Positions 1 to 64,000 of a stretch of 64,000 bases of DNA are shown piece by piece. Position 1 is the first letter of the stretch. The number at the start of each line of letters is the position of its first letter. The notes under the pieces were generated by a model, which worked only from the letters and a program-made list of their open reading frames with translations, was not told the origin of the DNA and did not search any database. The translations under genes were made by a program, and so were the position numbers. The stretch comes from Aquificota bacterium (GTDB lineage: Bacteria > Aquificota > Aquificia > Aquificales > Aquificaceae): contig JAUQQK010000005.1 of NCBI GenBank assembly GCA_030549905.1, positions 1-64,000 of the forward strand, in the 5' to 3' direction.

Positions 1-105
1 TCTTTGATAGGCATATCTTTTGCAGGAAGACCACCTCCTCATCAGGTCTTTTAGAGTTTCCATGTCCTCACTTGAAAACTCCACTCTACTGCTCAGTGTT
101 ATCAT
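1..105 (-). CDS. tnpB: TnpB-like RuvC nuclease, N-terminal 35 codons (partial)
   Basis: The first 35 codons, reading leftwards from ATG at 105, encode exactly the same residues as the first 35 residues of the TnpB at 51821. They begin MITLSSRVEF and include the single early Cys in RWSSCKRYAYQR. The two genes differ at only four bases in this stretch, all synonymous third positions, while the upstream leaders differ much more. That pattern implies selection on the protein rather than a very recent copy. TnpB proteins are RNA-guided DNA nucleases of IS200/IS605 and IS607 elements. The catalytic part of this copy is outside the window, so it is unknown whether it is intact. Confidence 0.9.
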   Translation of the reverse strand, partial: MITLSSRVEFSSEDMETLKDLMRRWSSCKRYAYQR

Positions 106-203
106 ACCACTGTCAGCCTTTCTCTTTTTTACACTTAATAGCTTTTGCTACACTTCTAAGCATAATTATACAGTTTGCTATAGTTTTTACCAACTGTTGC
201 TTG
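1..203 (-). mobile_element. Left end of a TnpB-only IS605-type element, truncated by the window edge
   Basis: This stretch matches, on the minus strand, the left end and start of the complete TnpB element at 51719-53421. The shared segment begins with AGCAACAGTTGG (minus strand, about position 201). It continues through a roughly 95-base non-coding leader of about 80% identity by eye into the tnpB start. Directly outside the element on the minus strand is AGGAGG (204-209), the same hexamer found next to the other copy. No tnpA is visible in either copy. The right end lies outside the window. Confidence 0.85.
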
Positions 204-407
204 CCTCCTTTCAAGCCTTACCTCCACTTCAGAAATTTTTTTCTCCAGTTCAATCCTCAAAGCCTTCATCTCTCCATAAAACTCTTCCTTTAATTCCGCC
301 TTCAATATTGGCTTTTGCTCCCTTGCCTTTTCCTCCACCTTGTCAGCCTTCTCCTTTTCAGGCTCCTCCTCTAATAGCCTGTAGATTTCATAGCTAAGCA
401 CCGCCAT
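204..407 (-). pseudogene. Coiled-coil protein gene truncated by TnpB element
   Basis: A reading frame starts at ATG 407 with GGAGG just upstream and two bases after the pncB stop, so it was the last gene of that operon. It encodes about 68 residues of charged, Glu/Lys-rich helix (KADKVEEKAREQKP, ELKEEFYGEMKALRIELEKK, EVRLERR) resembling small DUF1640-like coiled-coil proteins. After LERRQ the frame runs into the left end of the TnpB element and stops at 156 with element-encoded residues. The rest of the gene is presumably on the far side of the element, outside the window. Function is not known. The family resemblance is only by composition and pattern. Confidence 0.65.
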
Positions 408-410
408 ATT

Positions 411-1676
411 CTATGCCTCCGCAATTATAACATTATACTCCCTTTTTTTCTCTAAGGACTTGAATTCTTCCGGCAGGCTTCTTAGCTCTTCCATAAGAAG
501 TTCTCTAATTTCCTTCAAAGATGGAAGTGGTTTTATCAGATTACCTCCTTCGCACACCTTTTCCACAAGACCACCCTCTCTGTATAAAACCACCTCGTCG
601 TGGTCCATAAGCCCGTCCCTGTAATGCCTCACCACCTGCCTCTTGTAGGGAAAGGTTGCCTTACCGGGGCTAAGTTTATATTTTGGTTTCCCCTCGTATT
701 CTACCAGCTTGTAGGCTATGTCAAGATAGGGGCTGTCCGCTGATGTCAGGAGCTTTGTCCCCACGCCGAAGGCGTCAATGGGGGACCCCTTTGAAAGCCA
801 CCGCTCAATGTCCCACTCGTCTATACCACCACTTGCCAGAATCTTTACCTCCTTAAAACCTTCCGAGTCAAATATCCTTCTTACCTCCTTACTAAGCTCC
901 TCTATGTCTCCGCTGTCAATACGAACGCCCACAACCCTTATACCTTCCTTGATTAGCCTGACTGCCTTTTTTGCCCCCTCTATGGTGTCGTAGGTATCTA
1001 TGAGGAGTATGGTTCTGTCGGGAAAGCTTTCTGCAAAGGCTCTGAAGGCTTCTTCCTCTTCTTCAAAGACCATTATAAAAGAATGTGCCATGGTGCCAAA
1101 GACGGGAATACTGTACCTTTTTCCTGCGTACAGGTTTGAAGTTCCTGCAAAGCCAGCAATATAACAGGCTCTTGCGGAGAAAAGACCCGCGTCAAGCCCA
1201 TGCACACGCCTTAATCCAAAGTCTATAAGCATTTTGCCCCTTGAGGCTAAGTGGCACCTTACCGCCTTTGAGGCTACAAGCGTGTTGTAGTGTATTATGT
1301 TTATGATAACCGTCTCTAATATCTGCACGTCCGGCAGAGAGCCCTCCACCTGAAGGAGCGGTTCCTTCTGGAAGACTATCCTGCCCTCGGGTATGGCGTA
1401 AAGGTCTGAGCGAAAACGGTATTCTCTGAGGTAGTCTAAAAACCAGCCCTTAAAGAGCCTTAAAGAAGAGAGGTATTTGAGGTCCTCTTCCGAAAACCTG
1501 AAATTTTCAAGCACCTCAAGGAGAGGCTCAAGCCCGCAGGAAACCAAAAAGTTTCTGTTTTGAGGTAGCTTTCTCACAAAGAGGCTAAAAACAGCCCTGC
1601 CTGTTTTGTTATGCTCTAAGTAAGACTGAGCCATTGTCAGCTCATACAGGTCAGTAAAAAGTCCCTTATGGTTCAT
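411..1676 (-). CDS. pncB: Nicotinate phosphoribosyltransferase
   Basis: This cytoplasmic enzyme of NAD salvage converts nicotinate and PRPP to nicotinate mononucleotide, normally with ATP hydrolysis. The 421-residue length fits bacterial NAPRT. Visible family features are DLYELTMAQSY near the N-terminus (9-19), DFGLRR (152-157), the loop FGTMAHSF (193-200) with the His expected to be phosphorylated (H198), VRIDSGD (251-257) and VGTKLL (305-310), which build the phosphoribosyl-binding barrel. It starts 9 bases after the GH57 stop and is followed by the truncated coiled-coil gene, so it is translated from the accA-GH57 series. The window also carries nadC, so both salvage and de novo NAD routes are present. 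Confidence 0.93.
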   Translation of the reverse strand: MNHKGLFTDLYELTMAQSYLEHNKTGRAVFSLFVRKLPQNRNFLVSCGLEPLLEVLENFRFSEEDLKYLSSLRLFKGWFLDYLREYRFRSDLYAIPEGRIVFQKEPLLQVEGSLPDVQILETVIINIIHYNTLVASKAVRCHLASRGKMLIDFGLRRVHGLDAGLFSARACYIAGFAGTSNLYAGKRYSIPVFGTMAHSFIMVFEEEEEAFRAFAESFPDRTILLIDTYDTIEGAKKAVRLIKEGIRVVGVRIDSGDIEELSKEVRRIFDSEGFKEVKILASGGIDEWDIERWLSKGSPIDAFGVGTKLLTSADSPYLDIAYKLVEYEGKPKYKLSPGKATFPYKRQVVRHYRDGLMDHDEVVLYREGGLVEKVCEGGNLIKPLPSLKEIRELLMEELRSLPEEFKSLEKKREYNVIIAEA

Positions 1677-1685
1677 GGTTTTTCA

Positions 1686-3719
1686 CTATTTTACTTCAAA
1701 GCCAAGGAGTTCTAAGGTTTCTCTTTCCAGCCTTTTCCTGTTATCCCATGCCCAGTTTTGTAGCTCCCATAAATCCACCATATACTCGTAAGAGCCCGCA
1801 TAGGCATTATACTCTCTTATTAACTTTACAAGCTCTTTTACTTCCTCCTCTTCAAGCCAGGAGGAAATTTTAAGCCTTATATATCCTTCAAGCCATAGCT
1901 TGAGCCTCTGGCTTCTGACATCAAGGTCAAAGTCAAAGACCTTTCTCAGAAGTTCCTCCACCTTATGAACCTCCAGCCCTTCTTTCAAGGCAAAGTAGAG
2001 CTTTGAAATAAGGTAGGATTTAACCCTGCTTTTTATTAGGTCTGTAAGCTCAGAGCCATTTGCCTTAGCATAGCTCAAAAGGTCCTCTAAAAGCCTTTCA
2101 TGGTCTTTTAAAAAGTCAAGCTCATACTCTAAATACTCTTCAGACCAGCTCTCTAACAGCCATTTCATGCAGGGCTGTGGCACCCTCTCTGGTTCAAAGT
2201 CCTTCAGCTCCTCTTTAAACTCAAATTCCTCGGTGGTTTCCACGTCCACAAGCCTTACCCTCCATGGCTCAAAGCCCTCCACTTTATAAAGAAACTTGCC
2301 CAGCCTGCCCTCCACTTCTAAGCGGTCGGATAGTTCAAGAAGGACTATAGCCCTTGATATTTCCTCCGGGCTATATACCTTGGGCAGGACGAGCTTTTGC
2401 CACACACCAAAACCGTTCCCGTAGCTTTGAAGGTTGCTGGGTGCTGTAGATAGCACCTTCAAAAAGGCAGACTCTAACTCTGGCTCTCCCAAGAGGTCCA
2501 TCGCCCTCTTTGCAAAAAGTAGATTTTTTGTGGCTTCAATGCCGGATATGTCCGCAAAGAACCAGCCATCTGAGGAAAAGGAAAGGCACGCATAGTAGTA
2601 TGCATAGAGGCTTTTAAAAAGCTCTACCTTTTCTTCTTTGCTCAGCTCCCTTTTTGCATGCTTTTGAAGATACTCTTCCTTTGAAAGTCCCATCTCAAGC
2701 TCCACAAAATCCCACAGCGCCAGCAAGGGGTCCTTTGTGAATTTTTCTAAAGTGCGGAAGAGCTTTTCTTTTACTCTGCCTCTTACCATCTCCAAAGCTT
2801 CCCGCATGGGTGCTCGCCATCTTTGATGCCAGCCTGGCATACCACCAGTGGAACATCCACAGTCAGACCGCCACCTTTCTATACCATGAGCACAGCTCCA
2901 TGAGGTTAGCTCGTTTATTTCCGACTCACCCTCTGGCTGTAAGGTCTTATGCACCTCCTCAAGGCTCTTTAAACACTCACATGTATTGACAAGGTATGCC
3001 AGCCCCATCTCTCCAAACTTTTTGTGATGTCCGAAGGTTTCTCCGTCCACCGCCAGCAAGGTAATCCCTTTTCTGTTCCTGACTATTCTTATAAGCTCAT
3101 CCATTTTGTAGATAAGCTCGCCAAAGGCAAGCTGATGAGACAGCTCACCATCATAAACAAAGAGGTCTATATGCCCCTCCGGTGTGTAATATCTGAAAAA
3201 GCTTCCTCTTTTTTGGACCTGATGGGGTGCGAGTATGGTGTATTTTATTCTATGTTTTGCCAAAAGTGATAGGCTTTGCCTGTCAACTGCCAGCTCCGGG
3301 AGCCAGAAGCCTTCTGGTTTTCTGTCAAAAACCTTTTCATATAGCTTTATACCCCAGACTATCTGAACCTCCCTGTCCTCCACGGGGTCAAGTGGAAGTA
3401 TAGTGTGGTTGAAGGTGCTGGCAATGGCATTTCTGGCAGTTTCTTTGAGCCTTTGCAAAAACCATGCCTTTTCCCTCATAAGCCACTTTAAAAGGCTACC
3501 CGTGAAGTTGTAGCTAACATGCCTGTAGTTGTTTATCACCGCCTTGATGCGGCGGTCTATTCTGTAATGGGCGTAAAGGTTTGGCAGGTATGACTCCCTG
3601 AATATCCTCTCGTTCCAGTTTTCAAAAGGCAGAGCGGACTTTTCTAATTCCACAAGACCCGTGTAGGGGTTTTCTCTTGGGGGCTGGTGAAAGTGGCAAT
3701 GCACGCACAGAAGGCTCAT
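1686..3719 (-). CDS. Glycoside hydrolase family 57 protein (DUF3536 type)
   Basis: This 677-residue protein has the GH57 catalytic barrel at the N-terminus and a long helical C-terminal region of the DUF3536 type. GH57 hallmarks are HCHFHQPPRENPYTG (7-21), the motif with the catalytic nucleophile WLPE (139-142, Glu142) and the motif VDGETFGHH (224-232). A Cys-rich loop (ERWRSDCGCSTGG) follows. GH57 enzymes act on alpha-glucans (amylase, glucanotransferase, branching activity). The exact activity of the DUF3536 branch is not established, so none is assigned. No signal peptide is seen, so it is probably cytoplasmic and could serve glycogen turnover together with glgA (60026-61477). The start ATG overlaps the accA stop (ATGA). 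Confidence 0.85.
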   Translation of the reverse strand: MSLLCVHCHFHQPPRENPYTGLVELEKSALPFENWNERIFRESYLPNLYAHYRIDRRIKAVINNYRHVSYNFTGSLLKWLMREKAWFLQRLKETARNAIASTFNHTILPLDPVEDREVQIVWGIKLYEKVFDRKPEGFWLPELAVDRQSLSLLAKHRIKYTILAPHQVQKRGSFFRYYTPEGHIDLFVYDGELSHQLAFGELIYKMDELIRIVRNRKGITLLAVDGETFGHHKKFGEMGLAYLVNTCECLKSLEEVHKTLQPEGESEINELTSWSCAHGIERWRSDCGCSTGGMPGWHQRWRAPMREALEMVRGRVKEKLFRTLEKFTKDPLLALWDFVELEMGLSKEEYLQKHAKRELSKEEKVELFKSLYAYYYACLSFSSDGWFFADISGIEATKNLLFAKRAMDLLGEPELESAFLKVLSTAPSNLQSYGNGFGVWQKLVLPKVYSPEEISRAIVLLELSDRLEVEGRLGKFLYKVEGFEPWRVRLVDVETTEEFEFKEELKDFEPERVPQPCMKWLLESWSEEYLEYELDFLKDHERLLEDLLSYAKANGSELTDLIKSRVKSYLISKLYFALKEGLEVHKVEELLRKVFDFDLDVRSQRLKLWLEGYIRLKISSWLEEEEVKELVKLIREYNAYAGSYEYMVDLWELQNWAWDNRKRLERETLELLGFEVK

Positions 3720-4666
3720 GCCTTTGTAAAGACGCCCATTCTCTCAAACTTTCTTATCCTGTCCTCCACAAGCTCTTCCGGTGATAGCTTTAAAAGGTCT
3801 CTCAGGCACTTCCTGAGAAAGTATCTAAGCAGTCTTGCACCGCCCTCGTAGTCCCAGTGTAATGCCCCCTCAGGTTCTGGCACCACCGCATCCACCACAC
3901 CCAAATTAAAGAGGTCCCTTGCGGTTAGCTTCATAGCCCTTGAAGCCTCCTTTACCTTATTTTGGTCCTTCCAGAGGATAGCAGCGCAGCCCTCGGGTGA
4001 TATAACAGAATACACGGCGTTTTCAAAGATTAGAACCCTGTTTGCCACGCCTAAGGCTAAAGCTCCACCAGAGCCACCCTCGCCTATTACCACTGCTACA
4101 ACTGGAACCCTGAGATAACCGAAGGTGTAAAGGCTCTGAGCGATGGCTTCTGACTGACCCCTTTCCTCAGCTCCAATGCCGGGATAGGCACCGGGAGTAT
4201 CAATAAGCGTTATTACAGGCATGCCATACCTCTCGGCAAGCCTGGCTATTCTTATAGCCTTTCTGTATCCTTCTGGGTGTGGCATGCCAAAGTTCCTTTC
4301 CATCTTTTCCTTCGTAGTCCTTCCCTTTTCCTGACCTATCACAGCCACCGGCATACCGTAAAAGTATGCAAAGCCAGCCACGATAGCCTTATCATCGCCA
4401 AAACACCTGTCTCCATGTAGCTCTGTAAAGTTTTTAAAGACAAGATTTATAAAATCCATGGCATGTGGCCTGTTTGGATGCCTTGCCACCTGCACGCGTT
4501 CCCAGGGGTCCAGTTTGGAGTATAACTGTCTTGACCTTTTTTTAAACTCTCTTTGAAGGTATCTTAGCTCCGCCTCCTTTTCCTTCTCACCTATGGTGTA
4601 TAGCCTTTTGAGCTGCTGTATTTTCTGGTGAAGCTCGCTGAGCTCTTTTTCAAACTCTAAGTGCAT
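3716..4666 (-). CDS. accA: Acetyl-CoA carboxylase carboxyltransferase subunit alpha
   Basis: The carboxyltransferase alpha subunit of acetyl-CoA carboxylase transfers CO2 from carboxybiotin to acetyl-CoA, the first step of fatty acid synthesis. It works as a heterotetramer with AccD. The 316-residue length and the motifs ELHGDRCFGDD, IDTPGAYPGIGAEERGQSEA and GEGGSGGALALGVANRV (oxyanion-hole glycines) are diagnostic. The N-terminus is the usual helical alpha-subunit extension. The start at 4666 has no Shine-Dalgarno sequence. A TATAAT box (minus strand, 4673-4678) lies 6 bases before the ATG, suggesting a leaderless message. The tRNA-Val gene ends 15 bases upstream on the same strand. Confidence 0.95.
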   Translation of the reverse strand: MHLEFEKELSELHQKIQQLKRLYTIGEKEKEAELRYLQREFKKRSRQLYSKLDPWERVQVARHPNRPHAMDFINLVFKNFTELHGDRCFGDDKAIVAGFAYFYGMPVAVIGQEKGRTTKEKMERNFGMPHPEGYRKAIRIARLAERYGMPVITLIDTPGAYPGIGAEERGQSEAIAQSLYTFGYLRVPVVAVVIGEGGSGGALALGVANRVLIFENAVYSVISPEGCAAILWKDQNKVKEASRAMKLTARDLFNLGVVDAVVPEPEGALHWDYEGGARLLRYFLRKCLRDLLKLSPEELVEDRIRKFERMGVFTKA

Positions 4667-4672
4667 GAAGAA

Positions 4673-4678
4673 ATTATA
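4673..4678 (-). promoter_or_regulatory. TATAAT box 6 nt before accA ATG (leaderless-type promoter)
   Basis: A perfect -10 hexamer lies between the 3' end of tRNA-Val and the accA start with a 6-nt spacer (TTCTTC). A transcript from it would start at or next to the ATG. No ribosome-binding site is present. Confidence 0.5.
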
Positions 4679-4681
4679 GCA

Positions 4682-4757
4682 TGGTAGGCGCGGGCGGATT
4701 TGAACCGCCGACCTCTGGCGTGTCGGGCCAGCGCTCTGCCAGCTGAGCTACGCGCCT
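4682..4757 (-). tRNA. tRNA-Val (GAC)
   Basis: A 76-nt cloverleaf reads from 4757 to 4682. The acceptor stem AGGCGCG pairs perfectly with CGCGCCT. The D arm is GCTC/GAGC, and the anticodon stem CTGGC/GCCAG has loop CCGACAC, giving anticodon GAC (Val GTC/GTT codons). The variable loop is AGGTC, the T arm is GGCGG-TTCAAAT-CCGCC, the discriminator is A, and CCA is encoded. It points in the same direction as accA and divergently from gmk, whose start is 20 bases away. Confidence 0.96.
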
Positions 4758-4765
4758 TAATAAGT

Positions 4766-4771
4766 TATAAT
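4766..4771 (+). promoter_or_regulatory. TATAAT box 6 nt before gmk ATG, in a palindromic TATAATTATA
   Basis: TATAAT is followed by TATAGC and then the gmk ATG, with no Shine-Dalgarno sequence. The palindrome TATAATTATA (4766-4775) also offers a -10 on the minus strand towards tRNA-Val, so the element may serve both directions. Confidence 0.5.
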
Positions 4772-4777
4772 TATAGC

Positions 4778-5407
4778 ATGTTGTTTGTGCTATCCGCACC
4801 CTCGGGTGCTGGCAAGACTACAATAGCCCAGAGGCTTTTGAAAAGCGTAGAGAACCTCAGAAGGGTCATTACCGCCACCACAAGAGCAAAAAGGGAGGGT
4901 GAGGTGCATGAGGTGGATTATATATTTATGAAAAAGGAGGAATTCCTGCACCACGTAGAGCGTGGTAGTTTCCTTGAGTATGCGGAGGTTTATGGAAACT
5001 ACTACGGAACACCAAAAGACCAGGTACTGAGGAATGAAGAAGAGGGTGTGGATTCTCTTCTTGTGATTGATGTACAGGGGGCTAAAAGTGTAAAGGCAAG
5101 CTATCCAGAAAGCGTCCTCATATTCCTCATGCCACCAAGCTTTGAAGAATTGAGAAGGAGGCTTATATCAAGGGGCTATGGTACGGAAAATCTTGAACAG
5201 AGACTTAGGAAAGCGGAAGAGGAAATAGCCTGTGCCAGACATTTTGACTATATAGTGGTGAACGAGTTTATTGACGACACGGTTCTGGCACTAAGAAACA
5301 TCATTATCTCACACAGGTATAGGGTATCTCGTTTTTTGAAAAAGCCAGAGGGTGTTGATAGCCAGATAGTAAATCTTTTGAAGGAAGGAACCTGCGGAGT
5401 TTTTTAG
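4778..5407 (+). CDS. gmk: Guanylate kinase
   Basis: Guanylate kinase phosphorylates GMP to GDP with ATP in the cytoplasm. The P-loop APSGAGKTT lies near residues 7-15. The GMP-binding region has TTRAKREGEVHEVDYIFM and the following EYAEVYGNYYGTP, and the lid is rich in Arg (RRRLISRG). An upstream extension of the open frame would run through the tRNA-Val gene, so the start is placed at the ATG at 4778 that begins MLFVLSAPSG, giving 209 residues, normal for the family. The start has no Shine-Dalgarno sequence but a TATAAT 6 bases upstream. The gene is divergent from tRNA-Val and is followed by the HerA-like gene 16 bases later. Confidence 0.94.
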   Translation: MLFVLSAPSGAGKTTIAQRLLKSVENLRRVITATTRAKREGEVHEVDYIFMKKEEFLHHVERGSFLEYAEVYGNYYGTPKDQVLRNEEEGVDSLLVIDVQGAKSVKASYPESVLIFLMPPSFEELRRRLISRGYGTENLEQRLRKAEEEIACARHFDYIVVNEFIDDTVLALRNIIISHRYRVSRFLKKPEGVDSQIVNLLKEGTCGVF

Positions 5408-5423
5408 TTTATATTTTTAAGAC

Positions 5424-7070
5424 ATGAGGGTGGGAATAGTTCTTGGCACCAAGCCCATAAGCCCCCTTGAGTTCTGGGTGGGTGTGGAGGAGGGCAACCT
5501 GCTTCAGCTCGATGATGTGGTCTATGTGGAGAGCCTTCTTGGAGACAGGAGGGTAAAGTTTTATGGTATGGTGGTGGAGGTTCAGAAGTTTTTAGAGGGT
5601 GCGGAGTATGTTTACGATGCCCATCTGGTAAATAAGGGTATAATACCTGTGAATATAGCGTACATAGCAAGGGTTCAGACCACGAGGATAGAGCCGGAGC
5701 TTTTCGCCCCGCCAGGACCGGGGGACCCTGCATACCTGGCAAGGGGTAAGGAGTTTGAAAAGGCTTTATATTATGACCAGTTTAAGTCAAAGATACCCGC
5801 AGGCATAGACAGGAACGGAAACGTGGTTTATGTGAATTATCACTTCATAAACGGCGTGGAGGGAGGGCATGTCAGTATATCCGGTATGTCTGGTATCGCC
5901 ACAAAGACCTCCTATGCCCTATTTTTGCTCTATTCCATACTAAACAGGGCGGACGACAGGGATAAGGTGCATGGCATTGTCTTTAATGTAAAGGGTAAAG
6001 ACCTTTTATGGCTTGACAGAAGGAATAAAAACCTCGGAGAAGAGGACAGAAGAACATACGAGCTCATGAACCTTCCTGCGGAACCCTTTAAGAATGTGGT
6101 CTTTTATGTGCCACCGGTGGAAGGCTCAAGAGTGCCAGAAGGTGAGAGACAGGACGAGAAGGTAAAAGCCTTCTACTGGAGTATGAGAGAGTTTGCGGAG
6201 GAGGGTCTTATAAGGTTTATGTTTGCGGAGGGCGAAGAGGGAATGTCCAACATACATTATGTAATAGACAGGATAGCCAACAAGCTATACAGTCTTGCTC
6301 AGCATAGTCCTGAAGGTAGGCTCATAGATGAGTTTGGAAGAGATATACAGAGCCTTTATGAGCTTTCTCAGCTTATAGAAGAAGCTATAAGGGATAAGGA
6401 ACAGAATAAAAACTCAGAGCTATACAGGAGCTGGTTTGGAGATGCTCAGATACAGACTGCCTATGCCTTTTATAGAAGGTTTAGCAGAGCATGTATGTAT
6501 GTGGGCAGGCTTGTTAAGGAAGACTCAAGCCCGCCCGCCTGGGAGGACTACAGGCTTTCTGTGATTGACATAAGTGGCCTTCACAGCATAGCCAAAATGT
6601 TTGTGGTTGGTTCTATACTCAAGAAGGTGTTTAAACAGAAGGAAAATCAGGGAAAACCTTACCCTAAAGTTTTTGTGCTTCTTGACGAACTAAATAAGTA
6701 TGCACCAAAGGAGGGCTGGAGCCCTATAAAGGACGTGGTTTTAGATATAGCGGAGAGGGGTAGAAGCCTTGGTGTTATACTGCTTGGTGCTCAGCAAACC
6801 GCCAGCGAGGTGGAAAAGAGAGTGATAGCGAACTCAGCCCTAAAGGTGGTAGGAAGGATGGACTCAAGCGAGGTGCTGAGCAAAGAATATGAATACCTTA
6901 CAGGCAACTTCCGGCAGAGGGCGATAATGCTTAAAAAGGGCACCATGATACTTTACCAGCCAGATGTGCCAAGCCCCATTATGGTAAAATTTCCCAAGCC
7001 TGCATGGGCCACAAGGTATTCGGAGGTGGAGGAGGAAGTCCATGTTCCTGAAGATTTTGGCAATTTTTAG
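5424..7070 (+). CDS. HerA/DUF87-type ATPase
   Basis: This 548-residue protein has an N-terminal beta-rich segment (about 1-90) of the HAS-barrel kind, followed by a RecA-like ATPase core. The P-loop is atypical: GMSGIATKTS (154-163) has Thr instead of Gly before the Lys. Walker B is VFVLLDELNKYAP, and a later ILLGAQQTASEVEK resembles the sensor region of HerA/FtsK-like motors. HerA proteins are hexameric DNA-translocating ATPases that usually work with the NurA nuclease, but no nurA is adjacent here. The 3' end overlaps the amidase start by 29 bases, so the two are translated together. The start has TATATT 8 bases upstream and no Shine-Dalgarno sequence. The substrate is unknown. Confidence 0.75.
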   Translation: MRVGIVLGTKPISPLEFWVGVEEGNLLQLDDVVYVESLLGDRRVKFYGMVVEVQKFLEGAEYVYDAHLVNKGIIPVNIAYIARVQTTRIEPELFAPPGPGDPAYLARGKEFEKALYYDQFKSKIPAGIDRNGNVVYVNYHFINGVEGGHVSISGMSGIATKTSYALFLLYSILNRADDRDKVHGIVFNVKGKDLLWLDRRNKNLGEEDRRTYELMNLPAEPFKNVVFYVPPVEGSRVPEGERQDEKVKAFYWSMREFAEEGLIRFMFAEGEEGMSNIHYVIDRIANKLYSLAQHSPEGRLIDEFGRDIQSLYELSQLIEEAIRDKEQNKNSELYRSWFGDAQIQTAYAFYRRFSRACMYVGRLVKEDSSPPAWEDYRLSVIDISGLHSIAKMFVVGSILKKVFKQKENQGKPYPKVFVLLDELNKYAPKEGWSPIKDVVLDIAERGRSLGVILLGAQQTASEVEKRVIANSALKVVGRMDSSEVLSKEYEYLTGNFRQRAIMLKKGTMILYQPDVPSPIMVKFPKPAWATRYSEVEEEVHVPEDFGNF

Positions 7071-8241
7071 CCTTCTGGTAGGCTTAGCCTTCTCTCAGAG
7101 TGCTGTGGTAAGGGTAGGCAAGTATCCTGACAAGGAACGGATTGTGCTTCAATTAGATAAGCAGGTGGATTACAGGGTTTTTACCCTTGAGAACCCCAAA
7201 AGGCTTGTGGTGGATATAATGGAGGCCGTCAGCGTAAAACTTCCTTCTGGGCTTAATGCAAGGGTTGGAAAACATCCATGGGGCACAAGGGTGGTAATTG
7301 AAAGGGATTTTGTGCAGGTAAAGGCTTTTTCCCTCAAAGACCCCTTCAGGGTTGTGTTAGATGTGTACATGGCTGGTGGACATAAGAGGGAAGAAGAGGA
7401 AGAGCTTTTAGCCATTTTAGAGCCTAACCTTATAAGGGTTATAAGGAATACAGAAGTTGATAAAGAGGGTAAGAAGCTTGTGGGTGAGTCAAAAGGTGGT
7501 CGATTAATAACACAGAAAAGGGTGGTGGTGGTAGATGCAGGACACGGCGGGCATGACCCGGGTGCCATAGGCTTTATGGGTATAAGGGAGAAGGATGTGG
7601 TGCTTGCCATAGCCAAAAAGCTTGCCAGATACCTTGAAGAAGATGGAAGATTTAAGGTTATACTGACGAGAAGGGATGATACCTTCGTGCCTCTTCAGGA
7701 GAGGGCTCTTATAGCCCTGAGGAACCGGGCGGACCTGTTTATAAGCATACACGCGGACGCCCACCCTCAAAAGTTGCCAGAAGCAAGAGGCACCACCATA
7801 TATGCCATATCTTCCGAAGCAGCACAGAAAAAGCGTCAGCAGATAATAAGCAACAACAGTTATGCCAGCCTTGTGTTTGGTAGGGAAGATATTCCATCCT
7901 CTGCAAAGGTGGTGCTGGCGGATTTAGCCATGGATGTGACCCTTAACGAAAGTGTGGTTCTTGGTGGCAAGCTGGCAAGGAGGTTAAGCAAGGATTTAAA
8001 CAGGGATGTGAGCTTTAGGGGTATTAAAAGGGCTGGCTTTGCGGTGCTTAAAACACCGGGTATTCCCTCCTTGCTTGTTGAAGTAGGATTTATGACAAAC
8101 CCAAAAGAAGTCTTAATGATGTCTGACGAAGAATTTCAGCAAAATTTTGCTATGTCCTTATACAGGGCTATAGTTGAGTATTTCTTCCCGGAGGAAAGAA
8201 GGCTCACTTTAATCCAAGGAACTTATGGAGCTGGGGAATGA
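7042..8241 (+). CDS. amiC: N-acetylmuramoyl-L-alanine amidase (AMIN + amidase_3)
   Basis: This periplasmic zinc amidase cleaves the bond between N-acetylmuramate and L-Ala of peptidoglycan, for daughter cell separation. It has a signal peptide (1-18, ending LAFS), then an AMIN domain (about 20-112) that binds the envelope, a charged linker, and amidase_3 (about 158-390). The Zn ligands are visible as DAGHGG (H168), GIREKD (E183) and SIHAD. The catalytic Glu is in LLVEVGFMTNP. Its coding sequence overlaps the HerA-like ATPase by 29 bases upstream and the convergent queE by 38 bases. The symbol follows the domain layout; AmiA/AmiB-type naming is equally possible. Confidence 0.88.
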   Translation: MFLKILAIFSLLVGLAFSQSAVVRVGKYPDKERIVLQLDKQVDYRVFTLENPKRLVVDIMEAVSVKLPSGLNARVGKHPWGTRVVIERDFVQVKAFSLKDPFRVVLDVYMAGGHKREEEEELLAILEPNLIRVIRNTEVDKEGKKLVGESKGGRLITQKRVVVVDAGHGGHDPGAIGFMGIREKDVVLAIAKKLARYLEEDGRFKVILTRRDDTFVPLQERALIALRNRADLFISIHADAHPQKLPEARGTTIYAISSEAAQKKRQQIISNNSYASLVFGREDIPSSAKVVLADLAMDVTLNESVVLGGKLARRLSKDLNRDVSFRGIKRAGFAVLKTPGIPSLLVEVGFMTNPKEVLMMSDEEFQQNFAMSLYRAIVEYFFPEERRLTLIQGTYGAGE

Positions 8242-8851
8242 CTCTGACCTCATAGCCAAGGGAGAGCAACCTATCCTGTAGCTCAAGGGCTTTTTTTACA
8301 AACCTCTCCTTATTACCCTCTGGCTGTAATACTACACAACTTCTTTTTAGAAAGTCCTCAAACCTTAGAAGGTCCTTTAGCTCAAGTTCTTCATCCACCA
8401 CAAACTTAAGCTCCTTAGCATACTTTCTTATCTCTGACCTTATATACCAGCTTGCCACAGCCTTCGGGGAGCAGGTAATGTGTATAAGGTTGGCTACCTC
8501 TTCAAGCCCTTCCTGCCACAGGGTACCATTGGTTTCTATCTGCACAGACTTGCCCATCTTTAAAAGCTCTTTCACTAAAAGGTGAAGGTTTTCTTCGGTA
8601 AAGGGCTCACCTCCCGTTATTACCACATGCCTGTGTGGGTAAGAGGAGATAATATTTAAAAGCTCCTCAAGGCTTTTCTTTTCTTCTTTGAAGCTAAGGG
8701 CTGAAGGCTGGTCGCACCAAGGACAGCGTAGATTACAGCCCTGAATTCTGATAAAGAGGCTGGGAGTGCCAGCTAAAAGCCCTTCACCCTGTATGGTGGG
8801 GTATATTTCATTTATACCTATTGTGGCTGTTCTAACTTCACTTCGTAGCAT
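8204..8851 (-). CDS. queE: 7-carboxy-7-deazaguanine synthase (radical SAM)
   Basis: QueE converts 6-carboxytetrahydropterin to 7-carboxy-7-deazaguanine on the way to queuosine, using S-adenosylmethionine and a 4Fe-4S cluster. The cluster motif CNLRCPWC is at residues 39-46 (CxxxCxxC). It is preceded by [10 protein letters not shown], typical of QueE, and followed by VVITGGEPF and IETNGT. At 215 residues it has normal length. The only ATG start (8851) lies inside the end of infB, with a 34-base overlap, so it is coupled to infB translation. The 3' end overlaps the amidase gene on the other strand. Confidence 0.9.
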
Positions 8852-11184
8852 TCTATGATATCACCCACTTTAACATCGTTGTAGTCCTTTAGCTTTATGC
8901 CACATTCAAAGCCCTTTGCCACCTCCATCACATCCTCTTTAAACCTTTTTAGGCTTTCTATCTTTCCGTCATACACAACCACACCGTTTCTTATAAGCCT
9001 TGCCCTTGCGTTTCTCAGGATTTTACCTTCTAACACATAACAGCCAGCTACCGTTCCAATACCCTTGACCTTGAAGGTAGCCCTTACCTCAGCAGAACCA
9101 TGCACCACCTCTTTTTCAACGGGTTTGAGCATACCTTTTAGAGCCTTCTTCACATCCTCTATAGCCTCGTATATGATGCTGTATAGCTTTATATCCACCT
9201 TTTCCCTTTCCGCCGCTTCCTTTGCCTTAACATCTGGTCTTGTGTTAAAGCCTATGATTATGGCACCGCTTGCTTTTGCTAACATCACATCGTTTTCTGT
9301 AATTCCACCCACATCGCCGTGTATAATCCTGACAGATACCTCAGGCGTTGAAAGTTCAGTTAGGGATTTTTTAAGGGCTTCTAAGGAGCCAACCGTATCC
9401 GTTTTAACTATTAACCTCAGTTCCTTTAGCTCTCCTTCCTGTATTTTCTTAAAGACTTCCTCAAGTGATAGTCCCATAGATACCTTTTCCGCATATTCTT
9501 TCTTTATTTTTCTTTGCTCTGCTATCTGCCTTGCTTTTCTTTCATCTTCAACCACTTTTAGCTGGTCTCCTGCCATGGGAAGCTCTTCAAAGCCTAATAT
9601 TTCAACGGGTGTGGATGGTCCAGCCTCATTAACCCTTCTGCCCTTATCGTCAAACATAGCTCTTACACGCCCGTATGTGGTACCTGCAACGAATACATCA
9701 CCCAGTCTCAGCGTTCCGTTTTGTACCAAAACAGTAGCCACTGGACCCCTTTGCTTGTCCAACTTAGATTCTATGACGGTGCCCCTTGCGGGCTTGTCTG
9801 GGTCAGCTTTAAGCTCAAGCATTTCTGCTAAGAGTAGTATGTATTCAAGTAATTGGTCTATATTCTGACCGGTTTTTGCAGAAACATCCACGAATATGGT
9901 ATCACCACCCCACTCTTCTGGTATCAGCCCCAGTTCTGATAACTCACGCCTAACTCTTTGAGGGTCCGCACCCGGTTTGTCTATCTTATTTACGGCGACT
10001 ATGATGGGCACGTTGAAGGCTTTTGCGTGGTTTATAGCCTCTACCGTCTGTGGCATCACGCCATCATCGGCTGCCACCACAAGAACCGCGATATCTGTCA
10101 CCTGTGCTCCCCTTGCTCTCAGTGAAGTAAAGGCTTCATGCCCGGGTGTGTCCAAGAAGGTTATCTTTCTGCCATCTGGGAGCTCCACCACAGAAGCCCC
10201 TATGTGCTGGGTTATACCGCCCTTTTCCCTCAAAGCCACGTTGGTTTTTCTTATGGTATCTAAAAGCGTGGTTTTGCCATGGTCCACATGCCCCATCACA
10301 ACCACTACTGGTGGTCTTGGTGTAGTACCTTCCTCGGGGGTTTCCTGTTCTTCCTCTTCTACCTCCTCCTTCTTCAGCTCCGCAAGAAAGCCCAAGGCTT
10401 CTGCCACCTCAAGGGCTGTTTCTGGTGGTATGGTCTGGTTTATGGTGGCAAGTATGCCCTTTTTTAAAAGCTCCGCCATCACCTGATTGGGGGGCACACC
10501 GAGTAGCTCAGCCAGTTCTCTTACTGTAACTATTTCAGGTATTTGAACAATCTTTATTTCTTCTTCCTTTTCTTCCCTCTTTTCCTTTTTTACCTGTTGT
10601 TGAAGCTTCTTGAGAGCAAGCTCTTCTGCTTTGCTAACTTTATCCTTTCTTTCCTGCACCTTAGCCCTTTCTTCAACCCTGTGTTCGCGTGGTGGCGGCA
10701 TGGGCGGTGGTGCGGGCACCCGAGGCGGGAAAGGCTTTCTAACCTCCGTTCTTGTGGGCTTTTCTGGTTTTTCTGTGGTTGCTACCCTTTTTTGCAAGGT
10801 GGTTTCTCTTAATTCCGCCTTCCTTTCTTGCGGTTTATGTTCTTTTTGTCTTTTTTCTTCTCTATATTTGGGGGCTTGTCTTTTTTCTTGTGTTGCTTCC
10901 CTACTTTCAACCCTGGCTGGCTTCTGCACCTCTTCCTTTATTGCACCTTCTTCCGTCTTTTCTTCTTTTTTTTCTAAGACCGCAACCTGCTCCTTTTCCT
11001 CCTCTTTAAGCCCATTTTCGCCCTCCTTATTAACCGGAAAATGGTCGTATATTATCTGTAGCTCTTCTTCCTCAAGGTAAGCAAAATTGCTTTTCTTTAT
11101 GCCCCATTCCTTGAGAACGCTCTGAACCTCCTTTACTGATACACCCAATTCTTTTGCCACATCCTGAAGCCTGCGTTTTTCCAT
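8818..11184 (-). CDS. infB: Translation initiation factor IF-2
   Basis: IF-2 is the GTPase that places initiator fMet-tRNA on the ribosome. The 788-residue protein has an N-terminal IF2_N motif ([16 protein letters not shown]) and a long Glu/Lys-rich, Pro-rich linker (about 50-215). A second IF2_N unit ([16 protein letters not shown]) comes next, then the G domain with GHVDHGKTT (G1), DTPGHEAF (G3) and NKID (G4), and domains II-IV. It starts at 11184 without a Shine-Dalgarno sequence, with TATAAT 8 bases upstream from the palindrome TATAATTATA shared with the divergent glycosyltransferase gene. Confidence 0.97.
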
Positions 11185-11188
11185 AAAG

Positions 11189-11198
11189 TATAATTATA
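11189..11198. promoter_or_regulatory. Bidirectional palindromic -10 (TATAATTATA) between infB and a glycosyltransferase
   Basis: The 10-bp palindrome reads TATAAT on both strands. The spacer is 8 bases to the infB ATG on the minus strand and 13 bases to the glycosyltransferase ATG on the plus strand. The 23-base gap between the genes holds nothing else. Confidence 0.5.
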
Positions 11199-11207
11199 AG
11201 CCTGAAA

Positions 11208-11963
11208 ATGCTGTCTGTGGTTATACGCACTAAAAACGAGGAACAAAACATAGAAAGGGCAATAAGAAGCCTTATGGAGCTTGCTCAAGAAATAATTGTT
11301 GTGGATTCTGGTTCTGAAGACAGGACGGTAGATATAGCAAAAAGCCTCGGTGCCAAGGTGTATTTTAAAGAATGGGAGGGTTATGCCAATCAGCTAAATT
11401 ACGGCATAAGCCTATGTTCAGGAGACTGGGTTCTGGTAATTGATGCGGACGAAGAGGTTTCTGATAGGCTAAGGGAAAGTATAAAGAAGGAACTGCAAAA
11501 CCCTAAGTATGATGTCTATATGCTGTGTAGAAGAACTTATTATCTGGGTGCTTTCCTAAATCATGCCTGGTATCCGGAGTGGAGGGTCAGGCTCTTCAAG
11601 AAAGGTAAGGTAAGGTTTGAAGGGAAGCTTCATGAGAAGGCAATATTTGAGGGAAAAGCGGGCAAACTGCAAGGAGATTTGTATCACTATTCTTTTGAAA
11701 GCCTATATGACCAGTATATAAAGACGGTGGATTATGCTAAAAAGATGGCATATATAATGAAGGAAGAGGGAAGAAGCTTTAAGCTATACAATTTGCTTTT
11801 CAATCCCTTCTGGCATTTTGTAAAAGTTTATTTTCTTCAACTAGGTTTCATGGACGGTATAAGAGGGCTTTTTGTAGCTTCATCGTCTTTCATATATGCC
11901 TTTTTAAAATATAAATTTTTGTATGAACTTGAACTTTCGGAAAAAGAAGGAAGACTATGGTAA
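11208..11963 (+). CDS. Family 2 glycosyltransferase, WaaE/KdtX-like
   Basis: This 251-residue GT-A fold enzyme belongs to the group that adds sugars to LPS inner core. The N-terminal motifs are SVVIRTKNEEQNIERAI, IIVVDSGSEDRT (nucleotide-sugar binding) and VLVIDADEE (the DxD metal site). A later segment, WYPEWRVRLFKKGKVRF followed by LHE, is the pattern of WaaE/KdtX-like beta-glucosyltransferases. Hydrophobic helices near the C-terminus suggest membrane association. It overlaps the next glycosyltransferase by 7 bases. Acceptor and donor are not determined. Confidence 0.82.
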   Translation: MLSVVIRTKNEEQNIERAIRSLMELAQEIIVVDSGSEDRTVDIAKSLGAKVYFKEWEGYANQLNYGISLCSGDWVLVIDADEEVSDRLRESIKKELQNPKYDVYMLCRRTYYLGAFLNHAWYPEWRVRLFKKGKVRFEGKLHEKAIFEGKAGKLQGDLYHYSFESLYDQYIKTVDYAKKMAYIMKEEGRSFKLYNLLFNPFWHFVKVYFLQLGFMDGIRGLFVASSSFIYAFLKYKFLYELELSEKEGRLW

Positions 11964-12802
11964 GCGTTGTAATACCTGTCTATAACGGTGAAAAATTTGT
12001 ACTTAGAACGATTGAGTGTGTGCTATCGCAGAGCTTTAAAGTAGAGCAGATAATAGTCATTGACGATGCATCCACTGACAGGACGCAGGAACTTATTTTG
12101 AAGGAATTTCCCAAGGAAGTTATATATCACAGAAATGAGAAAAATATGGAAAGATGCTACTCAAGGAACCTTGGAGCAAGCCTTGCAAAGGGTGAGTATA
12201 TATTCTTCCTTGACCACGATGACCTCTGGGAAAAGGAGCATGTGGAGAAAGTTCTTGAAAACTGGGGAGATGCGCACATAGTTTATGCTTTTCCAAGAAA
12301 ATACATAGACGATGAAGGAAAACTTATGAGGGTTTCGAAAAAACGCCTGCCTGCTGATGTGGGTGTTCTTATATTTTCCGGAATGATAGGATTTCCTTCC
12401 GCTACCGCCTTCAAGAAAGAAAGTTTTGAAGAATATGAAGATGAATTCATGTTGAGGGAAGATTGGGAGGTGTTCATAAGAGCATATTTTAAAGGTCTCA
12501 AGATAAAAGTTATAGATACTAACACAGTTATGATAAGGGAACATTCTGGTCGCACCAGTAAGAGTAGAAGACTTTATGAAGGCACTTTGAAAGTCTATGA
12601 GATTTATAAGGATAGAGTGCCTAAGGAATATCTTTCTTATTTTCTTTTTCACGTGGGGGAGACTTGTATGCGGTTTGCGGACTTAAAGAGAGGATGGGCT
12701 TTTGTGTTAAAGGCTTTAGCTGAAAAACCATCTCTTTTCCTGTCTGGAAGAAGGCTTTTGAGCCTCTTAAAGAGGGGGTTGAGGTTTTACAGCCATGCTT
12801 AG
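11957..12802 (+). CDS. Family 2 glycosyltransferase
   Basis: This 281-residue GT2 protein begins VSVVIPVYNGEKFV. It carries IIVIDDASTDRT, SRNLGASLAKGEYIFFLDHDD (the DHDD metal site) and a catalytic-region MLREDWEVFIRAYFKG, all typical of cell-surface polysaccharide or LPS transferases. It overlaps its upstream partner by 7 bases and the downstream bioW by 8, so the three are translationally coupled. The substrate cannot be read from sequence. Confidence 0.82.
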   Translation: MVSVVIPVYNGEKFVLRTIECVLSQSFKVEQIIVIDDASTDRTQELILKEFPKEVIYHRNEKNMERCYSRNLGASLAKGEYIFFLDHDDLWEKEHVEKVLENWGDAHIVYAFPRKYIDDEGKLMRVSKKRLPADVGVLIFSGMIGFPSATAFKKESFEEYEDEFMLREDWEVFIRAYFKGLKIKVIDTNTVMIREHSGRTSKSRRLYEGTLKVYEIYKDRVPKEYLSYFLFHVGETCMRFADLKRGWAFVLKALAEKPSLFLSGRRLLSLLKRGLRFYSHA

Positions 12803-13526
12803 TATTCGTATGCGGGCGGAGCTTGAAGGCAGGCATGTTTCCGGTGCGGAGAGGCTAATACCTGCGGAGGAGCTTGATAAGGCTGTTAAAGAGCTTATAA
12901 GAAGGCCGAAGGCTTATGATAAGCTTGTAATCACCGTTGAGAAGGTAAAAGGAATTCATGTAATACCCAAAGCCCTAACCATATACAGTTATGACTTTAA
13001 GAGCGTAGAGGAAGCTCATAGCTTTGCGGTAGAACTTTTAAAAAAGGAAGGAGTTCCTGAAGAGCTTTCAAGAAAAGCTATAGAACTTCTAAAGAGGGGA
13101 GCAAACCCAGAGGGAGGAAACATGAGAGGGGCGGTGCTAATGGATATTCAGACAGGTGAAAGGCTTGAACCTGACCAAGAAAGAGGTATAAGGACGGTCA
13201 GGGTTGATTGGAAAGACAGAAAAGCCATAAGGAGGCTTCTTAGGGAAAGAGGTATAAAAAAACATTACATTGATAGGCTTATTGATGCTCTGGCTTTGGC
13301 TACTAAGAATGTTTATTGTGGTGTTATTGCGGAGTTATGCTGGAGTGATGACCCAGATTACATAACTGGTTATGTGGCTGGTCCAAACATAGGCTACAGA
13401 AGGATTAAACCCATGAAGGAAGAAGGCGCGCCCTTAGGGGGAAGGGTATATTTTGTTAAAAGTGAGGCGGTAGTGGAGCTTATTGAGTGTCTTGAAGGTA
13501 AAGCCTTTCTCATAGAGAACTTATAA
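12795..13526 (+). CDS. bioW: 6-carboxyhexanoate-CoA ligase (pimeloyl-CoA synthetase)
   Basis: BioW makes pimeloyl-CoA from pimelate, CoA and ATP, the entry to biotin synthesis. At 243 residues it has the usual length. Recognised features are YSVRMRA-like YSIRMRAE at the N-terminus (here LSIRMRAE), SGAERL, the central RGAVLMD and the C-terminal GYVAGPNIGYRRI...GGRVYFV. Its start overlaps the second glycosyltransferase by 8 bases, an unexpected partner for a cofactor gene. Biotin is needed by AccB and the biotin carboxylase at the right edge. Confidence 0.87.
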   Translation: MLSIRMRAELEGRHVSGAERLIPAEELDKAVKELIRRPKAYDKLVITVEKVKGIHVIPKALTIYSYDFKSVEEAHSFAVELLKKEGVPEELSRKAIELLKRGANPEGGNMRGAVLMDIQTGERLEPDQERGIRTVRVDWKDRKAIRRLLRERGIKKHYIDRLIDALALATKNVYCGVIAELCWSDDPDYITGYVAGPNIGYRRIKPMKEEGAPLGGRVYFVKSEAVVELIECLEGKAFLIENL

Positions 13527-13581
13527 AAGTATGCTAAAACTCTTATATAAGCACCACTTAATAAGCCATAAGAAATTTAAA

Positions 13582-13610
13582 TTGACAAGTGTCAGATATA
13601 TGTTTTAAAC
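13582..13610 (+). promoter_or_regulatory. Candidate promoter and CRP/FNR-like palindrome before the FadL-type porin
   Basis: A perfect TTGACA (13582-13587) is followed 17 bases later by a weak -10 (TTAAAC, 13605-13610). The -35 is part of a dyad, TGACA-AG-TGTCA (13583-13594). It resembles a CRP/FNR-family half-site pair and would let a regulator block or contact RNA polymerase. The rest of the 117-base gap shows no gene. Confidence 0.35.
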
Positions 13611-13643
13611 TGAGTTTAATACTTTTTAAAAGGGAGGTGTAGC

Positions 13644-14894
13644 ATGAGAAAGCTAATACTTTCAACAGCTCTTTTCGGTGCAGTGGGGCTTTCCTTTGCC
13701 ACCAACGGAGACAATCTTATAGGAATTTCACCAGCCTCAAGGGGTATGGGTGGCATAGGTGTAGGTATGCCCGTAGGACCCACCGACAGCATCTTTAGAA
13801 ACCCCGCATGGATGAGCCAGTACAAAGGCTTTAACCTGAGCTTTGGTGGAATACTCTTTATGCCCCATGTCAAAGCAAAGAGTAATGTAACTCCTTCAGG
13901 TCCCATGAACCCACCTGCATCCGCCACCAGCGAAGCAAAAACCTTTGTAATACCAGAAGTGGGAATAGTTCACCAGATCAATGACAAACTTACCTTCGGT
14001 ATAGGAGCTTTTGGTGTATCTGGTATGGGTGTGGACTACAGAAATAAAGATCCCAGGCTTGCCAACATGCACACCACTTTACAGTTTATGAGAGTAATAC
14101 CAGCACTTTCATATAAGATAAACGATGCCATTTCTGTTTCGGGTGCTATCCATCTGGCTTACGGCTCTCTGGATATGGGGGCAAACATGTGTACTCCTTC
14201 TTCTCCTCCTACTTGCTGGAACGCGGGAGGTGGGCAGTCCCAAACATACGGCATAGGAGCGCAGGTAGGTGTGGCTTATAACATGGGCGACTTTGTATAC
14301 GCAGGTCTTACCTATCAAAGCCCAATTTCTATGACCTATAAGAGAGTTTTTGACTCCAATGGTGATGGAACATATGAAGACCTCAAACTTACCCAGCCTC
14401 AAGAGCTTGCCTTTGGTTTGGGTGTAAAGCCCATGGATAACCTAAAGGTGGGTATGGATATAAGATGGATAAACTGGAAGAATGCAAAGGGTTATAAAGA
14501 GTTCCAGTGGAAGGACCAATGGGTAATTGCCATAGGTGGTGAGTACAAACCCATACCCAAGCTTGCCCTAAGGGCTGGTTATAACTATGGAAAGTCTCCT
14601 ATAAGGGGAGGGGCTAAAAACCTTATGAACGCAAATGGAATTCCTAATTTTGCAGCACCCTTCAGCGATTTCAACATTGCCTGGTTTAACCTTATAGGCT
14701 TTCCTGCTGTCACGGAACAGCACATAACTCTCGGTCTTGGCTACGAATTTACCAAAAACTTCAGCATAGACCTTGCTTACAAACACGCCTTCAACAAGAA
14801 GGTGAAGGCTACAGACAATGCAGGAATGGGCTTTATTGTAGAAGCCCAAAACGCCCAGAACGCTGTATCTGTGGGACTTAATTGGAAGTTCTAA
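13644..14894 (+). CDS. OmpP1/FadL-family outer membrane protein
   Basis: This 416-residue outer membrane beta-barrel of the FadL/TodX family imports hydrophobic compounds. A signal peptide (1-19, ending LSFA) precedes the family's N-terminal hatch region, ISPASRGMGGIGVGMPVG, and RNPAWMSQ. Alternating beta strands run to a C-terminal aromatic residue (VGLNWKF), the BAM signal. A Cys pair, CTPSSPPTC, sits in an extracellular-type loop. GGGAGGTG lies 6 bases before the ATG. It stands alone with its own promoter and a GC hairpin after the stop. In an autotroph the natural substrate is unclear. Confidence 0.88.
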   Translation: MRKLILSTALFGAVGLSFATNGDNLIGISPASRGMGGIGVGMPVGPTDSIFRNPAWMSQYKGFNLSFGGILFMPHVKAKSNVTPSGPMNPPASATSEAKTFVIPEVGIVHQINDKLTFGIGAFGVSGMGVDYRNKDPRLANMHTTLQFMRVIPALSYKINDAISVSGAIHLAYGSLDMGANMCTPSSPPTCWNAGGGQSQTYGIGAQVGVAYNMGDFVYAGLTYQSPISMTYKRVFDSNGDGTYEDLKLTQPQELAFGLGVKPMDNLKVGMDIRWINWKNAKGYKEFQWKDQWVIAIGGEYKPIPKLALRAGYNYGKSPIRGGAKNLMNANGIPNFAAPFSDFNIAWFNLIGFPAVTEQHITLGLGYEFTKNFSIDLAYKHAFNKKVKATDNAGMGFIVEAQNAQNAVSVGLNWKF

Positions 14895-14900
14895 GTTTTT

Positions 14901-14915
14901 GGGGGCTTTGCCCCC
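14901..14915 (+). terminator. GGGGGC-TTT-GCCCCC hairpin after the porin gene
   Basis: A perfect 6-bp GC stem with a 3-base loop lies 6 bases after the porin stop, followed by a short T run (TTTGAATT). The identical 15-mer is found after the por-type operon (minus strand, 27086-27100). Confidence 0.65.
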
Positions 14916-14994
14916 TTTGAATTCTGACGAGTCTCATACAAAAGTAAAACCTTCCTCTGATAGAATTCTTTCAAAACTCTCAAGGAGGTAGAAG

Positions 14995-15327
14995 ATGGAA
15001 TTCAGGCACGTATTTGTTTGCGTCAATCAAAGACCACCCGGTCATCCTATGGGCTCCTGTGCGGAAAGGGGCAGTAGGGAAATATTTATGAAACTTCAAG
15101 AAAAGCTTCAAACAGACCCAGAGCTTTTTATGAGCGTGGCTATAACGCCTACAGGCTGTCTTGGTCCCTGCGGTCTTGGTCCTACCATAGTGGTTTATCC
15201 TGATGCGGTATGGTATGGAAATGTAAAACTTTCAGATGTAGATGAAATAGTGGAAAGCCACTTAAAGAAAGGACAACCTGTGGAAAGGCTTGTAGTTTCT
15301 AAAGGTAAGCCTCCGGGTATGTTTTAA
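14995..15327 (+). CDS. fdx4: Thioredoxin-like [2Fe-2S] ferredoxin
   Basis: This 110-residue ferredoxin resembles Aquifex aeolicus Fd4, an electron carrier with a thioredoxin-like fold. The four cluster cysteines are C9, C22, C55 and C59 (FVCVNQR, GSCAERG, PTGCLGPCGLGP), matching the family's spacing. AAGGAGG lies 7 bases upstream of the ATG. It is monocistronic and convergent with the hfq operon. A weak -10-like TAGAAT lies about 35 bases upstream. The partner redox enzyme is not evident here. The symbol is by analogy with A. aeolicus. Confidence 0.88.
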   Translation: MEFRHVFVCVNQRPPGHPMGSCAERGSREIFMKLQEKLQTDPELFMSVAITPTGCLGPCGLGPTIVVYPDAVWYGNVKLSDVDEIVESHLKKGQPVERLVVSKGKPPGMF

Positions 15328-15351
15328 AAAAATGGGGGCTATACTGCCCCC
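15326..15351 (-). terminator. Intrinsic terminator of the topA-hfq operon
   Basis: On the minus strand GGGGGC-AGTATA-GCCCCC spans the hfq stop codon and is followed by A and seven T, a good rho-independent terminator. On the plus strand it can also stop ferredoxin transcription but lacks a T run there. Confidence 0.75.
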
Positions 15352-15581
15352 GGCACACCTTCTTCTTCAAACTCTATTTCCATCTTTTCCGCGGGTATTA
15401 TGGTGGTTATGGCGTGCTTATATACAAGGGTTTGCTGGCGACCGTCCTCCATCAGTATAGTGTAAAGGTCAAAGGAGCGGATTCTTCCCTGAAGCCTCAC
15501 GCCGTTGATTAGATAAATGGTTACCTTTACCCTTCTCTTCCTTGCGGTGTTCAAAAAAGCTTCCTGAAGCTTGTAAGCCAT
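15339..15581 (-). CDS. hfq: RNA chaperone Hfq
   Basis: Hfq is a hexameric Sm-like RNA chaperone. The 80-residue protein carries Sm1 (TIYLINGVRLQGRIRSFDLY, residues 21-40) and Sm2 with the YKHAIT version of the YKHAIS motif. The N-terminus (LQEAFLNTARK) is the usual first helix. It lies 2 bases after the ADP-ribosylglycohydrolase stop, and its stop is embedded in the terminator hairpin. The short acidic C-terminus ends EEEGVPGAV. Confidence 0.95.
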   Translation of the reverse strand: MAYKLQEAFLNTARKRRVKVTIYLINGVRLQGRIRSFDLYTILMEDGRQQTLVYKHAITTIIPAEKMEIEFEEEGVPGAV

Positions 15582-15583
15582 TT

Positions 15584-16573
15584 TCAGCTCCTCCTTTCCA
15601 AAAATTCCATAGTTGTGTTATATAGTCTTTCAGCAAGACTATTATAATACTCGTAGTTTTCCAATTTTTCAAGTAGTTCCTGCGGAAAGACCCAGTAGCC
15701 CCTGTAAGCACCCACAAAGGCACCTACTAAGTATCCTATGGCATCCGTGTCTCCACCGGCAGGTCCGCAGGCATTTACAGCCTTAAAAAAGGCTTCAAGG
15801 GGGTCTTCTATGTATCGTAGGAAGATAAAGAGGGAAAGGGGCAGTGCTTCAAAAACAAAGGTGGAGTTTCCTATGATTTTTATGGCTTCTTCAAGCTCTA
15901 AACCTTCCTGAAGGAGCTCGCTTATCCTCTCAAAGTATGTCCTGTTTTTTTCATACTTTATAAAACCTGCAAGGCTTTCAAGGAAAGCTTGCCTTTCTTG
16001 GAGTAGCTCAAGCTGGAAGCTATCTGAGGTAAGGTGCGCTATAGCAACGGAAACCAATGCGCTGGCATCATAGACTTCTTTGCTCCTGTGGGTTATAAGG
16101 CTTACAAGCCTGCCCGCCTCACTGGCAAGGTAAGGATTATAGTGGTGAAAAAGTCCAGTTATCACACACCTTAGAACACCCTCCACGGAGGAAGAATACA
16201 GGCCGGCGGGCTCAAGTTCAATGCCAGAGGACAGAAGGTTTATGGCTGTCAGCAGGGCTGGATCTGGATAGCGGTGAAGTTCCTCCTTCTGAGCCCATCT
16301 AGCAAGAAGTGAAAAGTAGTGGTATGGGTCTATGGACTTTCTCTGCACTATGCTCTCCGCAAGCAGGATGCTTATAGTGGTCTCGTCTGTAGTCCATTCA
16401 GGCTCAAGACCTACCGCAGGGCTCGAAGGGTGTGGCTCTGCAAAGCTCCTTACCTCGCCCCCATAAAAGGCTTTAGCCTCTTCCTCCGGCACGTCCTCTA
16501 AAGCCTTACCAAGGGCATCACCCAAGGCACTTCCAAGTATAACACCTTTAAACTTATCTAAAAGCTCTTCCAT
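15584..16573 (-). CDS. ADP-ribosylglycohydrolase (DraG family)
   Basis: DraG-family hydrolases remove ADP-ribose from proteins or small molecules, using two metal ions. The 329-residue protein begins FKGVILGSALGDALG, the family start. It shows metal motifs TDETT (usual TDDT) and GGDTDAIGYLVGAFVGAY (usual GGDTDT). The replacement of the second Asp in TDDT by Glu is conservative. It lies between topA and hfq with gaps of 4 and 2 bases. The start at 16573 has TATAAT 10 bases upstream inside the topA 3' end. The substrate is not known. Confidence 0.85.
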   Translation of the reverse strand: MEELLDKFKGVILGSALGDALGKALEDVPEEEAKAFYGGEVRSFAEPHPSSPAVGLEPEWTTDETTISILLAESIVQRKSIDPYHYFSLLARWAQKEELHRYPDPALLTAINLLSSGIELEPAGLYSSSVEGVLRCVITGLFHHYNPYLASEAGRLVSLITHRSKEVYDASALVSVAIAHLTSDSFQLELLQERQAFLESLAGFIKYEKNRTYFERISELLQEGLELEEAIKIIGNSTFVFEALPLSLFIFLRYIEDPLEAFFKAVNACGPAGGDTDAIGYLVGAFVGAYRGYWVFPQELLEKLENYEYYNSLAERLYNTTMEFLERRS

Positions 16574-16577
16574 AAGA

Positions 16578-18182
16578 CTAAAGATTATATACCTCAGAAA
16601 AATTCTTCCTTACCGCGGACTTCCAGTCCTTCATGCCCCTTTCCACTTCATCAAGCTCTTCTTCCATAAGGCTCGTAAATTTGTAATCTACCACCTTTGG
16701 AAAGTTTTCTTTTATGTAATCAAGCACTTCAAAGGCAAGCTCTGTGGGTTTAAGGTAGCCCTTCTCTTCCACCACATACCCTCTATCCTTCAGGGTTTTT
16801 ACTATGCTTGCGTAGGTGGAGGGTCTTCCAATGCCGAGCTCTTCAAGCTTTTTAACAAGGCTTCCCTCCGTGTATCTTGGCGGTGGTTGTGTCTGCCTTT
16901 TTTCAAGGGTTAGCTTCTTAGGCTTTAACAGCTCACCCCTTTTTAGCTCTGGCAGTTTTGAAAGTTCTAACTCTTCAGGGTATATGCGCAGGTATCCATC
17001 AAACTTCAGCTCCCTCCCCTTAGCCACAAATTCAAGCTTCTCACCCTTGACCTTTTCATAAACAGGCACAAGAAGGGCTTTTTTCACCTCTAAGAGAGCG
17101 GGACTTGCAAGGCTTGCAAGCGTTCTGCTGAATATGAGCCTGTATAACTCTAAGGCTTTGCCGGTAAGGTTAGGAGCCTTTAAGGATGTAGGTCTTATGC
17201 ACTCATGGGCACCCTGAGAGCTCGCTTTTTCCTTGAATTTTCTCAGCATGCCCACATAAGCCTTTCCATAAACCCTTTCAATATAGGACATAAACTCCTG
17301 AGCCTTCTGTGGGTTCATGCGGTGGCTATCTGTGCGCGGGTATGTTATATATCCCTCTTCATACAGTGCCTGAGCCAGCTTCTGCACCTGCTCTACGCTC
17401 AGCTTCAGCACTTGACTGGCAACCGCCTGAAGGCTTGCGGTTATAAAGGGCTTGGGCGGTTCTTTTGTCTCCTCCTCCTTCTCAAAGAAGACTACCTCAA
17501 AAAGGGCATCCTTTATCTTATCAAGGTAGGGCTTTGCGTTTTCTGGCTTTTCAAACCTGTAGTCCCAGACGGCGTAGAATTCCACACCATCCTTCTCAAA
17601 AACAGCCTTTATGTAGTAATATTCCTTTCTTTTAAAGTTCATTATCTCAAGCTCCCTCTCCACCACAAGCCTTAAGGCTGGCGACTGGACCCTTCCCACA
17701 GAAAGGCTTCTCTTTCTCAAAGCCTTCCATAAGAAGGGTGAAAGCTTATAACCAATAAGCCTGTCAAGAACTCTTCTGGCAAACTGAGCATGTACAAGGT
17801 TTGTGTTTACATCTCCAGCCTTTTCAATGGATTCTTTTATACTGTTGGGGGTTATCTCATAAAAAACAGCCCTTTTTACAGGCTTTTTGAGCTTTTCAAG
17901 CTCTCTTTTTACAAAAAAGGCTATGGCTTCTCCTTCCCTGTCCGGGTCTGTGCCTATGTATATCTCCTGTGCCCTGTTAGCCAGACTCTTAACCTGTTCC
18001 ATAAGCTTTTTCTTCCCCCTTACCCATACAAAGGTGGGCTTTAGTGTTTCTTCATCTACACCCAAAGAGTCAGGCGGTAGGTCCTTTATATGCCCAAGAG
18101 TGGCTTTTACTATCCAGCCCTTTCCTAAATACTTGGCTATAGTCTTTGCCTTTGTTGGGCTTTCCACTATGAAGAGCTTCAT
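16578..18182 (-). CDS. topA: DNA topoisomerase I (type IA), short form
   Basis: This type IA topoisomerase relaxes negative supercoils. The N-terminal TOPRIM domain has E7 in FIVESPTKAKT and GTDPDREGEA (D79, D81, E83). The catalytic Tyr is Y281 in GYITYPRTDS. At 534 residues it ends right after the gate domains and lacks the C-terminal Cys4 zinc ribbons of the E. coli enzyme; only one Cys is seen (GAHECIRPTS). Short forms are known in Aquificales. The start at 18182 has TATATT 8 bases upstream and no Shine-Dalgarno sequence, sharing an AT-rich element with the divergent FBP gene. Confidence 0.94.
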   Translation of the reverse strand: MKLFIVESPTKAKTIAKYLGKGWIVKATLGHIKDLPPDSLGVDEETLKPTFVWVRGKKKLMEQVKSLANRAQEIYIGTDPDREGEAIAFFVKRELEKLKKPVKRAVFYEITPNSIKESIEKAGDVNTNLVHAQFARRVLDRLIGYKLSPFLWKALRKRSLSVGRVQSPALRLVVERELEIMNFKRKEYYYIKAVFEKDGVEFYAVWDYRFEKPENAKPYLDKIKDALFEVVFFEKEEETKEPPKPFITASLQAVASQVLKLSVEQVQKLAQALYEEGYITYPRTDSHRMNPQKAQEFMSYIERVYGKAYVGMLRKFKEKASSQGAHECIRPTSLKAPNLTGKALELYRLIFSRTLASLASPALLEVKKALLVPVYEKVKGEKLEFVAKGRELKFDGYLRIYPEELELSKLPELKRGELLKPKKLTLEKRQTQPPPRYTEGSLVKKLEELGIGRPSTYASIVKTLKDRGYVVEEKGYLKPTELAFEVLDYIKENFPKVVDYKFTSLMEEELDEVERGMKDWKSAVRKNFSEVYNL

Positions 18183-18187
18183 CGTGT

Positions 18188-18193
18188 TATAAT
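18188..18193 (+). promoter_or_regulatory. -10 box for the FBP aldolase/phosphatase gene
   Basis: TATAAT in TTATAATATAAG gives the plus-strand -10 for the FBP gene, with a roughly 25-base leader and AAAGGAGG before the ATG. Overlapping it (18191-18196) is TATATT on the minus strand, 8 bases before the topA ATG. Confidence 0.5.
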
Positions 18194-18221
18194 ATAAGAC
18201 AAAAGCTGAAAGGAGGCAGGT

Positions 18222-19367
18222 ATGAGGCTAACCCTTAGCGTTATTAAGGCGGATATTGGGGGGTATGTGGGGCACTCCTCTGCTCACCCTGAGGTGGTGG
18301 AGAAGGTCAAGGAAATAGGTTTCAAGGAAGTGGAAAAGGGAAACCTGATTGACTGTCAGGTGCTTGTATGCGGAGATGATATAGCCCTTGTTATGACGCA
18401 TACGCACGGCGTTGATAGTGAGCTGGTTCATGGCATTGCCTGGAGAGCCTTTGAAGAAGGAACTCAAGTGGCTAAAAGGCTCAAGCTCTATGGTGCCGGT
18501 CAGGACTTACTTTCAGATACCTTTTCTGGTAATGTGAAGGGAATGGGTCCCGGCGTGGCGGAGATGGAGTTTGAAGAGCGTCCCTCTGAACCTGTAATAG
18601 TCTTTTTTGCGGACAAAACCGCCCCAAGTGCCTGGAGTTTACCCCTTTATGAGATGTTTGCGGACCCTATGGTATGTGCTGGGCTTGTGATAGACCCGAA
18701 GATGCATGATGGTTTTACCTTTGAGGTGCTTGACACCTTTACAGGAAAGGCAGTAAGGCTATCCACGCCTGCGGAGCTTTACGACCTTCTGGCTTTGATA
18801 GGCTCTGTGGGGCGCTATGCGGTAAAGAGCGTATGGAGGAACTCGGATGGAGAGATAGCGGCGGTTGCCTCCACCCAAAGGCTTTCTCTGATTGCAGGCA
18901 AGTATGTGGGCAAAGATGACCCTGTGATGATTGTAAGGGCTCAGTCGGGCTTTCCTGCCATAGGGGAGATTTTAGAGCCCTTTGCAAGACCTTGGATAGT
19001 GGAAGGGTGGATGAGAGGCTCACACAACGGACCTCTAATGCCCGTATCCTTTAGGCATGCCACACCCTCAAGGTTTGACGGACCTCCAAGGGTAATAGCC
19101 GCAGGATACCAGATAGCCGGCGGAAAGCTGATAGGTCCCAGAGACCTCTTTGATGACCCAGCCTTTGATAAGGCACGGGAGCAAGCCCAGCTCATAGCAG
19201 ATATTCTCAGAAGACAGGGTATTTTTGAACCCCACAGGCTACCCTCTGAAGAGATGGAATATACTACCCTGCCCAAGATACTCAAAAAGCTTGAGGGCAG
19301 GTTCTACGAGCTGGAAGAAGGTAAGAAGGCACCCACAGGTGAAGAACACCATACGGAGACGGACTGA
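18222..19367 (+). CDS. fbp: Fructose-1,6-bisphosphate aldolase/phosphatase
   Basis: This bifunctional enzyme condenses triose phosphates to fructose-1,6-bisphosphate and dephosphorylates it, making gluconeogenesis one-way. It is typical of archaea and deep-branching thermophilic bacteria. The 381-residue protein has the family's metal-binding N-terminus SVIKADIGGYVGHSSAHP. The Asp pairs lie in CGDDIAL and DLLSDTFSGN. The Schiff-base and aldolase Tyr/Lys segment is KYVGKDDP, followed by FPAIGEILEPF and RFDGPPRV. It has AAAGGAGG before the ATG. In an autotroph this would draw pyruvate made by the Por-type complex towards sugars and glycogen. Confidence 0.95.
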   Translation: MRLTLSVIKADIGGYVGHSSAHPEVVEKVKEIGFKEVEKGNLIDCQVLVCGDDIALVMTHTHGVDSELVHGIAWRAFEEGTQVAKRLKLYGAGQDLLSDTFSGNVKGMGPGVAEMEFEERPSEPVIVFFADKTAPSAWSLPLYEMFADPMVCAGLVIDPKMHDGFTFEVLDTFTGKAVRLSTPAELYDLLALIGSVGRYAVKSVWRNSDGEIAAVASTQRLSLIAGKYVGKDDPVMIVRAQSGFPAIGEILEPFARPWIVEGWMRGSHNGPLMPVSFRHATPSRFDGPPRVIAAGYQIAGGKLIGPRDLFDDPAFDKAREQAQLIADILRRQGIFEPHRLPSEEMEYTTLPKILKKLEGRFYELEEGKKAPTGEEHHTETD

Positions 19368-19819
19368 TGGAAAAGATATACAGCATAGAAGAAAGGGTGG
19401 TTTTAATAGTGCAGGAGTTTGTTTCAGACCTTGAGAGGGAGCCCTTCCCCTCCCTGCTCTCTGAATACCGCTTTAGGCTTCGCTCCAAGTTGGTGGAGCT
19501 TATAAACCAGTTTCCCACAGACGTAGGAGCAAGAAATGCCAGCTTTGACAGTGCTTTAGAAGGCATTTTAAAGTCTTTTGAAGAGAGGATAAATAAAGCG
19601 AACCTTGAAAATAAAAGAGAGCTTGAGAGGATAATAAGAACCTTAGAAGAGACAAATGAGGTGTTAAAAGAATTTCTGTATGGAGAGCAAATAAGAGACA
19701 AGTCGGTCCTTTCAAAGGTTTCTGGAAGGCTTGGTGAGTGGTCTGAAAGGCTAAAGTTAGAATTCAGAAGACGTTTTGGAGGCATTTTAAACAGGATAAA
19801 ATCGCTCTTTGGTAGATGA
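19367..19819 (+). CDS. Uncharacterised helical protein
   Basis: This 150-residue protein is of unknown function. It is charged and predicted helical throughout, with a coiled-coil-like stretch around residues 70-105 (EERINKANLENKRELERII) and a basic C-terminus (RRRFGGILNRIKSLFGR) that could touch membrane or nucleic acid. No signal peptide or Cys is present. It starts one base inside the FBP stop codon (TGATG) and overlaps the TauE-like gene by 4 bases, so it is a genuine operon member. Confidence 0.7.
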   Translation: MEKIYSIEERVVLIVQEFVSDLEREPFPSLLSEYRFRLRSKLVELINQFPTDVGARNASFDSALEGILKSFEERINKANLENKRELERIIRTLEETNEVLKEFLYGEQIRDKSVLSKVSGRLGEWSERLKLEFRRRFGGILNRIKSLFGR

Positions 19820-20535
19820 CGGTCTTTTTTATAGTCTCTTTTGCCTGGCTTTTTCAATCTCTTACAGGCTTTGGTGCTGGTATCTTTATAATAGGATTAC
19901 TCTCCCTCTTTTATGACCCAAAGGCGGTGGTGGTGTCCTCTGCGGTTTTTAATCTTTTAGGCACGCTCGGACTTCTTCTTCAGAACAGGAAAGGAAGAAT
20001 AGAGCCTTACCTTATGCTCTCTTTATTGCTTGGGTCTGTGCCAGGCATATACCTTGGTGCATACCTTCTTGATATTATTGATAGCAAAAGTCTTAAGCTT
20101 CTTATAGCTCTATTTATCATTTTACTTGGCTTATACGACCTTCTTGTTCAGAAGAAACTTCTTAAGTTAAAACTCGGAAGGCGTGCAGGACCCTTTATGG
20201 GCTTTCTCGGAGGGCTTTTCGCGGGTCTTGTGGGTATGGGAGGACCACCTCCTGTGGTATTTCTAAACCAGCAGCTTAGAGACCCACAATCTATAAGACT
20301 TATGCTAAATCTGCTTTTCACCTCTAATATACTCTTCAGACTTATCTTTTATAAGGGATTTGATGTGGTGAGGTTAGAGAGGGGTTTTCTACTTCTTGGG
20401 CTTGCTGGCGTGCTGGCGGGGCTTTTAATAGGTGCTTTTCTTTCTCACTTCATAAAAGCAAAAGTCTATAAAGGTTTGGTAAGCTACTCTGTCATGTTTC
20501 TTGGCTTTCTTCTACTTCTTTTTTCCTTAAGATAG
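19816..20535 (+). CDS. TauE/SafE-family membrane permease
   Basis: This 239-residue protein has about seven hydrophobic segments and the family's duplicated motif. The first half carries SLTGFGAGIFIIGLL, and the second carries FMGFLGGLFAGLVGMGGPPP. The family exports sulfite, sulfoacetate or related anions. In a sulfur-oxidising relative an anion exporter would make sense, but no sulfur genes are next to it. The start overlaps the preceding stop (ATGA). era follows after 17 bases with its own TATAAT. Confidence 0.85.
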   Translation: MTVFFIVSFAWLFQSLTGFGAGIFIIGLLSLFYDPKAVVVSSAVFNLLGTLGLLLQNRKGRIEPYLMLSLLLGSVPGIYLGAYLLDIIDSKSLKLLIALFIILLGLYDLLVQKKLLKLKLGRRAGPFMGFLGGLFAGLVGMGGPPPVVFLNQQLRDPQSIRLMLNLLFTSNILFRLIFYKGFDVVRLERGFLLLGLAGVLAGLLIGAFLSHFIKAKVYKGLVSYSVMFLGFLLLLFSLR

Positions 20536-20552
20536 GGCTTATAATCTTTTCC

Positions 20553-21458
20553 ATGAAGATAGGTTATGTAGCAATAGTGGGGAAGCCCAATGTGGGCAAA
20601 TCAACCCTGCTGAACCAGATACTTGGCACGAAGGTTTCCATAATCTCTCCAAAGCCGGGCACAACACGCATAAGGGTTTTGGGTGTTAAGAACATACCGG
20701 GAGAGGCTCAGGTGGTTTTCCTTGACACACCGGGCATATACAGACCTAAGGACGCTCTGGGCGAGGCTATGGTGGAGGTTGCCAGCAGTTCCCTTCAGGA
20801 TGCGGACCTCATACTCTTTATGATAGATGCGGAGGATGGTTTCAGGGAAGATGACCGGCAGGTCTTTGAAAAGTATATAAAGCCCTATGCACAGGAAAAG
20901 CCAGTCTTTTTGGTGATAAACAAGGTGGATAAAGTGGGCGGTGTGGGTGAGCTTCTGCCCCTTGCGGAAGAAATCCACAAACAATACCCCGAGTTTAAAG
21001 AAATAGTGCCAATAAGTGCCTTAAAGGGCTACAATGTAGATGAGCTTTTAAAGACCATAATCAAATATCTTCCTGAGGGTGAGCCTCTTTTTCCAGAAGA
21101 TATGATAACAGACCTTCCCTTCAGGCTAATGGCGGCGGAGATAATAAGAGAAAAGGTGCTTTTAAAGGTGCATCAGGAAATTCCTCAGGGCGTGGCTGTT
21201 ATGGTAACAGAGGTCTCCGACGGAAGGCATGACCCGAATGTGCTGGTGGTAAAGGCGGAGATAATAGTGGACAGGGAAAACTACAAGCCTATCATAATAG
21301 GCAAGGGAGGACAGAGGCTAAAAGCCATAGGCAGGATGGCAAGGGAAGAGTTGGAGCTAATTACAGGCAGGAAGGTATATCTTGAACTTTTTGTGAGGGT
21401 AAAGCCCGACTGGAAGAAAAGACCCGAATTAGTCAAGAGCTTTGGATACAGCCTCTGA
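20553..21458 (+). CDS. era: GTPase Era
   Basis: Era binds 16S rRNA near the anti-Shine-Dalgarno end and is needed for 30S maturation. The 301-residue protein has the G domain (G1 GKPNVGKS at 10-17, G3 DTPGIY, G4 NKVD) and a C-terminal KH domain with VDRENYKPIIIGKGGQRLK, the diagnostic GKGG loop. TATAAT (20540-20545) lies 7 bases before the ATG and no Shine-Dalgarno sequence is visible. The last 30 bases overlap a small gene on the other strand (21429-21608). Confidence 0.96.
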   Translation: MKIGYVAIVGKPNVGKSTLLNQILGTKVSIISPKPGTTRIRVLGVKNIPGEAQVVFLDTPGIYRPKDALGEAMVEVASSSLQDADLILFMIDAEDGFREDDRQVFEKYIKPYAQEKPVFLVINKVDKVGGVGELLPLAEEIHKQYPEFKEIVPISALKGYNVDELLKTIIKYLPEGEPLFPEDMITDLPFRLMAAEIIREKVLLKVHQEIPQGVAVMVTEVSDGRHDPNVLVVKAEIIVDRENYKPIIIGKGGQRLKAIGRMAREELELITGRKVYLELFVRVKPDWKKRPELVKSFGYSL

Positions 21459-21608
21459 AGAAACTACCAAAACCACGTTTGCCTTTTTGGCAAGCTCCTT
21501 GTTAAGCTCCTTCACACTCTGAGCTTCTGCCACAACCAGCTTCTTTTTTAAAAGTTTCTCCGTAAGCCTTCTGGCGGTTTTTCTGTCTTTGACTTCTAAA
21601 ACCTTCAT
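21429..21608 (-). CDS. Small uncharacterised protein (59 aa)
   Basis: A short open frame begins at ATG 21608 with a near-perfect AAGGAGGTAAAGG just upstream and ends TAA at 21429, inside the era 3' end. It fills the 189-base gap between era and the DUF255 gene. The product is Lys-rich (starts MKVLEVKDRKTARRLTEK), with a hydrophobic beta-like stretch VVLVVSSEAV near the C-terminus. The strong ribosome-binding site and a TATATT about 26 bases upstream support expression. No family is recognised. Confidence 0.6.
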   Translation of the reverse strand: MKVLEVKDRKTARRLTEKLLKKKLVVAEAQSVKELNKELAKKANVVLVVSSEAVSKALD

Positions 21609-21647
21609 ACCTTTACCTCCTTACTTCTTAAATATAGGAACTTTTTG

Positions 21648-23588
21648 TTAAGATTTTGTTAAGAGGGCTTCTTCAAGGCTTTCAAACCTCCTGCAGGTAG
21701 GACCCTCGCAGACCACAAGACCCTCCACAGGGCTTTTCAGGACAAACTTGAAGGGTCTGTAGGCTCTGAGGGCTTGGTCAAAGAGGTCAGAGGCTTCCAC
21801 CTTGAAAATGCCCTTCAGATAGGCATACAGGCTAAGAAGGTAAGAGTGTGAAACCATAGGCATATCTTTTACAAAGCCTGCAAAAGCCTGCAGGGTCTTT
21901 TCCGCATAATCCAGATACCTGCCATCAGCTGTTAGCGTACCAAGGAGCAGTAGCAGGTATCCCGCAGAGCCATTAGCAGACTGCGTAGGCGTGTCCTGAA
22001 GGTTTTTGAACCTCACCTTTAAAAGCCCTTCGCCCTCCTGTGCCATGTCATAAAAACCCCACCCCTGCGGGTCCCAGAAAAGGTCTATGGCTCTGTCAGT
22101 AAGCTCCTTTGAAAGCTCAAGGTATTTTACCTCCTGAGTAAGCTCATATACACTTAGCAGGGCGATAGCCATAAAGATGTAGTCTTCTGAAAAGCCCTGT
22201 ACGTCTTCCTTGTGGTAAAGAAGCCCATCTTTATAATACTGGTCTAAAAGCCTGTGAGTGGTCTTTACCGCCATCTCTTTAGCCCACGGGTCTGAAAAAC
22301 CCTTGTAGTAATCACACAGAGCCTGCACCATAAGGGCGTTCCAGTTAGTGTATATGGTTCTGTCAATGAAGGGCATTTCCCTCTTTTCTCTGTATCTGAG
22401 CAGCCTGTTCCTTATTTGTTTAAGGAGTCTTTTTACCATCTGAGGCTCCATGCCTGAAGCTTCTGCCACTTTGTCCTCTTCTACCTTTATGTAAAGCACA
22501 TGCCTGTCTTTCTCATGGGGCATGGGGGCAAGCCCAAAGTGAAGCGTAAAGAGCTTGAGTTCCTCAGGCTCAAGCAATTCCTCTATTTCTTTCCTGCTGA
22601 AGGTGTAGTATCCTCCCTCCTCTAAAAGTCCAATGTCTGCATCCTGAGAGGCATAAAAACCACCTTCCGGGTCTGAGCCGTATCTTCTGTAATACTCAAC
22701 TATACCCCTTGCCACGTATTCATAAAGCTCCCTTCCAAAGACCCTGTAAGCCCATGAATAAAGGCTTAACAGCTCCGCATTATCGTAGAGCATCTTCTCA
22801 AAGTGGGGCACATGCCAGTCCTCATCGGTAGAATATCTGAAAAAGCCCCCAAGCAGGTGGTCGTATATGCCACCCTTTGCCATAGCGTCAAGGGAGGTAA
22901 GAAGGGCTTTTTCAAGCAACGGAGAAGGTTTAAAGTAGTTATGAACCATTAAAAGCTCAAAAGCCTTTGCATGGTGAAACTTGGGGGCAGAACCTATACC
23001 TCCCTTCTGGTAGTCTATGGCGGTAAGCAGGGCGGGTATGCCCCTTTCAAGAAGCTCTTCTCCTACAAAATCTTTAAAGTTCTGCTGGCTGTAGTTTTTG
23101 AGGCTTTCAAAGATGCTTTCCGCGGACTTAAGGACCCTCAGCCTGTCTTCCTTCCACAGCTGAGCAATCCTTAAAAGAAGGCTTTTAAAGCCCGGTCTTC
23201 CCCACCTGTCCTCCGGAGGAAAATAGGTACCTCCAAAGAAGGCTTTACCGTCAGGCGTTAAAAAGACAGTAAGGGGCCAGCCTCCGCTACCTGTGAGGGC
23301 TATAACCACCTCCTGATACCTTCTGTCTATGTCTGGCCTTTCGTCCCTGTCCACCTTTATAGCTACAAAGTTCTCGTTTATTATCCTTGCTATCTCTGGG
23401 TCTTCAAAGCTTTCATGTGCCATCACATGACACCAGTGGCACCATACACCGCCTATGGAAAGAAGTATTGGTTTATCCTCCTTTTTTGCCCTTTCAAAGG
23501 CTTCTTCCGACCATTCATACCAGTCCACAGGCTGATGGGCGGATTTAAGCAAATAGGGGCTTTTTGAGTTTATAAGTCTGTTAGGCAT
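21648..23588 (-). CDS. Thioredoxin-domain protein of the DUF255 / YyaL family
   Basis: This 646-residue protein has an N-terminal thioredoxin-like domain (about 1-165) and a C-terminal alpha/alpha six-barrel similar to N-acylglucosamine epimerase-like folds. The family start [21 protein letters not shown] is recognisable in pieces. The redox motif CHWC is at residues 50-53, followed by DRDERPDID and [11 protein letters not shown]. The family is widespread and its biochemical role is not settled. It is followed by the 59-residue ORF 39 bases downstream. No signal peptide is present, so it is cytoplasmic. Confidence 0.9.
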
Positions 23589-23654
23589 GACATCCTCCAG
23601 TTTTTAGATAAACCTAAGAGTAAAAGACAAGATTTCAGTGAGCTATCTCAGCCT

Positions 23655-24134
23655 TTACCTCTTAAGCATGTAGTCAAAATTCACCTTCCATTTTCTACCA
23701 CTGCTATCTGTTATATAGACGTTGACCGCGTATAACCCTTCCTCCTCCATCTGGAACCATCCGCCGAAGTTATCACCATACTGGTGAGGATACTTGTGGA
23801 GTTCTCTCTTCTGGGCTCTCAGGAGGGGAGAACGTACCTCCGCCTCTACTTTAAAGTCAGAAAGATAGACTATCCTGTCTCCCTCCTTCTTCCATATGGC
23901 AACTGCCAGGTGATGCGTATCATATTTGGTGGGTGTGCCATTGTGCTTTTCAAGAAGGCTGTAAGCTCTCGGAAAGTTCTTTTTAAGCTCTTCAATGCTA
24001 ACTATACCTATGCTAACGTTGAACTCCTGAAGCCTCTTTGTAAGGGGCGTGTTTAGAAGTATGCTGTCCTCCTGTGCAAAGGAAAGAAGGCCCACCGTCA
24101 GAAGCAGGAAAATAGTAAAGAAGACCCTTTTCAT
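23655..24134 (-). CDS. Secreted uncharacterised protein
   Basis: The open frame extends to 24212, but the ATG at 24134 is preferred because AGGAGG lies 7 bases before it and the product then begins with a clean signal peptide (MKRVFFTIFLLLTVGLLSFA). The mature 139 or so residues are beta-rich, with TKYDTHHLAVAIWKK and GDNFGGWFQMEEEG, and no Cys. They look like a small periplasmic domain, perhaps an iron/copper-transport-type beta sandwich, but no family is assigned. It stands alone between the DUF255 gene and mutL. Confidence 0.7.
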   Translation of the reverse strand: MKRVFFTIFLLLTVGLLSFAQEDSILLNTPLTKRLQEFNVSIGIVSIEELKKNFPRAYSLLEKHNGTPTKYDTHHLAVAIWKKEGDRIVYLSDFKVEAEVRSPLLRAQKRELHKYPHQYGDNFGGWFQMEEEGLYAVNVYITDSSGRKWKVNFDYMLKR

Positions 24135-24229
24135 AGCCCAACCTCCTAAAGATAATTCTAACTTCAATGCGCGTAAAAGGCAATAAAAAGTATTTTGGCT
24201 ATTCATAAGCATAGCTTATATTTTTCTAC

Positions 24230-25528
24230 ATGAGGATTGAGCTTTTGCCTCCTGAAGTCAAATCCCGCATATCTTCCGGAGAGGTGATAGAAGGACCAGC
24301 GGAGGTGGTTAAAGAGCTTTTAGAAAATTCTCTTGATGCGGGGGCAACCAGTATAGTCCTTGAGGTGGTTAAGGGGGGCAAAAGGTTTATATCTGTGGCC
24401 GACAACGGCATGGGTATTCACCCGCAGGATATGGAAAAGGCAATCCTTAGTGGTGCCACCAGCAAGCTTAAAAGCCTTGAGGACTTATACAGGATAAGGA
24501 CCTACGGCTACAGGGGTGAAGCTCTGCACGCCATAGCGAGCGTCAGCAGGCTCATTCTGAGGTCAAGATACTTTCAGGAAGAACATGGGTTTGAGCTGGT
24601 AGTGGAGGGTGGTAGGGTAATAAGCTCAAAGCCTGTGGGTATGCAAGTCGGCACTCAGGTGGAGGTCTATAACCTTTTCTACAACGTGCCTCTGAGAAGG
24701 AATTTTTTAAGCAGGGAGGATACGGAAAGGGCGAGGATATACAAAGTCTTTAAAGCTTTAGCCCTTGCAAACCCACATGTAGCCTTCAGGGTGGTGTCAG
24801 AGGGCAAAGAAGCCTACAGGCTCAAACCGGCTGGAAGTATGAAGGAAAGGGTAGAAGAGCTGTTAGAAGAAAAAGTTGAGGAGCTGAGCTTTGAAGATGG
24901 TCCAATAAGAATAAGTATGTTCATATCCCTAAAGCAAACAAGGGGTGAGCTATACCTTTTCATAAACAGAAGGCATGTGCGGAACAGAAACCTTACTGAA
25001 TACATAAAAAGCCTTGTGGGAGGGAAAAAGCTCTGCGTGTGCAGTGTTGAAATGCCATCCTACATGGTGGATGTAAACATGCATCCAAAGAAGACAGAGG
25101 TCAAGCTCCATAAAGAAAACCTTGTCAAAGAACTTCTAAGAAGGGCAGTAGGCAGGAGGAATTATTACAGCCTGCCAGCCCTCAAACAGGAGCCTGCAAG
25201 GTATGTGTTTGAACCTGAGCTGATTGGTATAATAGATGATACACTTATAGTAGCTAAGTATGGAGATTATATATACTTCTTTGACCAGCACCTGCTTTCT
25301 GAAAGATACCATTATGAGCTTGGTAAAGAAGCGGACACAGCCTGCAGGTCTTCCTGCAAGGCGGGCGACAGGCTCACCAGGGTGCAGGCTCAGGAACTTC
25401 TCCAGAGATGGCTCCACTTTGAGAACAAGGAGGTATGCCCTCATGGCAGACCATCTATTACAGGATATACCTTGGAGAGCTTTATAAGAAGCTTGGAAGG
25501 GGCTACTGAATGCTGGCAAGGAGAATAA
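24230..25528 (+). CDS. mutL: DNA mismatch repair protein MutL (endonuclease type)
   Basis: MutL links mismatch recognition to strand nicking. The 432-residue protein has the GHKL ATPase ([32 protein letters not shown]) and a short C-terminal domain that keeps the nicking-site motifs. These are DQHLLSE at 352-358 (DQHAxxE type), ACRSSCKAG around 370 and CPHGRP at 403-408. So it is expected to nick DNA itself, as in bacteria without MutH. The length matches the compact Aquifex protein. The start has TATATT 7 bases upstream, with no Shine-Dalgarno sequence. Its 3' end overlaps hisF by 19 bases. Confidence 0.94.
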
Positions 25529-26271
25529 TACCCTGCCTTGATGTGGACAGAGGAAGGGTTGTAAAAGGCGTTAGGTTTCAGAACCTTGTGGATGCCGGAG
25601 ACCCTGTGGAAGTTGCCAAGGTGTATGAAGAGGAAGGGGCGGATGAGCTTGTTTTTCTTGATATCACTGCCTCGGCAGAGGAGCGGAAAATAATGCTTCA
25701 TGTGGTGAAGGCGGTGGCGGAAACGGTCTTTATGCCCTTTACAGTAGGCGGTGGTGTGTCAAGCCTTGAGGATATAAGGAAACTGCTTGAAGCGGGTGCG
25801 GACAAGGTTTCCATAAACACGTCAGCGGTCAAAAACCCACAGCTTGTGTATGAGGGTGCAAAAAGGTTTGGCTCTCAGTGTATTGTGGTAGCCATAGATG
25901 CCAGACGGAGAGGCTCAGGATGGGAGGTTTATATTCATGGCGGAAGGACGCCCACGGGGCTTGATGCGGTAGAGTGGGCAAAAAAGGTAGAAAGTCTGGG
26001 AGCAGGAGAAATACTGCTTACCTCCATGGACAGAGATGGCACAAAGTCAGGCTATGACCTTGAGCTCACAAGGGCTGTGGCTGAGGCGGTTAAGATTCCA
26101 GTGATAGCTTCGGGTGGTGCCGGCTCCATGGAGCATTTCTATGAAGCTTTTACCCATGGTAAAGCGGATGCGTGCCTTGCCGCCTCTCTGTTTCACTTTA
26201 GAGAGGTTAGCATACAGGAGCTCAAGAGCTATCTTGCCTCTAAGTCTGTTCCTGTCAGATTACCCGCATAG
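25510..26271 (+). CDS. hisF: Imidazole glycerol phosphate synthase subunit HisF
   Basis: HisF, with HisH, makes imidazole glycerol phosphate and AICAR in histidine synthesis. The 253-residue TIM barrel shows the catalytic Asp in [15 protein letters not shown] (D11) and the second in VAIDARR (near 130). The phosphate loops are VGGGVSS and ASGGAGS. It starts 19 bases before the mutL stop and its last 43 bases overlap the OmpA-like gene on the other strand. No other his genes are in the window. Confidence 0.96.
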
Positions 26272-27038
26272 GTCTTCTTTTCAATACAGGCAAGGTTGTT
26301 TTGTGTTAAAAGTTTTACTAAATTTTCCGCTCTTTCCCTTGCCAGCCTTTCGTTTATATGACTTTTACCTGTGGCATCCGCAAAGCCCTTTACTTTTATC
26401 ATATAGTTATCACCGTATGGAAGCAGATGTACATACATTGCCAGCCTTTCAAAGGCTTTTTCTTCTATGCGGGTTTCTCCTGCCTTAAAGTAAAAGACAT
26501 ATTTGTTTACAACCCACTCCCTTTTCCTTTCTATTTTTACAACAGGAGATAAGAGCTTTGGAGAATACACCACCCCCGAGCTGACCTTATACTCAAGTAC
26601 CACCTCCTCGTTTGGACCAAGTTTCGGAAGCCCTATATAAACTGTATTCCTTTCCATATTATATGGAGCTGACAGGTAGTCTTCCACTATTAACGAGCTT
26701 CTGGATATTATGCGTTTGACCTTTACAAAGCTATCAAAGGAACGTTCAATCTTTTGAGCTATTATTATATCTTTTATGATAGTGCCTGATTTGTTCTTCA
26801 GCTTCACACTTACATAACCCTCTGGGCTTGCGTAGCTTTCAAAATAAACCCTCTCATCTGGCAAAACCACCTGCTCCTTTTCCACCTTAATAAACTCTAC
26901 CTCCACCTTTCTATATTCTTTACCCTTTTTAGATACTACCATGTGTTCCCAGCTGACTCGGGGTAGGCTTGTAGGGCAGGCGTATAGGGAGCTGGACAGT
27001 AATATAGCTGAGATTAAAGAACTGCCGAATATACGCAT
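26229..27038 (-). CDS. OmpA-like domain lipoprotein
   Basis: The start is set at the ATG at 27038, with GGGGAGGTGT directly before it. The product is 269 residues. The signal peptide ends SLYAC (Cys21), a plausible lipoprotein site although Tyr at -2 is unusual. The middle is beta-rich and unassigned. The C-terminal ~75 residues resemble an OmpA/MotB peptidoglycan-binding domain ([35 protein letters not shown]). It probably tethers the outer membrane to peptidoglycan. It overlaps the hisF end by 43 bases and is preceded by the por-type operon terminator. Confidence 0.72.
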
Positions 27039-27085
27039 ACACCTCCCCATGCCTTAAATTATAAACCTACCCTTAAAATTATCAA

Positions 27086-27100
27086 GGGGGCAAAGCCCCC
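27086..27100 (-). terminator. GGGGGC-TTT-GCCCCC terminator after the por-type operon
   Basis: On the minus strand the hairpin follows the gamma-subunit stop by 5 bases. It is the same 15-mer as the hairpin after the porin gene at 14901. A weak T-rich stretch (TTGATAATTTT) follows. Confidence 0.65.
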
Positions 27101-27105
27101 GCCTT

Positions 27106-27819
27106 TTAAACTGCCACCTTCTTGGGGGGTGGTGGTAGGAAGGGCTCTAAACCCTGCTCCTGAGCCCACCTCTGAGCAAGCTCATAGGCTGCCTTTGCGG
27201 TGTTAAGGTTCTTCTCTATCAGCTCTAACTTCTTCTTAAACTTCCTTTCCAGTGCAGAGTCCAGAGAGGCTGTTCCACCAGAAGCCACAAATTTCTTAAG
27301 GAACCTTGACTTTATACCCTCTTCTATAGCCTCCACACTCACCACACCTATTGCACCAAAAAGTGCACCTATCATAGCCATGTTGGTGGAAAGCTCAGTG
27401 CCGGCTATGTCTATGGCGAACTTGGTGGCTGGGAAGTTAAGCACCTTAACCTCAAGGGATTCAAGAAATTCCTTATCCTCTTCAGTGAGCAGGTCCTCTT
27501 CCGTGTTTATGATAATAAGACCCCTCCTTTTGATGCCCGAGTAAAAGGGCATGGTGTAGGATTTGCCCATGGTTATCACCTGAGGGTGGAAGACCATAAT
27601 TACATCAGGGTAGACCACCTCTCCCCTATCGTATATGGGAGTCATGCCTATGCGGGCATAGCTCTCTGCTGGTGCCATTCTTTTCTCTGCACCGAAGAAG
27701 GGGTTTGAAACTGCATAGTAGCCCTCGTAGTCCGCAGCGGTGGCTATTATGTGGGCGGCGGTGACCGCACCCTGACCGCCCAGTGCTGGCATCCTTATGT
27801 TAACCCTGCTTCTCTTCAT
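27106..27819 (-). CDS. porG: 2-oxoacid:ferredoxin oxidoreductase gamma subunit
   Basis: This is the gamma subunit of the thiamine-dependent complex that interconverts 2-oxoacids and acyl-CoA with ferredoxin. The 237-residue protein has MPALGGQGAVTAAHI near the N-terminus (the GGQG loop of gamma subunits). It also carries STNMAMIGALFGA. The C-terminus ends in a proline run (LPPPPKK) not usual for the family. It is last in the operon, with an ATGA overlap with the beta gene. Pyruvate is the likely substrate from the five-subunit arrangement, but 2-oxoglutarate cannot be excluded. Confidence 0.88.
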   Translation of the reverse strand: MKRSRVNIRMPALGGQGAVTAAHIIATAADYEGYYAVSNPFFGAEKRMAPAESYARIGMTPIYDRGEVVYPDVIMVFHPQVITMGKSYTMPFYSGIKRRGLIIINTEEDLLTEEDKEFLESLEVKVLNFPATKFAIDIAGTELSTNMAMIGALFGAIGVVSVEAIEEGIKSRFLKKFVASGGTASLDSALERKFKKKLELIEKNLNTAKAAYELAQRWAQEQGLEPFLPPPPKKVAV

Positions 27820-28676
27820 AGCAGACCCTCCTCTTTCTTCCTGTTTATCACCTCTTCCGCCTGAGGCGTCATGTATTCAAAGAAGGCAAACCTTTCCTTG
27901 TCCCTTTGCCTCATCTCATCAAGACCATCGTCCGAGTTAAGACCTATCTCTAATATGCAAGGCGTATACAGATGCACGTAGGTGGGTCCCACTTCCCTTG
28001 CCACATATATAGCCTTCTTTATAACCGTTTCCACTCTCTTGGGGGAAGATACGGTGAGCCTTGCCACATAGTGGCATCCAGAGTCTATAGCTATCTGCCA
28101 GAAGGGCACCTTATCCCACTGCTTACCCTTTGGAGCCATCTTAAAGACATGTCCTTTGACGGTAAGACCGCTTTCCTGACCGCCTGTGTTTGCATAAACC
28201 TCATTGTCAAAGCAAATGGTGGTTATCTTCTCCTGTCTGAAGAAGGACTGAAGCGTGCAGTCAAGACCTATATCCACTGTGGCACCGTCTCCTGCAAGCA
28301 CTACCACGTCCTTTACCTTATCAGGGAACCTCCACTCAAGCACCCTCTTTATACCGGAAGCAACCGCATTCTGGTTTCCAAATAGAGAGTGCACCGTGTG
28401 AAGGGCTATGTGCGGGAAGACCAGGGAAGTGCAGCCGGTAGAATTGACTATTATTGTATCCTCTGGATTGGGCAGGGAGGCAAGTATGTATCTGAGAGCC
28501 ATGGACTCAGGACATCCCGCACACAGAGAATGCTCTTCGATAAGCTCCTTTGAATAGGGCAGGTCCATCACACCCCTTTTGGGGTTGCCCCAGGTGGCTT
28601 TAAACTGGAGGTCCCTGATTTCCTGGGGCATAACGTCCAGAAGCTCTTCGTTTATCTCATAAATCTTAAAGGACAT
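27816..28676 (-). CDS. porB: 2-oxoacid:ferredoxin oxidoreductase beta subunit (TPP-binding)
   Basis: The 286-residue beta subunit holds thiamine diphosphate and a 4Fe-4S cluster. Cluster cysteines are visible in LCAGCPE and NSTGCTS. The TPP/Mg motif runs from AGDGATVDIG to FDNEVYANTGGQ. In the reverse TCA cycle this complex carboxylates acetyl-CoA to pyruvate with reduced ferredoxin. The start overlaps the alpha-subunit 3' end by 11 bases, and GGAGG in the alpha gene supplies the ribosome-binding site. Confidence 0.92.
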   Translation of the reverse strand: MSFKIYEINEELLDVMPQEIRDLQFKATWGNPKRGVMDLPYSKELIEEHSLCAGCPESMALRYILASLPNPEDTIIVNSTGCTSLVFPHIALHTVHSLFGNQNAVASGIKRVLEWRFPDKVKDVVVLAGDGATVDIGLDCTLQSFFRQEKITTICFDNEVYANTGGQESGLTVKGHVFKMAPKGKQWDKVPFWQIAIDSGCHYVARLTVSSPKRVETVIKKAIYVAREVGPTYVHLYTPCILEIGLNSDDGLDEMRQRDKERFAFFEYMTPQAEEVINRKKEEGLL

Positions 28677-29874
28677 GTTTTACCTCCTTTCCTGTTAGTT
28701 TAAGGACCTCTTTAACTATAACCTCCGCAGGCATGGTCATACCACCAGCCACCCTTGGACCACCTATAACTTCCGCATCTGAAACACCATACAGGTATCT
28801 TCTCACCTCCCTTTCAAGCCAGCCCACCACGTTAAACTCGGGCACGAAGATGTATCTGGCACCCTTGACGGCCTGACGTAGCTCTTCAATGGGGAAGGGT
28901 CTTATGGTTTTGAGCTTTACCACTCTTGCCTTTATGCCCTCTTCCTCTTCAAGAAGTCTAACCGCTTCTTTTGCCTGAGCGGCGGCGGTTCCGCAGGCTA
29001 CAAAGACAAGCTCTGCGGTAGGGTCTCCAAACTCTTCTATAAGACCCCTGAGGTAGTGCTTGGCATAAGGCCTTGACCTTTCAATGGCAGAACGTACCTC
29101 CCACTGCCAGCTGGCGTGGGTTGCGTAGGATATGTAGTTGGACTTCATCACGAAGGGGTCTCTAAGAAACCTTCCGGGTGGCACCTCAGCATCTATTACG
29201 GGCATGGGTGCTCTGTAGGGGTTGTAGGGGGGTAGAGCTATGTCGTCCGGTGGAAGCATTATGGCTTCCCTCGTGTGGGATACAAAGAAGCCGTCCACAA
29301 CCGTTATCACCGGCACATGCACATCGGGCTGTTCAGCCACCACAAAGCCCGCAAGTATCATGTCAAAGAGGTCCTGAGCGTTTTCCGCATACCATATCAT
29401 GCAACCTGTATCAAGCAAGAAGCCCACTTCTAAGTTGTCAGGTTGTATAGAAAGAGGAGAATTTACACCCCTTGCCATAAGCACCAGCTGGACGGGTATC
29501 CTCGTGCCAGCCCACATGGGAAAGTTTTCAAAGGCTCTTAGGGTTCCCGGTCCTGAAGTGGTGGTTATGGTTCTTGCACCTGCCAAAGCACAACCTGCTA
29601 TTTCTGACATAACACCAAACTCGGATTCACCTCTGAAATATACACCCACATAGCCTTCTACCCACAGCTCGCCTATCAGGTGCGCCGCTTCTGACTGGGG
29701 AGTTATGGGGTAGGACACAGAGGCGTCCACAGAAGCCCTTTTGACCGCCTCTTTTACCGCCTCAGAGCCTGTCATGAAGTGCTTTGTCCTTGGGGCTTCA
29801 AAAAGAAGATAATCGGGGGAGACAACTCTCTGCCCCGCCCTGTTGTATATTACGGTATCGGTAGCAGTCTGCAT
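28666..29874 (-). CDS. porA: 2-oxoacid:ferredoxin oxidoreductase alpha subunit
   Basis: This 402-residue alpha subunit has the pyrimidine-binding domain. It carries FMTGSEAVKEAVKRA, SYPITPQSEAAHLIGE, RGESEFGVMSEIAGCALAG and TTTSGPGTLRAFEN, all typical of POR alpha chains. A C-terminal transketolase-like domain carries FVACGTAAAQAKEAV and RPFPIEEL. AAAGGAGG stands before the ATG. It follows one of two Uma2 genes that interrupt the operon, with a 67-base gap that shows no promoter. Confidence 0.92.
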   Translation of the reverse strand: MQTATDTVIYNRAGQRVVSPDYLLFEAPRTKHFMTGSEAVKEAVKRASVDASVSYPITPQSEAAHLIGELWVEGYVGVYFRGESEFGVMSEIAGCALAGARTITTTSGPGTLRAFENFPMWAGTRIPVQLVLMARGVNSPLSIQPDNLEVGFLLDTGCMIWYAENAQDLFDMILAGFVVAEQPDVHVPVITVVDGFFVSHTREAIMLPPDDIALPPYNPYRAPMPVIDAEVPPGRFLRDPFVMKSNYISYATHASWQWEVRSAIERSRPYAKHYLRGLIEEFGDPTAELVFVACGTAAAQAKEAVRLLEEEEGIKARVVKLKTIRPFPIEELRQAVKGARYIFVPEFNVVGWLEREVRRYLYGVSDAEVIGGPRVAGGMTMPAEVIVKEVLKLTGKEVKHVL

Positions 29875-29941
29875 AGCCTACCTCCTTTAAAAGATTTAGC
29901 TTTAAATGTATTAAAAAGCATGGTGGATTGAATGATAAAAA

Positions 29942-30487
29942 TCATGCAAATACCTCCTCAAGCTCCACACAGAAGCCTTCCAGAAGCTTAGAACATACTT
30001 TGCCCTTTTCATAGGCATGAGAGAAGACCTCATACTCCTGACCCTTGAGAACTAAAACCTCTATCACCCTTTCTTCTGGAAGGACAAGCCAGAACTCTTT
30101 AACACCATACCTGGCATAAAGCTTTCTTTTATCTTCTACATCTCTTTTGAAGGTGGAAGGGGACACTATTTCCACCACAAGGTCTGGCGCGCCAAATATG
30201 CCCTTCTCTTCTACTATATGCAGGTTCTCTTTTAAAACCACCACAAGGTCTGGCTGAAGGACGGTATGCTCGCTCAAAACCACATAAAAGGGAGCAAGAT
30301 ATAGCTTACCCTTATCCTCCTTCCTTAGAAAAGAGGCAAATTTTATGGCGAGTTCTAAGCATGCTTCCTGATGCTTTTTACCCGGTGCTGGCATTTCTAC
30401 AAGCTCACCCTCTAAAACCTCATACCTTCTGTCATCTTCCAGCTTAAGATAGTCCTCGTAAGTCCAGGGCTTTTCTGCGGTTTTCAT
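29942..30487 (-). CDS. Uma2-family (DUF820) PD-(D/E)XK nuclease-fold protein, copy 2
   Basis: This 181-residue Uma2 protein has TYEDYLKLEDDRRYEVLEG, then LQPDLVVV, GAPDLVVEIVSPST and KRKLYARYGVKEFWLV. These are the Asp, Glu-x-x and Lys elements of the restriction-endonuclease fold. Family members are abundant in cyanobacteria and thermophiles and their role is unknown. It begins with an ATGA overlap with the 189-residue por gene. 176 bases (29976-30151) are identical to the paralogue at 31110-31285, while the middle of the two proteins differs strongly. Confidence 0.85.
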   Translation of the reverse strand: MKTAEKPWTYEDYLKLEDDRRYEVLEGELVEMPAPGKKHQEACLELAIKFASFLRKEDKGKLYLAPFYVVLSEHTVLQPDLVVVLKENLHIVEEKGIFGAPDLVVEIVSPSTFKRDVEDKRKLYARYGVKEFWLVLPEERVIEVLVLKGQEYEVFSHAYEKGKVCSKLLEGFCVELEEVFA

Positions 30488-31053
30488 TTCCCGAGTTCCT
30501 TCTTCACCTCTTCCGCTATTTTTATGAACTTTTCCATTTCTTCCACATGCTGGTCTCTCAAGGTTATCATGGCATCTTCATGCCCTGCCATACCGCACAT
30601 GGCTATGGTAAAACAGTCCGTTTCAGCCCTTATAATCTTGAGAGCCACGTTGGCATAGTGGCAATGCACGCCTACAAAGATACAAGCCTTTATCTTGTTA
30701 TGCCATATGGTAAGGTTTGGGTGGTTTGGGTTTATCTCCACCGCAGGGTTTATTTTTGGATACTTGGGCCTGTAGTCATACATGGGTATTATCTTTGCAC
30801 CGAGAACCTCAGCCATCTTCTTGACAAGCCTTGCCTTTTCTTTGGCTTCCTCGTTCCACGCATACAGCACCTGAGGTCCCGGGAATATGGTGGGGTTTGG
30901 GCGTGTTAGCATGGCTTTAGCAGCTTCGCGCATAGCCACTTCTTCATCTACTATTTCATTAAACATGAGGGCTTTACCCGGCGGTGGGTTTAAAATGCCT
31001 TCATAAACCGCCACAGGGTAAGGTGAAAACCCGCTTGGTCCAAGTGTTGCCAT
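30484..31053 (-). CDS. Accessory subunit of the 2-oxoacid:ferredoxin oxidoreductase
   Basis: This 189-residue protein is similar to the fifth subunit found in the Hydrogenobacter five-subunit pyruvate oxidoreductase and to proteins annotated as CO dehydrogenase beta-subunit-like. It contains PHLTIWH-type NHPNLTIWHNKIKACIFVG, HCHYANVALKIIRAETDC and MCGMAGHEDAMITL. Several Cys/His are present but no classic ferredoxin motif. It sits between the two Uma2 genes, has GAAGGAGGTAAAG before its ATG, and belongs to the operon by position and direction. The D or E letter is not assigned because naming differs between organisms. Confidence 0.78.
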   Translation of the reverse strand: MATLGPSGFSPYPVAVYEGILNPPPGKALMFNEIVDEEVAMREAAKAMLTRPNPTIFPGPQVLYAWNEEAKEKARLVKKMAEVLGAKIIPMYDYRPKYPKINPAVEINPNHPNLTIWHNKIKACIFVGVHCHYANVALKIIRAETDCFTIAMCGMAGHEDAMITLRDQHVEEMEKFIKIAEEVKKELGK

Positions 31054-31075
31054 ACTTTACCTCCTTCTTAAAGTT

Positions 31076-31621
31076 TTATAAAAAGACCTCCTCAAGCGCC
31101 ACACAGAATCCTTCCAGAAGCTTAGAACATACTTTGCCCTTTTCATAGGCATGAGAGAAGACCTCATACTCCTGACCCTTGAGAACTAAAACCTCTATCA
31201 CCCTTTCTTCTGGAAGGACAAGCCAGAACTCTTTAACACCATACCTGGCATAAAGCTTTCTTTTATCTTCTACATCTCTTTTGAATGTGGAAGGGGATAC
31301 TATCTCCACCACAAGGTCTGGTGCTCCAAAAACAGCCCTCTCCTGAAGAATATCCTCTCTTTCTTTAGATACAAATATTATGTCTGGCTGAACCACCAGC
31401 CTTTCAGAAAGCACCACATCTACAGGTGCGTGAAATATACTGCCTGTCTGTCTTTCCTGCAAGTAGATAAGTAGCCTGTGAAGAAGCTTTACTGAAACCT
31501 TCTGATGCTTCAGGCTTGGTGCTGGCATTTCTACAAGCTCACCCTCTAAAACCTCATACCTTCTGTCATCTTCCAGCCTGAGGTAATCCTCATAAGTCCA
31601 GAGCTTTTCTTTTGTGGTCAT
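31076..31621 (-). CDS. Uma2-family (DUF820) PD-(D/E)XK nuclease-fold protein, copy 1
   Basis: This 181-residue paralogue of the gene at 29942 has the same N-terminal (WTYEDYL, EDDRRYEVLEGELVEMPAP) and C-terminal halves. The middle is different (KHQKVSVKLLHRLLIYLQE; VQPDIIFVSKERED). The nuclease-fold motifs are GAPDLVVEIVSPST and YARYGVKEFWLV. It starts 3 bases after the ferredoxin-like subunit stop and ends 22 bases before the 189-residue subunit, so the two Uma2 genes alternate with por genes. Confidence 0.85.
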   Translation of the reverse strand: MTTKEKLWTYEDYLRLEDDRRYEVLEGELVEMPAPSLKHQKVSVKLLHRLLIYLQERQTGSIFHAPVDVVLSERLVVQPDIIFVSKEREDILQERAVFGAPDLVVEIVSPSTFKRDVEDKRKLYARYGVKEFWLVLPEERVIEVLVLKGQEYEVFSHAYEKGKVCSKLLEGFCVALEEVFL

Positions 31622-31624
31622 GGC

Positions 31625-31855
31625 TTACTTTTCCGCATGTACCTCTGGCATTATCATGTGAATGGCGTTTCTTTTTAACAGGTTCACGCACACATAGACG
31701 CATAAGGCACAGCCCTTGCACCTGTCCTGAACCACATAGGCATGATGCTCCTCATCTGTGTACATGAGGGTGTTGGGCTCTGGGCAGAACAGCGTACATT
31801 GCTTGCAATTATACTTACTGCATTCTTCGTTAATCACCTCCGCCACATAATACAT
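31625..31855 (-). CDS. Ferredoxin-like subunit of the 2-oxoacid oxidoreductase
   Basis: This small 76-residue iron-sulfur protein is first in the operon. One cluster motif is DRCKGCALCVYVCV, the CxxCxxCxxxC type. A second, looser group is SKYNCKQCTLFCPEPN. It would pass electrons between ferredoxin and the catalytic subunits. CTTAGGAGGCAAGGC precedes the ATG. The 91-base upstream region holds the divergent promoters to the S41 protease gene. Confidence 0.82.
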   Translation of the reverse strand: MYYVAEVINEECSKYNCKQCTLFCPEPNTLMYTDEEHHAYVVQDRCKGCALCVYVCVNLLKRNAIHMIMPEVHAEK

Positions 31856-31903
31856 GCCTTGCCTCCTAAGGAAAAGTAATGGGGTTTTTATAAGTTATTA
31901 CTC

Positions 31904-31931
31904 TTGAAGTTTTTGTCAATAGTAATATATT
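31904..31931 (+). promoter_or_regulatory. S41 protease promoter, overlapping the divergent por-type operon -35
   Basis: On the plus strand TTGAAG (31904-31909) and TATATT (31926-31931) are 16 bases apart. On the minus strand TTGACA (31914-31919) faces the por-type operon; its -10 is not clear (AT-rich sequence at 31880-31896). The two -35 elements lie within 16 bases, so the promoters probably compete. Confidence 0.5.
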
Positions 31932-31946
31932 CATTCAACAGGCTGT

Positions 31947-33059
31947 ATGGGTAGGGTACCCCTATTACTGCTGATACTGCTTATCTCTCTTGCAAAGGGG
32001 CAGGAGAACTGCAATGCGGAAGACAGATTAAACCGCCTCAGAGCTTTACTGGAAAGTTATTACCTGTGGTGGGACAGGATTAAGGATGCACAGTGGAAGG
32101 ATGAGAGGGAGCTTTTTGAATACCTGAGGAAACATGGAGACCGCTGGACTTCCATCACTAAGCGAGAGGAAGACAGGCTATGGTATTCAAGTTCTAAGCT
32201 TTTTGGGCTTGGAATCAGGTGGGATGATAAGGGTTATGTGGTAAAGGTTTTTTCAGGCTCTCCTGCTGAGAGGGCTGGTATAAGGGAGGGAGACTTAATT
32301 GTCGCTATAAATGATGTGTATGACAAAAGCAAATGGAGGAAGGCAATAGTGGATATACCTAAGGGAGGTACCATAAAGGTGGAGCTTATTAGGGGTGGGT
32401 TGTTTTTTGAGCTTGAGGTGGTAAAAGGAGAATTTACAGTACCTGTTATTGAGGAAGTTAAGACATTGACCCTGATGGGCAGGAAAGTAGGGTATGTAAA
32501 GCTTTCAAACCTTACTCAGCCAGCGGTTGGAGAGTTTAGAAAGGTTCTTGAAGGCATGCGGTCTGAAAAGGTGGACATACTTCTCCTTGACTTAAGGGAT
32601 AACGGCGGTGGGCTTATATCCGTTGCCAAAGCTCTGGTGGATATGCTGGTGGGCGGTCAGGGTGTTATGTTCTACTTAGAGGGGCGGGGCAGGAACATGG
32701 GCGTTTATTATTTTGAAGGCCAGGAAGGTTGGAAGAAGCCTATTTTGGTCCTCGTTAACAAAAATACTGCCTCCGCTGCTGAGCTTACAGCGGTGCTTTT
32801 GAAAAGGTATGCAGGGGCTCTTGTGATTGGTGAGAGAACTGTAGGTAAGTATGTGGGTAGCAATATATACCAGATTGATGATTGCGGAAATGTGTTGAGG
32901 CTTATAACCTTTGAGATGAAACTGCCCGATGGACAAAGGGTGGTTAGCGAAAAGGGCATAGAGCCAGACTGCCCCCTTAAGAGGGAAAACCCTGTAGAAG
33001 AAGCTCTTATGTGCTTTTCCTCTCGATGGACTGAAGAAGTTCCCGCAGGGCAGAAATGA
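31947..33059 (+). CDS. S41-family C-terminal processing peptidase with PDZ domain
   Basis: This periplasmic CtpA/Prc-like serine protease has 370 residues. A signal peptide (1-18, ending LAKG) precedes a helical N-terminus and a PDZ domain (about 90-155: GLGIRW, SPAERAGIREGDLIVAIND). The S41 domain follows, with DLRDNGGG, the nucleophile Ser276 in NKNTASAAEL and the general base Lys301 in GERTVGK, giving a Ser/Lys dyad. It cleaves envelope proteins or peptidoglycan hydrolases near the C-terminus. The 3' end overlaps the kinase gene on the other strand by 53 bases. Confidence 0.9.
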   Translation: MGRVPLLLLILLISLAKGQENCNAEDRLNRLRALLESYYLWWDRIKDAQWKDERELFEYLRKHGDRWTSITKREEDRLWYSSSKLFGLGIRWDDKGYVVKVFSGSPAERAGIREGDLIVAINDVYDKSKWRKAIVDIPKGGTIKVELIRGGLFFELEVVKGEFTVPVIEEVKTLTLMGRKVGYVKLSNLTQPAVGEFRKVLEGMRSEKVDILLLDLRDNGGGLISVAKALVDMLVGGQGVMFYLEGRGRNMGVYYFEGQEGWKKPILVLVNKNTASAAELTAVLLKRYAGALVIGERTVGKYVGSNIYQIDDCGNVLRLITFEMKLPDGQRVVSEKGIEPDCPLKRENPVEEALMCFSSRWTEEVPAGQK

Positions 33060-33534
33060 GCTCTTCCTTGCTTCTTTTCGTCTCTATCCTTATGGCTTCC
33101 TTTGGGGCTGCAAATCTTTCCTTCTGCCTCCTGTATATTTCTATGTCCGCATCGGAAATATCTACTCTCTCTTTCAGTCTTCTTATTACCTCCTCCTCAT
33201 CAGCCAAGGTAAGCAGGATAACTACCTCTGGAAAATTGGCTTTCAGCAAGTCCCTCTGCCACTCTTCTATAAAGGTGGCATCTAATACTACCTTTTTACC
33301 TTCCTTAACTGCCCTCTTTGCCCTGTTTATCATCTCTTCATAAACCCTTCTGGTGAAATCCTCCGAGTAAATACCCTTTCCATATGCTTCCTTTACTTTA
33401 ACTTCTGGCTTCAGGCCCGCAAGCTCTTTCCTTATTTCATCGCTCCTTATCCACTCAAAACCAAACTCCTCATGCAGGATACGGGCTATAAAGGATTTTC
33501 CTGAGCCAGAAGGACCCATAACCGCCACAATCAT
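33007..33534 (-). CDS. P-loop nucleotide/polynucleotide kinase-like ATPase
   Basis: This 175-residue AAA_33/zeta-like kinase has a P-loop GPSGSGKS (7-14), RSDEIRKEL (phosphate-acceptor binding), VVLDATFIEEWQR and an Arg-rich lid (RRLKERVDIS). Such proteins phosphorylate small metabolites, nucleosides or RNA ends; the substrate is not evident. It overlaps the upstream DsbC-like gene by 4 bases (ATGA) and the convergent S41 protease by 53, one of the longest overlaps in the window. Confidence 0.78.
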   Translation of the reverse strand: MIVAVMGPSGSGKSFIARILHEEFGFEWIRSDEIRKELAGLKPEVKVKEAYGKGIYSEDFTRRVYEEMINRAKRAVKEGKKVVLDATFIEEWQRDLLKANFPEVVILLTLADEEEVIRRLKERVDISDADIEIYRRQKERFAAPKEAIRIETKRSKEELISALRELLQSIERKST

Positions 33535-34031
33535 TCTATGCCAAGCTCCTTAAGGAGCATGGGGCTATAACCCTCAATGACTTTGTATTTACCTAAAATT
33601 ATGTTGTAAGGCGTTCCCTGCACGTTCAGCCTTTCCGCCACCTTAATGTGTTCATACACTAAAGGACAATCCTTCACAGCGGGCGGTTTTCCGTCAAACC
33701 TGCCCGAAAGTACCTCATCAAGGGCTTTTAGCCTGTCTTTAGAGCAGGCTATGTAGTAAGATTTGGCATAGCTTTCAGGAAAGTGTTTGAAGGGCAGTAG
33801 AAAGATGTATATCTTCACCTTGTCAAGGTGCGGTCTCAGGGCTTGCCATTCCTTCCTGCAGTGCCCGCAGTCAGGGTTTATGAAGCTGATAAGTTCCCTT
33901 TTTTTCCCTTTCCCCACCACTATAGCCTTATGGAGCGGAATCTCCTTTACCTGAGATCTGATAAACTCCGTGTAAAGGTCCTGAGCAAGGGTTAAGCCCA
34001 TTAGTATAAGCAGTGTTAGTAAGTAGCGCAT
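33531..34031 (-). CDS. Periplasmic DsbC/DsbA-like thiol:disulfide protein
   Basis: This 166-residue secreted thioredoxin-fold protein has a signal peptide (1-16, ending LTLA). The active site CGHC is at residues 55-58 after FINPD, and the cis-proline loop is VQGTPYN. Two further cysteines (IACSKDR, VKDCPLV) resemble the structural pair of DsbC/DsbG. It lacks the DsbC dimerisation domain, so it is closer to a single-domain DsbA/DsbC core. TATAAT, overlapping the ispH stop codon (34038-34043), lies 6 bases before the ATG. Confidence 0.82.
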   Translation of the reverse strand: MRYLLTLLILMGLTLAQDLYTEFIRSQVKEIPLHKAIVVGKGKKRELISFINPDCGHCRKEWQALRPHLDKVKIYIFLLPFKHFPESYAKSYYIACSKDRLKALDEVLSGRFDGKPPAVKDCPLVYEHIKVAERLNVQGTPYNIILGKYKVIEGYSPMLLKELGIE

Positions 34032-34038
34032 GGAGAAA

Positions 34039-34905
34039 TTATAACTCCTGTGTTAGCTCTCTTATCCTTTCCACCGCTTGCTGTATTATCCAGTCGGGTG
34101 TGGAGGCTCCTGCCGTAAGACCAACCCTTTTTGCACCTTCAAACCACTCCTTCTTAAGCTCTTCTGCCGTTTCCACATGGTAGCTCCTGGGGTTTAGGGA
34201 CCTGGCTATGTGGTATAGCCTCCTTGTATTTCCGCTGTTTTTGCCCCCCACCACTATCATCACATCCACCTTCGGTGCCAGCTCATACACATCCTCCTGA
34301 CGTTCGGAGGTGGCGTTGCATATGGTGTTTATCACCTTTACCTCCCTTGCCCACAGGGCTATTTCTCCCACCACTTCCTTAAAGAACTGCTCGTTTTGTG
34401 TGGTCTGAGCCACTATGCCCACCTTTTCTTTGCCGAGCACCTCCTTTAGGTCTTCCCTGCTTTCCACCACAATACCCCTGCCACCAGCCTCCTCAAGGTA
34501 TCCGAGCGTGCCTATTACCTCAGGGTGGTTCTTCTCTCCCACAAGCACCACAAAGTAGCCTTCTTCTGATAGCCTTACCACCGCCTCATGCACCGCCTTC
34601 ACAAAGGGGCATGTGGCATCCACTAACTTAACACCCATGGATAGAAGTTCCCTTTCCTTTTTTGGTGGTATGCCATGAGACCTCACGATAACCGTGCTTT
34701 TATCGTCAAGCTCCCCTTCCTTTTCAAGAAGGGCAAGACCCTTTCCTTCAAGCCTTCTGACCTCCTGAGGGTTGTGTATGAGAGGTCCCATGCTGAAGAC
34801 CTTCCTGCCCTGTAGAGTTTCCTTTACCGCCTCTTCCGCAAGGTTTATGGCCCTTTTTACACCAAAACAAAAGCCTGCGTGCGGTGCTATCACAATTTCC
34901 ACCAT
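34039..34905 (-). CDS. ispH: 4-hydroxy-3-methylbut-2-enyl diphosphate reductase
   Basis: IspH is the last enzyme of the MEP isoprenoid route. It reduces HMBPP to IPP and DMAPP with an iron-sulfur cluster. The three cluster cysteines are C13 (AGFCFGV), C99 (DATCPF) and C196 (NTICNATSERQ). The ligand-binding RSHG and the TTQN loop are present. The 288-residue length is normal. The start has TATGAT 6 bases upstream and no ribosome-binding site. Convergence or tight spacing on both sides leaves no room for other genes. Confidence 0.96.
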   Translation of the reverse strand: MVEIVIAPHAGFCFGVKRAINLAEEAVKETLQGRKVFSMGPLIHNPQEVRRLEGKGLALLEKEGELDDKSTVIVRSHGIPPKKERELLSMGVKLVDATCPFVKAVHEAVVRLSEEGYFVVLVGEKNHPEVIGTLGYLEEAGGRGIVVESREDLKEVLGKEKVGIVAQTTQNEQFFKEVVGEIALWAREVKVINTICNATSERQEDVYELAPKVDVMIVVGGKNSGNTRRLYHIARSLNPRSYHVETAEELKKEWFEGAKRVGLTAGASTPDWIIQQAVERIRELTQEL

Positions 34906-34944
34906 GCTAATATCATAAGCTCTAAAAACCCGTTAAACCCTGAG

Positions 34945-35790
34945 CTATCTCATGCAGGTAAGGGCCTCCTCTGTAAAAAAGCCCTCAAAGACCTTGCATA
35001 CTCCACCTTCAAGGAAGACCTCCTGAAGGCTCTCGTCAAAGTCTATGCGGAGAAGCTCGCCACCCCTTGTGATAACCTCCACGGGCTTGGCCTTTACAAG
35101 ACCCTTCCTGTAAGCCACTAAGGCTGATGCGGTGGCTCCTGTGCCGCAGGCTAAGGTTTCCGCTTCCACTCCACGTTCATAGGTTCTTATCCTTATTGAG
35201 TTTTCAGAAAGAGGCTTTATAAAATTCACATTGGTGCCCTTTGGTTCAAACTCCTTATGAAACCTTATAGCCCTTCCCAGTCTTTTAACATCAAGCCCCT
35301 CAAGGTCCTCAACCACAGCCACAAAGTGCGGCACGCCCGTGTTTATAAAGCTACCCTCTATCCTCCTGCCATCCACCTCAAGAAGAAGCTCCCTGTAAGA
35401 ATGAGGTTTTGTTAGCTGAACCTTTACCCTTCTCCCACCCTCAAGCACCCATGCCCTTATCACGCCCGCAAGGGTTTCAAACCGCACCTCTTCATCCACT
35501 ATGCCCTTCTCGTAGGCAAACCTGACCGCACAGCGTGAGCCGTTCCCGCACATTTCAGCCACAGAGCCGTCTGAGTTAAAAAACTGCCATCTGAAATGGT
35601 TCTTAGGGTCTTGAGGCTCTTCTATGAGAATTAGACCGTCAGCACCTATGCCCGTATGGGGTGCACATAACCTGCTTACGAATTCTTTTATTGTCAGACC
35701 CAACCTTTCTAAGAGCTTATAAACCCTGCCATCCCTGTTGTCTATCACTATAAAATCGTTCCCAGACCCTTGCAATTTTGTGAATTCCAT
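34945..35790 (-). CDS. dapF: Diaminopimelate epimerase
   Basis: DapF interconverts LL- and meso-diaminopimelate for lysine and peptidoglycan synthesis. The two catalytic cysteines are in EMCGNGSRC (C81) and TLACGTGA. The N-terminus KLQGSGNDFIVID and GIGADGL are diagnostic. The 281-residue length is normal. The start at 35790 has TATAAT 8 bases upstream and lacks a Shine-Dalgarno sequence. It is divergent from hemE. Confidence 0.96.
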   Translation of the reverse strand: MEFTKLQGSGNDFIVIDNRDGRVYKLLERLGLTIKEFVSRLCAPHTGIGADGLILIEEPQDPKNHFRWQFFNSDGSVAEMCGNGSRCAVRFAYEKGIVDEEVRFETLAGVIRAWVLEGGRRVKVQLTKPHSYRELLLEVDGRRIEGSFINTGVPHFVAVVEDLEGLDVKRLGRAIRFHKEFEPKGTNVNFIKPLSENSIRIRTYERGVEAETLACGTGATASALVAYRKGLVKAKPVEVITRGGELLRIDFDESLQEVFLEGGVCKVFEGFFTEEALTCMR

Positions 35791-35840
35791 GCTATATTAT
35801 TATACCTCAACCCCAGCAACCCCATGGCTCACCTCCTCCT

Positions 35841-35862
35841 CGCCCCCTCCCCCAGGGGGGCG
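35841..35862. repeat. GC-rich inverted repeat between dapF and hemE
   Basis: CGCCCCC and GGGGGCG flank an 8-base C-rich loop, followed on the plus strand by AAAAA. It is not a terminator for either neighbour, since both genes point away from it. The rest of the 96-base gap carries the two start-proximal -10 boxes. Its role is unknown. Confidence 0.4.
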
Positions 35863-35886
35863 AAAAATATGCTAAGATATTAAGCC

Positions 35887-36888
35887 ATGCTGCTTTTGAA
35901 AAGCCTTAGAGGAGAAAAAATCCCTCGCTTTCCCGTATGGCTCATGCGCCAGGCGGGGAGATACATGCCAGAATATAGAGAGCTTAGGGCAAGAGAAAAA
36001 GATTTTCTGAGCTTTTGCAAGAAGGTAGAACTGGCGGTGGAGGTAAGTCTTCTTCCTGTTAAGCTCTTAGAAGTGGATGCGGTCATCATCTTTTCTGACA
36101 TTCTTGTGCCTTTAGAGCCTATGGGTGTAAAGGTGGAGTTTGTGGAGGGTGAGGGACCAAGGCTTTTCTGGAGTGGAGAGCCTGAGAGCCTGAGGAGAAT
36201 AAGCTTTGAAGAGGTAGGTTTTGTGGGTGAGGTGATAAGGGGTGTGAAGTTTCAGCTGAGGGATGTGCCGGTAATAGGCTTTAGTGGTGCTCCCTTTACG
36301 CTCATGGCTTATATGTTAGAGGGTGGCTCAGGCAAGGACTTTAAAAGAGCTAAAACCTTCATGTGGCAGGAAAGGGAAGCCTATCACAGGCTTATGAGCC
36401 TTCTGGTGGAAAACCTCATAGAATATCTTAAGGGTCAGATAAGGGCGGGTGCGGACCTCCTTCAGGTGTTTGACAGCTGGGCGATGCACATGCCCTACGA
36501 GGACTTTGAAGAATACTCAGAAAGGTATTTAAAGCCCCTCTTTGAAGAGATAAAAAAGCATTCAGACATTCCCCTCATATACTTCTTTAGAGGTTCTGCC
36601 TCCTACCTCAAAGCCCTTGAAAAGTTGCCCGTCGATTGCCTTTCGGTGGACTGGACGGTGGACCTTTTCTCCGCCATGAAGGAGAGCGAAAAAGCCTTTC
36701 AGGGAAACCTGGACCCCATGGTACTTTTCTGCGACGAGGAGACCATACGCAAAAAAACCCTTGAGTTTTTAAGATGCATACCAAGAAGGACAAAGTATAT
36801 TTTTAACTTGGGACATGGTCTTATGCCGGATATGGAGCCTTCAAAGGTGAGGCTCCTTGTGGATACGGTTAAAAGCTTCAGGCTCTGA
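35887..36888 (+). CDS. hemE: Uroporphyrinogen decarboxylase
   Basis: HemE removes four carboxyls from uroporphyrinogen III to give coproporphyrinogen III. The 333-residue TIM barrel has the substrate-binding start PRFPVWLMRQAGRYMPEYR. The catalytic Asp lies in ADAVIIFSDI-type DAVIIFSDILV, and GFSGAPFTL and NLGHGLMP are also present. TAAGAT lies 8 bases before the ATG. Its stop codon overlaps the trm1 start by one base, so the two are coupled. Confidence 0.96.
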   Translation: MLLLKSLRGEKIPRFPVWLMRQAGRYMPEYRELRAREKDFLSFCKKVELAVEVSLLPVKLLEVDAVIIFSDILVPLEPMGVKVEFVEGEGPRLFWSGEPESLRRISFEEVGFVGEVIRGVKFQLRDVPVIGFSGAPFTLMAYMLEGGSGKDFKRAKTFMWQEREAYHRLMSLLVENLIEYLKGQIRAGADLLQVFDSWAMHMPYEDFEEYSERYLKPLFEEIKKHSDIPLIYFFRGSASYLKALEKLPVDCLSVDWTVDLFSAMKESEKAFQGNLDPMVLFCDEETIRKKTLEFLRCIPRRTKYIFNLGHGLMPDMEPSKVRLLVDTVKSFRL

Positions 36889-38009
36889 TGGTGAAAGAGG
36901 GCAAGGTGCTTTTAGACCTTGAAATTCCTCAGGTGGTCTCTTCCAAGATGCAAGTCTTTTACAACCCCCATATGAGGGAAAACAGGGATTTTACACTTCT
37001 TATGCTCCTGTGCATGCCGGAGGAGGAGCTCCTTGTGTGCGACCCAATGGGTGCGAGCGGTGTAAGGGCTTTAAGGCTTCTCCTTGAAGTGCCTAAAAAC
37101 ATAAGGCTTATATACAACGACATAAGCCCAAAGGCGGTAGCATACTTTGAAGAGCTTTTAAAAAGGTACAAGGTACCTCAAGAAAGGGTTCAGATATACT
37201 CGGAGGATGCGAGCCTGCTTCTCAGAAGGCTCAGAAACCTTGATTATGTGGATATTGACCCTTTTGGTTCTCCTACTCCCTTTCTGGAAAGTGCCCTTCT
37301 GCCACTGAAAAGGCACGGGCTTCTTGCCATAACAGCCACCGACACATCCGTGCTGTCCGGCACCTACCCAAAGACCTGCCTGAGAAGGTATGGCGCTTTG
37401 CCTCTGCTTTCTTGCGAGTTCTACCATGAGGTGGGAATAAGAATATTAATAAAAAAGGTCATAGAGGAGGGTGCAAAGTTTGATTATGCCTTTAGGCCCG
37501 TTTTTTCCTATTCATACAAGCACTACTTCAGGGTCTTTTTCCGCAAGGACATAGGACCAAGAAGGGCTGACAACCTTTTAGAAAAGGTAGGATACCTCCT
37601 TTACTGCGAAAAGTGTCTTTACAGGAAGAGTGTGGCTTTAGAAGAGCTGCAGAGCAGATGCCCCTATTGTGATAACAGGCTTCTAATGGCAGGTCCCCTG
37701 TGGCTTGGAGAGCTGTGGGATAGGGAGCTTGTGGAAAGTATGTGGGAAAAGAGGGGAAGGGTGGATATATCGGAGACCACAAGCAGGCTACTCAAAAGGA
37801 TAAGACAGGAGGCAAAAGTCAATAGTGTGGGCTTTTATACCGTATCAGGTTTTTCAAAAGCCTTTAGAATAGGACAGCCTCCACCCATTGAGAGGTTTCT
37901 TGAGGTCTTTGAAGGTGTAAGAACCCACTTTACCGGTGAGGGCTTTCGCACGAGCCTTGACCATGAGGAGGTGTTAAGAAGGAGCCATGAGCTTCTACAG
38001 AGAGCTTAA
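36888..38009 (+). CDS. trm1: tRNA (guanine26-N2)-dimethyltransferase Trm1
   Basis: This SAM-dependent enzyme makes dimethylguanosine at G26 (and G27 in the Aquifex enzyme). It is common in archaea and eukaryotes but rare in bacteria. The 373-residue protein has NPHMRENRDFTL, the SAM motif CDPMGASGVRALR, the catalytic DIDPFGSP and a C-terminal zinc-type pair CEKC / CPYC. A C-terminal winged-helix-like segment follows. It starts one base inside the hemE stop and overlaps the next gene by 23 bases. It is best explained as an old transfer retained by this lineage. Confidence 0.94.
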   Translation: MVKEGKVLLDLEIPQVVSSKMQVFYNPHMRENRDFTLLMLLCMPEEELLVCDPMGASGVRALRLLLEVPKNIRLIYNDISPKAVAYFEELLKRYKVPQERVQIYSEDASLLLRRLRNLDYVDIDPFGSPTPFLESALLPLKRHGLLAITATDTSVLSGTYPKTCLRRYGALPLLSCEFYHEVGIRILIKKVIEEGAKFDYAFRPVFSYSYKHYFRVFFRKDIGPRRADNLLEKVGYLLYCEKCLYRKSVALEELQSRCPYCDNRLLMAGPLWLGELWDRELVESMWEKRGRVDISETTSRLLKRIRQEAKVNSVGFYTVSGFSKAFRIGQPPPIERFLEVFEGVRTHFTGEGFRTSLDHEEVLRRSHELLQRA

Positions 38010-38526
38010 GGGTTTTATACTGGAGCTGAAAGGAGAGGGCTTTATGCTTTCACCCAGAGACAGGCTCTTTTTGAAGCACTTGGAAGAGAGCGGTTATCCC
38101 ATAGAACTGGTGAGGGAAGCTTTAAGAAGGTTCTTTTTGTCTTATCCGCCGGAAAGAAGGAAAAAACTGCCCCTTTCCATGTGCAGGCATGAGCTGGAAA
38201 GGCTAAAAAAGCATTACATTAAAAAGGAGACCGCCGGAGACTGGAGGGAGAAGTTCAGACAAAAACTGGAGCTTGCGGAAAAGCTGTTAGGAGAGAACCT
38301 TCTTGTAGAGGAGCCAGAAGACCCCGCAAGGGCTGAAGAGCTTTTGGAGGAGCTGGAAAAGAGGGTGGCAAAGAGGCTGTGGGAAGGGCTGGAAGAGGAG
38401 GAAAAAAAGAGCCTTCTGAGAAAGTATGCCACCTTTAAGGGCGATGAGGAGCTTTTCAAACTGCTTATAAGGAGGGAGCTGCTCAAAAGAGCCGGAATTA
38501 AAAGCCTATCCCTCTTCCTGGACTGA
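37987..38526 (+). CDS. Uncharacterised helical protein downstream of trm1
   Basis: This 179-residue protein is not recognised. It is highly charged and predicted all-helical. An N-terminal segment (FYRELKGFILELKGEGFMLSPRDRLFLKHL) looks like a small helical fold, and the middle is a Glu/Lys coiled-coil-like region. There is no signal peptide, and one Cys in LSMCRHEL. It overlaps trm1 by 23 bases, with AAGGAG before its ATG, and overlaps the convergent trpE by 21. The position suggests co-expression with hemE and trm1. Confidence 0.7.
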   Translation: MSFYRELKGFILELKGEGFMLSPRDRLFLKHLEESGYPIELVREALRRFFLSYPPERRKKLPLSMCRHELERLKKHYIKKETAGDWREKFRQKLELAEKLLGENLLVEEPEDPARAEELLEELEKRVAKRLWEGLEEEEKKSLLRKYATFKGDEELFKLLIRRELLKRAGIKSLSLFLD

Positions 38527-39984
38527 TTCAGCCATGCTTACAGCTTTGATGAGCGCCTTTGCTTTATTGACCGTCTCTAACCACTCTCTTTCCGGGTCCG
38601 AGTCAGCCACCACGCCCGCGCCCGCCTGCACATAAACCTTTCCCCCCACCATAAGGGCTGTTCTTATGGCAATAGCCATATCCATGTTTCCTTCAAAGGA
38701 TATGTAGCCCACGGCGCCCGCGTATATGCCGCGCCTGTCTGGTTCTAACTCCTCTATTATCTGCATGGCTCTTACCTTCGGAGCACCGGAGACGGTCCCT
38801 GCAGGAAAGAGGGCCTTCAGCACATCCACCGCAGAAAACCCCTCCTTCAGCTCACCCACCACATCGCTCACTATGTGCATCACATGAGAATACCTTTCTA
38901 CCCTCATGAAGCCCTCCACACGAACACTGCCCGGTTTGCTCACCCTCCCCACATCGTTCCTCGCCAGGTCCACAAGCATAAGATGCTCCGCCCTTTCCTT
39001 CTGGTCAGAAAGAAGCTCCGCTTCCAGCCTTTTGTCCTCTTCCTCCGTAAGACCCCTCCTCCTTGTGCCCGCTATGGGTCTTGTCTCTATCCTTCTGCCC
39101 TCAAGCCTTACAAGCACCTCGGGAGAAGAGCCTATAACCTTTAGGTCCTGCAGGTCCATGTAATACATGTAAGGGGAGGGGTTTAAAAACCTTAAGGCTC
39201 TGTATATGCTTTCTGGCTTTCCCCCAAACTCCTTCTCAAACCTTTGAGACAGAACCACCTGAATCACATCACCCTGAGCTATATAGTCCTTAGCCTTCTC
39301 CACCGCCCTTAAGAAATCTTCCCTTGCAAAGTTAGAAAGCCACTCTTCCATCTTTGGTTCTCTGTCTGGAAAATGCAGTGGCCTTATGCAGGTGGTAAAA
39401 ACTCTCCTTCTGACTTCCTCTATCAGCCGGACCGCTCTTTCGTATTCCTTCTCTCTTCTGAAGAGAGGCACCACCACCTTAAGGCTTGAGCTAAGGTTGT
39501 CATGCACCACCACCACATCGCTCAGTAGCATAAAAAGGTCAAAGACTCCAAGCCTGTCCGGGTTTTTGTCGCCTACCGGTTCGTAGCACTTTATTACATC
39601 GTAGCCCACATAGCCCACAAACCCTCCCCAGAACCTCGGAAGGCGCGGGTCATGATAGGGCTTGAAGCTACTTATAAGTTCCTTCAGGTAGGATAGAGGC
39701 TCCTGAGCCTTAAAGAGCCTGACCTTGCCATCTTTCTTCACATAGGCTATGCCCCCCTTCCAGCGGTAAAGGAGGCTCTTAGAGAGTATAACAAAGGAGT
39801 ATCTGCCCCACTTTACACCGCCTTCTGCGCTTTCAAGGAGTATGCTGTAAGGGAAAAGCTCTTTTAGCTTGAGATAAACAGAAAGAGGTGTTTCCGTATC
39901 TGCCACAAACTCCGCAAACAGAGGCACAGGCTCATGGTGTTTGAGCAGTTCCTTTGTTTCCTGAAAGCTTAGGCTTAACTCCAC
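38506..39984 (-). CDS. trpE: Anthranilate synthase component I
   Basis: TrpE makes anthranilate from chorismate with ammonia supplied by TrpG. At 492 residues it carries the N-terminal regulatory region (ILLESAEGGVKWGRYSF, the Trp-binding LLES motif). The chorismate domain has IAQGDVIQVVLSQRF, SSPEVLVRLEGRRIETRPIAGTRRRG (20 or fewer residues each side), DLARNDVGRV and FPAGTVSGAPK. The start is GTG at 39984. No trpG is adjacent. The Trp-binding motif suggests feedback inhibition. Confidence 0.95.
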   Translation of the reverse strand: MELSLSFQETKELLKHHEPVPLFAEFVADTETPLSVYLKLKELFPYSILLESAEGGVKWGRYSFVILSKSLLYRWKGGIAYVKKDGKVRLFKAQEPLSYLKELISSFKPYHDPRLPRFWGGFVGYVGYDVIKCYEPVGDKNPDRLGVFDLFMLLSDVVVVHDNLSSSLKVVVPLFRREKEYERAVRLIEEVRRRVFTTCIRPLHFPDREPKMEEWLSNFAREDFLRAVEKAKDYIAQGDVIQVVLSQRFEKEFGGKPESIYRALRFLNPSPYMYYMDLQDLKVIGSSPEVLVRLEGRRIETRPIAGTRRRGLTEEEDKRLEAELLSDQKERAEHLMLVDLARNDVGRVSKPGSVRVEGFMRVERYSHVMHIVSDVVGELKEGFSAVDVLKALFPAGTVSGAPKVRAMQIIEELEPDRRGIYAGAVGYISFEGNMDMAIAIRTALMVGGKVYVQAGAGVVADSDPEREWLETVNKAKALIKAVSMAESVQEEG

Positions 39985-40014
39985 CCTTTATAATTTTACA
40001 GCAGGAGGCGGGTT

Positions 40015-40302
40015 ATGATAGTAAAGAAGTGTGTGGAGGGTAAGGGTTATTGCGTGGTGAGTTTTTATGTGGAAAAGCCTCATGCTCAGAAGGTGGAGCT
40101 GGTGGGTGAGTGGAAGGGCTGGGAGCCTGAAGAGATGAAGAGGAAAAGGGACGGCACCTTCTGGCTCAGCAAAAGGCTAAGAAAGGGAAGGAGCTACCGC
40201 TTTAAATACCTCATTGACGGACAGTTTTGGGAAAATGAGCTGGAAGCGGACGGGCAGGTGCCGAACCCCTTTGGCACCACCGACAGCCTCCTGATTATCT
40301 GA
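40015..40302 (+). CDS. Stand-alone glycogen-binding (CBM48 / E-set) domain protein
   Basis: This 95-residue protein is a single immunoglobulin-like domain of the isoamylase-N / AMPK-beta kind. It has VELVGEWKGWEPEEMKR, DGTFWLSKRLRKG and YRFKYLIDGQFW, ending with GTTDSLLII. Such domains bind alpha-glucans, usually fused to enzymes; here it stands alone. CAGGAGGCGGG precedes the ATG. It is divergent from trpE by 30 bases and overlaps the RND gene by 8 bases on the other strand. It could target glycogen to partner enzymes such as GlgA or the GH57 protein. Confidence 0.82.
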   Translation: MIVKKCVEGKGYCVVSFYVEKPHAQKVELVGEWKGWEPEEMKRKRDGTFWLSKRLRKGRSYRFKYLIDGQFWENELEADGQVPNPFGTTDSLLII

Positions 40303-43300
40303 GTATATCCTTCTGAACCTCTTCGGCGGTGGGAAGTTTTTCCAACCTCTTTACCTTGCTGGCATAATACAGGACGGGTATGAGAAGGAGGGTAAGGGTG
40401 GTGGAACCTACTGTGCCGAATATCAAAGATATGGCAAGCCCGTTGAAGATGGGGTCAAAGACTATCACAAAGGCACCCACAATAACCGCCACGGCGGTCA
40501 GCAGTATTGGTCTTGTCCTTATGACGCCTGCCTCCACTACCGCCAGGTGCGGTGGCACGCCGTCCCTTATCCTCTCTTCCGCAAAATCCACCAGCAGGAT
40601 GGAGTTTCTCACTATTATGCCCGCAAGGGCAATAAAGCCTATCATGGAGGTGGCGGTGAAAAACTCGCCCATTATGAGGTGTCCCGGCACAATTCCCACA
40701 AGGGTCAGAGGTATGGGAGCCATGATTATGCCGGGAATCTTAAAGTCTTTGAACCAGCCCAGTATGAGCACATACATGACGAAGAGGGCAACTGCAAAAG
40801 CCATGCCAAGGTCTCTAAAGACCTCAAGGGTTATATGCATCTCACCGTCCCACTTTACATAAATCCTGTCCTCTATGAGGGGCAGGGACATCCACAGCTC
40901 ACCCACCTGCCCGTAGGGGTTGGGAATATGCTTTATCCTGTCTCTGACATCTAAAATGCCGTAAAAGGGTGCTTCTTCCCTTCCTGCCACATCACCTATC
41001 ACATAGACCACACGTCTTAGATTTTTATGGTATATGGTGGCAGGCACCTGGTCTTCTTTTACCTCTACCAGCTCTGAAAGAGGTACTCTCTTGCCGTCTT
41101 TTGTAGGCACTTGCAAGACACTTAGCACATCTATGGTTCTATACCTTTCATCAAACCTTATGAGAATAGGCGTATGTTCCGTATCCGTATTCTGCATTAT
41201 ACTTGCCTGATAGCCTCCAAAAAGAGCCTGCATCATATAGACTATCTCCTGCTTTGTAAGTGCTGCCTGCTTTGCCCTGTCTTCCTTTACTATGAGCCTC
41301 AGCATGGGTGCGGGGTCTTCAAGGTATATGCCCTCGTCCGTTATGCTTCTACTTTCCTTGAAGGCTCTAAGCACTTCTCTGGCAAAGGCTTGCTGTTCTT
41401 TCAGGTCAGGTCCATAGACCTCCGCCACTATGGGAGACAGGACGGGAGGACCCGGTGGCACTTCTACCACCGCCACATACTTGGCACCGTATTTCTGAGC
41501 TATTCTATGCACCACGGGCCTTATCCTCTTGGCAAAGTCGTGAGACTTTTCCTCACGCTCCTTTTTGCCCACCAAATTCACCTGTATGTCTGCCAAATTA
41601 GAGTTTTGCCTAAGGTAGTAGTGCCTTACAAGACCGTTGAAGTTAAAGGGTGAGGAGGTGCCTGCATATATCTGGTAGTCGGTCACTATGGACTGTCTTG
41701 AGAGGTATTCACCTATTGCCTTGGCTGTCTCAAGGGTTCTCTCTAAGGGGGTGCCTTCTGGCATGTCAATGACTATTTGAATCTCGCTCTTGTTGTCGTA
41801 GGGTAGCATTTTGACGACCACCGCCTTTGTGATAAGAAGTCCCACCGAAAGGCCCATCAGGGCAAGGGTAAGTCCGTAGAAGGCATACCTTCTGGGTTTG
41901 CTTACAAGAAGAGGCGTTATAAGGCGTGAATATACCTTCCAGAAGGCGGTCTCCCTTATATTTATCTCATGTTTTTCGCCGTGTTCTTTGTCAAAGTCTT
42001 TTCTGAGGAATATGTAGCTTGCCCACGGGGTGATTATGAAGGCAACCAGCAGTGAGAAGAACATGGCTATAGAAGCATTTACCGGTATGGGCCTCATGTA
42101 AGGACCCATGAGACCGCTCACAAAGGCCATGGGCATGAGGGCTGCGATAACGGTAAAGGTGGCCAGAATAGTGGGGTTTCCCACCTCGTCGGTAGCCCTC
42201 ACAATAGCCTCCCTTGGAGTCTTTGCCAGCTTTAGCTCAAACCACCTGTGTATGTTTTCTACCACCACTATGGCGTCGTCCACTAAAATTCCTATGGCGA
42301 ATATGAGGGCAAAGAGAGTGACCCTGTTTAGGGTAAAGCCCAGCATCTCGCTTATAAAGAGGGCTATGGCTAAGGTAACAGGCACCGCTATGCCCACCAC
42401 AAGGGCTTCTTTTATACCAAGGGCTACCGCTATGAGGAATATGACGGAAAAGGTGGCTATAAAGAGATGTTCTAAAAGCTCGTTTGCCTTCTCTTTTGCC
42501 GTCTCTCCATAGTTTCGTGTTACGGTGATGTTAAGGTCCTTTGGAAGTATTTTACCTTTTAGATGTTCCACCAGCTCCAGGACCTCTTCCGCCACCACCA
42601 CCGCATTGGTACCCGTGCGTTTGGAAACTGCAAGCGTGACCGCAGGGTATAGCTCTCCGGGGCTGACACCCTTAATGCCCTTTTCCTCATGTTTTGGACC
42701 AAAGCCCATAAGCACATAGTCCTTTATCTCCGAGGGACCATCCACCACCTGAGCTACATCCCTCAAATAAACGGGCCTGCCGTTGAAGAAGCCAACCACT
42801 ATGCTTTCCACATCCTGCTTAGACCTCAGAAACTCTCCCGTCCTTATCACATACTCCTTTCCACCCTGCACCGCCTTACCGCTCAAAGCCTGTGCGTTGG
42901 CCGTCTGAATGAGCTGGGCTATATGAAGGGGTGAAATACCATAAGCGGAAAGTTTTTGAGGGTCAAGGACAACCCTTATTTGCCTTGGTCTTCCTCCCAC
43001 TACAAACACGTCCGCCACGTTCTGCACCTTCTTTATTTCGTTCTCTAAGGTGCCTGCCATACGCCTGAGGTCATACCAGTCGTAGTTTTTACCCCAGAGG
43101 GTCAGGGTGAGTATGGGCACATCATCTATGGATTTGGGCTTTATCAGTGGTGGAAGTATAACACCAGATGGTGCCAGGTCCATGGCGGACATCATCTTGG
43201 TGTTGAGGTCCACAAGAGCCTTTACAGGGTTTGTGCCCACGTAAAAACGTGCCGTCACCACCGCCATACCTTCCATGCTGGCAGAATATATGTATTCAAT

Positions 43301-43540
43301 ATCCTTTAGCTCCCAGAGTTTTTTCTCAAGGGGAGCCACTACCCTTCTTTCCACCTCCTCCGGCGTGGCACCCGGATAGACTATCATGATGTCTATCATG
43401 GGCACCACTATCTGAGGTTCCTCTTCCTTGGGTGTGGTAAGCACCGCAAAGAGGCCAAGAGCCAAGGAAACCATTATGAGTATGGGCGTGAGCTTGGAGT
43501 CTATGAAGTAGTGTGCCAGCCTGCCTGCAAAGCCATACAT
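40295..43540 (-). CDS. RND efflux permease (inner membrane)
   Basis: This 1081-residue proton-driven RND transporter has twelve hydrophobic segments in the 1+5+1+5 pattern and two large periplasmic loops. Family segments are VVPMIDIMIVYPGATPEEVE, PVTLAIALF, AIGILVDDAIVVVENIHR (the charged TM4 pair DD) and, in the second half, GIIVRNSILLVDF. Overall it looks closer to the cation/multidrug CzcA-AcrB branches than to SecDF. The ATG at 43540 is chosen because it follows GGAGGAAGG and overlaps the adaptor stop by one base. The substrate is unknown. Confidence 0.92.
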   Translation of the reverse strand: MYGFAGRLAHYFIDSKLTPILIMVSLALGLFAVLTTPKEEEPQIVVPMIDIMIVYPGATPEEVERRVVAPLEKKLWELKDIEYIYSASMEGMAVVTARFYVGTNPVKALVDLNTKMMSAMDLAPSGVILPPLIKPKSIDDVPILTLTLWGKNYDWYDLRRMAGTLENEIKKVQNVADVFVVGGRPRQIRVVLDPQKLSAYGISPLHIAQLIQTANAQALSGKAVQGGKEYVIRTGEFLRSKQDVESIVVGFFNGRPVYLRDVAQVVDGPSEIKDYVLMGFGPKHEEKGIKGVSPGELYPAVTLAVSKRTGTNAVVVAEEVLELVEHLKGKILPKDLNITVTRNYGETAKEKANELLEHLFIATFSVIFLIAVALGIKEALVVGIAVPVTLAIALFISEMLGFTLNRVTLFALIFAIGILVDDAIVVVENIHRWFELKLAKTPREAIVRATDEVGNPTILATFTVIAALMPMAFVSGLMGPYMRPIPVNASIAMFFSLLVAFIITPWASYIFLRKDFDKEHGEKHEINIRETAFWKVYSRLITPLLVSKPRRYAFYGLTLALMGLSVGLLITKAVVVKMLPYDNKSEIQIVIDMPEGTPLERTLETAKAIGEYLSRQSIVTDYQIYAGTSSPFNFNGLVRHYYLRQNSNLADIQVNLVGKKEREEKSHDFAKRIRPVVHRIAQKYGAKYVAVVEVPPGPPVLSPIVAEVYGPDLKEQQAFAREVLRAFKESRSITDEGIYLEDPAPMLRLIVKEDRAKQAALTKQEIVYMMQALFGGYQASIMQNTDTEHTPILIRFDERYRTIDVLSVLQVPTKDGKRVPLSELVEVKEDQVPATIYHKNLRRVVYVIGDVAGREEAPFYGILDVRDRIKHIPNPYGQVGELWMSLPLIEDRIYVKWDGEMHITLEVFRDLGMAFAVALFVMYVLILGWFKDFKIPGIIMAPIPLTLVGIVPGHLIMGEFFTATSMIGFIALAGIIVRNSILLVDFAEERIRDGVPPHLAVVEAGVIRTRPILLTAVAVIVGAFVIVFDPIFNGLAISLIFGTVGSTTLTLLLIPVLYYASKVKRLEKLPTAEEVQKDILR

Positions 43541-44658
43541 CACCTTCCTCCTACCTTACAGCCCTCGCAGGCTTTTTCCAGACCTTCTACCACCACCTGC
43601 TCTCCCTCCTTAAGACCTGAAAGCACCTCCACCTTATCACCCCTTACTTCACCAAGCTTTATGAACCTAAGCTCTAAGGTGCTGTCCGGCTTTACCACCC
43701 ACACGCCGGTGAAGTCAAAACGCTTAACTACTGCTCTTTCTGGTACTAAAAGGGCTTTAACCCTTTCCGGAAGTAAAAGGTTTGCATACATGCCGCTTTT
43801 TAGACCTTCTGCCTCTTCAAGAAGGAGCTTTACTCTAAAAGTTTTTGTAGCAGGGTCTATAGAGGGGGAAACCTCTACTACCCTTCCCTTAAGGCTTTTG
43901 TTTAGAGAAGGAACCATTACCTGATACTCCTGACCCACCTTTACACTGCCGGCAAACCTTTCTGGCAGGAAAGCCTCAAAGAGGTATGGTCCAGTTTCTA
44001 TAACAAGCAAGGGATGCCCTGGCACAGCTAAGTCTCCAGGGTCTGCATTTTTGAGGACCACATATCCGGCAAAGGGTGCGGTAAGCCTTGCATAATTTAT
44101 GTTTGTGCTTACCGCCTGCTTTTGATTTTCTAAAGCCTGCACACCCGCCCTTGCCTGCTCCACCTGAGCTTTTGCGGATTCAAACTGAGCCTTTATCTGG
44201 TCAAACTCCTGCTGAGTGATGGCACCGTCTCTTAGCAGGGCAGAATACCTTTCGTAGGTCTTCCTTACCGCTTCGTAGTTAGCCAGTGCGGAGCTGTAGG
44301 CATGTCTTGCCTGCTCTACCTGTTTTTCCACCGCAGAAACCTGAGCCTGTATGTCCTGCGCATCTATAACTACAAGAAGCTGACCCTCTTTTACATACTG
44401 CCCTTCCTTGACAAGCACCTGCCTTACTCTACCCATAAGCCTGGTGGAGATTTCCGCACGCTTGTCCGCCACCACCGTACCCGTATAGGGTGTATATAGG
44501 GTATCCACCACCTCTACCCTTTCTGTCCTTATTCCTTCCACCAGCTTGCCTTCTTTGGCAACCTCACCAGCCTTTTCCTTTTTAAAGAAAAAACCTCCAA
44601 GCCAGAGCACTATCACAGCCATAGTAAGCACAAAAACCGCATACTTTAGCCTTTTCAT
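43540..44658 (-). CDS. RND periplasmic adaptor (membrane fusion protein)
   Basis: This 372-residue HlyD/AcrA-type adaptor links the permease to TolC. One N-terminal membrane anchor (AVFVLTMAVIVLWLGGFFF) is followed by the lipoyl halves EGQYVKEGQLLVVID and YARLTAPFAGYVVLKNADPG. Between them is a coiled-coil hairpin (about 85-165), and a beta-barrel and membrane-proximal domain follow. It overlaps the tolC-like gene by 4 bases (ATGA) and the permease by one. Confidence 0.92.
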   Translation of the reverse strand: MKRLKYAVFVLTMAVIVLWLGGFFFKKEKAGEVAKEGKLVEGIRTERVEVVDTLYTPYTGTVVADKRAEISTRLMGRVRQVLVKEGQYVKEGQLLVVIDAQDIQAQVSAVEKQVEQARHAYSSALANYEAVRKTYERYSALLRDGAITQQEFDQIKAQFESAKAQVEQARAGVQALENQKQAVSTNINYARLTAPFAGYVVLKNADPGDLAVPGHPLLVIETGPYLFEAFLPERFAGSVKVGQEYQVMVPSLNKSLKGRVVEVSPSIDPATKTFRVKLLLEEAEGLKSGMYANLLLPERVKALLVPERAVVKRFDFTGVWVVKPDSTLELRFIKLGEVRGDKVEVLSGLKEGEQVVVEGLEKACEGCKVGGR

Positions 44659-45965
44659 TTTAGAACCTCCTCAAGCCTGCCAAGGGCATATAAAAGCTCC
44701 GCATATGCCTTATGGCATGCGTTTATTGCCTGAAGCCTCTCTAAACGGGCTCTGTCAAGCTCTGTCTGAGCGTCTAAGATGTCTACCATTCTTGCGAGCC
44801 CGTTTCTGTATCTTGTTTCCATAACCCTTAAGACCTCTTTGCTTGCCCTGACCCTCTCCTGTGCAGACCTGAGCATATCCTGAGAGTTTTCATATTCAGT
44901 AAAAGCCTTCCTTGCTTCTAAAAGAGCCATATCCTTCATAAACTTCAGCCTTTCCTCAAGACTTGCCTTTCTTTCAAGGTTTGCCTGAGCCCTTCTAAGT
45001 GTGGAAAGACCAGTGTCAAAGCTCCACGTGAGACCAACGCCAAACATGTAGCCTCCACCATCAGCTCCAAAGGGATAGTTTTTTGAGTTTAAAGAATACT
45101 GGGCAAAGGCATATATGTGTGGAAGGTTATCAGAAAGCACAAACTTGTAGCTTTCCTTAAGACCCTTTATTCTCTCCTCCATAGCCCTTATATCCTTTCT
45201 TTCCCTTATAGCCTCCTCAAGGTTTATCTGCCCCACAGAAGGACACATGTTTAGTTCTTGCACCTCAAAGTCTCCTAAGGACTTACCCATTACTGTTTCA
45301 AGAGCTTTTTTTGCAAGCTTATATCCCCTCTCCGCCTTTTGCAGGTTTTCCTCCACCTTGGAAAGATAAACCTTAGCCCTTAAAACGTCTGAAAGAAGGG
45401 CCATGCCTGTCCTGTACATGCTCTCTGCGAGCCTTACATGCTCCTGCGCATCCTTTACCGCCTGCTCTGATACCTTAATGCTTTCCTTTGCAAGCACCGC
45501 ATCCGCATAAGCCTTATAAACTTCCTTTATTACCTCTTCCTCGCTTCTTTTTGCGGACATACTAACAGCCTTATATTCATAGCTTGCCATACTCCTCATG
45601 GATTGTAGCTTTCCACCAAGCCATATGGGTACCTCAAGGGTGAGCTTTGTTTCAAAGTTGTTAATGGCGGAGGGGTTGTTAAGTTTTGCGGGGTCAAAGT
45701 CCTGCATGGAAATTCTTTCCTGGTTAAGCCTTGTCATGAAGGCATATACGGGTATGTCGGTGCGCGTGTAAGTTTCCTCCAGCTTAAGGCGTGGGAAAAG
45801 GGCTCCCTGTGCGGCTTTTAGTTCAAGCTCCTGAGCCTTCACCTCTCTGCTTGCAGACTTTATCATATGACTGTTCTTCAAGGCGGTTTCAATGGCTTCT
45901 TTAAGGCTTAACTCTCCTGCACTTCCCAGATAAAAGCCTATCAGTATAAAAAGCAGTATCCACAT
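44655..45965 (-). CDS. TolC-family outer membrane efflux protein
   Basis: This 436-residue outer membrane channel has a signal peptide (1-16, ending LGSAG). Two repeats of the OEP helical barrel contain LSLKEAIETALKNSHMIKSA and NLEEAIRERKDIRAME. Long heptad helices include RYRNGLARMVDILDAQTELD, the classic TolC repeat motif. It is first in the three-gene efflux operon. An AT-rich upstream region (TATAATTATATA) offers a -10; TATACT lies 8 bases before the ATG. Confidence 0.92.
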   Translation of the reverse strand: MWILLFILIGFYLGSAGELSLKEAIETALKNSHMIKSASREVKAQELELKAAQGALFPRLKLEETYTRTDIPVYAFMTRLNQERISMQDFDPAKLNNPSAINNFETKLTLEVPIWLGGKLQSMRSMASYEYKAVSMSAKRSEEEVIKEVYKAYADAVLAKESIKVSEQAVKDAQEHVRLAESMYRTGMALLSDVLRAKVYLSKVEENLQKAERGYKLAKKALETVMGKSLGDFEVQELNMCPSVGQINLEEAIRERKDIRAMEERIKGLKESYKFVLSDNLPHIYAFAQYSLNSKNYPFGADGGGYMFGVGLTWSFDTGLSTLRRAQANLERKASLEERLKFMKDMALLEARKAFTEYENSQDMLRSAQERVRASKEVLRVMETRYRNGLARMVDILDAQTELDRARLERLQAINACHKAYAELLYALGRLEEVLK

Positions 45966-46005
45966 GACTTATAAGTATATAATTATATAATTAATTTCTT
46001 ATTTG

Positions 46006-46599
46006 TCAAGTACTGAACAGCTTTTGTATTACCTTAATAACATAAAGTCTTATTTGTGTGGCGCTTGCGTCGTCAATTTCAACCTCAAAGGCAAGCCTTG
46101 TCGTGTGAGGGTTATCTTCAAGGACACCTACGAGCCGTGCCTTGCCAAAAATACCAGAAAGCTCTTCCCTGCCTGCAAACTTAAATTCCACCACCTTACC
46201 GATTAACTCCGCAGGAATGTAAGGGTCTGCGGATATTATAGAGAAACCCGCTTCTGACACATCAAAGGGCTCAAAGGCTCTTAAAACTCCATCCATCTTT
46301 ATAAGCACCGTAAAGCGGTATTCTTCCAACACGGGCGCCCTTGGCTTTGTCCTGTCTCCAAGCTTTCCCTCTCCTGCGTAAAAGGGATTAACTATCAGGC
46401 TTTCGTTCTTACCCACCACACGAGCAGGAAGAACAAAACCCGCATACCCTATGTTGACTATATCTCCCAATAAGACAAATCTTCTAACTAAGGGCGTCAT
46501 GGAAAGGTATAGCTTTCCATCTTCATACTTTAACTTTTCCAGCCTTGAATGGAAAAGCACTTTTTCTTCCAGAACCTTATAAAGTTCCACTTGCTTCAA
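46006..46599 (-). CDS. PilZ-domain protein (probable c-di-GMP receptor)
   Basis: This 197-residue protein has an N-terminal YcgR-like beta region (about 1-78) and a C-terminal PilZ domain. The cyclic-di-GMP motifs are complete: RTKPR (83-87, RxxxR) and DVSEAG (113-118, DxSxxG). It overlaps murF by 23 bases and is close to an HD-GYP/GGDEF gene (47903-48995), so a local c-di-GMP circuit is plausible. The target (motility, adhesion or envelope synthesis) is not visible. Confidence 0.78.
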   Translation of the reverse strand: MKQVELYKVLEEKVLFHSRLEKLKYEDGKLYLSMTPLVRRFVLLGDIVNIGYAGFVLPARVVGKNESLIVNPFYAGEGKLGDRTKPRAPVLEEYRFTVLIKMDGVLRAFEPFDVSEAGFSIISADPYIPAELIGKVVEFKFAGREELSGIFGKARLVGVLEDNPHTTRLAFEVEIDDASATQIRLYVIKVIQKLFST

Positions 46600-47893
46600 G
46601 GTATAGCCCTCCCAAAAGCTCTTCCATCCTCATACCTCTTGAACCCTTGAAAAGCATAACAGCTTTTTCCGGCATATGTGCCTTTAAAAAATCAAGAAGC
46701 TCCTCCCTGCTGTTAAAATGCCATGCATTGCTCGAATGCCTCTTGCACTCTTCATAGGCGTATCTCATCATATCCCCGTAAAAGAGGCAGAGGTCTATGC
46801 CAAGCTCCGCGCATAGCCTTCCCACTTCCCTATGGTAGTGAGCTGAGTTCTCACCGAGCTCTAACATATCACCAAGCACTGCAATTTTATAGCCTTCTAA
46901 CAGGCTAAGGGTTTCAAGGGCTTTTCTTACAGAAGGAGGGTTGGCGTTGTAGGTGTCATCTATGAGCACGAGACCTTCCCTTTTAATAACCCTGAACCTG
47001 CCCTCTACAGGATTGAACTTAGACAGCTCTTTCCCTAAGCTCTTCCAGTCCAGTTTAAGTGCCTGCAGTATGCCAAAGACGCAGAGAGCATTTTCCACCA
47101 CCGCAAGGCTTGGGACTGGTATAAAAAAGCCTTCACCTTCTACAGAGAAGCTCACGCCCTCCACGGAAAGCCTTATATCCTTTGCCTTAAGAGGCTCTTC
47201 TCCAAAAATAACTCTGTTTTTTAGCTGGTAGCAGTGAGAGACATAAGAGGGCAGAACTCCCGCATGGTCCTCCTCCATGTCCAAAAAGACTTCTCCGTTT
47301 CCCAAGACCACATCATCAAGGCACCCAAAGGTTTCAAGATGCTCCTCACCTATGGCAGTTATGGCTCTAACATGAGGCTTTACTACCTCCACAAGCCTTT
47401 TCACGTCCCCCCTCTGGCTTGCCCCAAGCTCCACCACCCAGTAATCACAGTCTTTGTCAAAGTTTGCCAGAGAAAGGGGCACCCCTACCTGTGAGTTAAA
47501 GTTCTTTGGCGTCTTGCAAACTTTACCCACCTTTGAGAGCAGAAAGGCGGCCATCTCTTTGGTGGTGGTCTTTCCAGCAGAGCCTGTTATAGCTACCACC
47601 TTCCCCCTGAAGTTTTCCCTTTTCCAGAGGGCAAACCTTCTTAGAGCCTGAAGGCTATCCTCCACCACAACCTGCGGCACATCTACTGGAAGCTCCCTCT
47701 CACACAGAAGACCTGCCGCACCCCTTTTTACAGCCTCACGGGCAAAGTCATGCCCGTCATGCACCCTGCCCCTGAGTGCTACAAAAAGCTGACCCTTTTC
47801 TACCTGCCTGCTGTCTATGTTAAAACCTCTGAAACTTGCAGGATTTCCCTTATGCCTTCCTCCCACTATGCGGGCTAACTCAAGGGTGTCCAT
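46577..47893 (-). CDS. murF: UDP-N-acetylmuramoyl-tripeptide--D-Ala-D-Ala ligase
   Basis: MurF adds D-Ala-D-Ala to the peptidoglycan precursor in the cytoplasm. The 438-residue protein has the N-terminal UDP-binding domain (FNIDSRQVEKGQLFVAL), the ATP-binding AITGSAGKTTTKEM with the adjacent KTPKNFNSQVGVPL, the ELGAS motif and DDTYNANPPS. TATAAT lies 8 bases before the ATG and no Shine-Dalgarno sequence is seen. It is followed by the overlapping PilZ gene rather than by other mur genes. Confidence 0.95.
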   Translation of the reverse strand: MDTLELARIVGGRHKGNPASFRGFNIDSRQVEKGQLFVALRGRVHDGHDFAREAVKRGAAGLLCERELPVDVPQVVVEDSLQALRRFALWKRENFRGKVVAITGSAGKTTTKEMAAFLLSKVGKVCKTPKNFNSQVGVPLSLANFDKDCDYWVVELGASQRGDVKRLVEVVKPHVRAITAIGEEHLETFGCLDDVVLGNGEVFLDMEEDHAGVLPSYVSHCYQLKNRVIFGEEPLKAKDIRLSVEGVSFSVEGEGFFIPVPSLAVVENALCVFGILQALKLDWKSLGKELSKFNPVEGRFRVIKREGLVLIDDTYNANPPSVRKALETLSLLEGYKIAVLGDMLELGENSAHYHREVGRLCAELGIDLCLFYGDMMRYAYEECKRHSSNAWHFNSREELLDFLKAHMPEKAVMLFKGSRGMRMEELLGGLYLEASGTL

Positions 47894-47902
47894 GCGTTTA
47901 AA

Positions 47903-48995
47903 TTATACATTTTCAAGAAGCCTTTTCTTCGTGAAAGCAAAAATCCTTTCAAGCACCTCCTGATAACTGGAAAAGCTCTCTGGATAGCTCATCTGCAGGT
48001 AGCTTATTTCAACACCAAGGCTATGCATACTCCTTTCTACACCCTTTACCTTTTCTGGAGGTGGTATGTAGGGAGCAATGACCGCAAACTCATCACCCCC
48101 TATGCGGAATATGACGGGGCTCATGATATCAATTACCTCCTCCTTCATGAGCTTGAGTATAACTTCCCTTATATCATGCATGGCACAGCATTCAAGGTTT
48201 ATAGCCCAGACGAGGCTTCTGAGCACCTCATTTCCAGCTTCCCAGCCCCTCTCAAGGTTTATCTGGGAAAGGTTTTTAATGTCAAAGATGGTAAGGCAGA
48301 AGCTTTCCCTTTGCTCCATAAAGGCTTTTAAGGAGGGCAGGAAGAGGTCGCCCTTTATTGCACTCGTGGGGTCCATGTATTGAAAGCTCCATCTGACCTT
48401 TTCTATCTCACTGTTTACTTTGGACAGGAAGGCTGGAACGGAAGTGAGCTTTTTCAAAACCCTTATGGCATAAGGGACTATAGAGGGGTCAAAGTGTGTG
48501 CCCGCAAGCTCCTCAAGTTCTCTGAAGGCTTCTTCCCAGCTTTTTGCCCTTTTGTATATTCTTCTTGCGGTCATCGCCTCAAAAGAGTCTGCAACAGTGT
48601 ATATCCTTGCAAGGAGGGGTATGTCTTCAGCCCTTTTTCCAAAGGGATATCCGGTGCCGTCATATTTTTCCTGATGGTATAAAAGCACCTGCATTGATTT
48701 TTTCTGGTAGTCCTGCGTGCTTTAGCATCTCAGCTCCCAGCTTAACATGTAGCTTCATTATCTCAAACTCCTCGGGCGTTAGCCTGCCCGGTTTTAAAAG
48801 TATTACATCCGGTATGGCTATTTTACCTATGTCATGAACCATACCGCCGATCCTTAACAGCTCAAGTTCTTCCTCTGTCAAAGCCATCTCTTTGCCTATC
48901 TCCAGAGCATAATATACACCCCTCTCTGTGTGTCCCCTTGTATATACATCTCTATACTCAAGAAACTGCAAGAAGGATTCTATGATTTGTTTCAT
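47903..48995 (-). pseudogene. HD-GYP / GGDEF cyclic-di-GMP protein split by a frameshift
   Basis: Two consecutive frames together make one protein. The first (48995-48660, 111 codons) carries HD at 54-55 ([12 protein letters not shown]), LKPGRLT and [17 protein letters not shown]. It then ends in unrelated residues. The second (from 48694) resumes exactly with [16 protein letters not shown], the GYP motif, then [14 protein letters not shown] and a GGDEF domain with RIGGDEFAV. Removing one A from a run of six (minus strand, 48698-48703) rejoins them as [11 protein letters not shown]. The protein would hydrolyse and possibly make or sense c-di-GMP. It could be a true pseudogene, a slippage-expressed gene or a sequencing error. 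Confidence 0.75.
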
Positions 48996-49051
48996 GGTTT
49001 AAAATTGATTCTCTCCACCCTTCTATGTATGATAAAACTCAGCAAGAAACC

Positions 49052-50236
49052 TCATAATTTATCCTCCAGTCCTCTAAACCATAGAAGGGTCAGAATAAGC
49101 CAGCCTATTGATGTTAAAAGTCCTATTTTAGTAAGATATTCATGCCCACCCTTTAGTGCAAAGCCTCCCCATATGCCCCCCAAGAAGGCTCCAAGAAACT
49201 GCGTGGTGTTAAAAAAGCCCAAGGAAAGACCTCTTATATCCTTATGCGTTAGCCTTGTAAGGAGAGAGGGAACAACAGGTTCAAGGAAGTGAAAGCCAAG
49301 AAAGAAGAAAAAGACCATAAGCACGAGCCCGAGAAAGTTTCCAAAGACCTCATGAACCAAAAAGGCGAAGCCCAGAGATAGTATGCCAGCCAAAAAGACA
49401 TGCTTGAACTTCTTCTTCTTTTCAGCAAAGATTACAGCAGGCACCATCAGAAGCATGGATAATAGCACTGCAGGCAGGTATATCTCCCAGTGTTTCACCT
49501 TTGGAAAGCTATAGGTATAAACCAGCTCGTAGGGAACAAGGGTAAATATGCCCACCATGTAGGCATGTAGGAGGGCTATGGAAAGGTTTAAAAAAAGCTG
49601 GTCCTTACTCTTTATAAGCAAGGAAAAGTTTCTCAAGGAAGGTTTTATCTCCCTGTCTCGGGCATGCTCCTTTGGCTCTGGCACGGTAAAGGCTATGAGA
49701 AAAACCACAAGAAGGCTCAGCAGGGCAGTTGTGAAAAATATGAAAGGCACTCCAAACCTGCCCGCCAAGGGCGGTGCTATCACAAGGCTCAGGGCGAAGG
49801 TTAGCCCTATGGAGGCACCTATGGTGGCAAAGGCTCTTGTTCTTATTTCCTCTCTTGTCAGGTCCGCCGATAGAGCCACCATGGCGGAGGAGACAGCTCC
49901 AAAGCCCTGCACAAAGCGGGCAAAGACCATGCTCCATATGTTAGATACAAGCCCTGCCATTATACTGCCAAGAGCATAGCTCAGCATACCAAAGACTATA
50001 ACAGGCTTCCTGCCGTATTTGTCCGAGAGGTATCCGAAGGGTATCTGAAGAAGAGCCTGGGCAAGCCCGTAGATACCTATAGCCAGGCCTATACTTTCTG
50101 GGCTTGCGCCTTCAAGGGTTTTAAGGTAGGGGGAAAGGACGGGAAGAAGCAGGAAAAGACCCAGCATACGCACCACAACCGCAAAGCTTATGATAAGAAC
50201 CACCTTTTTTTCCTGAGGTGTAAATCCCTTAAACAT
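49052..50236 (-). CDS. Major facilitator superfamily transporter
   Basis: This 394-residue protein has about twelve hydrophobic helices. The loop 2-3 MFS signature is present as GYLSDKYGRKPVI, and GLAIGIYGLAQALLQIPFG precedes it. The helix 4 and 5 region has FVQGFGAVSSAMVA. It resembles YajR-type drug/metabolite exporters without the C-terminal domain. The ATG at 50236 (rather than GTG at 50239) overlaps the pheS stop by one base, so it is translated with pheS. The substrate is unknown. Confidence 0.88.
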   Translation of the reverse strand: MFKGFTPQEKKVVLIISFAVVVRMLGLFLLLPVLSPYLKTLEGASPESIGLAIGIYGLAQALLQIPFGYLSDKYGRKPVIVFGMLSYALGSIMAGLVSNIWSMVFARFVQGFGAVSSAMVALSADLTREEIRTRAFATIGASIGLTFALSLVIAPPLAGRFGVPFIFFTTALLSLLVVFLIAFTVPEPKEHARDREIKPSLRNFSLLIKSKDQLFLNLSIALLHAYMVGIFTLVPYELVYTYSFPKVKHWEIYLPAVLLSMLLMVPAVIFAEKKKKFKHVFLAGILSLGFAFLVHEVFGNFLGLVLMVFFFFLGFHFLEPVVPSLLTRLTHKDIRGLSLGFFNTTQFLGAFLGGIWGGFALKGGHEYLTKIGLLTSIGWLILTLLWFRGLEDKL

Positions 50237-51252
50237 CACACAAACTGCCTCAAAAACCTAAGGTCGTTTTCAAAAAAGAGCTTTATGTTGTCTATGCCAA
50301 AGTATAACATGGCAAGCCTTTCCACACCCATGCCGAAGGCAAAGCCCTGATAAACCTCCGGGTCAATATGGCAGTTTTCCAGCACTTGAGGATGCACCAT
50401 GCCACACCCCATTACCTCCAGCCAGCCCGTGTGCTTGCATACCCTGCAACCCTCACCACCACATATGACACAGCCAATATCCACCTCCGCAGAAGGCTCT
50501 GTAAAGGGAAAGTAGGAGGCTCTAAAACGCACGGGCACATGCACCTCAAAGAACTCTCTCAGGAAGGTTTCAATGGTGTATTTCATATGTTTGAAGCTTA
50601 TGTGCTTGTCCACTGCCAGCCCTTCCACCTGATGGAACATGGGCGAGTGGGTGGGGTCGTCGTCCCTTCTGTACACCCTGCCCGGTGCTATCACATATAT
50701 GGGTGGCTTTTGAGAGAGCATAACCCTTATCTGCACGGGGGATGTATGGGTCCTCAGAAGGTAGCCCTCCCGGTTTATGTAGAAGGTATCCTGCATGTCC
50801 CTTGCCGGGTGCTCCTTTGGAATGTTCAGAAGGTCAAAGTTATAGGCTTCCAGTTCTATTTCAGGACCTTCCGCCACCGAAAAGCCCATGGAGGTAAGTA
50901 TGTCTTTAACTCTTTGAATGGTCAAGCTTATAGGATGGTAAGCTCCAATTTTAGGCTCAAGGGGGATGCTTAAATCTACCCATTCTTTCAGTAGCCTCTC
51001 CTGAAGCTCTCTCTTCCTTATCTCCTCTTCCTTTTCCTTAAAAAGCTTCTCCGCATACTCTTTTAGGCTGTTTACCGCAGAACCATACTCCCTTCTCTTC
51101 TCTAAGGGAACCTTTTTAATATCCCCTATGGCAAGACTTATTATGCCCTTTTTACCAATATACTTAGCCTTTAACTCCTGCAGCTCCTGAAGGCTTTCTA
51201 CCTTTGAAAGCTCCTTTTCTAAGCTGAGCCTTATTTCTTCCGTATCTATCAT
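50236..51252 (-). CDS. pheS: Phenylalanine--tRNA ligase alpha subunit
   Basis: PheS charges tRNA-Phe as an alpha2-beta2 enzyme. The 338-residue protein has the N-terminal coiled coil (about 1-85) and class II motifs. These include [32 protein letters not shown] (motif 2 region), PGRVYRRD and the motif 3 segment [11 protein letters not shown]. Cysteines in [12 protein letters not shown] are typical. It overlaps rplT by 4 bases (ATGA). pheT is not in the window. Confidence 0.96.
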
Positions 51253-51608
51253 ACAGCCTGTGCGAGGGCTGACTTTACCCTTTCAACTACCTTGGCGAAG
51301 CCTTCTGGGTCTCTTACTGCCATCTCCGCCAGCATCTTTCTGTTTAGGTTTATACCAGCCTTTTCAAGACCATTGATAAACCTGCTGTAGGAAAGTCCAT
51401 GAAGCCTTACCGCTGCGTTTATACGGGCAATCCAAAGCCTTCTGAACTGTCTTTTTCTCTGTTTTCTGTCCCTGTATTGATATTGCAGTGCTCTGAAAAC
51501 GTACTCCTTTGCCCTTCTGTAAACGTTTTTCCTCTGACCTCTAAAGCCCTTAGCCAGCTTCAGTATCTTTTTCTTAAACTTCCTTGAAGAAGGTCCCTTT
51601 ACACGCAT
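51249..51608 (-). CDS. rplT: 50S ribosomal protein L20
   Basis: L20 binds 23S rRNA early in 50S assembly and is an autoregulator in some bacteria. The 119-residue basic protein has [39 protein letters not shown] and [24 protein letters not shown] precedes the ATG. It is the first gene of rplT-pheS-MFS; the usual infC and rpmI partners are not upstream, where the PEBP gene begins divergently. Confidence 0.97.
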
Positions 51609-51621
51609 CCTTTACCTCCAG

Positions 51622-51643
51622 ACCTGTCTATTATAACACAGGT
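51622..51643 (-). promoter_or_regulatory. rplT promoter with flanking inverted repeat (possible operator)
   Basis: On the minus strand TATAAT (51630-51635) precedes the rplT leader of about 20 bases. It is flanked by ACCTGT (51622-51627) and ACAGGT (51638-51643), an inverted repeat with a 10-base centre holding the -10. The -35 is weak. The divergent PEBP -10 starts at 51645. Confidence 0.45.
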
Positions 51644-51644
51644 T

Positions 51645-51650
51645 TATAAT
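51645..51650 (+). promoter_or_regulatory. TATAAT box 6 nt before the interrupted PEBP gene
   Basis: TATAAT, then TTTGCT, then ATG at 51657. This is the same start-proximal arrangement as at accA, gmk and the DsbC-like gene, and supports the ATG at 51657 as a real gene start. Confidence 0.5.
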
Positions 51651-51656
51651 TTTGCT

Positions 51657-51722
51657 ATGGGGTGGTTAATAAGAAGTTTATTGGGCATGCTGGCTTTTAG
51701 TTTAGTCTTTTCAGGAGGTTAG
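51657..51722 (+). pseudogene. 5' fragment of the PEBP gene: signal peptide interrupted by the TnpB element
   Basis: From ATG 51657 the frame encodes a signal peptide-like segment (MGWLIRSLLG, then MLAFSLVFSGG) and stops at TAG 51720-51722. That stop is formed where the element begins after AGGAGG (51713-51718). If the element (about 51719-53421) is removed, the frame continues as SGGKSMKVISAAF into the PEBP domain at 53429. The leaderless-type promoter lies upstream. It is therefore read as the 5' part of that gene, disrupted by insertion. Confidence 0.6.
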
Positions 51723-51820
51723 CAACAGTTGGCAAAAATTGTAACAAAGCGTATATTTATGCTTGAAGTGTAGCGAATGTTATTAAGTGTAAAAAAGATA
51801 AAGGAAGGGCTGACAGTAGC

Positions 51821-53416
51821 ATGATAACCCTAAGTAGTAGAGTTGAGTTTTCAAGTGAGGACATGGAAACTCTAAAAGACCTGATGAGGAGGTGGTCTTC
51901 CTGCAAAAGATATGCCTATCAAAGACTGTTGGAGGGAGAAGAAAGAAGAGAACTTAAGAAAAGGCTACAGGCTATGTTTGGACTAAACTCAAGGTATGTG
52001 GATGATGCCATATTCAGGGCGCAGGAAGTTTTAAAAGCCTGTAAAGAAAAGAGGCAAAACCCTAAGAAGGTTATCTTTGGTGGAAGAAGTCTTTTTGAAA
52101 AGCTTAAGAAAAACCATCTTCAAGGAAAGAAAAGACAAGAACTAAAAAGACAGTGGGAAGAGAAAAGGAAATACAGGCTTTATTCAAGAGGAGACAGGTC
52201 AAAGCAAGGAAATTTAAACATAAGGTTATTACTTGAAGAAGATAGCATAAAACTCAGGGTAAGCGTAGGAAACCGACGATGGATAACAGGCAAAGTCTAT
52301 AGGAAAGTGTCAAGAGAAAAAGACAAATGGATAGACTTTATCTGGAGCTTACAGGTAGCAGAAAAGACTAAGGACTATTTTCCTTACAGCGTGGAGCTTT
52401 TCATAAAAGACAGCAAGGTCTATGCACATATAAGCTATGAGGAAAGAATTGCAGAAACGACGATTACAAAAGACAGTGGAGTTATAGGCATAGACATAAA
52501 CGGGTCTCCTTTTCATATTGCCTTGACAGAGGTAGAAAAGGACGGAAACCTTTTAAGCTATCAGTCCATATCTTTACATGAGCTTGTTGGTAAGAAAAGA
52601 GAGCAAAGAGAATATATGGCATGGCATATAGCACACAGGATAACAGACATGGCATTAGAAAGAAGAAGAGCCATAGCCATAGAAAGGCTGGCAGGAATGC
52701 CAAAAGGCTATAGAGGAGATGGAAGAGCAAAACTAAGGAAAAGATTTCATCAATGGGCTTACAGGAGCATACTTGAGAAGATAAAGGTCTTAGCCAGGAG
52801 GAAAGGCATAGAGTTTATAGAAGTAAGTCCATCTTACACATCAGTTATAGGCTCACTCAAGTATGCACCCATGTATAACATAGATAAGGATACTGCAGGT
52901 GCGTATGTGATAGGAAGAAGGGCTTTAGGATTTAAGGAGAAGTTGCCTAAAAATTACTTGAAACTTCTTTCAAGAGAGGAGTTTATCAGGTATAGCCTTA
53001 GTGAGCTGAAAGAGAAGAAGCAGGGACTTAAGGAGAAGTTGAAAAAAGAGGGAAACAAGTATAAGAGGAATGCCTTAAAGACAGAGATATCAAAGCTTAA
53101 CAAAGATATCAAGCTTTTAGTGCATTTACTTTCAAGCCTTGAGAGCGAGCCAGAGACCCGAGAGCCTGCCAACCTGTGGAAGGAGCAGGTGAGGGAAGAG
53201 GTGAAAACCTCTTACAAACTCTGGCAAGTTCTCAGGGTAGCCTTCACATTTCCTGTCCTTGGGAAATCCTTTGTCAGGGATTTCTCTCCGCTAAAACCTA
53301 TACTTGTGGATTGGGGCAGGAGTGTGAGAAGGTTAGCTCCTATGCCTGGTGTAGGGGCTATGGCAAGTAGCATGCCTGAAACTGACCAAAAGTGTAGTTT
53401 GATACACTTTTGGTAA
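51821..53416 (+). CDS. tnpB: TnpB-like RNA-guided nuclease without a zinc ribbon, with long C-terminal extension
   Basis: This 531-residue protein has TnpB-type RuvC motifs: D225 in GVIGIDING (RuvC I), E288 in AIAIERLAG (RuvC II) and D355/D357 in NIDKDTAGAYVIGRRALG (RuvC III). All catalytic positions are kept. The region before RuvC III, VSPSYTSVIGSLKYAPMY, lacks the usual CxxC...CxxC. Only three Cys exist in the protein (28, 64, 525). After RuvC III there are about 165 extra residues, with a Lys/Glu coiled coil (380-440), where typical TnpB ends within a few tens of residues. The N-terminus is identical to the partial copy at 1-105. The last 30 coding bases form a perfect hairpin. No tnpA is present. 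Confidence 0.9.
   Translation: MITLSSRVEFSSEDMETLKDLMRRWSSCKRYAYQRLLEGEERRELKKRLQAMFGLNSRYVDDAIFRAQEVLKACKEKRQNPKKVIFGGRSLFEKLKKNHLQGKKRQELKRQWEEKRKYRLYSRGDRSKQGNLNIRLLLEEDSIKLRVSVGNRRWITGKVYRKVSREKDKWIDFIWSLQVAEKTKDYFPYSVELFIKDSKVYAHISYEERIAETTITKDSGVIGIDINGSPFHIALTEVEKDGNLLSYQSISLHELVGKKREQREYMAWHIAHRITDMALERRRAIAIERLAGMPKGYRGDGRAKLRKRFHQWAYRSILEKIKVLARRKGIEFIEVSPSYTSVIGSLKYAPMYNIDKDTAGAYVIGRRALGFKEKLPKNYLKLLSREEFIRYSLSELKEKKQGLKEKLKKEGNKYKRNALKTEISKLNKDIKLLVHLLSSLESEPETREPANLWKEQVREEVKTSYKLWQVLRVAFTFPVLGKSFVRDFSPLKPILVDWGRSVRRLAPMPGVGAMASSMPETDQKCSLIHFW
53385..53414 (+). repeat. Perfect 12-bp hairpin at the right end of the TnpB element
   Basis: ACCAAAAGTGTA and TACACTTTTGGT pair perfectly around the loop GTTTGA. 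The hairpin ends at the first base of the tnpB stop codon. In IS605 elements a subterminal right-end hairpin and the guide-RNA scaffold lie here. No T run follows, so it is not an ordinary terminator. Confidence 0.6.
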
Positions 53417-53428
53417 CCAGGGAAAAGC

Positions 53429-53890
53429 ATGAAGGTGATAAGCGCAGCCTTTAAGGAAGGGGAGTTAATACCAAGGCAGTATACCTGTGAAGGTAAGGAT
53501 GTTCCTCCACCCATAAGTTGGCAGGATTTCCCGCAGGAAGCCAAATCCTTCGTCCTTATCATGGATGACCCAGATGCACCGGCTGGTACCTTTACTCACT
53601 GGGTTGTTTACGATATACCTTCAAGCGTGAGCAGGCTTGAAGAAAACTTTCCAAAGGTGAAGGAACATATGGGTATAAAGCAGGGCATGAACGATTTTGG
53701 TCGGGTTGGCTATGGTGGTCCCTGTCCACCGCGCGGACATGGTTATCACAGATACTTCTTCAAGGTGTATGCACTGAGCGTGGCAAGCCTGAACCTTCCC
53801 GCAGGAGCCAGCAGAAGAGATGTGGAGAAGGCTATGGCTGGTAAGGTGCTGGCACAGGCACAGCTAATGGGCAGGTATAAAAGGGATTAG
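53429..53890 (+). CDS. YbhB/YbcL-type PEBP-family protein (mature domain)
   Basis: This 153-residue phosphatidylethanolamine-binding/Raf-kinase-inhibitor-like protein starts MKVISAAFKEGELIPRQYTC and has the ligand pocket motifs DDPDAPAGTFTHW and GYGGPCPPRGHGYHRYFF. It is complete as a domain and may still be translated from ATG 53429, behind the element (GGGAAAAGC gives a weak ribosome-binding site). It has lost the signal peptide encoded at 51657 if that fragment belongs to it, so the product would be cytoplasmic. The bacterial family's ligand is unknown. Its stop abuts the lipA stop on the other strand. Confidence 0.87.
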   Translation: MKVISAAFKEGELIPRQYTCEGKDVPPPISWQDFPQEAKSFVLIMDDPDAPAGTFTHWVVYDIPSSVSRLEENFPKVKEHMGIKQGMNDFGRVGYGGPCPPRGHGYHRYFFKVYALSVASLNLPAGASRRDVEKAMAGKVLAQAQLMGRYKRD

Positions 53891-54712
53891 TTATAAAAGC
53901 TCCTTAGCATGGTAAGAGGACCTGGCTAAGGGCTTTGAAAGCACCTTTTTAAAACCCATATCAAGGGCTATTTCCCTTAGTCTTTCAAACTCTTCCTCCG
54001 AGTATATTTTGACTATGGGATGGTGCAGTCCGCTGGGTCTTAGATACTGTCCTATTACAAGCATGGAAACGCCGGCCTTTTTGAGGTCTTCCATCGTCTT
54101 CAATATCTCTTCCCAACGCTCCCCAAAACCCAGCATTAAGCCAGACTTCACCGGAGCCACACCACTTTCCGCATAAGCCTTTAAGACCTTTAAGCTCCTT
54201 CTGTAGTCTCCTTGAGGTCTTACAGACCTGAAAAGCCTTTCCACCGTTTCTATGTTATGAGCCAGCACATGGGGGCAGGAAGAGACCACAGTTTCCAGAG
54301 CCTTTTCCAAGCCTTTAAAATCTGGTGTAAGCACTTCCACCCTTACACTTTCATCTCTACTCCTTATGAACTCCACACATCTTTTAAAGTGAGAGGAGCC
54401 ACAGTCCTCAAGGTCATCCCTGTCCACAGAGGTTATGACCACGTGGTTTAGCCTTAGCTCTTTTACTGCCATGTATAGCCGGACGGGTTCAGAGGGGTCT
54501 GGCGGTTGTGGTTTTCCTGTTGCCACATGACAGTATTTGCAAGCCCTCGTGCAGACCTTTCCCAAGATGAGGAAAGTGGCTGTTCCAGAGCTGAAGCATT
54601 CAGAAAGGTTTGGACATAAGGACTCTTCGCAGACGGTGTGGAGGGAATACTTTTTGATAATCCTTAGCGTTCTATCTATTAATTCCTTATGGGGTGCTTT
54701 AACCAAAGGCAT
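53891..54712 (-). CDS. lipA: Lipoyl synthase
   Basis: LipA inserts sulfur at C6 and C8 of protein-bound octanoyl chains with two 4Fe-4S clusters. The 273-residue protein has the auxiliary cluster motif CEESLCPNLSEC, the radical SAM motif CTRACKYC and the C-terminal RSSYHA. The start overlaps engB by 14 bases. Lipoate would serve the glycine cleavage system or an Hdr-like sulfur oxidation complex; neither is in the window. Confidence 0.95.
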   Translation of the reverse strand: MPLVKAPHKELIDRTLRIIKKYSLHTVCEESLCPNLSECFSSGTATFLILGKVCTRACKYCHVATGKPQPPDPSEPVRLYMAVKELRLNHVVITSVDRDDLEDCGSSHFKRCVEFIRSRDESVRVEVLTPDFKGLEKALETVVSSCPHVLAHNIETVERLFRSVRPQGDYRRSLKVLKAYAESGVAPVKSGLMLGFGERWEEILKTMEDLKKAGVSMLVIGQYLRPSGLHHPIVKIYSEEEFERLREIALDMGFKKVLSKPLARSSYHAKELL

Positions 54713-55250
54713 ACTTCCAGAGCTCCCTTTTACCCCTGCCTTCTTTTGCGGAGGTTATAATGTAGTTGGCGTCTGTTGCTTCCCTCAGCCTCTTTACCGT
54801 CTGGCTTATCTCCTTCTGTCCCGCCCTGTCTGATTTGGTCAGCACCAGAAGATAGGGAAGCCCCAAAGAAGAAAGCCACTCTATGGCGTCAAGGTCAAGC
54901 TGTGTAGGACCTACCCTTGCATCAATGAGAAGAAACACAACCCTTATGTTTTCCCTTCTTTTTTCAAAGTATATGTCTATCATATGCCTCCACTCTTCCC
55001 TTTCCCTTTTTGAAACCTTTGCAAAGCCATAGCCCGGCAGGTCCACAAGGTAGGTTTTGTATTCTTCAAGGAAGAAAAAGTTTATAGCCCTCGTCCTACC
55101 AGGCTCCTTACTAACCCTTGCCATATCTGTCCCCAAAAGCATGTTTATCAGAGAGGACTTTCCCACGTTAGACCTTCCTGCAAAAACCACATCCCGGAAA
55201 TCATCCTCGGGAAAGTTCCCGTAAAAACTACCTATAAACCTTACCTTCAT
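54699..55250 (-). CDS. engB: Ribosome biogenesis GTPase EngB (YsxC/YihA)
   Basis: EngB is a small TRAFAC GTPase required for 50S assembly. The protein has G1 AGRSNVGKSS, G2 GRTRAINFF, G3 DLPGYGFAKVS, G4 TKSD and G5 TSAKEG. The ATG at 55250 (MKVRFIGSF) is preferred to a TTG three codons earlier, giving 183 residues. It overlaps folC by 23 bases and lipA by 14. Confidence 0.93.
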   Translation of the reverse strand: MKVRFIGSFYGNFPEDDFRDVVFAGRSNVGKSSLINMLLGTDMARVSKEPGRTRAINFFFLEEYKTYLVDLPGYGFAKVSKREREEWRHMIDIYFEKRRENIRVVFLLIDARVGPTQLDLDAIEWLSSLGLPYLLVLTKSDRAGQKEISQTVKRLREATDANYIITSAKEGRGKRELWKYAFG

Positions 55251-56466
55251 GCCTGTCAAAGAAGGCTTTTCTCACTTCGCCCAGAAGATAAAGAGAGCCA
55301 AGTACAACTAAGTCCTCTTCCAGATAAAGCACCGCTTCCGCTTCATCAAGTATATGAACATCCCTGAAGCCTAATTCTAAAGCCTTTTTATAAACCCTTG
55401 ATATGTCCTCGCCCCTGTGATGCTTGAGCCGAACAAGGTAGAGCCTGTCAGAAAGCTCTCTAAGATATGAAAGAGAAAGCTCCCATTCCTTATCCTTCAG
55501 GGCTGTGAAAACAGGTGTTATATTTCCTACGTGAGTTTTGAGCTCTTTTACAGCCCTTCTTATACCATCTGGGTTGTGGGCTCCGTCCAGTATAAGCAGA
55601 GGCTTTTCTCTCAGTAGCTCCATCCTGCCCTCCCACCGCGTCCTCTCAAGAGCCCTTTTCACCTTATCCTCTTCAAGTTTTATAAGGTAGCCTGCAGACC
55701 TTATGGCGAGGCTTGCATTGTCTGCCTGATACTTTCCCCAAAGTCCGAGCCTTACTTCTTCAAGCCTTATCCTGTCATCTTCATAAAACTCAAGCCATGT
55801 CTTAAAGCCCCTTACCGAGCCGCTACAGAAAAAGTCTATACCAGCCACCGAAAGGTCTTTTATATCACACAGCTCCAATGCCTTAGTATAGAGGGGGAAC
55901 CTCATGCTACCAAGCACCAAAGGCTTCCCCCTTCTGTATATACCCAGCTTTTCCACCGCCCTGCTCTCGCAGTCTGAACCCAGCCACCTTATGTGGTCCC
56001 TCTGTATGTTGGTTATAACGCATACTTCCGGGTTGCAAACCTTTGTGGCATCCCACCTTCCACCCATACCCACCTCAAAAACCGCAAAATCCACCCCCTT
56101 ATCCTCAAAGTAAAGAAGGGCTATGAGAGTGCATGCTTCAAAATAGGTAAGCTCAAACCTTTCAAAGTAGGGCTTTAATTCCCTCACGTATCTGGCAAGC
56201 TCCTCATCAGGTATGAGCTCGCCATCTATCCTCCATCGCTCCCTTTCCTCCTGAAGGTGAGGCGATACGAACCAGCCCACTTTATACCCGTGCTCTTTCA
56301 ATATTTCATGAAGAAAGGCACAGGTAGAACCTTTACCATTGGTACCACCCACCTGTATGGAAGGGTAGGAGGGTTTTATGCCTAAATGGGAAACTGCCTT
56401 TTCAATCCTTTCAAGGGTTGGAACTATATGGTAATCTTTACCCTTATATAACTCCCATAGGTGCAT
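55228..56466 (-). CDS. folC: Folylpolyglutamate / dihydrofolate synthase
   Basis: FolC adds glutamate to folates and dihydropteroate. The 412-residue Mur-ligase-like protein has the ATP loop VGGTNGKGST, the omega loop SPHLQEERERWRIDGE, FEVGMGGRWDATK, QRDHIRWLG and the C-terminal LDGAHNPDG. TATATT lies 8 bases before the ATG. It is separated from csp by a terminator hairpin (56482-56499). Confidence 0.93.
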   Translation of the reverse strand: MHLWELYKGKDYHIVPTLERIEKAVSHLGIKPSYPSIQVGGTNGKGSTCAFLHEILKEHGYKVGWFVSPHLQEERERWRIDGELIPDEELARYVRELKPYFERFELTYFEACTLIALLYFEDKGVDFAVFEVGMGGRWDATKVCNPEVCVITNIQRDHIRWLGSDCESRAVEKLGIYRRGKPLVLGSMRFPLYTKALELCDIKDLSVAGIDFFCSGSVRGFKTWLEFYEDDRIRLEEVRLGLWGKYQADNASLAIRSAGYLIKLEEDKVKRALERTRWEGRMELLREKPLLILDGAHNPDGIRRAVKELKTHVGNITPVFTALKDKEWELSLSYLRELSDRLYLVRLKHHRGEDISRVYKKALELGFRDVHILDEAEAVLYLEEDLVVLGSLYLLGEVRKAFFDRHEGKVYR

Positions 56467-56481
56467 GAAGTATAAATATAA

Positions 56482-56499
56482 GCCCCCGAGGGCGGGGGC
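56482..56499 (-). terminator. csp terminator hairpin (GCCCCCG-CCCT-CGGGGGC)
   Basis: A perfect 7-bp stem with a 4-base loop lies just after the csp stop (minus strand), followed by TTATATTT. It belongs with the other G5C/GC5 hairpins at 14901, 15334 and 27086. Confidence 0.7.
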
Positions 56500-56506
56500 A
56501 GGGACC

Positions 56507-56716
56507 TTAGCCTATTATTCTTACATTTTTAGCTCTAAGACCCTTTGCATCCTGCTCCACTTCAAACTCTACCCTTTGACCTTGCTCAAGGGTTTTGAAG
56601 CCTCTTTGCTGGATGGCTGAAAAGTGAACGAATACATCGCCCTGGTTGTCATCGCGGGTTATGAAGCCATAACCCTTATCCTTACTGAACCATTTTACTG
56701 TGCCTGTGAGTGACAT
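56507..56716 (-). CDS. Cold-shock family protein (CspA-like)
   Basis: This 69-residue cold-shock domain protein and RNA chaperone has [15 protein letters not shown] (RNP1 KGYGFI), then DVFVHFSAI (RNP2) and [19 protein letters not shown]. It is monocistronic. Its promoter is clear (minus strand TTGACA at 56824-56829, 17 bases, TATATT at 56801-56806), giving a leader of about 78 bases that can fold, with AAGGAGG before the ATG. Confidence 0.95.
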
Positions 56717-56726
56717 GGGACAAAAA

Positions 56727-56795
56727 CCTCCTTAAAAATTATTACTTGAGCGGAGGAGTCAAGGTAGGCGCCCTCCCTTTTCTCCACTGCTCTAT
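56727..56795 (-). promoter_or_regulatory. Structured 5' leader of the csp gene
   Basis: The leader contains an imperfect hairpin, AAGGGAGG-GCG-CCTACCTT, and distal pairing of GAGC/GCTC and GGAG/CTCC. A CCTCC (minus strand, 56752-56756) is complementary to the Shine-Dalgarno GGAGG (56727-56731), so it could mask ribosome binding. Whether it acts as a thermo-switch is inference. Confidence 0.35.
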
Positions 56796-56800
56796 GAAAC

Positions 56801-56829
56801 AATATAAACCATGGACTTGTTTTTGTCAA
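56801..56829 (-). promoter_or_regulatory. csp promoter
   Basis: A consensus -35 TTGACA (56824-56829), a 17-base spacer and -10 TATATT (56801-56806), reading left. The -35 region overlaps the promoter of the divergent tat genes. Confidence 0.65.
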
Positions 56830-56844
56830 GGACTGGTATATAAT
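56817..56844 (+). promoter_or_regulatory. tatA promoter
   Basis: TTGTTT (56817-56822), a 16-base spacer and TATAAT (56839-56844), reading right. Its -35 lies inside the spacer of the csp promoter, so RNA polymerase cannot easily use both at once. Confidence 0.6.
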
Positions 56845-56867
56845 TTATAGCTAAGGAGGTAAAAGCG

Positions 56868-57047
56868 ATGCACTTTCCTTTGCCATGGCAGTTGGTATTA
56901 ATACTTCTTGTAGTGCTTGTAATTTTTGGTGCTTCAAAATTGCCCGAGTTTGGAAGGGGTTTGGGTGAAGGCATAAGGAATTTCAAGAAGGCTCTTTCTG
57001 GAGAGATAGAAGAGGAGAAAAAGGCTGAGAAGAAGGAGCAGGCATGA
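56868..57047 (+). CDS. tatA: Sec-independent protein translocase TatA/E, copy 1
   Basis: This 59-residue Tat pore subunit has a single N-terminal transmembrane helix (LVLILLVVLVIFGASKLPE), then the amphipathic helix GRGLGEGIRNFKKALSGE and an acidic/basic tail. AAGGAGG lies 7 bases before the ATG. Its stop overlaps the start of the second tatA (ATGA). The Tat system exports folded, cofactor-containing proteins; tatC is not in the window. Confidence 0.9.
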   Translation: MHFPLPWQLVLILLVVLVIFGASKLPEFGRGLGEGIRNFKKALSGEIEEEKKAEKKEQA

Positions 57048-57241
57048 TACCTCATTTATCCTTTACTGAAATACTCCTTATACTTTTTGTGGTATTAATA
57101 CTGTTTGGAGCCTCCAGGCTACCTGAGGCGGGCAGAGCCCTTGGTGAAGGCATAAGGAATTTCAAGAAGGCTCTTTCTGGAGAGGAGGAAAAGGTTAAGG
57201 AGGTAAAGGGTGAAGAGGTAAAGGAAGAAAAGCAGGGTTAA
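57044..57241 (+). CDS. tatA: Sec-independent protein translocase TatA/E, copy 2
   Basis: This 65-residue paralogue has a TM helix (ILLILFVVLILFGASRLPE) and an amphipathic helix identical to copy 1 over 14 residues (GEGIRNFKKALSGE). The matching DNA is identical over about 42 bases, while the flanks differ. This points to duplication with later conversion or strong constraint. One copy may serve as TatB-like or TatE-like partner. It overlaps the convergent nusB by 4 bases. Confidence 0.9.
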   Translation: MIPHLSFTEILLILFVVLILFGASRLPEAGRALGEGIRNFKKALSGEEEKVKEVKGEEVKEEKQG

Positions 57242-57657
57242 TTGCCCCCAAGTTTTTCTCTCAGAACCCTTCCTATGATACCGTTTACAAATTTGGTGGA
57301 TTTTTTGCCCGCATATTTTTGAGCCAGTTTTATGTAATCGGACACCTCAAGCTTTGGATTTCTAAGCCCTATGTAGATTATTTCAGCAAGTGCAATTCTG
57401 AGTATGTTCCTTTCTATAAAACCTACCCTATCTATATCCCACTTTTCAGACAGCTCCGCAATCCACTTGTCTATCTCCTTAGAATGCTCCATGTAGGTTC
57501 TTACCAGCTTTCTTATATAACGCCTGCGGTCCTGGTTCTTTATTTTGTTTATGCTTATGTATTCTTCCATTAGCTTTTCCACATCCTCCCCCTTCATATC
57601 CCACTGATAGAGGACCAGAAAGGCATCTTTTCTTGAAAGGGGTTTGTAGATTATCAT
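57238..57657 (-). CDS. nusB: Transcription antitermination factor NusB
   Basis: NusB binds boxA RNA with NusE for rRNA antitermination. The 139-residue all-helical protein has [34 protein letters not shown] and [12 protein letters not shown], the family signatures. It overlaps ribH by 4 bases (ATGA), a common bacterial pairing, and ends at the second tatA gene. Confidence 0.94.
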
Positions 57658-58118
57658 CCAAGGCTACTTATAAGGTTTACCATTTCTATCACAGACAGTG
57701 CTGCCTCCCAGCCTTTGTTGCCCTGCTTGGTGCCAGCTCTCTCTATAGCCTGCTCAAGGCTATCCGCAGTTATTACACCGAAGCCTACAGGCTTTCTCAT
57801 TTCAAGACTTACTTGAGCCAAGCCTTTGGCTGTTTCGCTGGCTATGTAATCAAAATGAGGCGTCTGCCCCCTTATTAACACACCAAGGGCAACCACACCA
57901 TCTACAGGCTTTCTAAGAAGTAGCTCTTTTACAGTAAGTGGTAGCTCCCAGGAGCCCGGGACCCGAACTATATATATGTTTTCTTCAGAGCCACCGTGTC
58001 TGAGTATGCAATCCACAGCACCCTCTATGAGCCTGTCTACCAAAAGGTGGTTAAACCTGCTTGCCACTATTCCAAAGTTAAAGCCTTCCGCCTTTAAAAG
58101 ACCTTCATACCTGCGCAT
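57654..58118 (-). CDS. ribH: 6,7-dimethyl-8-ribityllumazine synthase
   Basis: RibH makes lumazine for riboflavin and in Aquifex forms icosahedral 60-mers. The protein has [46 protein letters not shown] (catalytic His) and [18 protein letters not shown]. The ATG at 58118 is chosen, since GGAGG lies before it in the panC 3' end, rather than a frame start at 58139. It yields 154 residues, as in Aquifex. It overlaps panC by 14 bases. Confidence 0.95.
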
Positions 58119-58965
58119 CGCCGACCCTCCAGTTATCAATTAGCCGTGTATCTCCTACCCACACAGCAAGAAGTATTCTATCACCTTCTTTAACCTCCTT
58201 CACGGGTCTAAGCTCTTCATCTCTTATTTCCACATAATCTATCCTCTTTACGTGCTCGTGCCTGCTTATAAAATCCCTTATGGCTCCCACAAGTTGCTCT
58301 GGGTCCCTGTTGCCAGACCTTATGAGCTTTTCCGCAAGCAGAAAGGACATGTATAGAGCTAAGGCGGACTGGCGTTCTTCTGGAGACAGGTAGGTGTTTC
58401 GTGAGCTTAAGGCCAAGCCATCTTCATCTCTTACAGTGGGCACAGGAACTATCTCTACAGGTATGCTCAGATCCTTTACAAGCCTCTGAACCACTTTTAA
58501 TTGCTGGTAATCCTTTTCACCAAAATAGGCTCTATCGGGTCTGATTATGTTGAAGAGCTTTAGCACTACAGTGCACACACCACTAAAATGTCCCGGTCTG
58601 AAGGCACCCTCCATTATATCCGTCAACCCCTCTATTTCTATCCTTACAAGAGGCTTTTCCGGATACATTTCCTCATCGGTAGGTGCAAAAACCGCATCCA
58701 CACCTTCTTCCGCACATACGCTCAGATCCCTCTCTAAGTCCCTTGGATATCTTTCAAAATCTTCCGCGGGACCAAACTGTAGAGGGTTTACATATATGCT
58801 TACTATGGTTATATCGTTCTGAAGCTTTGATTCTCTTATTAACCTTCTATGCCCTTCGTGTAAATATCCCATGGTGGGCACGAAGCCTATAGACTTATTG
58901 CCATCGCATTTAAGCGACGTTATGTAGTTCTTTACTTCTCTTATTTTTTTAAAGAGTGTAGGCAT
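58105..58965 (-). CDS. panC: Pantothenate synthetase
   Basis: PanC joins pantoate and beta-alanine with ATP for CoA. The 286-residue protein has [17 protein letters not shown] (HxGH-like HEGH), [36 protein letters not shown] and FGEKDYQQL, then the KMSKS-like SSRN. GAGG lies about 10 bases before the ATG. It is the first gene of panC-ribH-nusB. Confidence 0.95.
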
Positions 58966-58999
58966 GGCTTTTCCTCAAGCGTTTTAAAATTATACCACA

Positions 59000-59578
59000 A
59001 TGTCTGGAAAGTCTTCTTTTTTGATATTAAGGAGGTTCAGGGCTGGAGATGAAGACCTTATACTTAAGGTATATGGGGAGAAGGGACAGCTGAAGATACT
59101 TGTGCCAGAAGCCCTTAAGGTGGACAGGGGCCTTTCAGGTTATGTGGAACCCTTTAATCTAATAGGTGCTGTATGCGTACAGAAGGGGGAACTTCTCATA
59201 TTGAAAGACATTACAAGCGCAGAATTTTTCTCTTATTTAGCTCTAAGGAGCTATTCAAGGTATGTGTGGATGTGCCAGGTGGTTGGTTTTGTGGAAAGGT
59301 GGTTCCTACATTATGATGCGGAGCTTTTCGGGCTTGCTTTAAGATATCTAACCCTTGACCCTACGGACCACCAGACACTGCTACTCAAGTTTAAGCTTGA
59401 TTTTCTCAGGTTTATGGGATTATATAAAGAGGATATTTTCAAGGAAGAAGTAAGAGGCTTTGTCAGAAAACTGCAGGGAGAGGAAGATTTCCGTAAACTG
59501 CAAAGGCTAAAGCTACCGGAAGACCTTATAAAAAGCGTGGATGATGCTATTATGCTTCACCTGCAGTCTTCCTTGTAG
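59000..59578 (+). CDS. recO: RecO-like DNA repair protein
   Basis: This 192-residue protein has an N-terminal OB-like segment (FLILRRFRAGDEDLILKVY, GEKGQLKILVPEALK) typical of RecO. A helical C-terminal part follows, with FVERWFLHYDAELFGLALRYL. It is shorter than E. coli RecO (242) and lacks the Cys4 zinc motif seen in many RecO. RecO loads RecA with RecR. The 3' end overlaps rfaE2 by 22 bases. The assignment is by pattern and is moderately secure. Confidence 0.55.
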   Translation: MSGKSSFLILRRFRAGDEDLILKVYGEKGQLKILVPEALKVDRGLSGYVEPFNLIGAVCVQKGELLILKDITSAEFFSYLALRSYSRYVWMCQVVGFVERWFLHYDAELFGLALRYLTLDPTDHQTLLLKFKLDFLRFMGLYKEDIFKEEVRGFVRKLQGEEDFRKLQRLKLPEDLIKSVDDAIMLHLQSSL

Positions 59579-60036
59579 AGCTTGATTATCCTGTCTATTA
59601 TCTTTGAGGTAGAAAGGTCAAAGGCAAATTCTACCCTTTCCACACGCCCACCATAAGATAGGACAAGGTCCGCCCCCACAATGTCCTCCACTTTCCAGTC
59701 TGCACCCTTTACCAGCACATGCGGTCTTATGGCCCTTATCAGCTCTAAGGGTGTATCTTCCTCAAATATGACCACATAGTCTACGGGCTTTAAAGAGTCA
59801 AGTAAAAAGGCTCTTGCCTTCTGAGGTATTATAGGTCTTTGAGGTCCCTTTATCCTGCTTATGGAGCTGTCTGAATTGAGCCCCACAACGAGTATATCCC
59901 CAAACTCTTTTGCCTTCTGGAGATAGTAGGCATGTCCCGCATGCAGAAGGTCAAAACAGCCGTTTGTAAACACTATGCTTTTCTCTTTTCTTATGGGTTC
60001 TAATATTTTCAGGAGTTCCTCTAAGCTAACTATCAT
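59557..60036 (-). CDS. rfaE2: D-glycero-beta-D-manno-heptose 1-phosphate adenylyltransferase
   Basis: This 159-residue nucleotidyltransferase makes ADP-heptose for LPS inner core. It has FTNGCFDLLHAGHAYYL (HxGH) and VVGLNSDSSISRIKGPQRPI, matching the C-terminal half of HldE; the kinase half is a separate gene elsewhere. It overlaps glgA by 11 bases. It fits with the glycosyltransferases at 11208-12802 as evidence for a heptose-containing LPS. Confidence 0.92.
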   Translation of the reverse strand: MIVSLEELLKILEPIRKEKSIVFTNGCFDLLHAGHAYYLQKAKEFGDILVVGLNSDSSISRIKGPQRPIIPQKARAFLLDSLKPVDYVVIFEEDTPLELIRAIRPHVLVKGADWKVEDIVGADLVLSYGGRVERVEFAFDLSTSKIIDRIIKLYKEDCR

Positions 60037-61477
60037 ATCTCTTCAGCATAAGTGCTGTTGAATATACCCTTTCATACTCTCTGGCACTTTTCTCCCATGA
60101 AAAGTCCTTCTTCATACAACGTTTTACCAGTTCAGACCACTCCTTTGAGTGGTTGCAGACATGCATATCATAATAGACACGAGCCTTAAGAAGAGCATGC
60201 ATTAGCTCCTTGCTGGAGTATTCATCAAAGACAAAGCCAGTGCCTTCTGAGGGATTTTCTAAAAGGTCTATTACCGTATCCTTTAGACCTCCTGTCCTTC
60301 TAACTATAGGCACCGTGCCATACCTCATGGCTATCATCTGAGATATACCGCAGGGTTCAAAGAGAGAAGGCATTAAAAATATATCTGAACCTGCGTATAT
60401 CTTATGTGCCAGTTCTTCGTTGTATTCTATCCTCACGCCTATACTTTCTGGGTGTTTCTTAACAAGCCCTATCAGCATATCCTGATACTTTTCCTCTCCA
60501 GAGCCTAAAAATATAAAGTCAAAGCCTTCACGCACCGCCTCTTCTATAATGCCTCCTACCAAATCAAGCCCCTTCTGTGAAGTCAGCCTTGAAACCATAC
60601 CCACAAGAGGCTTTTCCGCAGGCGTTTTGAGGCTGAAGATATGCTTTATGCTCTTTTTATTTATCCCTTTGCCCTTAGCAAAGTTTTTTATGCTGTAGTT
60701 GAAGTCTATTAGCACATCCCTTTCTGGGTTCCATACATCATAGTCTATGCCATTCAGTATGCCAAAGAAGTATTTCTTTTCCCTTATGAGGCCCTCAAGA
60801 CCATAGGCATAATTTTTAAGCTCCTCTGCATAGGAGGGGCTAACGGTCGTTAAAACATCGCAGAAGGTGATACCAGCCTTCAGAAAGTTGAGCTTACCAT
60901 AGAACTCTATGCCTCCGAAAGGGTGGAAGAGCTCCCAGGGTATGTTTAAGGAGGGCAGGAAATGAGCGTCATAAAGCCCTTGATACTGGGCGTTGTGAAT
61001 AGTAAGAAGGACGGGGCTGTTTTCAAACTCTGGATAGTAAAGGCTTTTATAAAGAGGGAGCAAGCCCGTATGCCAGTCATGGGCGTGAAATACATCTGGG
61101 TTCAGGTTTAATACCTTGGCGGTTTCAAGGCTTGCCAGAGATAAGAAACCAAACCTCAAAGGATTATCCTCATACTCTCCTTTTGGTGTGGCATAGATAT
61201 GTTCTCTGTGGAAGTAGGGAGGATAATCTATAAAGTAGTATCTCACATGGTCTTTGAGGTCTTCATATATGGAGAATTCCTTCCAGCTGTGGTCAAAAAA
61301 TACCTTTGCGGTGGTTGCTTTTCTTAGTTCCGCCTTTATTTTCGCATATCTTGGCATTATTACATAGAGGGTGTGCCCCAGCTTTATAAGAGCCTTTGCC
61401 AAGGAATGAACCACATCACCAAGCCCCCCCGCTTTAATGTAAGGTGCGCTCTCAGAGGCAATCAGCACTATTTTCAT
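60026..61477 (-). CDS. glgA: Glycogen synthase
   Basis: This GT5 ADP-glucose (or UDP-glucose) glucosyltransferase has 483 residues. It has ESAPYIKAGGLGDVVHSLA (KxGGLGDV), FHAHDWHTGLLPL, NGIDYDVWNPERD and VSRLTSQKGLDL. The C-terminal EPCGISQMIAMRYGTVPIVR contains the catalytic ExxGxxQ. AAGGTGG lies a few bases before the ATG, with TATAAT farther up. With the GH57 protein and the stand-alone glycogen-binding domain it indicates glycogen storage. Confidence 0.94.
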   Translation of the reverse strand: MKIVLIASESAPYIKAGGLGDVVHSLAKALIKLGHTLYVIMPRYAKIKAELRKATTAKVFFDHSWKEFSIYEDLKDHVRYYFIDYPPYFHREHIYATPKGEYEDNPLRFGFLSLASLETAKVLNLNPDVFHAHDWHTGLLPLYKSLYYPEFENSPVLLTIHNAQYQGLYDAHFLPSLNIPWELFHPFGGIEFYGKLNFLKAGITFCDVLTTVSPSYAEELKNYAYGLEGLIREKKYFFGILNGIDYDVWNPERDVLIDFNYSIKNFAKGKGINKKSIKHIFSLKTPAEKPLVGMVSRLTSQKGLDLVGGIIEEAVREGFDFIFLGSGEEKYQDMLIGLVKKHPESIGVRIEYNEELAHKIYAGSDIFLMPSLFEPCGISQMIAMRYGTVPIVRRTGGLKDTVIDLLENPSEGTGFVFDEYSSKELMHALLKARVYYDMHVCNHSKEWSELVKRCMKKDFSWEKSAREYERVYSTALMLKRYDS

Positions 61478-61501
61478 AGTTCCACCTTAAAATTATAACC
61501 T

Positions 61502-62320
61502 GTGGTTGAAAGGCAGTTGCTTAGGTTTCTTGAAGAGGACCTCGGGCATGGAGACCTTACAACAGAGGGCGTATTTAGAGGAGAGTTTGCAAGAGCTGTT
61601 ATTCTTGCAAAGGAGGAAGGAATTCTTGCGGGCATGCCCTTCTGTATAAAAGTTTTTGAGCTTTTGGGTGCTGTTAAGCTCTTAGAAGCCAAAGATGATG
61701 GCTGTAGCTTTTCCAAGGGTGAGGTGCTTTTGGTGCTTGAAGGTCCTGCGGATGTTCTGCTGAAGGCGGAAAGGACAGCCCTAAACCTGCTTGAGAGGTT
61801 AAGCGGTGTGGCAACTCAAACAAACAGGTTTGTAAAAGCCCTTGAGGGAACCAATATTAGGCTCCTTGATACGAGAAAAACGACCCCAGGTCTCAGATAT
61901 TTTGAGAAGTATGCAGTCAGGGTAGGGGGTGGCACAAACCATCGGTTCGCTCTATACGATATGGTGCTTATAAAGGACAATCACAAGGCTATTGCGGGGG
62001 GATTAAGGGAAGCCATTAGAAGGGTTAGGGAAAGGGTAAGCCCTGTGTATAGAATAGAGGTGGAGGTGGAAAGCCTGAAGGAGGTGGAGGAGGCCCTTTC
62101 TGAGGGTGTGGATATAATTATGTTGGACAATTTTACGCCGGAGCTTGTAAGAGAAGCAGTCAGGCTCATAGGTGGTAAAGCACTTGTGGAGGTGTCCGGC
62201 AATATAAGCCTTGATAACATAAAGAATTATGCAATAGAAGGTGTAGATTTTATTTCTGCAGGTGCCATAATACATTCCGCAAGGTTTTTAGATATGAGTA
62301 TGAAACTTTTCAGAATATAA
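61502..62320 (+). CDS. nadC: Nicotinate-nucleotide pyrophosphorylase (quinolinate PRTase)
   Basis: NadC makes nicotinate mononucleotide from quinolinate and PRPP. The 272-residue protein has LEEDLGHGDLTTEG, ERTALNLLERLSGVAT, LLDTRKTTPGLRYFEKYAV, GGGTNHRFALYDMVLIKDNH and VEVSGNISLDN, all diagnostic. The start is GTG at 61502, close to a TATAAC. It is divergent from glgA by 24 bases and followed by the rhodanese gene. Confidence 0.95.
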   Translation: MVERQLLRFLEEDLGHGDLTTEGVFRGEFARAVILAKEEGILAGMPFCIKVFELLGAVKLLEAKDDGCSFSKGEVLLVLEGPADVLLKAERTALNLLERLSGVATQTNRFVKALEGTNIRLLDTRKTTPGLRYFEKYAVRVGGGTNHRFALYDMVLIKDNHKAIAGGLREAIRRVRERVSPVYRIEVEVESLKEVEEALSEGVDIIMLDNFTPELVREAVRLIGGKALVEVSGNISLDNIKNYAIEGVDFISAGAIIHSARFLDMSMKLFRI

Positions 62321-62342
62321 TTATTATCTTAAGGAGGTGCAT

Positions 62343-62663
62343 ATGTTTCAGGTGCCAGAGCTTGGACCCCAAGAAGCAAAAGAGCTTTTAGAAAAGGACG
62401 AGAGTGTGGTTTTACTGGATGTGAGAACGCCACAAGAGCATTTTCAGGTAAGGATTCCCAACTCCATGCTGATTCCACTTGATGAACTCAGATATGCCTT
62501 CAAGGACCTTCCAAAGGACAAAAAGTACATAGTCTATTGCAGAAGCGGTGAGAGAAGTGCCTTTGCCACATACTTTTTAAGACATATGGGTTATGAGGCT
62601 TACAACCTCTCGGGTGGCATACTCATATGGCCCTATGAGAAGGAGTCCGGACCACCTAAATGA
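62343..62663 (+). CDS. Rhodanese-like sulfurtransferase domain protein
   Basis: This 106-residue single rhodanese domain has VVLLDVRTPQEHFQVRIPNS and the active-site loop VYCRSGERSA with the catalytic Cys. The ATG at 62343 is chosen because AAGGAGG lies 5 bases before it; a GTG two codons earlier would overlap that site. It overlaps the lipoprotein gene by 4 bases. The sulfur donor or acceptor is not known; such domains are common in sulfur-oxidising Aquificales. Confidence 0.9.
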   Translation: MFQVPELGPQEAKELLEKDESVVLLDVRTPQEHFQVRIPNSMLIPLDELRYAFKDLPKDKKYIVYCRSGERSAFATYFLRHMGYEAYNLSGGILIWPYEKESGPPK

Positions 62664-63406
62664 AAAGGTCCCTTTTTATAGCCCCGCTTATCTTTTCCTG
62701 TGGTATTAAGGCAAACCCTGAGGTGCTAAAGGCTCCGGAGGTGGATATAAGGAGGATAGGAGAGCATATATATGTTAGAAGCCTTGCTGGTGATATAAGG
62801 GTGGAGGGTTTTGAGAACAAACGGGGCTACTGGATAAAAAGTTCAGAGCGGGCTCTTTGCTTTGATGTGCAGAGAATAGGCGGTAAAAGGGCAAAGTTCT
62901 GCGTGCCGCCGGCTGTGCAAAAGGAACCATCTTTAGATATTAAGGAAGAAGAAGAAGATAGGATAAGCCTGACAGCAAGAGGTTTTGATGCCTACAGGCT
63001 ATACCACCTTGAAGAGGGAAGTCCCTTGCTTACCTCCGCAAGGGATTTTAAGGAAAGTATAGTCATACAGAAGGACTACTGGGAGCGGTGCTACGGCATA
63101 ACGGGCTTGAAGGACGGCGTGGAAAGTAAAATGGCAAAGCTATGTGCCAAACCCAAGAAGCCTCCACACATTGAGGAGGTGGAGGGGCTTGAGCTCAGGC
63201 TGGGCAAGGAAAAAGCATACCTAATATGGTTTTATAGAGGAGATTACAGAGAGTTTGTGGTGTTTGTAAATGGGAAGGAGGTGGGCAGGACAAGGGGCTT
63301 TAGCTTTGAACTTGACCTGCCCGAAGGGGAGGCGGAATACAGGGTTAAGGTGATAAGCACCTTAGGCTTTGAAAGCTCTGGCAGGAGCATAGTCTATAAA
63401 CCATAG
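62660..63406 (+). CDS. Uncharacterised lipoprotein
   Basis: This 248-residue protein has a short signal peptide ending LIFSCG (Cys14), a lipobox. Its middle is charged and the C-terminal ~85 residues are beta-rich, like a fibronectin type III domain (LELRLGKEKAYLIWFY, EYRVKVISTLGFESSG). Five further Cys may form disulfides. It overlaps the rhodanese gene by 4 bases and the biotin carboxylase by 13 on the other strand. Function is unknown. Confidence 0.72.
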   Translation: MKRSLFIAPLIFSCGIKANPEVLKAPEVDIRRIGEHIYVRSLAGDIRVEGFENKRGYWIKSSERALCFDVQRIGGKRAKFCVPPAVQKEPSLDIKEEEEDRISLTARGFDAYRLYHLEEGSPLLTSARDFKESIVIQKDYWERCYGITGLKDGVESKMAKLCAKPKKPPHIEEVEGLELRLGKEKAYLIWFYRGDYREFVVFVNGKEVGRTRGFSFELDLPEGEAEYRVKVISTLGFESSGRSIVYKP

Positions 63407-64000
63407 TAGTTGGCTATGGCTGCCGATATGGCAAGGGCTAAGGTTTCTGGGTCCTTCTCGCCCTCTATTTCAAAGTCGTAGGTGGGTAGCTTTTCTTCCA
63501 AAAACCTTATACCAAAATGTCCGGATATAAAGTCGGGGTCCCTTATTATCTCTCTGTGAAGGGGTATGTTGGTGGGAACGCCCCTTATTATAAACTCATC
63601 TATGGCTCTCCTTGCCCTTGCAAGCACTCTGTCCCACGATAGAGCCCATACGCTTAGCTTGGCAATCATTGAGTCATAGTAAGGAGGTATCACGTAATCC
63701 TTGTAAACGCCTGCGTCCATTCTAACGCCGGGACCTCCGGGTGAATAGTAGGCGGTTATCTTGCCCGGTGCTGGGGCAAAGTTCCTGCGCGGATCTTCCG
63801 CGTTAATCCTGAACTCTATGGCATAGCCCCTGAAGGTAATATCGCTCTGCGTGAAAGGAAGGGGCTCGCCCATGGCGACCCTTATCATGGTTTCCACTAT
63901 GTCTATACCGGAGACCATCTCCGTTATAGTATGCTCCACCTGAAGCCTCGTGTTCATCTCTATAAAGTAAAACTCCTTATTTTTTATATCCACGAGGAAC
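63394..64000 (-). CDS. Biotin carboxylase-type subunit, C-terminal part (cut by window edge)
   Basis: About 202 C-terminal residues remain, in frame to the window end (FLVDIKNKEFYFIEMNTRLQ). They include the catalytic NTRLQVEHTITEMVSGID, YAIEFRINAEDP and the closing PTNIPLHREIIRDPDF. The tail continues for about 27 residues past the usual AccC end (GEKDPETLALAISAAIANYY). This may mark a pyruvate- or 2-oxoglutarate-carboxylase small subunit (PycA/CfiB type) rather than acetyl-CoA carboxylase AccC. The missing N-terminus lies outside the window, so no symbol is given. Confidence 0.85.
   Translation of the reverse strand, partial: FLVDIKNKEFYFIEMNTRLQVEHTITEMVSGIDIVETMIRVAMGEPLPFTQSDITFRGYAIEFRINAEDPRRNFAPAPGKITAYYSPGGPGVRMDAGVYKDYVIPPYYDSMIAKLSVWALSWDRVLARARRAIDEFIIRGVPTNIPLHREIIRDPDFISGHFGIRFLEEKLPTYDFEIEGEKDPETLALAISAAIANYYGL

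Follow-up and report, generated by a model that had tools for sequence, protein, structure and literature searches.

The occurrence of two predicted nuclease genes among the subunit genes of a por operon raises the question of what these genes do in the gene cluster of a pyruvate synthase. In the stretch of DNA from a thermophilic member of the Aquificaceae analyzed here (the window; 64,000 nt), the minus strand carries, in order, porD (31625–31855), UmaA (31076–31621), porE (30484–31053), UmaB (29942–30487), porA (28666–29874), porB (27816–28676), and porG (27106–27819). The 189-residue PorE matched PF02552 (201 bits), the CO dehydrogenase beta/ACS epsilon-like family, and PorD, PorA, PorB, and PorG matched ferredoxin and POR-type domains in Pfam (PF01855, PF02775, and PF01558 for the last three); the Fer4_21 match of PorD, the ferredoxin-like subunit, was barely above the cut-off, and its position was kept in relatives. 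UmaA and UmaB, 181 aa each, occupy the porD–porE and porE–porA slots and scored 115 and 111.2 bits, respectively, for Uma2 (PF05685; DUF820/COG4636) against a gathering cut-off of 27. These scores, together with the coordinates and gaps, confirmed the alternation of two Uma2 genes with por subunits at tight spacing described in the initial annotation: UmaA lies 3 nt from the porD stop codon and 22 nt from porE, and UmaB starts within the porE stop codon (ATGA overlap) and lies 67 nt from porA. Gaps of 20 nt or less were found for 35 of the 46 co-directional neighbors within the window, and the tight spacing of the Uma2 genes is partly a general habit of this genome. Between 27106 and 31855, UmaA and UmaB were accompanied only by por subunits, with no adjacent antitoxin gene and no methyltransferase gene beside them in this interval.

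Proteins of the Uma2 family are widespread and predicted to be nucleases. UmaA and UmaB carry the putative active-site residues H39, P79, D80, E106, and K120, which fit the H-PD-EXX-K pattern given in the available text of the family description (PMC551604). None of the five residues varied in an alignment of 35 copies that covered the por, serA, and oxidoreductase types plus relatives; across the 90 full-length copies of the genus, D80, E106, and K120 were present in every copy, H39 in 72 (Asn in 18), and P79 in 76. The AF2 model of UmaA (mean pLDDT 92.9) matched the solved Uma2 members 6okh (Z 29.2; rmsd 1.3 over 176) and 9y1l, 3ot2, and 1wdj (Z 20–22). Family score, putative active site, and fold all agree with the assignment to Uma2. 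Fold neighbors outside the family, namely 3ijm (Z 11.3), the nuclease domains of type IIG and HsdR proteins, and NucC (Z about 5–6), were rejected as kin, the likeness being that of a common nuclease fold.

We then compared the two genes with each other. A 176-nt block encoding residues about 113–171 was exactly identical between UmaA (31110–31285, minus strand) and UmaB (29976–30151, minus strand), and the middle was divergent, with just 118 matches in 218 positions (30162–30379) compared with 425 of 546 overall, as the initial annotation had reported. Its placement of the resemblance in the 3′ halves held for this block but not for the genes as a whole, because the 5′ ends were alike too, with a second identical block of 60 nt (31518–31577 in UmaA and 30384–30443 in UmaB, both minus strand). 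No run of 176 nt arose when the matching sites were permuted 20,000 times, the longest being 52 nt. Trees of 20 por-operon Uma2 copies conflicted between flanks and middle: the flank tree paired UmaA with UmaB (support 96/97), whereas their grouping was rejected for the middle (AU p 0.0045), where UmaB clustered with the porE–porA copies of genomes G005, G008, and G010 (support 96/95). The permutation result and the tree conflict supported the earlier proposal of gene conversion between UmaA and UmaB.

The mosaic pattern is genus-wide, as judged from alignments of the family. Within the genus, 108 Uma2 matches and 104 ORFs were counted; exclusion of ORFs shorter than 165 aa retained 90 of the 104 (106 of 121 overall). 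Same-locus pairs included copies with another gene between them, as in UmaA and UmaB; 66 of 69 pairs were kept, one of them from outside the genus (G021_c23), and the three left out involve G007_250k_1, a copy of another subfamily without a same-strand neighbor. The segment M1 (residues 39–66; 31424–31507 in UmaA and 30290–30373 in UmaB, both minus strand) had the lowest nucleotide identity in 56 of the 66 pairs, the ten exceptions including two G003 pairs with identical middles, and its permutation p value was at the floor (0.001) in 28 of the 66 pairs and 17 of 25 loci. Between UmaA and UmaB, M1 identity was 40% at the nucleotide level, with synonymous sites saturated. Where pairs differed in M1 but had an identity of at least 0.9 in the part designated C, fourfold sites were identical at 385 of 464 positions in C and at 30 of 62 in M1, so that the divergence of M1 lies in the DNA itself, beyond the amino acids. 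M1 entropy was the highest in all seven subfamilies, with a weaker contrast in one nuo-slot subfamily (0.77 vs 0.40–0.60). In the predicted fold, M1 corresponds to the first core helix (residues 37–57; codons at 31451–31513, minus strand, in UmaA; DSSP on the AF2 model) and the next strand. Positions 46 and 50 of the helix were hydrophobic in all copies, and most others were highly variable.

Comparison across genomes showed that M1 behaves as a set of discrete cassettes, which differ between most copies of one locus and recur in part across species. In 36 cross-genome pairs with flank identity of at least 0.85, M1 identity was below 0.6 in 18, 0.6–0.7 in two, and at least 0.8 in 16; 62 of 73 cassette classes were observed in just one genome. 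Alignment of G003_por_3 with G013_por_2, at equal position, showed that sister species can carry different cassettes at the same place (flanks 0.95, M1 0.56), and the middle of G003_por_3 was identical to that of its neighbor G003_por_4. The patterns within loci likewise showed flank exchange between copies of one locus, attributable to gene conversion, and the middles are discrete versions that were either spared homogenization by conversion or swapped. Cassette traffic between subfamilies was unsupported, with no M1 pair reaching 0.70 nucleotide identity among the 3,410 cross-subfamily pairs compared (maximum 0.69). The variable recognition segments of HsdS subunits in type I restriction systems are also exchanged between conserved flanks; this likeness is one of mode of working, and the por operon holds no methylase or HsdR partner.

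The initial annotation took the middle to diversify; free diversification was not borne out. In 27 matched-cassette cross-species pairs, pN/pS was 0.17–0.25 across all four gene parts, M1 being slightly the highest (0.25 vs 0.17–0.22), although these pairs were chosen by M1 identity of at least 0.70 and are not independent. These values and the residue conservation showed that the putative catalytic residues are kept and that nonsynonymous change is limited. A point-hypermutation mechanism acting on the middle, such as a diversity-generating element, was set aside as the main cause, as M1 differs at synonymous sites and matched cassettes are conserved. An unlikely alternative is that the copies are old duplicates with a little-constrained first helix, whose ends are unified by occasional conversion with no selection acting on the middle. 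A surface helix can drift, and low divergence of the ends is obtainable from conversion alone; however, the constraint on M1 in the matched pairs, selected as they were, is about equal to that elsewhere, M1 has the top entropy in every subfamily, and conversion should unify the middle as well unless different middles are favored.

We also considered where the copies reside. The 90 genus copies formed seven subfamilies, each tied to a distinct set of operon slots, namely por, two nuoCD–nuoH operons, molybdopterin oxidoreductase, serA, purH–moaD, hemB, and others. Every one of the 49 genus loci had a neighbor gene in common with another locus, 24 of the 49 held more than one full copy, and tandem arrays reached five copies. 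The rule of one subfamily per slot has its basis within the genus; the Uma2 of G021 at a nuoCD–nuoH slot had flanks closest to the purH-slot subfamily (0.52). Some slots were common to several genera. A special tie to carbon fixation, and with it a carbon-fixation-specific role, was dropped because the subfamilies occupy many other core operons (nuo, oxidoreductase, serA, purH, and hemB slots). Layout differed among relatives: Uma2 was present in the por operon of 13 of the 24 genomes with a PorE orthologue and absent from it in 11, and divergence was not spread evenly along the genes. The uniform layout and even divergence named in the initial annotation as grounds for refuting it were therefore not observed. 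The conserved catalytic residues, low pN/pS, and cross-genus slots make it less likely that the genes are passengers in decay or jumping at will, as far as these comparisons reach. Outside Aquificota, plasmid regions from Cyanobacteria (and one genus of another phylum, Thermomicrobium) were inspected, four in all, picked from 67 matching records for two or three matches per record; each carried one Uma2 ORF and thus offered no array for comparison.

Earlier work provides a different picture of Uma2 placement. Expansion of the family and some tandem copies are known in Cyanobacteria and Thermus from the available parts of three reports (PMC551604, PMC1274311, PMC9403480), one of which describes insertion as "virtually random" and tandem duplications as generally rare (PMC551604). 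The copies studied here differ from that description, as far as its accessible text goes, in their fixed slots per subfamily, multiple copies at about half of the loci, and variable helix cassette. Homing-like selfish spread was proposed by Feder and Bujnicki in the same text (PMC551604), and each subfamily could be a site-specific homing nuclease that recognizes its particular slot within a conserved gene, cuts empty operons, and spreads by repair, with the helix tracking escaping targets. The assignment of one subfamily to a set of slots in the genus would fit, as would the patchy occupancy of the porE–porA slot (19 of 45 rows; a minimum of seven changes on the por-gene tree), yet we regard homing as distinctly unlikely: slots common to several genera look inherited, helix versions differ widely within one slot, and arrays of up to five copies are unexpected once a site is filled. 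Deletion scars at empty slots were not supported, the best z being 2.5 (G004 vs the end of the G008 gene) and the rest at most 2.3.

Next, we turned to systems in which a comparable variable segment is known. Both proteins matched PDC-S03 in PADLOC (E 6.5e-42 and 1.9e-44), an entry in a library of known and candidate defense proteins, in which we take "PDC" to stand for candidate; no paper on PDC-S03 was found. Rpn proteins (COG5464) are also PD-(D/E)XK nucleases in tandem arrays and, according to the available text of PMC10327210, form phage-defense toxin-antitoxin systems in which a hypervariable stretch lies in a helix that dimerizes and sets partner specificity. A neighborhood and fusion link between COG5464 and COG4636 is reported in the accessible part of PMC1913061. 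Rpn varies by four-residue repeats in its C-terminal domain, whereas UmaA and UmaB vary in the first core helix, with Uma2 variation peaking at residues 36–65 and not at the C-terminus. No Rpn family match was obtained for UmaA or UmaB, Uma2 being the sole Pfam entry at E 0.001.

The likeness to Rpn could extend to a gene-within-gene toxin-antitoxin, in which an internal start before the helix would yield a shorter protein blocking the full nuclease; we consider this quite improbable. An in-frame ATG at residues 31–33, just before the variable helix, was present in 86 of 90 copies, and a Shine-Dalgarno match of at least 6 nt preceded it in 32 copies compared with 11.6 ± 2.8 (highest 18) in 200 synonymous shuffles, a test that overstates the excess because the copies are not independent. 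At a threshold of at least 5 nt, however, the excess was small (44 vs 32.2 ± 3.9), the match is largely due to conserved Gly-Glu-Val residues, most members of two subfamilies lacked it, and it reached only 4–5 nt in the por copies. A role in regulating or assembling the host enzyme complex, with each Uma2 tailored to the operon it sits in, is very improbable. Such a role would suit slot-specific subfamilies within enzyme-complex operons, but it is opposed by the two copies with unrelated helices in one por operon, by the por operons lacking Uma2, and by the absence of the Aquifex aeolicus Uma2 protein from the PFOR activity band in the available text of PMC10052474.

The presence of Uma2 in such an operon has precedents. 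The A. aeolicus gene aq_1194, within the gene cluster of the same enzyme, is already in print as a single copy, with no mosaicism or slot pattern described in the accessible text (PMC10052474). The hox hydrogenase operon of Synechocystis, likewise a redox-enzyme operon, holds a DUF820 gene discussed as toxin-antitoxin-associated, with no helix variation described in the part available (PMC4963859). In the available portions of the Uma2 literature, we found no description of helix cassettes or fixed slots, no tested function for the family, and no nuclease, toxin, or defense activity for these copies.

Our preferred reading, held with moderate confidence, is that UmaA and UmaB belong to a family of intact predicted PD-EXX-K nucleases at fixed core-operon slots of Aquificaceae with an exchangeable helix, likely used alone against phage or foreign DNA. 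The hypervariable helix probably serves oligomerization or specificity, as in Rpn proteins, and would most likely be the nuclease's own oligomerization or partner-recognition surface. Selection may keep co-resident copies different in this helix, and homologous recombination in the conserved ends would shuffle the cassettes, leaving the catalytic frame alike across copies. Each protein would most likely serve as an innate solo nuclease rather than a part of pyruvate synthase, perhaps in phage defense, and residence in growth-essential operons may provide steady expression. More tentatively, the first core helix of these solo nucleases might be a specificity cassette shuffled among tandem copies at their fixed slots in essential metabolic operons, giving rise either to an innate defense repertoire or to a code of self-recognition whereby a nuclease would pair solely with its own kind.

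With its sharp bounds, the exchangeable helix of these apparently intact nucleases gives experiments a single surface to aim at. The published view, drawn mainly from Cyanobacteria, is one of random insertion, from which the fixed operon slots depart. Should the helix determine partner or target specificity, the core operons of these genomes would harbor a repertoire of nucleases subject to reshuffling.

The Por-type operon lies on the minus strand in the order porD, UmaA, porE, UmaB, porA, porB, and porG, where UmaA (31076-31621) and UmaB (29942-30487) each encode a 181-residue protein that scored far over the family cut-off for Uma2 (PF05685) in a Pfam profile search. The two genes have in common an exact 176-nt run (29976-30151 and 31110-31285) and an exact 60-nt run (30384-30443 and 31518-31577), whereas only 118 of the 218 positions of the middle (30162-30379) agree with the UmaA counterpart. 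Because the longest run never exceeded 52 nt in 20,000 permutations of the matching sites, the shared block and differing middle described in the initial annotation are real, and the likeness is stronger than stated there, as both ends are alike and the middle is unlike. For comparison, we defined four segments, N (residues 1-38), M1 (39-66, roughly the first core helix and the next strand), M2 (67-97), and C (98-181); the synonymous distance between UmaA and UmaB was 0.14 in C and saturated in M1 and M2.

The initial annotation had attributed this mosaic to gene conversion, and phylogenetic analyses of 20 copies from por operons bore this out. The tree of the flanks grouped UmaA with UmaB (support 96/97), whereas the middle tree rejected this grouping (AU test, p = 0.0045), with a long UmaA branch (1.03); the middles therefore retain an older history, and the ends were made alike later. 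In the middle tree, UmaB grouped with the porE–porA copies of three relatives (G005, G008, and G010; support 96/95). M2 of UmaA was nearest to porD–porE copies of G011 (0.71) and G007 (0.65), but for its M1 even the nearest por copy was distant (0.52).

The window genome encodes 14 Uma2 genes, and 13 of the 14 searched genomes of its genus encode 1–27, the exception being 65% complete. The fetched regions contained 121 Uma2 ORFs, of which 106 were full length and 90 of these belonged to the genus. The mosaic was found throughout the genus: M1 was the least alike part in 56 of 66 same-locus pairs of one subfamily (not in the other 10), with median nucleotide identities of 0.81, 0.52, 0.69, and 0.74 for N, M1, M2, and C, respectively. 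The permutation p value reached the test floor of 0.001 in 28 of the 66 pairs, and 17 of 25 loci had at least one such pair. The 90 genus copies formed seven subfamilies, in all of which entropy was highest in M1, although one nuo-slot subfamily was less variable there. Two neighbour pairs in G003 had identical middles. The 1.7-Mb genome G013 had 27 Uma2 matches, including two arrays of five head-to-tail genes (L127:2057-4785 and L126:2075-4776) whose ends overlap or nearly touch.

M1 exists as discrete cassettes, and a mutation hot spot was rejected as the main cause of its variation. Among 36 pairs of copies from different genomes with flanks at least 0.85 identical, M1 identity was <0.6 in 18, 0.6–0.7 in 2, and ≥0.8 in 16. 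The clearest difference at the same position was between G003_por_3 and G013_por_2 (flanks 0.95, M1 0.56); the G003_por_3 middle was identical to that of its neighbour, G003_por_4. The coding sequence is constrained: in 27 non-independent matched-cassette pairs chosen by M1 identity ≥0.70, pN/pS was 0.22 in N, 0.25 in M1, 0.17 in M2, and 0.20 in C. None of 3,410 between-subfamily pairs shared M1 at ≥0.70. Since 62 of the 73 cassette classes (at 75% nucleotide identity) were seen in a single genome, persistence across species is shown for 11 classes.

Within the genus, each subfamily occupies fixed slots between host-operon genes. The por subfamily is located at porD–porE and porE–porA. Two others each occupy the nuoCD–nuoH slot of a separate nuo operon, the second of them being found past nuoH as well; in the window genome, the Uma2 genes at these two slots are L104:3220-3741 and L105:3350-3859. 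Of the remaining subfamilies, one follows a molybdopterin oxidoreductase subunit, mostly ahead of the Fe-S subunit of that enzyme; another is located after serA and close to a peroxiredoxin-like gene; a third lies by hemB, by an inositol-phosphatase-family gene, and ahead of an argG-like gene; and a further one is between purH and a moaD-like gene. Pfam was run on ten window-genome neighbours, and the names peroxiredoxin-like, argG-like, nuo, serA, hemB, and purH were assigned by us from domains and sequences. Each of the 49 genus loci had a neighbour gene cluster in common with another locus, and, besides G007_250k (one fetched region with two separate loci), only the nuoCD and nuoH clusters were met by two subfamilies. 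Outside the genus, the subfamily-to-slot rule is looser: G016 and G021 have the porE–porA slot in common with it, and G021 also the nuo and oxidoreductase slots, but the flanks of the G021 copy at one nuo slot were nearest to the purH-slot subfamily (0.52). Of 49 genus copies following a same-strand non-Uma2 gene, 28 overlapped its stop codon by 4 nt and 48 lay within 20 nt; the corresponding values for co-directional window neighbours were 11 and 35 of 46, and the tight packing is therefore partly a habit of the window genome. Nine of the 90 copies had no same-strand gene directly upstream in our ORF set.

The por layout, raised in the initial annotation as a point of comparison, varied among relatives. 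Of the 24 genomes in which PorE had an orthologue, 13 carried Uma2 in the operon; these were 11 of the 13 within the genus (missing from G004 and G009) and 2 of the 11 outside it (G016 and G021). The G001 copy is shortened and that of G002 runs off the contig. The host order D-E-A-B-G was otherwise kept, with contig ends cutting the operon in G001 and G002; in these 24 genomes, porD was not found beside porE in G023 and G028. The porD–porE slot was occupied in 5 of the 24, and copies per operon (porD–porE plus porE–porA) were 0+0, 0+1, 1+1, 1+2, 2+1, or 2+2. In a separate collection of 51 named loci, several from the same genomes, a few titled outside Aquificota, and some cut by contig ends, Uma2 occurred at porE–porA in 15 and at porD–porE in none. 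On the por-gene tree, the porE–porA state, filled in 19 of 45 rows, changed at least seven times. The closest PorE among named records were titled Hydrogenobacter, Thermocrinis, Aquificaceae, and, in one case, Acidobacteria. In A. aeolicus, the por Uma2 protein aq_1194 was reportedly detected hardly or not at all in extracts and was missing from the PFOR activity band (PMC10052474).

The por Uma2 of G001 (L097:126-569; 148 residues) seems to have lost the PD motif in frame, its profile match skipping positions 75-109. L193 and L201 carry two Por/Kor-type gene sets head to tail (E-A-B-G-D, then E-A-B-G), with a second porD between the sets in L193. The por operon of L172, titled Sulfurihydrogenibium yellowstonense, clustered with those of Hydrogenobacter records, which points to transfer or to an assembly of mixed origin, and L162, titled Acidobacteria bacterium, is probably a mislabelled bin, its por proteins being the same as those of G009.

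The AlphaFold2 model of UmaA (mean pLDDT 92.9) placed a helix at residues 37-57 and a strand at 60-64, followed by the PD-motif strands. The best matching solved structures were 6okh (Z 29.2), 9y1l, 3ot2, and 1wdj, none of whose titles names a demonstrated function. The putative active-site residues D80, E106, and K120 were present in all 90 genus copies; 72 copies had H39, the remaining 18 having Asn there, and 76 had P79. These residues fit the H-PD-EXX-K site described by Feder and Bujnicki (PMC551604). Helix positions 46 and 50 were hydrophobic in every copy and 42 and 54 in most, and the others ranged over charged, polar, and bulky hydrophobic residues, which suggests a buried face and a variable contact surface. 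An in-frame ATG occurs at residue 32, just ahead of the variable helix, in both window genes (31526-31528 and 30392-30394). Such an ATG was found at residues 31-33 in 86 of the 90 copies, often with a Shine-Dalgarno-like stretch mostly accounted for by the protein sequence, and an internal start like that of Rpn is not convincing.

Among characterized systems, the closest is Rpn, a PD-(D/E)XK nuclease reported to have a hypervariable helix that forms the dimer interface and determines which antitoxin fits, and to defend against some phages (PMC10327210). Neighbourhood and fusion scores tie Uma2 to the Rpn family (PMC1913061). Uma2 has also been described as a likely stand-alone toxin (PMC2701414) and appears in a list of defence-cargo restriction endonucleases (PMC8649781). 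UmaA and UmaB both match PADLOC entry PDC-S03, for which a full-text search, with subscription journals mostly outside it, returned no paper. At most, these links point to a candidate function. The Uma2 family itself is known; the literature consulted on it, again mostly outside subscription journals, describes neither conversion mosaics nor a helix that is hypervariable, and no operon slots that are conserved. These features are shown here for the Aquificota genomes sampled, mainly those in the genus of the window genome. We propose that the helix would set which molecules the putative nuclease pairs with or recognizes, that copies in one cell would therefore be kept different in the helix, and that recombination in the uniform ends may supply new helix combinations.

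What the first reader, a model, noticed from the sequence alone, without database searches (positions are those of the whole stretch)
51821..53416. TnpB variant that keeps the RuvC triad but lacks the zinc ribbon and has a ~165-residue C-terminal extension
Seen: D225, E288 and D355/D357 are in the right contexts, but the segment between RuvC II and III (YTSVIGSLKYAPMY) has no CxxC, and only three Cys exist in 531 residues. After RuvC III a long Lys/Glu coiled-coil region follows. Known: classical IS605 TnpB proteins have a zinc ribbon inserted in RuvC and end soon after RuvC III. Inference: this is a separate thermophile TnpB-like lineage, possibly with a different guide-RNA scaffold or partner.
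Basis: partly seen in the sequence, partly recalled or inferred. Interest (0 to 1): 0.72.

Follow-up and report, generated by a model that had tools for sequence, protein, structure and literature searches.

The report
Zinc-free TnpB on an IS607 relic
A hot-spring bacterium carries several copies of a small jumping element whose predicted RNA-guided DNA cutter (TnpB) has lost the usual zinc-binding part but kept its cutting residues; the end of its gene doubles as the guide-RNA scaffold, and the element lands precisely at the ribosome-binding sites of other genes.

Summary
ORF 51821-53416 (531 aa) keeps D225, E288 and D357, invariant in 19 diverse relatives, and has no zinc ribbon: 13 residues replace it. 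It is not an oddity. It belongs to a widespread zinc-less TnpB clade (45 of 136 Aquificota genomes; Thermus; Bacillota; viral contigs), which NCBI labels only 'TnpB-related'. The window copy is an IS607-type element, not IS605: AGGAGG | 51719-53421 | ACCAGG, with a remnant of the IS607 serine-transposase gene in its left end.

The '165-residue extension' is two things. Residues ~363-437 are a protein-constrained helical region. From codon ~438 on, codon periodicity is lost and the DNA is constrained as a structured RNA (38 of 57 pairs with compensatory changes, including a pseudoknot): the predicted omegaRNA scaffold, read through by the ORF. A 355-bp element elsewhere in the genome keeps only the left end plus this part, starting at codon 438.

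Insertion sites are Shine-Dalgarno sequences: 44 of 53 copies sit just upstream of a start codon, and empty coxA and pstB sites in relatives carry it. AGGAG is also the published TAM of characterised IS607 TnpBs. Best reading: a new zinc-less IS607 TnpB variant, RNA-guided nuclease. Cleavage is inferred, not shown.

The parts
51713..51718 (+). AGGAGG: target motif / predicted TAM, the Shine-Dalgarno sequence of the downstream gene; its last GG is the predicted IS607 crossover core
   Evidence: GGAGG precedes the left end in nearly all resolved copies and GGAGG (or a near variant) is present in uninterrupted coxA and pstB loci of relatives
51719..53421 (+). The mobile element (tnpA-deleted IS607 derivative), left end to right end ...GGTAACCAGG
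   Evidence: Copy-to-copy alignments end at these boundaries; C15 empty-site comparison
51729..51757 (+). Promoter-like TTGGCA-N17-TATATT inside the left end
   Evidence: 10 of 12 matches; consensus match only
51768..51804 (+). Remnant of the first codons of an IS607 tnpA (serine transposase)
   Evidence: Aligns with the intact tnpA start of the sister elements L061 and L062, whose TnpA scores 230.8 bits to NF033518 transpos_IS607, cut-off 110
51821..53416 (+). tnpB ORF, 531 aa, zinc-less, RuvC triad D225/E288/D357
52844..52882 (+). Codons 342-354: 13 residues (VIGSLKYAPMYNI) replacing the zinc ribbon between RuvC-II and RuvC-III
   Evidence: TNB model matched only over positions 1-29 of 60
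52907..53131 (+). Codons 363-437: helical C-terminal region under protein-level constraint
   Evidence: Third-position excess, 50 of 95 differences in codons 361-437; confident helices at 377-439
53134..53421 (+). Predicted omegaRNA scaffold region overlapping the last ~94 codons of tnpB
   Evidence: The C15 element keeps this part; loss of codon periodicity; covariation; fold z-score -5.7
53197..53213 (+). RNA helix P1 (AAGAGGU/ACCUCUU)
53261..53286 (+). RNA helix P2 (GGGAAAUCC/GGGAUUUCUC)
   Evidence: 6 of 8 pairs with compensatory changes
53336..53358 (+). RNA helix P4 (GCUCCUA/UAGGGGC)
   Evidence: 97% of cells paired, 4 pairs with compensatory changes
53362..53376 (+). Shortened P5 hairpin; the P6/P7 pseudoknot of the long scaffold is deleted on both strands here
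   Evidence: Alignment of the window, C7, C23 and L032 with C13, C9 and C15
53386..53413 (+). Terminal hairpin P8 (CCAAAAGUGUA/UACACUUUUGG)
53422..53441 (+). Predicted guide (first 20 nt after ACCAGG), running into the start of the downstream gene
   Evidence: Inferred from the invariant ACCAGG end followed by unrelated flanks; the 20-nt length is the optimum reported for ISFba1 (PMC11061315)
53429..53890 (+). Host gene (153 aa, YbhB/PEBP-like by my reading) whose Shine-Dalgarno was separated from its ATG by the insertion
   Evidence: start codon 7 nt after the right end
1..209 (-). Left end of a further copy, cut at the contig/window edge

Best explanation
A tnpA-deleted IS607-type element carries a zinc-ribbon-less TnpB that most likely works as an omegaRNA-guided DNA endonuclease. 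Transcription from the left end runs through tnpB into the right end. The last ~290 nt, which overlap tnpB codons 438-531, fold into the omegaRNA scaffold, and the guide is the host sequence just after ACCAGG (inferred). The guide matches the empty target allele, whose TAM is the Shine-Dalgarno AGGAG(G). Cutting that allele would let the element be copied back by recombination, as proposed for other TnpBs (inferred). The zinc ribbon (TNB) was replaced in this clade by a conserved 13-residue segment. The functional protein is probably residues 1 to ~437 (to ~500 at most). Shown here: anatomy, target sites, RNA covariation and triad conservation. Inferred: RNP formation, cleavage, and mobilisation by an IS607 TnpA supplied in trans.
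For: Triad invariant. The AlphaFold2 model (pLDDT 80) has Cas12k, Cas12f and the ISFba1 TnpB complex (8iaz) among its nearest solved folds. The IS607 tnpA remnant aligns with intact sister elements whose TnpA is a confident IS607 transposase. Empty sites and start-codon adjacency fix the target as the Shine-Dalgarno. AGGAG is the experimentally determined TAM for 18 of 22 strains with characterised IS607 TnpBs (PMC11061315). RNA: 87% of cells paired against 74% in shuffles, and 262 double-changed cells against 91 (0 of 500 shuffles as high). Codon-position constraint stops at codon ~438, the point where the internally deleted C15 copy starts. Multi-copy elements with 87-89% identical proteins under purifying selection suggest an active protein.
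Against: No nuclease or RNA data exist for this clade in what I could search. The window copy has the short scaffold without the pseudoknot, so its own omegaRNA could be impaired. The only IS607 TnpA found in this genome belongs to a zinc-type TnpB element, so mobility of this copy is uncertain. Residues 453-500 still show some protein-type conservation in the wider family, so the protein/RNA boundary is not sharp. The window protein scores below the curated cut-off of the guided TnpB model (51 against 100 bits).
Confidence: 0.78

Rival explanations
1. An RNA-guided binder rather than a cutter: the RNP binds the Shine-Dalgarno plus start region of target genes and represses them, like the nuclease-dead TldR or Cas12m/Cas12k, because loss of the zinc ribbon abolished target-strand loading.
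For: The TNB/zinc region is missing; the closest solved fold is Cas12k, a naturally nuclease-dead effector; binding at ribosome-binding sites would be an effective way to block expression.
Against: D225, E288 and D357 are invariant in all 19 members, unlike nuclease-dead families. Cas12k was not detected by sequence profile. Copies lie inside mobile elements rather than at fixed host loci.
Confidence: 0.12
2. A decaying, non-functional relic: the tnpA deletion, the lost zinc ribbon and the lost pseudoknot reflect degeneration.
For: tnpA is deleted; truncated copies exist; the window scaffold has lost P6/P7.
Against: Purifying selection on tnpB between copies (e.g. 27/17/62 differences at positions 1/2/3 over codons 1-360). 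The zinc-less form is shared by the whole clade and by copies with intact TnpA. The short scaffold is shared by several copies, including one with an intact IS607 TnpA (L032/L061), with both strands of the helices lost together.
Confidence: 0.1
3. The C-terminal 165 residues are throughout a dedicated new protein domain, for example one that binds a partner or stabilises the RNP, with no RNA role.
For: Confident helices at 377-439 and a weaker helix at 455-480; protein-type conservation persists in 453-500 in distant members.
Against: No codon periodicity after codon 438 among close copies (17 of 53 third-position differences, p = 0.0002 against codons 1-360). The same DNA is read in different frames in relatives (EIPPAG versus KYRQLG). 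Strong RNA covariation. Several members stop early inside this region (L042, L043).
Confidence: 0.08

Closest known systems
IS607 TnpBs guided by RAGATH-18-derived RNA (ISFba1 TnpB, PDB 8iaz; PMC11061315)
   Same: IS607 element, RuvC-type TnpB, right-end RNA with guide at the element end, AGGAG TAM
   Different: ISFba1 is 387 aa; here about 500 aa or more with a C-terminal helical region, no zinc ribbon, and an RNA that does not hit any Rfam family. Fold similarity to 8iaz is modest (TM 0.29 by query, 0.38 by target)
ISDra2 / IS200-IS605 TnpB (Karvelis 2021, PMC8612924)
   Same: RuvC triad; guide expected immediately after the element's right end (general knowledge of the family)
   Different: Zinc ribbon and T-rich TAM there (general knowledge); here IS607 ends, no Y1 TnpA, AGGAG-type target, no zinc ribbon
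TIGR01765/TIGR01766 'TnpB-related' proteins (NCBIfam)
   Same: The protein and all 19 aligned relatives hit both models; this is the family's database label
   Different: The label carries no statement on zinc loss, omegaRNA, TAM or element type
TnpB-CRISPR loci of Thermus phages Lalka8/27a/27b (PMC11437467)
   Same: Same zinc-less clade (L068; 40% identity over residues 1-387)
   Different: Phage locus next to a short CRISPR-like array; the authors propose a type V CRISPR-Cas system; no IS607 ends were resolved there
Cas12k (V-K CAST effector)
   Same: Top Foldseek match of the model (7n3o, 7pla)
   Different: Not found by sequence profile up to E = 1; Cas12k is nuclease-dead and CRISPR-associated (general knowledge); here the triad is intact and no CRISPR array was seen

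Membership tests
TnpB (OMEGA nuclease) | RuvC D-E-D triad in RuvC-I/II/III contexts | tested here: met
   D225, E288 and D357 invariant in 19 relatives
TnpB (OMEGA nuclease) | Zinc ribbon (TNB) between RuvC-II and RuvC-III; usual, not universal | tested here: not met
   No CxxC; TNB model matched only 1-29/60, below cut-off
TnpB (OMEGA nuclease) | Score above the curated guided_TnpB cut-off (NF040570) | tested here: not met
   51.3 bits against a cut-off of 100
TnpB (OMEGA nuclease) | Structured right-end RNA with guide after the element end | tested here: met
   Covariation with 38 double-changed pairs; near-invariant ACCAGG followed by unrelated flanks; expression not tested
TnpB (OMEGA nuclease) | RNA-guided DNA cleavage | not testable with these tools
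   needs biochemistry
IS607 family element | Serine transposase TnpA upstream of tnpB | tested here: met
   Intact and confident in sister elements L061/L062; only a remnant in the window copy
IS607 family element | GG core at both ends, no terminal inverted repeat, no target duplication beyond the core | tested here: met
   ...GGAGG | element ...CCAGG |; coxA empty sites AGGAGG-N7-ATG or similar against C15
IS200/IS605 element | Y1 transposase TnpA | tested here: not met
   No Y1_Tnp match in the whole genome assembly
RAGATH-18-guided IS607 TnpB | RAGATH-18 RNA motif at the right end | tested here: inconclusive
   No Rfam match at E<=1 in the window beyond two sub-threshold chance hits, and none at E<=0.1 in four relatives; presence of RAGATH-18 in the library was not verified separately
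RAGATH-18-guided IS607 TnpB | AGGAG TAM next to the left end | tested here: met
   for the genomic motif; TAM function itself untested
TldR (nuclease-dead TnpB-like regulator) | Degenerate RuvC triad | tested here: not met
Type V CRISPR-Cas effector | Adjacent CRISPR array or cas genes | tested here: not met
   Flanking ORFs are a ribosomal protein L20-like and a YbhB-like gene (my reading); the phage relative L068 does have a CRISPR-like array

The most novel reading that the evidence does not exclude
A large zinc-free TnpB clade whose nucleases use a purpose-evolved 13-residue replacement of the TNB domain, whose gene 3' ends are dual-coded as omegaRNA, and which aims insertions at ribosome-binding sites. 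The clade supports omegaRNA-only satellite elements in trans (C15) and has also moved onto a second, unrelated transposon type with terminal inverted repeats and 9-bp target duplications.
Probability: 0.4. Interest if true: 0.8.

Novelty: new variant of a known kind. Interest (0 to 1): 0.62.

Why it matters
Zinc-ribbon (TNB) loss with an intact RuvC triad would show that this domain is dispensable for a TnpB nuclease and would give a thermostable, zinc-independent scaffold with a fixed AGGAG-type TAM. The natural deletions (omegaRNA-only element, pseudoknot-less scaffold, coiled-coil-less members) map the minimal protein and RNA without mutagenesis. Targeting of Shine-Dalgarno sites explains how such elements can spread widely while placing themselves between the ribosome-binding site and start codon of housekeeping genes such as coxA and pstB.

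Tried and rejected
Chance ORF or assembly artefact: rejected (several full copies in the genome and copies in 45 of 136 genomes of the phylum). IS605 element: rejected, no Y1 transposase. Nuclease-dead regulator: triad invariant. Whole extension as a protein domain: rejected beyond ~codon 438. Known Rfam RNA: none; the MIR169_2 and SNORD37 matches are far below gathering scores and taken as chance. Cas12k ancestry: suggested by fold only, not by sequence profiles. KapB and DUF2192 Pfam hits over 355-430 are weak helical matches and were not used. Empty site of the window insertion itself: no orthologue with conserved upstream sequence found in the genus, so coxA and pstB were used instead. Viral contigs searched with the single protein gave nothing; the family alignment gave 21 loci. 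Autonomous element with the same TIRs in G052: seven further TIR-like sites examined, no transposase seen by eye. A literature search for zinc loss in TnpB found no description of this clade.

Full report
Observation. The ORF at 51821-53416 is real and reads as described: 531 aa, three Cys, no CxxC. D225, E288 and D357 are invariant in a 19-member alignment; D355 is not. The residues around the missing ribbon are themselves conserved: P337, T340, S341, K347, Y348 and P350 are invariant. Other TnpBs in the same genome do have the ribbon (L020-L022). NCBIfam places the protein in TIGR01766 and TIGR01765 above cut-off, but below the guided_TnpB cut-off; all 19 relatives hit the same models.

Distribution. 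Within the genome there are full copies on C7, C23 and C13 and partial ones on C9, C14, C15 and C27. In the phylum, 45 of 136 genomes match at E<=1e-20, some with 5-10 copies. Thermus plasmids and phages carry homologues at about 42% identity. More distant zinc-less relatives occur in Peptoclostridium (directly behind an IS607 transposase), Ammonifex, Thermaerobacter, a Klebsiella plasmid and viral contigs. In a small tree, zinc-bearing sequences group apart from the zinc-less ones (0.83 for the zinc group, 0.999 on the branch that joins it with the Campylobacter phage ISCaje4 sequence, itself zinc-less; midpoint rooting puts that sequence on the zinc-less side). Sampling was seeded by a zinc-less query, so this is indicative only.

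Element. Copy alignments give sharp ends: AGGAGG | TTAGCAACAGTTG ... GGTAACCAGG |. Between the left end and tnpB the window copy keeps about 12 codons of an IS607 tnpA. Sister elements L061 and L062 carry the intact tnpA overlapping tnpB, a confident IS607 transposase (230.8 bits, cut-off 110). The window element is therefore a tnpA-deleted IS607 derivative. The only serine transposase found in this genome is an IS607 TnpA that sits before a zinc-type TnpB (the adjacency is read from the sequence). No Y1 transposase was found.

Target. Of 39 left ends I could resolve by inspection, about 36 are preceded by GGAGG. Of 53 right ends, 44 are followed within 2-18 nt by a start codon opening an ORF of at least 50 codons or running off the sequence, against a background of 17.7% (binomial p about 7e-25; copies are not fully independent). 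In relatives lacking the insertion, coxA reads for example AAAAAGGAGGTGTAACC-ATG where C15 has AAAAAGGAGG-[element]-TAGCACC-ATG; pstB shows the same pattern. So the target is the Shine-Dalgarno and it lies outside the element. Ren et al. 2024 found 5'-AGGAG as TAM for 18 of 22 strains with IS607 TnpBs and noted AG-rich TAMs next to left ends (PMC11061315). The word beginning 'ribosom' does not occur in its main text.

C-terminal extension. Between close copies, third-position differences dominate in codons 1-360 (293 of 500) and 361-437 (50 of 95), but not in 438-500 (17 of 53, the value expected without codon constraint). These counts share the window sequence; three independent pairs show the same trend. 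In distant relatives, codon identity given the same amino acid rises from about 0.58 to 0.81 in the last block, and the same nucleotides are read in different frames. In 453-500 some protein-type conservation remains. AlphaFold2 gives confident helices at 377-439 and low confidence at 441-463 and 500-531. The C15 copy is 355 bp long and contains only the left end and the part from codon 438.

RNA. In a 36-sequence alignment of this region, a structure that I named by eye, with a pseudoknot (P6 CCGCC/GGCGG and P7 GCUGGGG/CCCCAGC inside the P5 loop), has 87% paired cells, 38 of 57 pairs with compensatory change and a covariation score of 0.324 against 0.150 in shuffles (0 of 500); sliding the partners lowers all measures. 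Relatedness of the sequences inflates such counts, but P7 alone shows six pairs with double changes and 99.6% pairing. The window RNA folds at -107.5 kcal/mol, z = -5.7. Window, C7, C23 and L032 lack both strands of P6 and P7 at once, leaving a closed P5 hairpin; a Thermus copy (L065) has a similarly short end. Rfam has no match.

Fold. Nearest solved structures are Cas12k, Cas12f, Cas12g and ISFba1 TnpB, all at TM about 0.2-0.5. Sequence profiles find Cas12f/TnpB-type proteins but not Cas12k.

Mechanism. The most likely working is an omegaRNA-guided nuclease with an AGGAG-type TAM, its guide being the leader and start of the host gene, protecting the element by cutting empty alleles. TnpB processing its own mRNA into omegaRNA is published for other members (PMC10278001). 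RNP formation and cleavage are inferred. Database silence is limited to what was searched: the main diversity paper on TnpB/Cas12 (PMC10691335) is not held, so earlier notice of zinc loss in this clade cannot be excluded.

Noticed in passing
L057, L086, L106, L108, L114, L118, L119 (and about 20 similar loci, genera g1, g4, g5, g8): The same zinc-less TnpB also rides on elements with terminal inverted repeats (GAGGCTGTTCTAAAAAT...ATTTTTAGAACAGCCTC); seven have exact 9-bp target duplications, TnpB is the only gene seen, and the right end keeps only the 5' part of the omegaRNA scaffold. Movement by a DDE-type transposase in trans is inferred; none was seen in G052.
   Followed up: partly
L123 (G000:C15, about 16900-17250, minus strand): A 355-bp element with left end plus omegaRNA region only, inserted between Shine-Dalgarno and ATG of coxA: a candidate omegaRNA-only satellite.
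   Followed up: partly
L068 3172-3261 (Thermus phage Lalka27a): Zinc-less TnpB followed by a CRISPR-like repeat array; [quoted passage not shown]
   Followed up: partly
L069, L070, L071, L141-L147, L174: In Bacillota, viral and a Klebsiella-plasmid zinc-less relatives the RuvC-III Asp is replaced by His (e.g. LSVHEAASFAIGRRGLG), reminiscent of the His in the Cas9 RuvC site (general knowledge).
   Followed up: no
L065 (Thermus thermophilus SG0.5JP17-16 plasmid): A Thermus copy also has a short right end without the P5-P7 pseudoknot, suggesting pseudoknot loss happened more than once.
   Followed up: no
G000:C7:664-1269 region (L167): The only IS607 TnpA found in this genome lies directly before a zinc-type TnpB, so two IS607 lineages coexist here.
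   Followed up: partly
L175 (Campylobacter phage CP220, ISCaje4): ISCaje4 TnpB also lacks a zinc ribbon (QPQYSSFIGNLVYRVHQLPDYVLASIEIGRRG) and follows a short resolvase-like ORF.
   Followed up: no
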